A program made the translations under genes and the position numbers. From DRGV01 sp018903055 [NCBI: bacterium] (GTDB lineage Bacteria > UBP18 > UBA7526): a stretch of 6,943 nt of DNA. Each line of letters starts with the position of its first letter. Position 1 is the stretch's first letter. The notes beneath the pieces were generated by a model, which was given only the letters and a program-made list of their open reading frames with translations, was not told where the DNA came from and ran no database searches. The stretch covers positions 1 to 6,943 of the forward strand of contig JAHIPW010000184.1 of assembly GCA_018903055.1 (NCBI GenBank), read 5' to 3'. Positions 1-6,943 of this stretch are shown one piece after another.

Positions 1-2
1 AA

Positions 3-62
3 GTTAAGAAGCCCAGGTTCTTCTATGCCCGGGTGACGAAGGAAGGAGTGGAAAAGATATAG
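3..62 (+). CDS. C-terminal fragment of an unidentified protein
   Basis: The window opens inside a reading frame that gives VKKPRFFYARVTKEGVEKI and then stops at TAG (60-62). Codon use (AGG, AAG, GAA) is like the genes downstream, and the other two forward frames stop early, so this is probably the end of a real gene. The pattern of basic and aromatic residues followed by T-x-x-G resembles the wing and last helix of winged-helix DNA-binding proteins, where R-x-Y-x-L-T-x-x-G is common. With 19 residues that is only a resemblance, and I do not assign a family. The next gene starts about 390 bases downstream, so the two are probably not tightly coupled. Confidence 0.45.
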   Translation, partial: VKKPRFFYARVTKEGVEKI

Positions 63-67
63 ATAGT

Positions 68-215
68 GCAAAATGCCCTTCCAGGATCCCGTAGGGGCAA
101 AATGCCCTTCGCTTTGCTCAGGATACCTCGAAGGATGCAGCGAAGTATCCCGCCCCTCAAGGGATCCCGCAGATCCCTTTTCGGGATCAAGGGAAGAGAA
201 ATCGAGGGGCAAAAT
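68..215. repeat. Direct-repeat and hairpin cluster at the start of gap 1
   Basis: The 14-base word gcaaaatgcccttc occurs exactly at 68-81 and 97-110. A shorter form, ggggcaaaat, occurs at 94-103 and 206-215. Between them are several inverted repeats: GGATAC (121-126) with GTATCC (145-150); GGGATC (161-166) with GATCCC (172-177), which can alternatively pair with GGGATC (183-188); and an outer GCCCCTC (152-158) with GAGGGGC (204-210). Together these could form a branched hairpin or cruciform. No T-run follows, so it does not look like an intrinsic terminator. No reading frame or tRNA is visible. Confidence 0.7.
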
Positions 216-229
216 TAGCAATGCAAAAT

Positions 230-285
230 GAGAAAATGAGAAAGTGGGAAAGTGGGCAGGTGGGAAAGTGAGAAAGTGGGAAAGT
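230..285. repeat. Tandem 8-base array, unit GRGAAAGT
   Basis: Seven head-to-tail octamers fill this stretch exactly, running from gagaaaat (230-237) to gggaaagt (278-285). Most are gagaaagt or gggaaagt, and one diverged copy is gggcaggt (254-261). It runs without a gap into a heptamer array at 286, so the repeat unit changes abruptly from eight to seven bases. It is purine-only apart from the final T and one C. Confidence 0.85.
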
Positions 286-313
286 AATCGGTAATCGGTT
301 ATCAGTAATCGGT
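286..313. repeat. Tandem heptamer array, unit AATCGGT
   Basis: Four consecutive 7-base units: aatcggt, aatcggt, tatcagt, aatcggt. The third unit shows the CGGT to CAGT change also seen in the arrays at 3143-3401, 3638-3672 and 5761-5840. The array directly abuts the octamer array on its left. Confidence 0.85.
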
Positions 314-339
314 GTAACCAAAAAAAGAAGTGCAACAAA

Positions 340-434
340 GGGAAACGGGGAATCGGGGAAAGTGAGAATCGGGGAGACGGTGAAACGGGGATCTGTGATC
401 TGTGGCCATCTGTAAACAATCTGTGATGATCTGT
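340..434. repeat. Octamer array grading into ATCTGT repeats before the isomerase gene
   Basis: From 347 to 394 there are six 8-base units of the type ggggaatc, ggggaaag, tgagaatc, ggggagac, ggtgaaac and ggggatct. The word ATCTGT is then repeated at 391-396, 398-403, 408-413, 419-424 and 429-434 with uneven spacing. The last copy carries an in-frame GTG (433) that could be mistaken for the start of the downstream gene. Together with the arrays on its left, this accounts for most of the 391 bases between the first fragment and the isomerase. I see no gene in the gap. Confidence 0.75.
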
Positions 435-443
435 GGTTAAAAA

Positions 444-448
444 AGGAG
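444..448 (+). promoter_or_regulatory. Ribosome binding site that sets the isomerase start
   Basis: AGGAG lies five bases before ATG 454. The alternative upstream GTG at 433 is inside the ATCTGT repeat and has no comparable site, so the ATG is the likely start. Confidence 0.8.
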
Positions 449-453
449 AAACG

Positions 454-1434
454 ATGAAACTAGGAAGAAATTTTACTAACACTTTTGTTCTGGATAAGTT
501 GAGTAAAGAGGATCAAAATAAGGTTTTGAGTGGAGAGTATGACCTCTTTAGTATGAATGCCTTAGGGTTAATTAAGTTCAAAAAGGATATTTCCTCTCAG
601 ATTAAATTGGCCAAGGAGTTTGATCTGGACCATATAGAACTGGATGGCGATGTTCCCAACCCCTATCCAGATTTCAGCAAAGAAGAGAGGAAGAGAGTGA
701 GAGAAGAAGCGAGGAAGGAGGGGATTTCCCTATCCCTTCACCTCTCTTATTCCAATGCTGGTTCAAGCGTCTGTAGTCTTCAGGAGCTGGACAGAAGAAA
801 GGCAGTAGAACTGCAGAAGGTGTATATTGATTTTGCCTCTGATATTGGAGCAAGGTACTTGGTTATGCATCCGGGAAGTGCTCCCTTCTATATGATTTCA
901 GAAATCTATCTGGAAAGATTGGAAAAGGCCCTGGTTAAGACCTTAGTAGAATTAGGGAATTATGCCCAGGAGAGGAATTTACTGCTCCATTTAGAGAATA
1001 ACGTTGCTTTTGATAACATATTTGTTGAACCGGAAAAATGCATTGAGGCAGTTGAAGAAGCAAGGCGGCAGGGTGCAGAGATTTACTTTAACTTCGATAT
1101 CGGCCACTGGTTTACCAGGGCAGATTGTGGGAAGGATGTCCCTGATGAACCAGAGAGGGTAATGGAAAAGATTCCCAAGGAACTGGTAAAGGAACTTCAC
1201 CTCAATGACTATGTCCCTAAAAAAATAACCTTCCACCCCCCGCTACATCTGGAAACCGGGCCCCTGAAGAAAGAAAACCTAAAGAGATATTTTGAAATAG
1301 TGAAGAAACTCGAACCAGAACTTATCGTCCTGGAGACGGCCTATAAGTATCTCGATCAAGTGAAGGATAGGAAAAAGATTCTGGAAGAGGAGACGGCCTA
1401 CATTAAAGAACTAATGCGAAATGCACAGCTTTAA
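454..1434 (+). CDS. Sugar phosphate isomerase/epimerase-like TIM-barrel protein
   Basis: This 326-residue protein has the layout of the xylose isomerase-like / AP-endonuclease family 2 superfamily. These are (beta/alpha)8 barrels that usually bind divalent metals and isomerise or epimerise sugars, or less often cleave DNA at abasic sites. Strands ending in likely active-site residues appear in order: DHIELDGD (about 59-66), LSLHLSYS (93-100, H96), YLVMHPGSAP (135-144, H139), LLLHLENN (176-183, E181), YFNFDIGHW (211-219, D215, H218), KELHLND (246-252, H249) and LIVLETA (291-297, E294). E181, D215 or H218, H249 and E294 fit the family metal-ligand pattern. No signal peptide is visible, so it is probably cytosolic. 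I chose ATG 454 over GTG 433 because of the ribosome binding site. The substrate cannot be inferred, and the neighbours are not sugar genes. Endonuclease IV is less likely because its full set of metal-site histidines is not evident. Confidence 0.85.
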   Translation: MKLGRNFTNTFVLDKLSKEDQNKVLSGEYDLFSMNALGLIKFKKDISSQIKLAKEFDLDHIELDGDVPNPYPDFSKEERKRVREEARKEGISLSLHLSYSNAGSSVCSLQELDRRKAVELQKVYIDFASDIGARYLVMHPGSAPFYMISEIYLERLEKALVKTLVELGNYAQERNLLLHLENNVAFDNIFVEPEKCIEAVEEARRQGAEIYFNFDIGHWFTRADCGKDVPDEPERVMEKIPKELVKELHLNDYVPKKITFHPPLHLETGPLKKENLKRYFEIVKKLEPELIVLETAYKYLDQVKDRKKILEEETAYIKELMRNAQL

Positions 1435-1446
1435 GAAACAACAAGA

Positions 1447-1554
1447 GAAATCCGAAATTCTAAATCCGAAATCCGAAACAAATCCGAATGTTCAAAATCC
1501 AAATGACCAAAACAAAAACAAAAGATTTTTCCGTTTTGAAATTTGAGATTTGAA
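1447..1554. repeat. Heptamer array (GAAATCC type) with a partly inverted right half
   Basis: The left half begins with exact 7-base steps: gaaatcc, gaaattc, taaatcc, gaaatcc (1447-1474). It continues less regularly through caaatcc, aaaatcc and aaatgac. After an A-rich stretch the right half is again heptameric but on the other strand: ttttgaa, atttgag, atttgaa (1534-1554). The left word ttcaaaatc and the right word ttttgaaattt are partly complementary, so the region can fold back imperfectly. It starts 13 bases after the isomerase stop codon. Confidence 0.75.
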
Positions 1555-1558
1555 TTTA

Positions 1559-1630
1559 CCCCATTAGAATATCTTCGATTTCTAACGGGGCGGGGATATT
1601 GCCTGCCCCGTAGCTCCCGACTTGTCGGGA
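1559..1630. repeat. Three consecutive hairpins
   Basis: Three inverted repeats follow each other. CCCCATTAGAA (1559-1569) pairs with TTCTAACGGGG (1580-1590) with one A/C mismatch. CGGGG (1591-1595) pairs with CCCCG (1606-1610). TCCCGA (1615-1620) pairs with TCGGGA (1625-1630) around CTTG. Any of them could slow transcription after the isomerase gene, but none has a downstream T-tract, so I call them repeat elements rather than terminators. They sit between two heptamer arrays. Confidence 0.7.
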
Positions 1631-1640
1631 TGGTATGGGG

Positions 1641-1671
1641 TTTAGTATTTCGATATTAGGATTTAGTATTT
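1641..1671. repeat. Tandem heptamer array, unit TTTAGTA
   Basis: Four 7-base units, tttagta, tttcgat, attagga and tttagta, followed by a partial ttt. It is a second short array in the same gap, with a different word from the one at 1447. Confidence 0.75.
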
Positions 1672-1687
1672 AACACCTTTGGAATTT

Positions 1688-1699
1688 CCCCGATAGGGG
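1688..1699 (+). promoter_or_regulatory. Small hairpin overlapping the exonuclease ribosome binding site
   Basis: CCCC (1688-1691) can pair with GGGG (1696-1699) around GATA. The only purine-rich ribosome binding candidate for ATG 1706 is AGGGG (1695-1699), so pairing would hide it. This is a short stem and its regulatory role is only an inference. Confidence 0.4.
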
Positions 1700-1705
1700 T
1701 TTACT

Positions 1706-2305
1706 ATGACTAAGAAAACGAAAGAGAAGATCATCTGTGTCATCGATACCGAGACCACGGGGAGAAGGCAGGATGGGGGGGAGATCATCGAACTGGGAGC
1801 GGTGAAGTATTCCTATAAGAGTGGAAAGGCCAAAATCTTGGGAAGGTTCTTCGGGCGTATCAGGCCCAGGACAGATTACTTTAACCCTCAGGCCTTAGCC
1901 GTGAATAGGATAGATCCGGTTACTTTAAAAAATAAACCACTTATAGAAGAGATCTTTCCCGAATTTTTAAACTTTATAAAGGGAAGCATCCTGGTCGTCC
2001 ATCGGGCGGGATTCGATGTCGACTTCATCCGGGCGGCGATAAAGGAGTGTAAACTCCCAGTGCCCAATAACTGGGTTTGTGATACAGCAAAGATGGGGAG
2101 TATGCTCTTCAAGAAGAGAAACCTACACTTAGAGGACATGCTGAGAGAATTCAGAATAAAAAGGCCCTTTGGGAGACATAAGTCTTGGATCGACTGTGTC
2201 TGTACCGGGAAACTCTTCTTCAAGATGGCCCGGGGCTATAAACTTTCCGAACTCAGGGCGGAAAGGTTCAAGGAAGTAAAATTCAGGAAGAAGTATGATT
2301 ATTAA
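1706..2305 (+). CDS. DnaQ-like DEDDh 3'-5' exonuclease, stand-alone
   Basis: This 199-residue protein is a single exonuclease domain of the DnaQ/PolC-epsilon/RNase T superfamily, which removes nucleotides from 3' ends using two metal ions. Exo I is VIDTETTG (12-19, D14 and E16). Exo II is HRAGFDVDFI (99-108, with D104 as the likely ligand). Exo III is HKSWID (158-163), which supplies the general-base H158 and D163, placing it in the DEDDh rather than DEDDy group. All catalytic residues are present. The basic tail (about 182-199, rich in K and R) could bind nucleic acid. There is no polymerase, helicase or BRCT domain, so it could be a proofreading-like subunit, an RNase T-like or oligoribonuclease-like enzyme, or a repair exonuclease. 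The Exo III motif has S-W between H and D, where A-x-x is more usual. Neighbouring genes do not narrow the role. Confidence 0.88.
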   Translation: MTKKTKEKIICVIDTETTGRRQDGGEIIELGAVKYSYKSGKAKILGRFFGRIRPRTDYFNPQALAVNRIDPVTLKNKPLIEEIFPEFLNFIKGSILVVHRAGFDVDFIRAAIKECKLPVPNNWVCDTAKMGSMLFKKRNLHLEDMLREFRIKRPFGRHKSWIDCVCTGKLFFKMARGYKLSELRAERFKEVKFRKKYDY

Positions 2306-2327
2306 ATCGTATCAAAATTTGAGTAAT

Positions 2328-2471
2328 CACACGGATGGGCACAGATTAAAAGATACGGATTAGCACTGATGCTCATTGCTAAATCCGTGTCAATGCTTAA
2401 TTATTTATGCTCTCTAGGATGCCAACGAAGTGCATCCTGTAATCAGTTTAGTTAATCCGTGCTAATCTGTG
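2328..2471. repeat. Inverted phrase repeat (ATCCGTG / TCTGTG family) in gap 3
   Basis: The right end, ttaatccgtgctaatctgtg (2452-2471), has its reverse-complement words at the left end: cacagatta at 2340-2348 and cggatta at 2356-2362. An inner hairpin pairs ACGGATTAGC (2355-2364) with GCTAAATCCGT (2378-2388), with one bulge. From memory, near-identical phrases (aatccgtg plus aatctgtg) recur as dispersed intergenic repeats in many unrelated environmental bacteria. The repeat fills most of the space between the exonuclease and kinase genes. Confidence 0.7.
2416..2438. repeat. Hairpin element with a CGAAG loop
   Basis: AGGATGC (2416-2422) pairs with GCATCCT (2432-2438), giving seven perfect base pairs with the loop CAACGAAGT. 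A relative lies at 133-150, where the stem words are GGATGC and GTATCC and the intervening bases are AGCGAA. A shorter one with GCGAAGTG lies at 2478-2494. It interrupts the inverted phrase repeat, as if inserted into it. Confidence 0.65.
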
Positions 2472-2487
2472 AAGATTGCCGAGCGAA

Positions 2488-2493
2488 GTGAGG
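2488..2493 (+). promoter_or_regulatory. Ribosome binding site inside a repeat element, for the kinase gene
   Basis: GTGAGG lies six bases before TTG 2500. It belongs to the small imperfect hairpin GCC...GGC (2478-2494), which shares GCGAAGTG with the other CGAAG hairpins. It supports TTG 2500 as the start over TTG 2476, which lacks a clear site. Confidence 0.5.
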
Positions 2494-2499
2494 CTTATC

Positions 2500-3147
2500 T
2501 TGTATCCCTTTATCTTTCTCTTGGGTCGCCCAGGATGTGGGAAGAGCGTAATCTACGAGATGCTCACTGAGAGACTAAAAAGAAGAAAAGTGGCCAAAGA
2601 ATTTATAAGAATAGACGACTTTCCTATCTTAAAAGAACTCTTTGATAAGGATGTTCATTTCAAGAGGCATCGGAGAAAGGCCGGTGGTTTTGAGGTCACT
2701 GACTGGAGCATTGTGGATGAGGTATTGAAGATAGTGAATGATAGAATAATAAAGTTAGAGAAAAAAAATAGGATCATTTTCATTGAGTTTGCCAGGAATA
2801 ACTATCTTCAGGCATTAAAGAATTTCACCCCAGAAGTTTTAGAAAAATCTCTTATCCTTTATATCTTCGCCCCCTACCAGGTCTGTTATGAGAGGAATAT
2901 CAAGAGGTTTCAAGAGAAGGAGGGAGAGGATCTGGACAGTCACATCGTTCCTCCCGATCTCATGGAGTCCTACTATAAAGAGGATGACTTTGAAGAACTC
3001 CTTTTAGAGTCTGAAGAGAGACTTAAAGGGGCTTCTCCTGCTCCCTTGATAGTCATTGATAGCCGAAAGACAGGAAAGGTAGAGTTAAGGCCAGAGGTAG
3101 AGAAGGCAGCCAGGGCCCTGGAGGAGAGAATAAAAGACAGAAGTTAA
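2500..3147 (+). CDS. P-loop nucleotide/nucleoside kinase-like protein, substrate unknown
   Basis: Read from TTG 2500, this is a 215-residue single-domain P-loop protein. A hydrophobic first strand leads straight into the Walker A motif GRPGCGKS (9-16, K15 and S16). IRIDDF (36-41, D39 and D40) resembles the acidic substrate-side motif of uridine kinase-like proteins. IIFIEFARNNY (92-102, E96 and R99) is a buried strand ending in polar residues. YERNIKRF (130-137, R132 and R136) looks like a lid helix with phosphate-binding arginines. This order matches the nucleoside monophosphate kinase / shikimate kinase / zeta-toxin class, but I recognise no specific family. The start is uncertain: TTG 2476 and GTG 2488 are in frame and would add eight or four residues, but those residues come from repeat DNA. 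No ATG precedes Walker A. The stop codon TAA lies in the first unit of the downstream repeat array. Confidence 0.75.
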   Translation: MYPFIFLLGRPGCGKSVIYEMLTERLKRRKVAKEFIRIDDFPILKELFDKDVHFKRHRRKAGGFEVTDWSIVDEVLKIVNDRIIKLEKKNRIIFIEFARNNYLQALKNFTPEVLEKSLILYIFAPYQVCYERNIKRFQEKEGEDLDSHIVPPDLMESYYKEDDFEELLLESEERLKGASPAPLIVIDSRKTGKVELRPEVEKAARALEERIKDRS

Positions 3148-3401
3148 TATCGGTTAAAAACGGTTAACAACGGTTAAAATCGGTTGGGTATAAGGAATCG
3201 GCAGAAGAGGGAAATCAGTTGTTGGAAAACGGAAATCGGTAGAGAAAACGGAGAACAGAAAAATGGAAAAACCCTGATTTCGGATTTCCGATTTCGCTAC
3301 TGTTTTCAGATTTCGGTCAACTGTTTTCTGATTCCAGTAGAGTAAAGACAATTACAGCAACTGATATTAACTGATTTTAACTGCTATTAACTGTTGATAA
3401 C
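3143..3401. repeat. 259-base fold-back repeat with 10-base arrays as its arms
   Basis: The left arm carries 10-base units cggttaaaaa, cggttaacaa and cggttaaaat (3151-3180). The right arm carries ctgatattaa, ctgattttaa, ctgctattaa and ctgttgataa (3361-3400), the reverse complement of the same family. Over 43 bases (3143-3185 against 3359-3401) 31 positions are complementary, and four more become G-U pairs in RNA. Inside, GAAATCGG and AAAACGG words on the left face CCGATTTC and CTGTTTTC words on the right, so the symmetry continues inwards. The left arm includes the kinase stop codon (3145-3147). The right arm ends 22 bases before the DUF3006 start. I see no gene or promoter here. Confidence 0.8.
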
Positions 3402-3423
3402 TTTTTATCTATGGGGGTGTTAG

Positions 3424-3642
3424 ATGAGAGGAGTAATTGATAGAATTGAGGAAGGAATTGCGGTCATCGAACTTGAGGATAGGTCTCAGATTTTTTTCCC
3501 TGCCAAGAATCTTCCCAAGGGAGCGGGAGAGGGGAGTGTTTTGATGATTGATATTACTTACGATGCCCAAGCAACCAGGAGACAGAGAGAGAAGATCAAG
3601 AGGCTCCAGGAGAAACTATTAAAGAGGTCCCGTGGTCGGTAG
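3424..3642 (+). CDS. DUF3006 family small protein
   Basis: This 72-residue protein fits DUF3006. It opens with the typical MRGVIDRIEEGIAVIEL strand pair (1-17, including the D-R-I-E signature), followed by FPAKNLPKGAGEG (25-37, the LP-x-G-x-x-EG turn), a strand VLMIDITYD (39-47), and a charged helix (52-70) rich in K, R and Q. The predicted fold is a small beta-barrel plus a C-terminal helix, cytosolic, with no known enzyme activity. The start ATG 3424 is preceded by GGGGGTG (3413-3419). The TAG stop (3640-3642) falls in the first unit of the downstream heptamer array, so the last residues (RGR) may have been shaped by the repeat. From memory, DUF3006 genes often sit beside ComEC-type competence hydrolases. 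Here the next gene is a type IV pilus motor, about 400 bases away. Confidence 0.85.
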   Translation: MRGVIDRIEEGIAVIELEDRSQIFFPAKNLPKGAGEGSVLMIDITYDAQATRRQREKIKRLQEKLLKRSRGR

Positions 3643-3672
3643 TCAATAGTCAGTAGTCGGTAGTCAATAGTC
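3638..3672. repeat. Tandem heptamer array, unit RRTAGTC
   Basis: Five perfect 7-base steps: ggtagtc, aatagtc, agtagtc, ggtagtc, aatagtc. The first unit contains the TAG stop of the DUF3006 gene. Read across unit boundaries, the array contains CGGT and CAGT words like those at 286-313 and 5761-5840. The 78 bases after it (3673-3750) hold nothing I recognise. Confidence 0.85.
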
Positions 3673-3750
3673 AAAGGGTCAAGTGTTTGAAAAAGAACTC
3701 ACTAAAATCAGAAGTCCAGTGTTACCTATATGGTCAGCCAGCACATTAAC

Positions 3751-3779
3751 TTGACAAATTTAGATAAATATGCTACCAT
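3751..3779 (+). promoter_or_regulatory. Sigma70-type promoter with extended -10, upstream of pilB
   Basis: A perfect -35 TTGACA (3751-3756) is separated by 17 bases from TACCAT (3774-3779), which matches TATAAT at four of six positions. It is preceded by TG-C (3771-3773), the extended -10 signature. The spacer is AT-rich. Transcription would start near 3786, leaving a leader of about 260 nt before pilB. It is the best promoter match I found in the window. Confidence 0.7.
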
Positions 3780-3793
3780 AAAAACAAAAGTTG

Positions 3794-3920
3794 ACAGGCT
3801 ACAGGTTACAGGCTACAGGCTACAGGCTTGTGGCCTGCGGCTTGTGGCTTGAAGCCTGCGGCTTGCGACCTGCAGCTTGAGGCCTGTAAGTTTGAAGCCT
3901 GAGGCTTGCGACTTGCACCC
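3794..3920. repeat. 18-unit heptamer array in the pilB leader
   Basis: The stretch divides into 18 consecutive units, 17 of seven bases and one of eight (tgtaagtt, 3885-3892). The first five are acaggct or acaggtt. The rest follow TG-N-R-R-C/G-Y, such as tgcggct, tgaagcc and tgaggcc. GGCT-type and AGCC-type units are complementary to each other, so the transcript could fold on itself in several registers. It begins a few bases after the predicted transcription start, so its copy number would set leader length. A remnant (gaggcc, tgaagca) reappears at about 3981-3993 after the two hairpins. Confidence 0.85.
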
Positions 3921-3981
3921 TGAAATTTAGGAGAAATTTCGGGTACTTTAGTCCCTGAAATTGCCAATGCAATTTCTAGGG
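3919..3981 (+). promoter_or_regulatory. Two related hairpins in the pilB leader
   Basis: Hairpin 1 pairs CCTGAAATTT (3919-3928) with AAATTTCGGG (3934-3943), ten pairs including one G-U, with the loop AGGAG. Hairpin 2 pairs CCCTGAAATTGC (3953-3964) with GCAATTTC plus AGGG (3969-3981), twelve pairs with one bulged T and the loop CAAT. Both open with CCTGAAATT, so they may be copies of one element. Neither is followed by a T-tract, so termination is unlikely. An RNA structure affecting leader stability or translation is possible. Confidence 0.6.
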
Positions 3982-4034
3982 GAGGCCTGAAGCATACTTT
4001 ATTACTTATCAACTTATTAACTGATTCAAATTTT

Positions 4035-4040
4035 AAGGAG
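4035..4040 (+). promoter_or_regulatory. Ribosome binding site that fixes a TTG start for pilB
   Basis: AAGGAG lies seven bases before TTG 4048. It is one of the strongest sites in the window, and no ATG lies nearby in frame, so pilB very probably starts at TTG. Just upstream (4016-4026) attaactgatt repeats an 11-base word from 3366-3376, a remnant of the CAGTT repeat family. Confidence 0.8.
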
Positions 4041-4047
4041 TGATTAA

Positions 4048-5751
4048 TTGGTAGAAGCAAGGCAGAGAACCCTGGAAAGAATATTAACCTCAAGCGGGCT
4101 CCTTACTCGGGAACAGTTGAATACTGCCTTAGAAGAGCAGCGCAAGGAGAAGGGGAGACTGGAGAAGGTCATCATACGCCTGAAATTGGCTACCCATGAC
4201 CAAATACTTGATCTCGTTGCTGCTCAACTGGGGATGAAAAGGATAAAATTGGAAGATTATAAGTTTAGTGAGGAAGCCCTGAAGGCCATCCCAGCAAGGA
4301 CCGCCCACCTCTATAGAATGATTCCCATAAAAAAGACCAAGAAGACTTTAACGGTAGCCATGGCTGACCCCTTTGATATCCGCTCCTTAGATGACCTCTC
4401 TCTTCTATTGGACTGTAAGGTAGAGGGGATGGTGGCCCCTGAAGACGAGGTGATGAAGGCCATTGAGAAGAACTATGGTCTGGTTGAGGAGTCTGTAGAA
4501 GAGATGGTGGCCGGTATGGATGAGGAGTTAGAGGTAATACATGAGGAAGAAGGAGCAGAAGAATTAGAAGAGATCGCAGACGAGGCTCCCATCATCAAGC
4601 TGGTCAGTCTCATTATCCTGCAGGCCCTGAAGGAGAGGGTAAGTGATATTCATTTAGAGCCTTTTGAAAAGACCTTTAAAATAAGATATCGGATAGATGG
4701 AGTATTACACGAGAAGACCCCTCCTCCAAAACGCTTCCAGGCAGCCATGCTTTCTCGACTAAAAATCATGGCCGGGATGAATATTGCAGAGAGGAGGCTT
4801 CCCCAGGATGGAAGAATCATGCTCCGGATGCTGGGGCGGGATATCGACCTGAGGGTCTCTTCCTTTCCTTCTCTCTTTGGGGAAAGCATCGTCATGAGAA
4901 TCCTGGATAAGTCCAGTGTTATGCTGGGTTTAGCGGAGGTGGGCTTCCTGTCCGACTCTGAGGAACTCTTCAATTCCCTGATCAAGAGACCCAATGGAAT
5001 CATGCTGGTCACTGGGCCCACGGGAAGTGGAAAGACTACTACTCTATATGCCGCGCTCAATAAGATCAATACCGCGGATGTTAAAATCATCACCGTTGAG
5101 GATCCGGTAGAGTATCATATCTCCGGAATAAACCAGACCCAGGTAAAGCCCAATATCGGTCTCACCTTCGCTCGCTGCCTCCGTTCCATCCTGCGTCAGG
5201 CACCGAACATCATCATGATTGGTGAGATAAGGGATGTGGAGACGGCAGAGATTGCCATAAGAGCCTCCCTAACCGGACATCTTGTCTTCTCTACTCTACA
5301 TACCAACGATGCCCCCTCTGCCGTTACCCGTCTGATGGATATGGGGGTGAAGCCCTTCCTGGTCTCCTCCAGTGTGGCCGGGGTCATGGCCCAAAGGCTG
5401 GTAAGGACCATCTGTTCCGAGTGCCGGGAGGCCTATGAGCCGAGCACCAAAGACCTACTCCTTTTAAATAAAAAGAAAGAAGACTTGAAGGACGGAAAGT
5501 TATATAGAGGGAAGGGATGTTCGGCCTGTACCCATACCGGCTACCGGAAAAGGACCGGGATATTCGAGGTCATGCCTGTTACTGACAGGATAAGGGACCT
5601 CATCCTGGAGAAAGCCCCGGCCGCAACGGTAAAGACCAGAGCTCGGGAGGAGGGGATGAGGACCATGAGGGAGGACGGCTTCCTGAAGGTGGCCCTGGGT
5701 CAGACCACTATTGATGAGGTATTGAGAGTAACCCAATCAGACATTGAGTAG
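4048..5751 (+). CDS. pilB: Type IV pilus assembly (extension) ATPase PilB / GspE family
   Basis: This 567-residue cytoplasmic hexameric motor powers pilus polymerisation at the inner-membrane platform (PilC). The N-terminal MshEN-type domain (about 1-145) holds two 24-residue motifs (8-31 and 37-60) with the usual five-residue spacer, but RLG reads TLE in the first and RLE in the second. An acidic linker (about 146-180) leads to the N2 domain (SDIHLEPF, 199-206; RLPQDGRI, 250-257). The ATPase core has Walker A GPTGSGKT (323-330), Asp box ITVEDPVEY (348-356), Walker B region IIMIGEIRD (388-396, E393) and His box GHLVFSTLHTND (410-421, H411 and H418). Zinc-binding cysteines are C456, C459, C491 and C494, as in PilB and GspE but not PilT. 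Before Walker B the sequence reads RQAPN, where RQDPD is usual. The following pilT makes PilB more likely than the type II secretion protein GspE. Confidence 0.93.
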   Translation: MVEARQRTLERILTSSGLLTREQLNTALEEQRKEKGRLEKVIIRLKLATHDQILDLVAAQLGMKRIKLEDYKFSEEALKAIPARTAHLYRMIPIKKTKKTLTVAMADPFDIRSLDDLSLLLDCKVEGMVAPEDEVMKAIEKNYGLVEESVEEMVAGMDEELEVIHEEEGAEELEEIADEAPIIKLVSLIILQALKERVSDIHLEPFEKTFKIRYRIDGVLHEKTPPPKRFQAAMLSRLKIMAGMNIAERRLPQDGRIMLRMLGRDIDLRVSSFPSLFGESIVMRILDKSSVMLGLAEVGFLSDSEELFNSLIKRPNGIMLVTGPTGSGKTTTLYAALNKINTADVKIITVEDPVEYHISGINQTQVKPNIGLTFARCLRSILRQAPNIIMIGEIRDVETAEIAIRASLTGHLVFSTLHTNDAPSAVTRLMDMGVKPFLVSSSVAGVMAQRLVRTICSECREAYEPSTKDLLLLNKKKEDLKDGKLYRGKGCSACTHTGYRKRTGIFEVMPVTDRIRDLILEKAPAATVKTRAREEGMRTMREDGFLKVALGQTTIDEVLRVTQSDIE

Positions 5752-5760
5752 AATAATATA

Positions 5761-5840
5761 TCGTTTACGGTTTACAGTGAACGGTTTACGGTAAACAGTA
5801 AACAGCGAGGCCATAGGCCGAGCGGGTAAACGGTAAACGA
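5761..5840. repeat. Heptamer array with inverted halves between pilB and pilT
   Basis: Left units contain GTTTAC (cgtttac, ggtttac, 5762-5775, and ggtttac at 5783-5789). Right units contain its reverse complement GTAAAC (ggtaaac, agtaaac, 5790-5803, and ggtaaac twice at 5825-5838). The ends 5761-5775 and 5826-5840 are inverted copies matching at 14 of 15 positions, and GTTTAC-G-GTAAAC (5784-5796) is a perfect inner palindrome. A different 21-base insert centred on GGCC-ATA-GGCC (5804-5824) interrupts the array. The word AGCGAGG in that insert recurs at 5843-5849, just before pilT. No terminator is seen, so pilB and pilT are probably cotranscribed through the repeat. Confidence 0.85.
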
Positions 5841-5855
5841 TTAGCGAGGTGAAAG

Positions 5856-6920
5856 ATGTTAGAAGCGGAGAAACTTCTTCAGATGGTGGTGGATCGCAAT
5901 GCCTCTGATCTACATATTCACGTCAACCGTCCACCGGTATTGCGTATTGATGGAAAGTTGCATCCTTTGGATATGAAGTCCTTGAAGCCAGAGGATACCC
6001 AGGCCTTTATGGAGGCCATCTCTCCCCAGAGGTATCAGGAGCAGATAAAGGAGATGGGCTCAGCCGACTTCGGCTATACCTTCAAGGATCAGGGAAGATT
6101 CCGGGTCTGTATTTATAGGCAGATGGGGGCGGTGGCCATATCTATGAGACTCATCCCCACCAAACTTCTTACTTTAGAGGAGCTCGGCCTTCCCGCTTCT
6201 GTTAAGGACCTCTTGCATCGCCCGCGGGGGCTCGTCCTGGTTACCGGGCCCACAGGAAGTGGAAAGACGACTACCTTAGCCACCATGATCGATATCATAA
6301 ATTCTGAGCAGGACTGCCACATCATCACCGTCGAAGATCCTATAGAATACTACCATTCCCATAAGATGAGCATCGTCACCCAGAGGGAGGTGGGCATCGA
6401 TACCCCCTCCTTTGCCGAGGCCTTGGTGCGTGGTCTTCGTCAGGACCCGGATGTCATATTGGTGGGTGAGATGAGGGACTTGGCGACCATCGAAGCGGCC
6501 ATTACGGCGGCAGAGACCGGGCACTTAGTCTTCGCCACATTGCATACCAATGATGCCGCCCAGACGGTGGATCGGGCCATAGATGTCTTTCCTCCCCACC
6601 AGCAACAGCAGATCAGGATGATGCTCTCCGTCTCTCTGGCGGCGGTCTTCTGTCAAAAACTCTTACCCAAAGCAAGTGGCAAGGGAAGGGTGGCGGCCTT
6701 CGAGATCATGATGGTCACTCCGGCCATCGCCAATATGATCCGGGAGATGAAGACCCATAGGCTCCTATCCGCCATCCAGACCGGGACCAAGTATGGGATG
6801 AAGACCATGGACCAGTCCCTCTTTGAGCTCTATCAGAGGGGTCTAATAACCTATCAGGAAGCGATAATTAAATGCCACGATAGGGAAGAGATGCAGAAGC
6901 TCATTCAGGAAAAGAGATAA
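5856..6920 (+). CDS. pilT: Type IV pilus retraction (twitching motility) ATPase PilT
   Basis: This 354-residue protein is full length for PilT, the hexameric cytoplasmic ATPase that depolymerises pili, drives twitching and can support DNA uptake. The N-terminal domain starts MLEAEKLLQMVVDRNASDLHIH (1-22, with the SDLH signature). The core has Walker A GPTGSGKT (131-138), Asp box ITVEDPIEY (157-165), Walker B region DVILVGEMRD (199-208, E205) preceded by RQDP, and His box GHLVFATLHTND (222-233, H223 and H230). The C-terminal AIRNLIRE motif reads AIANMIRE (290-297) and is followed by KTHRLLSAIQTG (299-310) and the conserved MKTMDQSL (315-322). There are no MshEN domain and no zinc cysteines, which separates it from PilB. 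ATG 5856 follows GAGGTGA (5846-5852). The gene lies 104 bases after pilB, and its stop overlaps the next start. Confidence 0.95.
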   Translation: MLEAEKLLQMVVDRNASDLHIHVNRPPVLRIDGKLHPLDMKSLKPEDTQAFMEAISPQRYQEQIKEMGSADFGYTFKDQGRFRVCIYRQMGAVAISMRLIPTKLLTLEELGLPASVKDLLHRPRGLVLVTGPTGSGKTTTLATMIDIINSEQDCHIITVEDPIEYYHSHKMSIVTQREVGIDTPSFAEALVRGLRQDPDVILVGEMRDLATIEAAITAAETGHLVFATLHTNDAAQTVDRAIDVFPPHQQQQIRMMLSVSLAAVFCQKLLPKASGKGRVAAFEIMMVTPAIANMIREMKTHRLLSAIQTGTKYGMKTMDQSLFELYQRGLITYQEAIIKCHDREEMQKLIQEKR

Positions 6921-6943
6921 TGGTAGAAAAGAGACTCAGAAAA
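6920..6943 (+). CDS. Start of a further operon gene, cut by the window edge
   Basis: ATG 6920-6922 overlaps the pilT stop as TAATG and opens MVEKRLRK up to the window end. AGGAA (6907-6911) lies eight bases upstream as a ribosome binding site inside the pilT coding end. The overlap suggests translational coupling. Eight residues are too few to name it. In many genomes pilC follows pilB and pilT, but this basic start is not diagnostic of PilC and could equally open another MshEN-type protein. Confidence 0.5.

What the first reader, a model, noticed from the sequence alone, without database searches (positions are those of the whole stretch)
230..5840. Each gap has its own short-period repeat family, mostly period seven
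Read directly: octamers and AATCGGT heptamers (230-394), GAAATCC and TTTAGTA heptamers (1447-1671), 10-mers (3151-3400), RRTAGTC heptamers (3638-3672), an 18-unit heptamer array (3794-3920) and RGTTTAC/RGTAAAC heptamers (5762-5838). The word differs in each gap while the period is mostly kept. That points to a process that copies seven-base steps from a local seed rather than spread of one mobile family. Heptanucleotide STRR repeats of heterocystous cyanobacteria are the closest known precedent, but this does not look like a cyanobacterium.
Basis: partly seen in the sequence, partly recalled or inferred. Interest (0 to 1): 0.72.

Follow-up and report, generated by a model that had tools for sequence, protein, structure and literature searches.

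The report
Heptamer-armed hairpins filling bacterial gene gaps
The gaps between genes in this uncultured bacterium are largely filled with copied, nested DNA hairpins whose arms are built from seven-base steps; they belong to many families shared between gaps, and what moves them is unknown.

Summary
In 262 gaps of at least 60 bp, identity at lag 7 is 0.3275, against 0.263 in shuffles and 0.264 in coding DNA. There are 133 lag-7 arrays against 0.6 expected; lags 8 and 10 are also raised.

"Copied from a local seed, not spread of a mobile family" fails as the main process. 234 of 296 gaps share sequence with another gap, up to 97.6% away from contig ends. All six window gaps have copies elsewhere. 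The same families fill gaps of sister genomes (63 of 108, 103 of 168), yet 15 of 19 orthologous long gap pairs share no 40-bit match.

Part of the idea survives: among indels of 3 bp or more between copies, 7 and 8 bp are commonest.

Best reading: many lineage-specific families of dispersed hairpins that nest in one another without a constant target duplication. Six genomes give no match to RT or three transposase models; MutS is missing too. New variant of a known kind.

The parts
76..243 (.). GC-rich nested hairpin block in gap 1
   Evidence: Copies at L122:3268-3129 (97.9% over 140 bp) and L123:1-161 (91.7% over 168 bp), both at contig ends. A 42-bp inner piece present in the L122 and L123 copies is missing from L141, the flanks meeting with gap 0.
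230..313 (+). octamer array GAAAGTGG followed by AATCGGT heptamers
   Evidence: TRF; 0 of 2000 shuffles. AATCGGTAATCGGT with at most 1 mismatch: 30 places in the genome vs 2 for the reversed control.
340..435 (+). octamer GGGAAACG array and ATCTGTG repeats ahead of the AP_endonuc_2 gene
   Evidence: 340-391 lag 8, 0 of 2000 shuffles; 391-435 has a 93% copy at L004:3026-3070.
1447..1558 (+). GAAATCC heptamers and, facing them, TTTGAAATTTGAGATTTGAA
   Evidence: matches in L187 (G001, 82% over 111 bp) and L135 (86% over 70 bp). Inverted score of the whole gap only 35 vs shuffle maximum 32.
1641..1672 (+). weak TTTAGTA heptamers
   Evidence: 11 of 2000 shuffles reach the value.
2306..2487 (+).
   Evidence: 93.8% copy over 161 bp at L157:10123-10283; the orthologous G003 gap lacks a 50-bp inner piece, about 2390-2440; no gap there in L021 and L023.
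3143..3402 (+). composite: outer 10-mer arms (3143-3185, 3359-3402) around an AAATCGG heptamer part (about 3203-3333)
   Evidence: inverted score 71 vs shuffle maximum 32. Reverse-orientation copy at L004:599-323 (78.7% over 277 bp); inner part at L122 (89.8% over 118 bp). Absent at the L023 orthologous junction, short version in L021.
3638..3674 (+). RRTAGTC heptamers, overlapping the end of the DUF3006 gene by a few bases
   Evidence: 0 of 2000 shuffles.
3751..3779 (+). sigma70-like promoter (TTGACA, 17 bp, TACCAT) ahead of pilB; context, not part of the element
   Evidence: Read by eye; a like sequence stands in L021, L022 and L023 while what follows differs. Not tested.
3794..3923 (+). CAGGCTA / GGCTTGC heptamer array
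   Evidence: Lag-7 identity 0.68 vs 0.26. Two-unit word: 32 hits in G000, present in 6 of 6 family genomes, in 1 of 235 others (one hit); the reversed control rings in 5 of those 235 and in G005.
3891..4026 (+). multi-stem repeat (CCCTGAAATTT..AATTTCTAGGGG) inside the pilB leader, overlapping the array
   Evidence: 90.4% copy over 136 bp at L142:3602-3737; 85.4% over 96 bp at L152. No Rfam match at gathering score in the window.
5762..5841 (+). GTTTACG/GTAAACG heptamer hairpin with inner GGCC-ATA-GGCC
   Evidence: 91.8% copy over 73 bp at L130:2230-2302; inverted score of the gap 30 vs shuffle maximum 16; other copies carry a different inner piece at the same place, by eye.

Best explanation
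The gaps hold members of many lineage-specific families of dispersed, non-coding hairpin repeats. Each family has its own short word, because its arms are tandem arrays of a 7-, 8- or 10-bp unit, often facing each other in inverted orientation. Shown: related copies lie in many gaps and in sister genomes; a site may be filled in one genome and empty or differently filled in another; pieces, by eye mostly hairpins, are present or absent inside older copies with no constant target duplication; copies differ by 7 or 8 bp more often than by neighbouring lengths. Inferred: the elements spread at the DNA level by insertion into single-stranded or replicating DNA (templated copying, or an unrecognised enzyme), are tolerated mainly between genes, and their arms then lengthen and shorten by slippage in unit steps. 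The 7-nt preference may reflect the stretch that DNA polymerase contacts, as Mrazek et al. 2007 proposed (seen only as cited in PMC4679880 and PMC4692102). Loss of MutS would relax the barrier to exchange between diverged copies (established knowledge, from recall). Anatomy and dispersal: about 0.85. The insertion route: about 0.35, not settled.
For: Lag-7 excess genome-wide; 133 lag-7, 66 lag-8 and 57 lag-10 arrays vs under 1 each in shuffles. Inverted arms in 148 of 202 same-strand gaps (about one in six expected by chance). 1550 inter-gap matches touching 234 of 296 gaps vs 0 in one shuffle and 17 against reversed gaps. Copies at 97.6% (L131/L147) and 96.9% (two in L126). Shared pool with G001 and G003, none in 577 gaps of L024-L100. 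Empty or differently filled orthologous sites. 169 presence/absence comparisons inside copies, flanks at the unfilled copy meeting at 0 (23), -1 (22), -2 (22), +1 (19). Indels between copies: 7 bp 44, 8 bp 26 vs 5 bp 7, 6 bp 16, 9 bp 10. MutS model: 0 of 6 family genomes, 107 of 114 other genomes searched with a 90% completeness filter.
Against: No mobilising enzyme found; only three transposase families plus RT were tested. The middle half of matches is 82-91% identical, so few are recent. Indels of 1 and 2 bp outnumber those of 7 (96 and 39), the strict count has 11 of 4 bp beside 12 of 7 and 13 of 8, and aligning periodic arrays itself favours unit-length gaps. Presence/absence of inner pieces was not polarised: some may be deletions. 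Lags 6, 9 and 11-13 also exceed shuffles (7-13 arrays vs 0.4-1.6). Not purely intergenic: 58 of 412 called genes match a gap element, 133 of 249 matches well inside them, and called genes hold 41 lag-7 arrays vs 4 at lag 11; my home-made gene finder may misplace genes. G006 has dense heptamer arrays, MutS and Y1 transposases, so neither absence is needed. Only 80 of 191 contigs plus the window were read.
Confidence: 0.7

Rival explanations
1. Local seeding: each gap grows its own heptamer array from a nearby seed, with no movement between gaps.
For: 72 necklace classes among 133 arrays; orthologous long gaps share a 40-bit match in only 4 of 19 pairs; L021 has a short hairpin with like flanks where the window has the expanded composite; unit-length indels.
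Against: 234 of 296 gaps share sequence with other gaps, including unrepeated inner parts and both orientations; the window composite recurs reversed in L004.
Confidence: 0.08
2. Ordinary MITE- or REP-like elements moved in trans by a standard transposase that the MAGs have lost or failed to assemble.
For: Dispersed, non-coding, inverted, mostly intergenic, lineage-specific. REP/RAYT systems look like this (PMC2817692, abstract). Multi-copy insertion sequences often drop out of MAGs (general knowledge). G006, with similar arrays, has Y1 transposases.
Against: No PF01797, PF02371 or PF01609 match in 6 of 6 genomes; no constant target duplication, only a small bump at 5 bp (14 of 169); many families with shared 7/8/10-bp periods are unlike one transposon's derivatives.
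Confidence: 0.25
3. RNA regulatory or processing elements kept by selection (attenuators, RNase sites, translation control).
For: Copies lie in the same orientation to their genes in 70 of 95 gap pairs with best matches of 100 bp or more. Same-strand gaps fold better than shuffles, median z -3.0. G-U over A-C in the arms, 394 to 313, p 0.003 before allowing for composition. MacGregor proposed translational regulation for TAACTGA repeats (PMC4679880, abstract).
Against: The sense strand folds no better than the antisense strand once composition is allowed for (p 0.97); most orthologous long gaps carry unrelated sequence (15 of 19).
Confidence: 0.15

Closest known systems
TAACTGA heptamer repeats of marine Beggiatoaceae (MacGregor 2015, PMC4679880; abstract and introduction read)
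   Same: Heptamer repeats in intergenic DNA at many loci, patchy across phyla, transfer suspected with no evident mechanism.
   Different: There one word, nearly all direct (169 direct sets, one indirect), mostly just ahead of start codons; here many words, inverted arms, nesting.
Palindromic microsatellites of Fusarium mitochondria (PMC7218506; abstract read)
   Same: Arms of a palindrome made of a slippage-prone repeat, length change by sliding, presence differing between species, read as mobile.
   Different: Mononucleotide (A)n/(T)n arms in an organelle; here 7-, 8- and 10-bp units in bacteria.
Repetitive hairpin-forming elements of sponge and Allomyces mitochondria (PMC2800124; abstract and one section read)
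   Same: Dispersed intergenic hairpins, large differences between close relatives, and for Allomyces no flanking duplication.
   Different: Organelle DNA; no heptamer-unit arms described in the parts read.
Heptamer SSRs of Xanthomonas and Nostoc (PMC4692102; passages read)
   Same: Intergenic heptamers; between two Xanthomonas the locus is mostly kept while length and sequence vary; some inverted pairs.
   Different: A G-rich word per genome studied, quadruplex-prone; here many words and hairpins inside hairpins.
Paired octamer and heptamer sites of Geobacter metallireducens (PMC2700814; passages read)
   Same: Tandem 7- or 8-mers on opposite strands at variable distance, many copies.
   Different: Read there as regulator binding sites in a few classes; no nesting mentioned in the passages seen.
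REP/BIME with RAYT transposases (PMC2817692; abstract read)
   Same: High-copy intergenic palindromes forming mosaics.
   Different: A RAYT gene is associated there; no Y1_Tnp match in six genomes here.
Stem-loop repeat families in 40 bacterial genomes (PMC2267715; passages read)
   Same: Many intergenic families with shared stem-loops.
   Different: No heptamer arms or nesting seen in the passages; the words 'nested' and 'tandem' do not occur in its text.
STRR repeats of heterocystous cyanobacteria
   Same: Heptanucleotide period.
   Different: Known to me from recall and search listings only; not compared in sequence here.

Membership tests
REP/BIME moved by RAYT | Y1 tyrosine transposase (RAYT) in the genome | tested here: not met
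   PF01797: 0 of 6 genomes of the family; control rang in 5 of 14 genomes. MAGs are 53-93% complete.
REP/BIME moved by RAYT | Palindromes in more than 100 copies per genome | tested here: inconclusive
   Many copies in all, but spread over many families; no single family was counted in full.
MITE | Constant target-site duplication | tested here: not met
   Overlap at the unfilled copy centres on 0 with a small bump at 5 bp (14 of 169); only -14 to +3 was allowed and gain was not told from loss.
MITE | Non-coding, inverted, dispersed copies | tested here: met
Repeats made by a reverse transcriptase | Reverse transcriptase gene | tested here: not met
   PF00078: 0 of 6 genomes; control rang in 3 of 14.
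TAACTGA-type single-word heptamer repeat | One word at most loci | tested here: not met
   133 arrays fall in 72 necklace classes, the commonest with 12.
Cyanobacterial STRR | Heptanucleotide arrays in heterocystous cyanobacteria | tested here: not met
   Nearest named genomes are UBP18_UBA7526 and two unclassified MAGs.
Known structured RNA | Match to an Rfam model | tested here: not met
   0 matches at gathering score over the window.
Mitochondrial-type repetitive hairpin elements (works like) | Dispersed hairpins without a constant flanking duplication | tested here: met
   This supports likeness, not common descent; absence of a gene inside each element was not tested one by one.

The most novel reading that the evidence does not exclude
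A process common to several bacterial phyla, not needing a known transposase, inserts hairpins into hairpins and grows their arms in seven-base steps, so that unrelated lineages independently fill their gene gaps with heptamer-armed hairpins, each with its own vocabulary of words. Against the enzyme-free part: G006 has Y1 transposases.
Probability: 0.3. Interest if true: 0.82.

Novelty: new variant of a known kind. Interest (0 to 1): 0.58.

Why it matters
Heptamer over-representation among bacterial repeats was reported in 2007 (as cited in PMC4692102), and I found no tested cause in the papers seen. One family of small genomes here offers many families of hairpins with 7-bp steps, traceable nesting and unit-length differences, so both the cause of the number seven and the way gene-less hairpins spread could be tested. 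Where flanking proteins are 72-97% identical, most long gaps carry unrelated sequence, so intergenic DNA turns over fast and is poor ground for reading conserved regulation.

Tried and rejected
RNA-level selection: sense and antisense folding energies differ only as composition predicts, so the case does not rest on RNA; the orientation bias keeps it open. Enzymes: no PF00078, PF01797, PF02371 or PF01609 match in the six genomes (controls rang in 3, 5, 4 and 9 of 14). Multi-copy genes in the contigs read: three pairs with matches of 153-435 bp at 89-91%, not identified. SbcD loss as a permissive cause: no match in 6 of 6 family genomes, but also none in 43 of 114 others, and only 29 of 116 pass the curated cut-off, so it is not distinctive. 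MutS loss is more distinctive (7 of 114 others lack it), but G006 has both MutS and heptamer arrays. PF13589, a domain shared by MutL and other ATPases: weak matches below cut-off in four of the six genomes, none in two, so MutL loss is only suggested. Rfam: nothing.

A null for the number of word classes could not be made: 40 shuffles gave only 46 arrays. The first gene-finder run was spoilt by runs of N and is not used. Eight literature searches (the last but one for the phylum name) listed the precedents named, and I saw no description of nested multi-word heptamer hairpins; most subscription journals are not held.
Full report
What the window is. The window is contig C179 of a 1.085 Mb draft genome in 191 contigs, 85% complete. 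Its six genes, all on the + strand, encode an AP_endonuc_2 TIM-barrel protein, an RNase_T exonuclease, an AAA-type protein (below the curated cut-off), a DUF3006 protein and two T2SSE ATPases that I call PilB and PilT (those names are mine). The nearest named genomes are UBP18_UBA7526 (89% in the PilT protein) and two unclassified MAGs, CSMAG_2758 (91%) and CSMAG_2684 (92%). Five relatives of the same family are held without names.

The observation. The arrays are present at the coordinates given and almost all exceed chance (details in the observation check). The effect is not local. I read 80 of the 191 contigs plus the window (472,874 bases, 56,848 of them N) and called genes with a simple hexamer-based finder, giving 296 gaps of at least 30 bp (57,796 bp). 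In those of at least 60 bp (262) identity at lag 7 is 0.3275 against a shuffled mean of 0.263 (z about 45 on 20 shuffles), with echoes at 14 and 21; in coding DNA it is 0.264; without the window 0.3256 in 256 gaps. Counting arrays by score in all 296 gaps: lag 7 gives 133 (0.6 in five shuffles), lag 8 gives 66 (0.8), lag 10 gives 57 (0.4). Lags 4 and 5 are at chance; lags 6, 9, 11, 12 and 13 give 7 to 13 against 0.4 to 1.6. So the period is 7 first, 8 and 10 second. Called genes also hold 41 lag-7 arrays against 4 at lag 11, partly perhaps misplaced gene ends.

Printed side by side, the 45 gaps with the strongest lag-7 stretches look mostly like hairpins. In 148 of 202 gaps of 60-450 bp between same-strand genes the best inverted alignment beats all five shuffles, where chance would give about a sixth, and the median folding z is -3.0. 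The window gap 3148-3423 is among the strongest (71 against a shuffle maximum of 32); the first window gap is weak (31 against 27, folding z -0.3). The sense strand has no folding advantage over the antisense strand beyond base composition (Wilcoxon p 0.97). G-U over A-C pairs in the arms is 394 to 313 (p 0.003 against an even split, not corrected for composition). So the symmetry is mainly that of DNA.

Not seeds but families. An all-against-all comparison of the 296 gaps gives 1550 matches between different gaps, touching 234; one shuffle gives none, and reversed gaps give 17. 30,581 of 57,796 gap bases lie in such matches. The six window gaps have matches on 22, 6, 13, 12, 12 and 12 other contigs of the same genome among those read. 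Some copies are close: L131:8632-8755 against L147 at 97.6%, two copies in L126 at 96.9%; matches of 97.9-100% also occur at contig ends, where they may be assembly overlaps. Half of all matches fall between 82% and 91%. The 3148-3393 composite recurs in reverse orientation at L004:323-599. The CAGGCTA word occurs 32 times in this genome, in all six genomes of the family and in one of 235 others, where the reversed control rings in five. In G001 63 of 108 gaps and in G003 103 of 168 gaps match this genome's gap families, with no match for reversed controls; none of 577 gaps from 77 named loci of other lineages do.

Orthologous gaps. With flanking proteins 72-97% identical, gaps that are at least 60 bp in both genomes share a match of 40 bits or more in 2 of 7 cases (G001) and 2 of 12 (G003). 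Whether a gap is long is itself shared (Fisher p 0.025 and 0.017), so certain gaps tolerate insertions while their content is replaced. Several sites are empty in a relative: the window 3148-3423 gap is absent in L023, where the two genes overlap by four bases, and 2306-2487 is absent in L021 and L023.

Nesting. Comparing copies with and without an inner piece gave 169 cases of 15 bp or more among the gaps of G000, G001 and G003; a few still overlap each other. Of the 32 printed, the extra pieces look mostly like hairpins by eye. At the unfilled copy the flanks meet with an overlap centred on zero (23 cases at 0, 22 at -1, 22 at -2, 19 at +1, a small bump of 14 at -5; only -14 to +3 was allowed), so there is no constant target duplication. 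Gain was not told from loss in each case. The GTTTACG family shows the inner piece exchanged between copies while the arms stay (by eye). Copies lie in the same orientation to their genes in 70 of 95 gap pairs with best matches of 100 bp or more, and in 501 of 712 at 40 bp or more; pairs within a family are not independent.

Why seven. Among indels between copies, 1 bp (96) and 2 bp (39) are commonest; beyond those, 7 bp (44) and 8 bp (26) stand out against 3 (10), 4 (15), 5 (7), 6 (16), 9 (10) and 10 (6), and 27 of the 44 are at least 70% identical to their neighbour. With stricter flanks the counts are 12 at 7 and 13 at 8 against 4 at 3, 11 at 4, 3 at 5, 5 at 6, 3 at 9 and 1 at 10. Periodic arrays favour such gaps in alignment, so this is support, not proof. 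Mrazek and colleagues proposed that 7 nt is the stretch that the polymerase contacts, making slippage by 7 likelier; I saw this only as reported in PMC4679880 (introduction) and PMC4692102 (passages). The survey PMC4060949 (passages) adds that mismatch repair handles loops of 1-3 bp well and longer ones poorly.

Machinery. The six genomes of the family give no match to Y1_Tnp, RVT_1, Transposase_20 or DDE_Tnp_1. SbcD is missing from all six, but 43 of 114 other genomes also gave no match, so this is not telling. MutS is missing from all six, while 107 of 114 other genomes have it under a 90% completeness filter and 11 of 14 named controls do; this is unusual and could relax exchange between diverged copies. 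Against a general role: G006 has MutS, Y1 transposases and dense heptamer arrays.

Beyond this family. In 84 loci from other lineages (1.2 Mb) lag-7 arrays number 59 and lag-14 arrays 49, against 18 at lag 5 and 17 at lag 11; in the gaps of 77 of them 38 against 6.3 expected (multiples of 3 are also raised because the gene mask is imperfect). Planctomycetota, Armatimonadota and others show heptamer arrays, several facing an inverted partner by eye. So the pattern occurs in some unrelated lineages with different words, which is the most interesting open point.

Verdict. The seed model is wrong as the main process; dispersed, nested hairpin families with slippage-prone arms explain more. How the hairpins move is not settled.

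Noticed in passing
G000-G005: The MutS C-terminal domain model has no match in any of the six genomes of this family, and an ATPase domain that MutL shares with other proteins gives no match above cut-off; mismatch repair may be lost.
   Followed up: partly
window 3751-3779; L021, L022, L023: A sigma70-like promoter ahead of the pilB gene is seen in four genomes while the leader after it is replaced (by eye).
   Followed up: no
L227 (G006) 395-3998: Another unnamed lineage has ten heptamer arrays within about 4 kb, several after the lead-in CAATTCCCAATTTC, with a recurring inner piece GGGCAGACGCCCGCCCGTCTGGGC.
   Followed up: no
G000 gaps: Element copies share their orientation to the neighbouring genes in about 70-75% of gap pairs, which hints at strand-biased insertion or selection.
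   Followed up: partly
L021 7161-8267: In UBA7526 the gap before pilB is about 1.1 kb, with a run of N and no heptamer array seen in the readable part.
   Followed up: no
G000:C25:1870-2922 and G004:C8:15801-16853: A second PilT-like gene reads with one in-frame TGA in both genomes.
   Followed up: no
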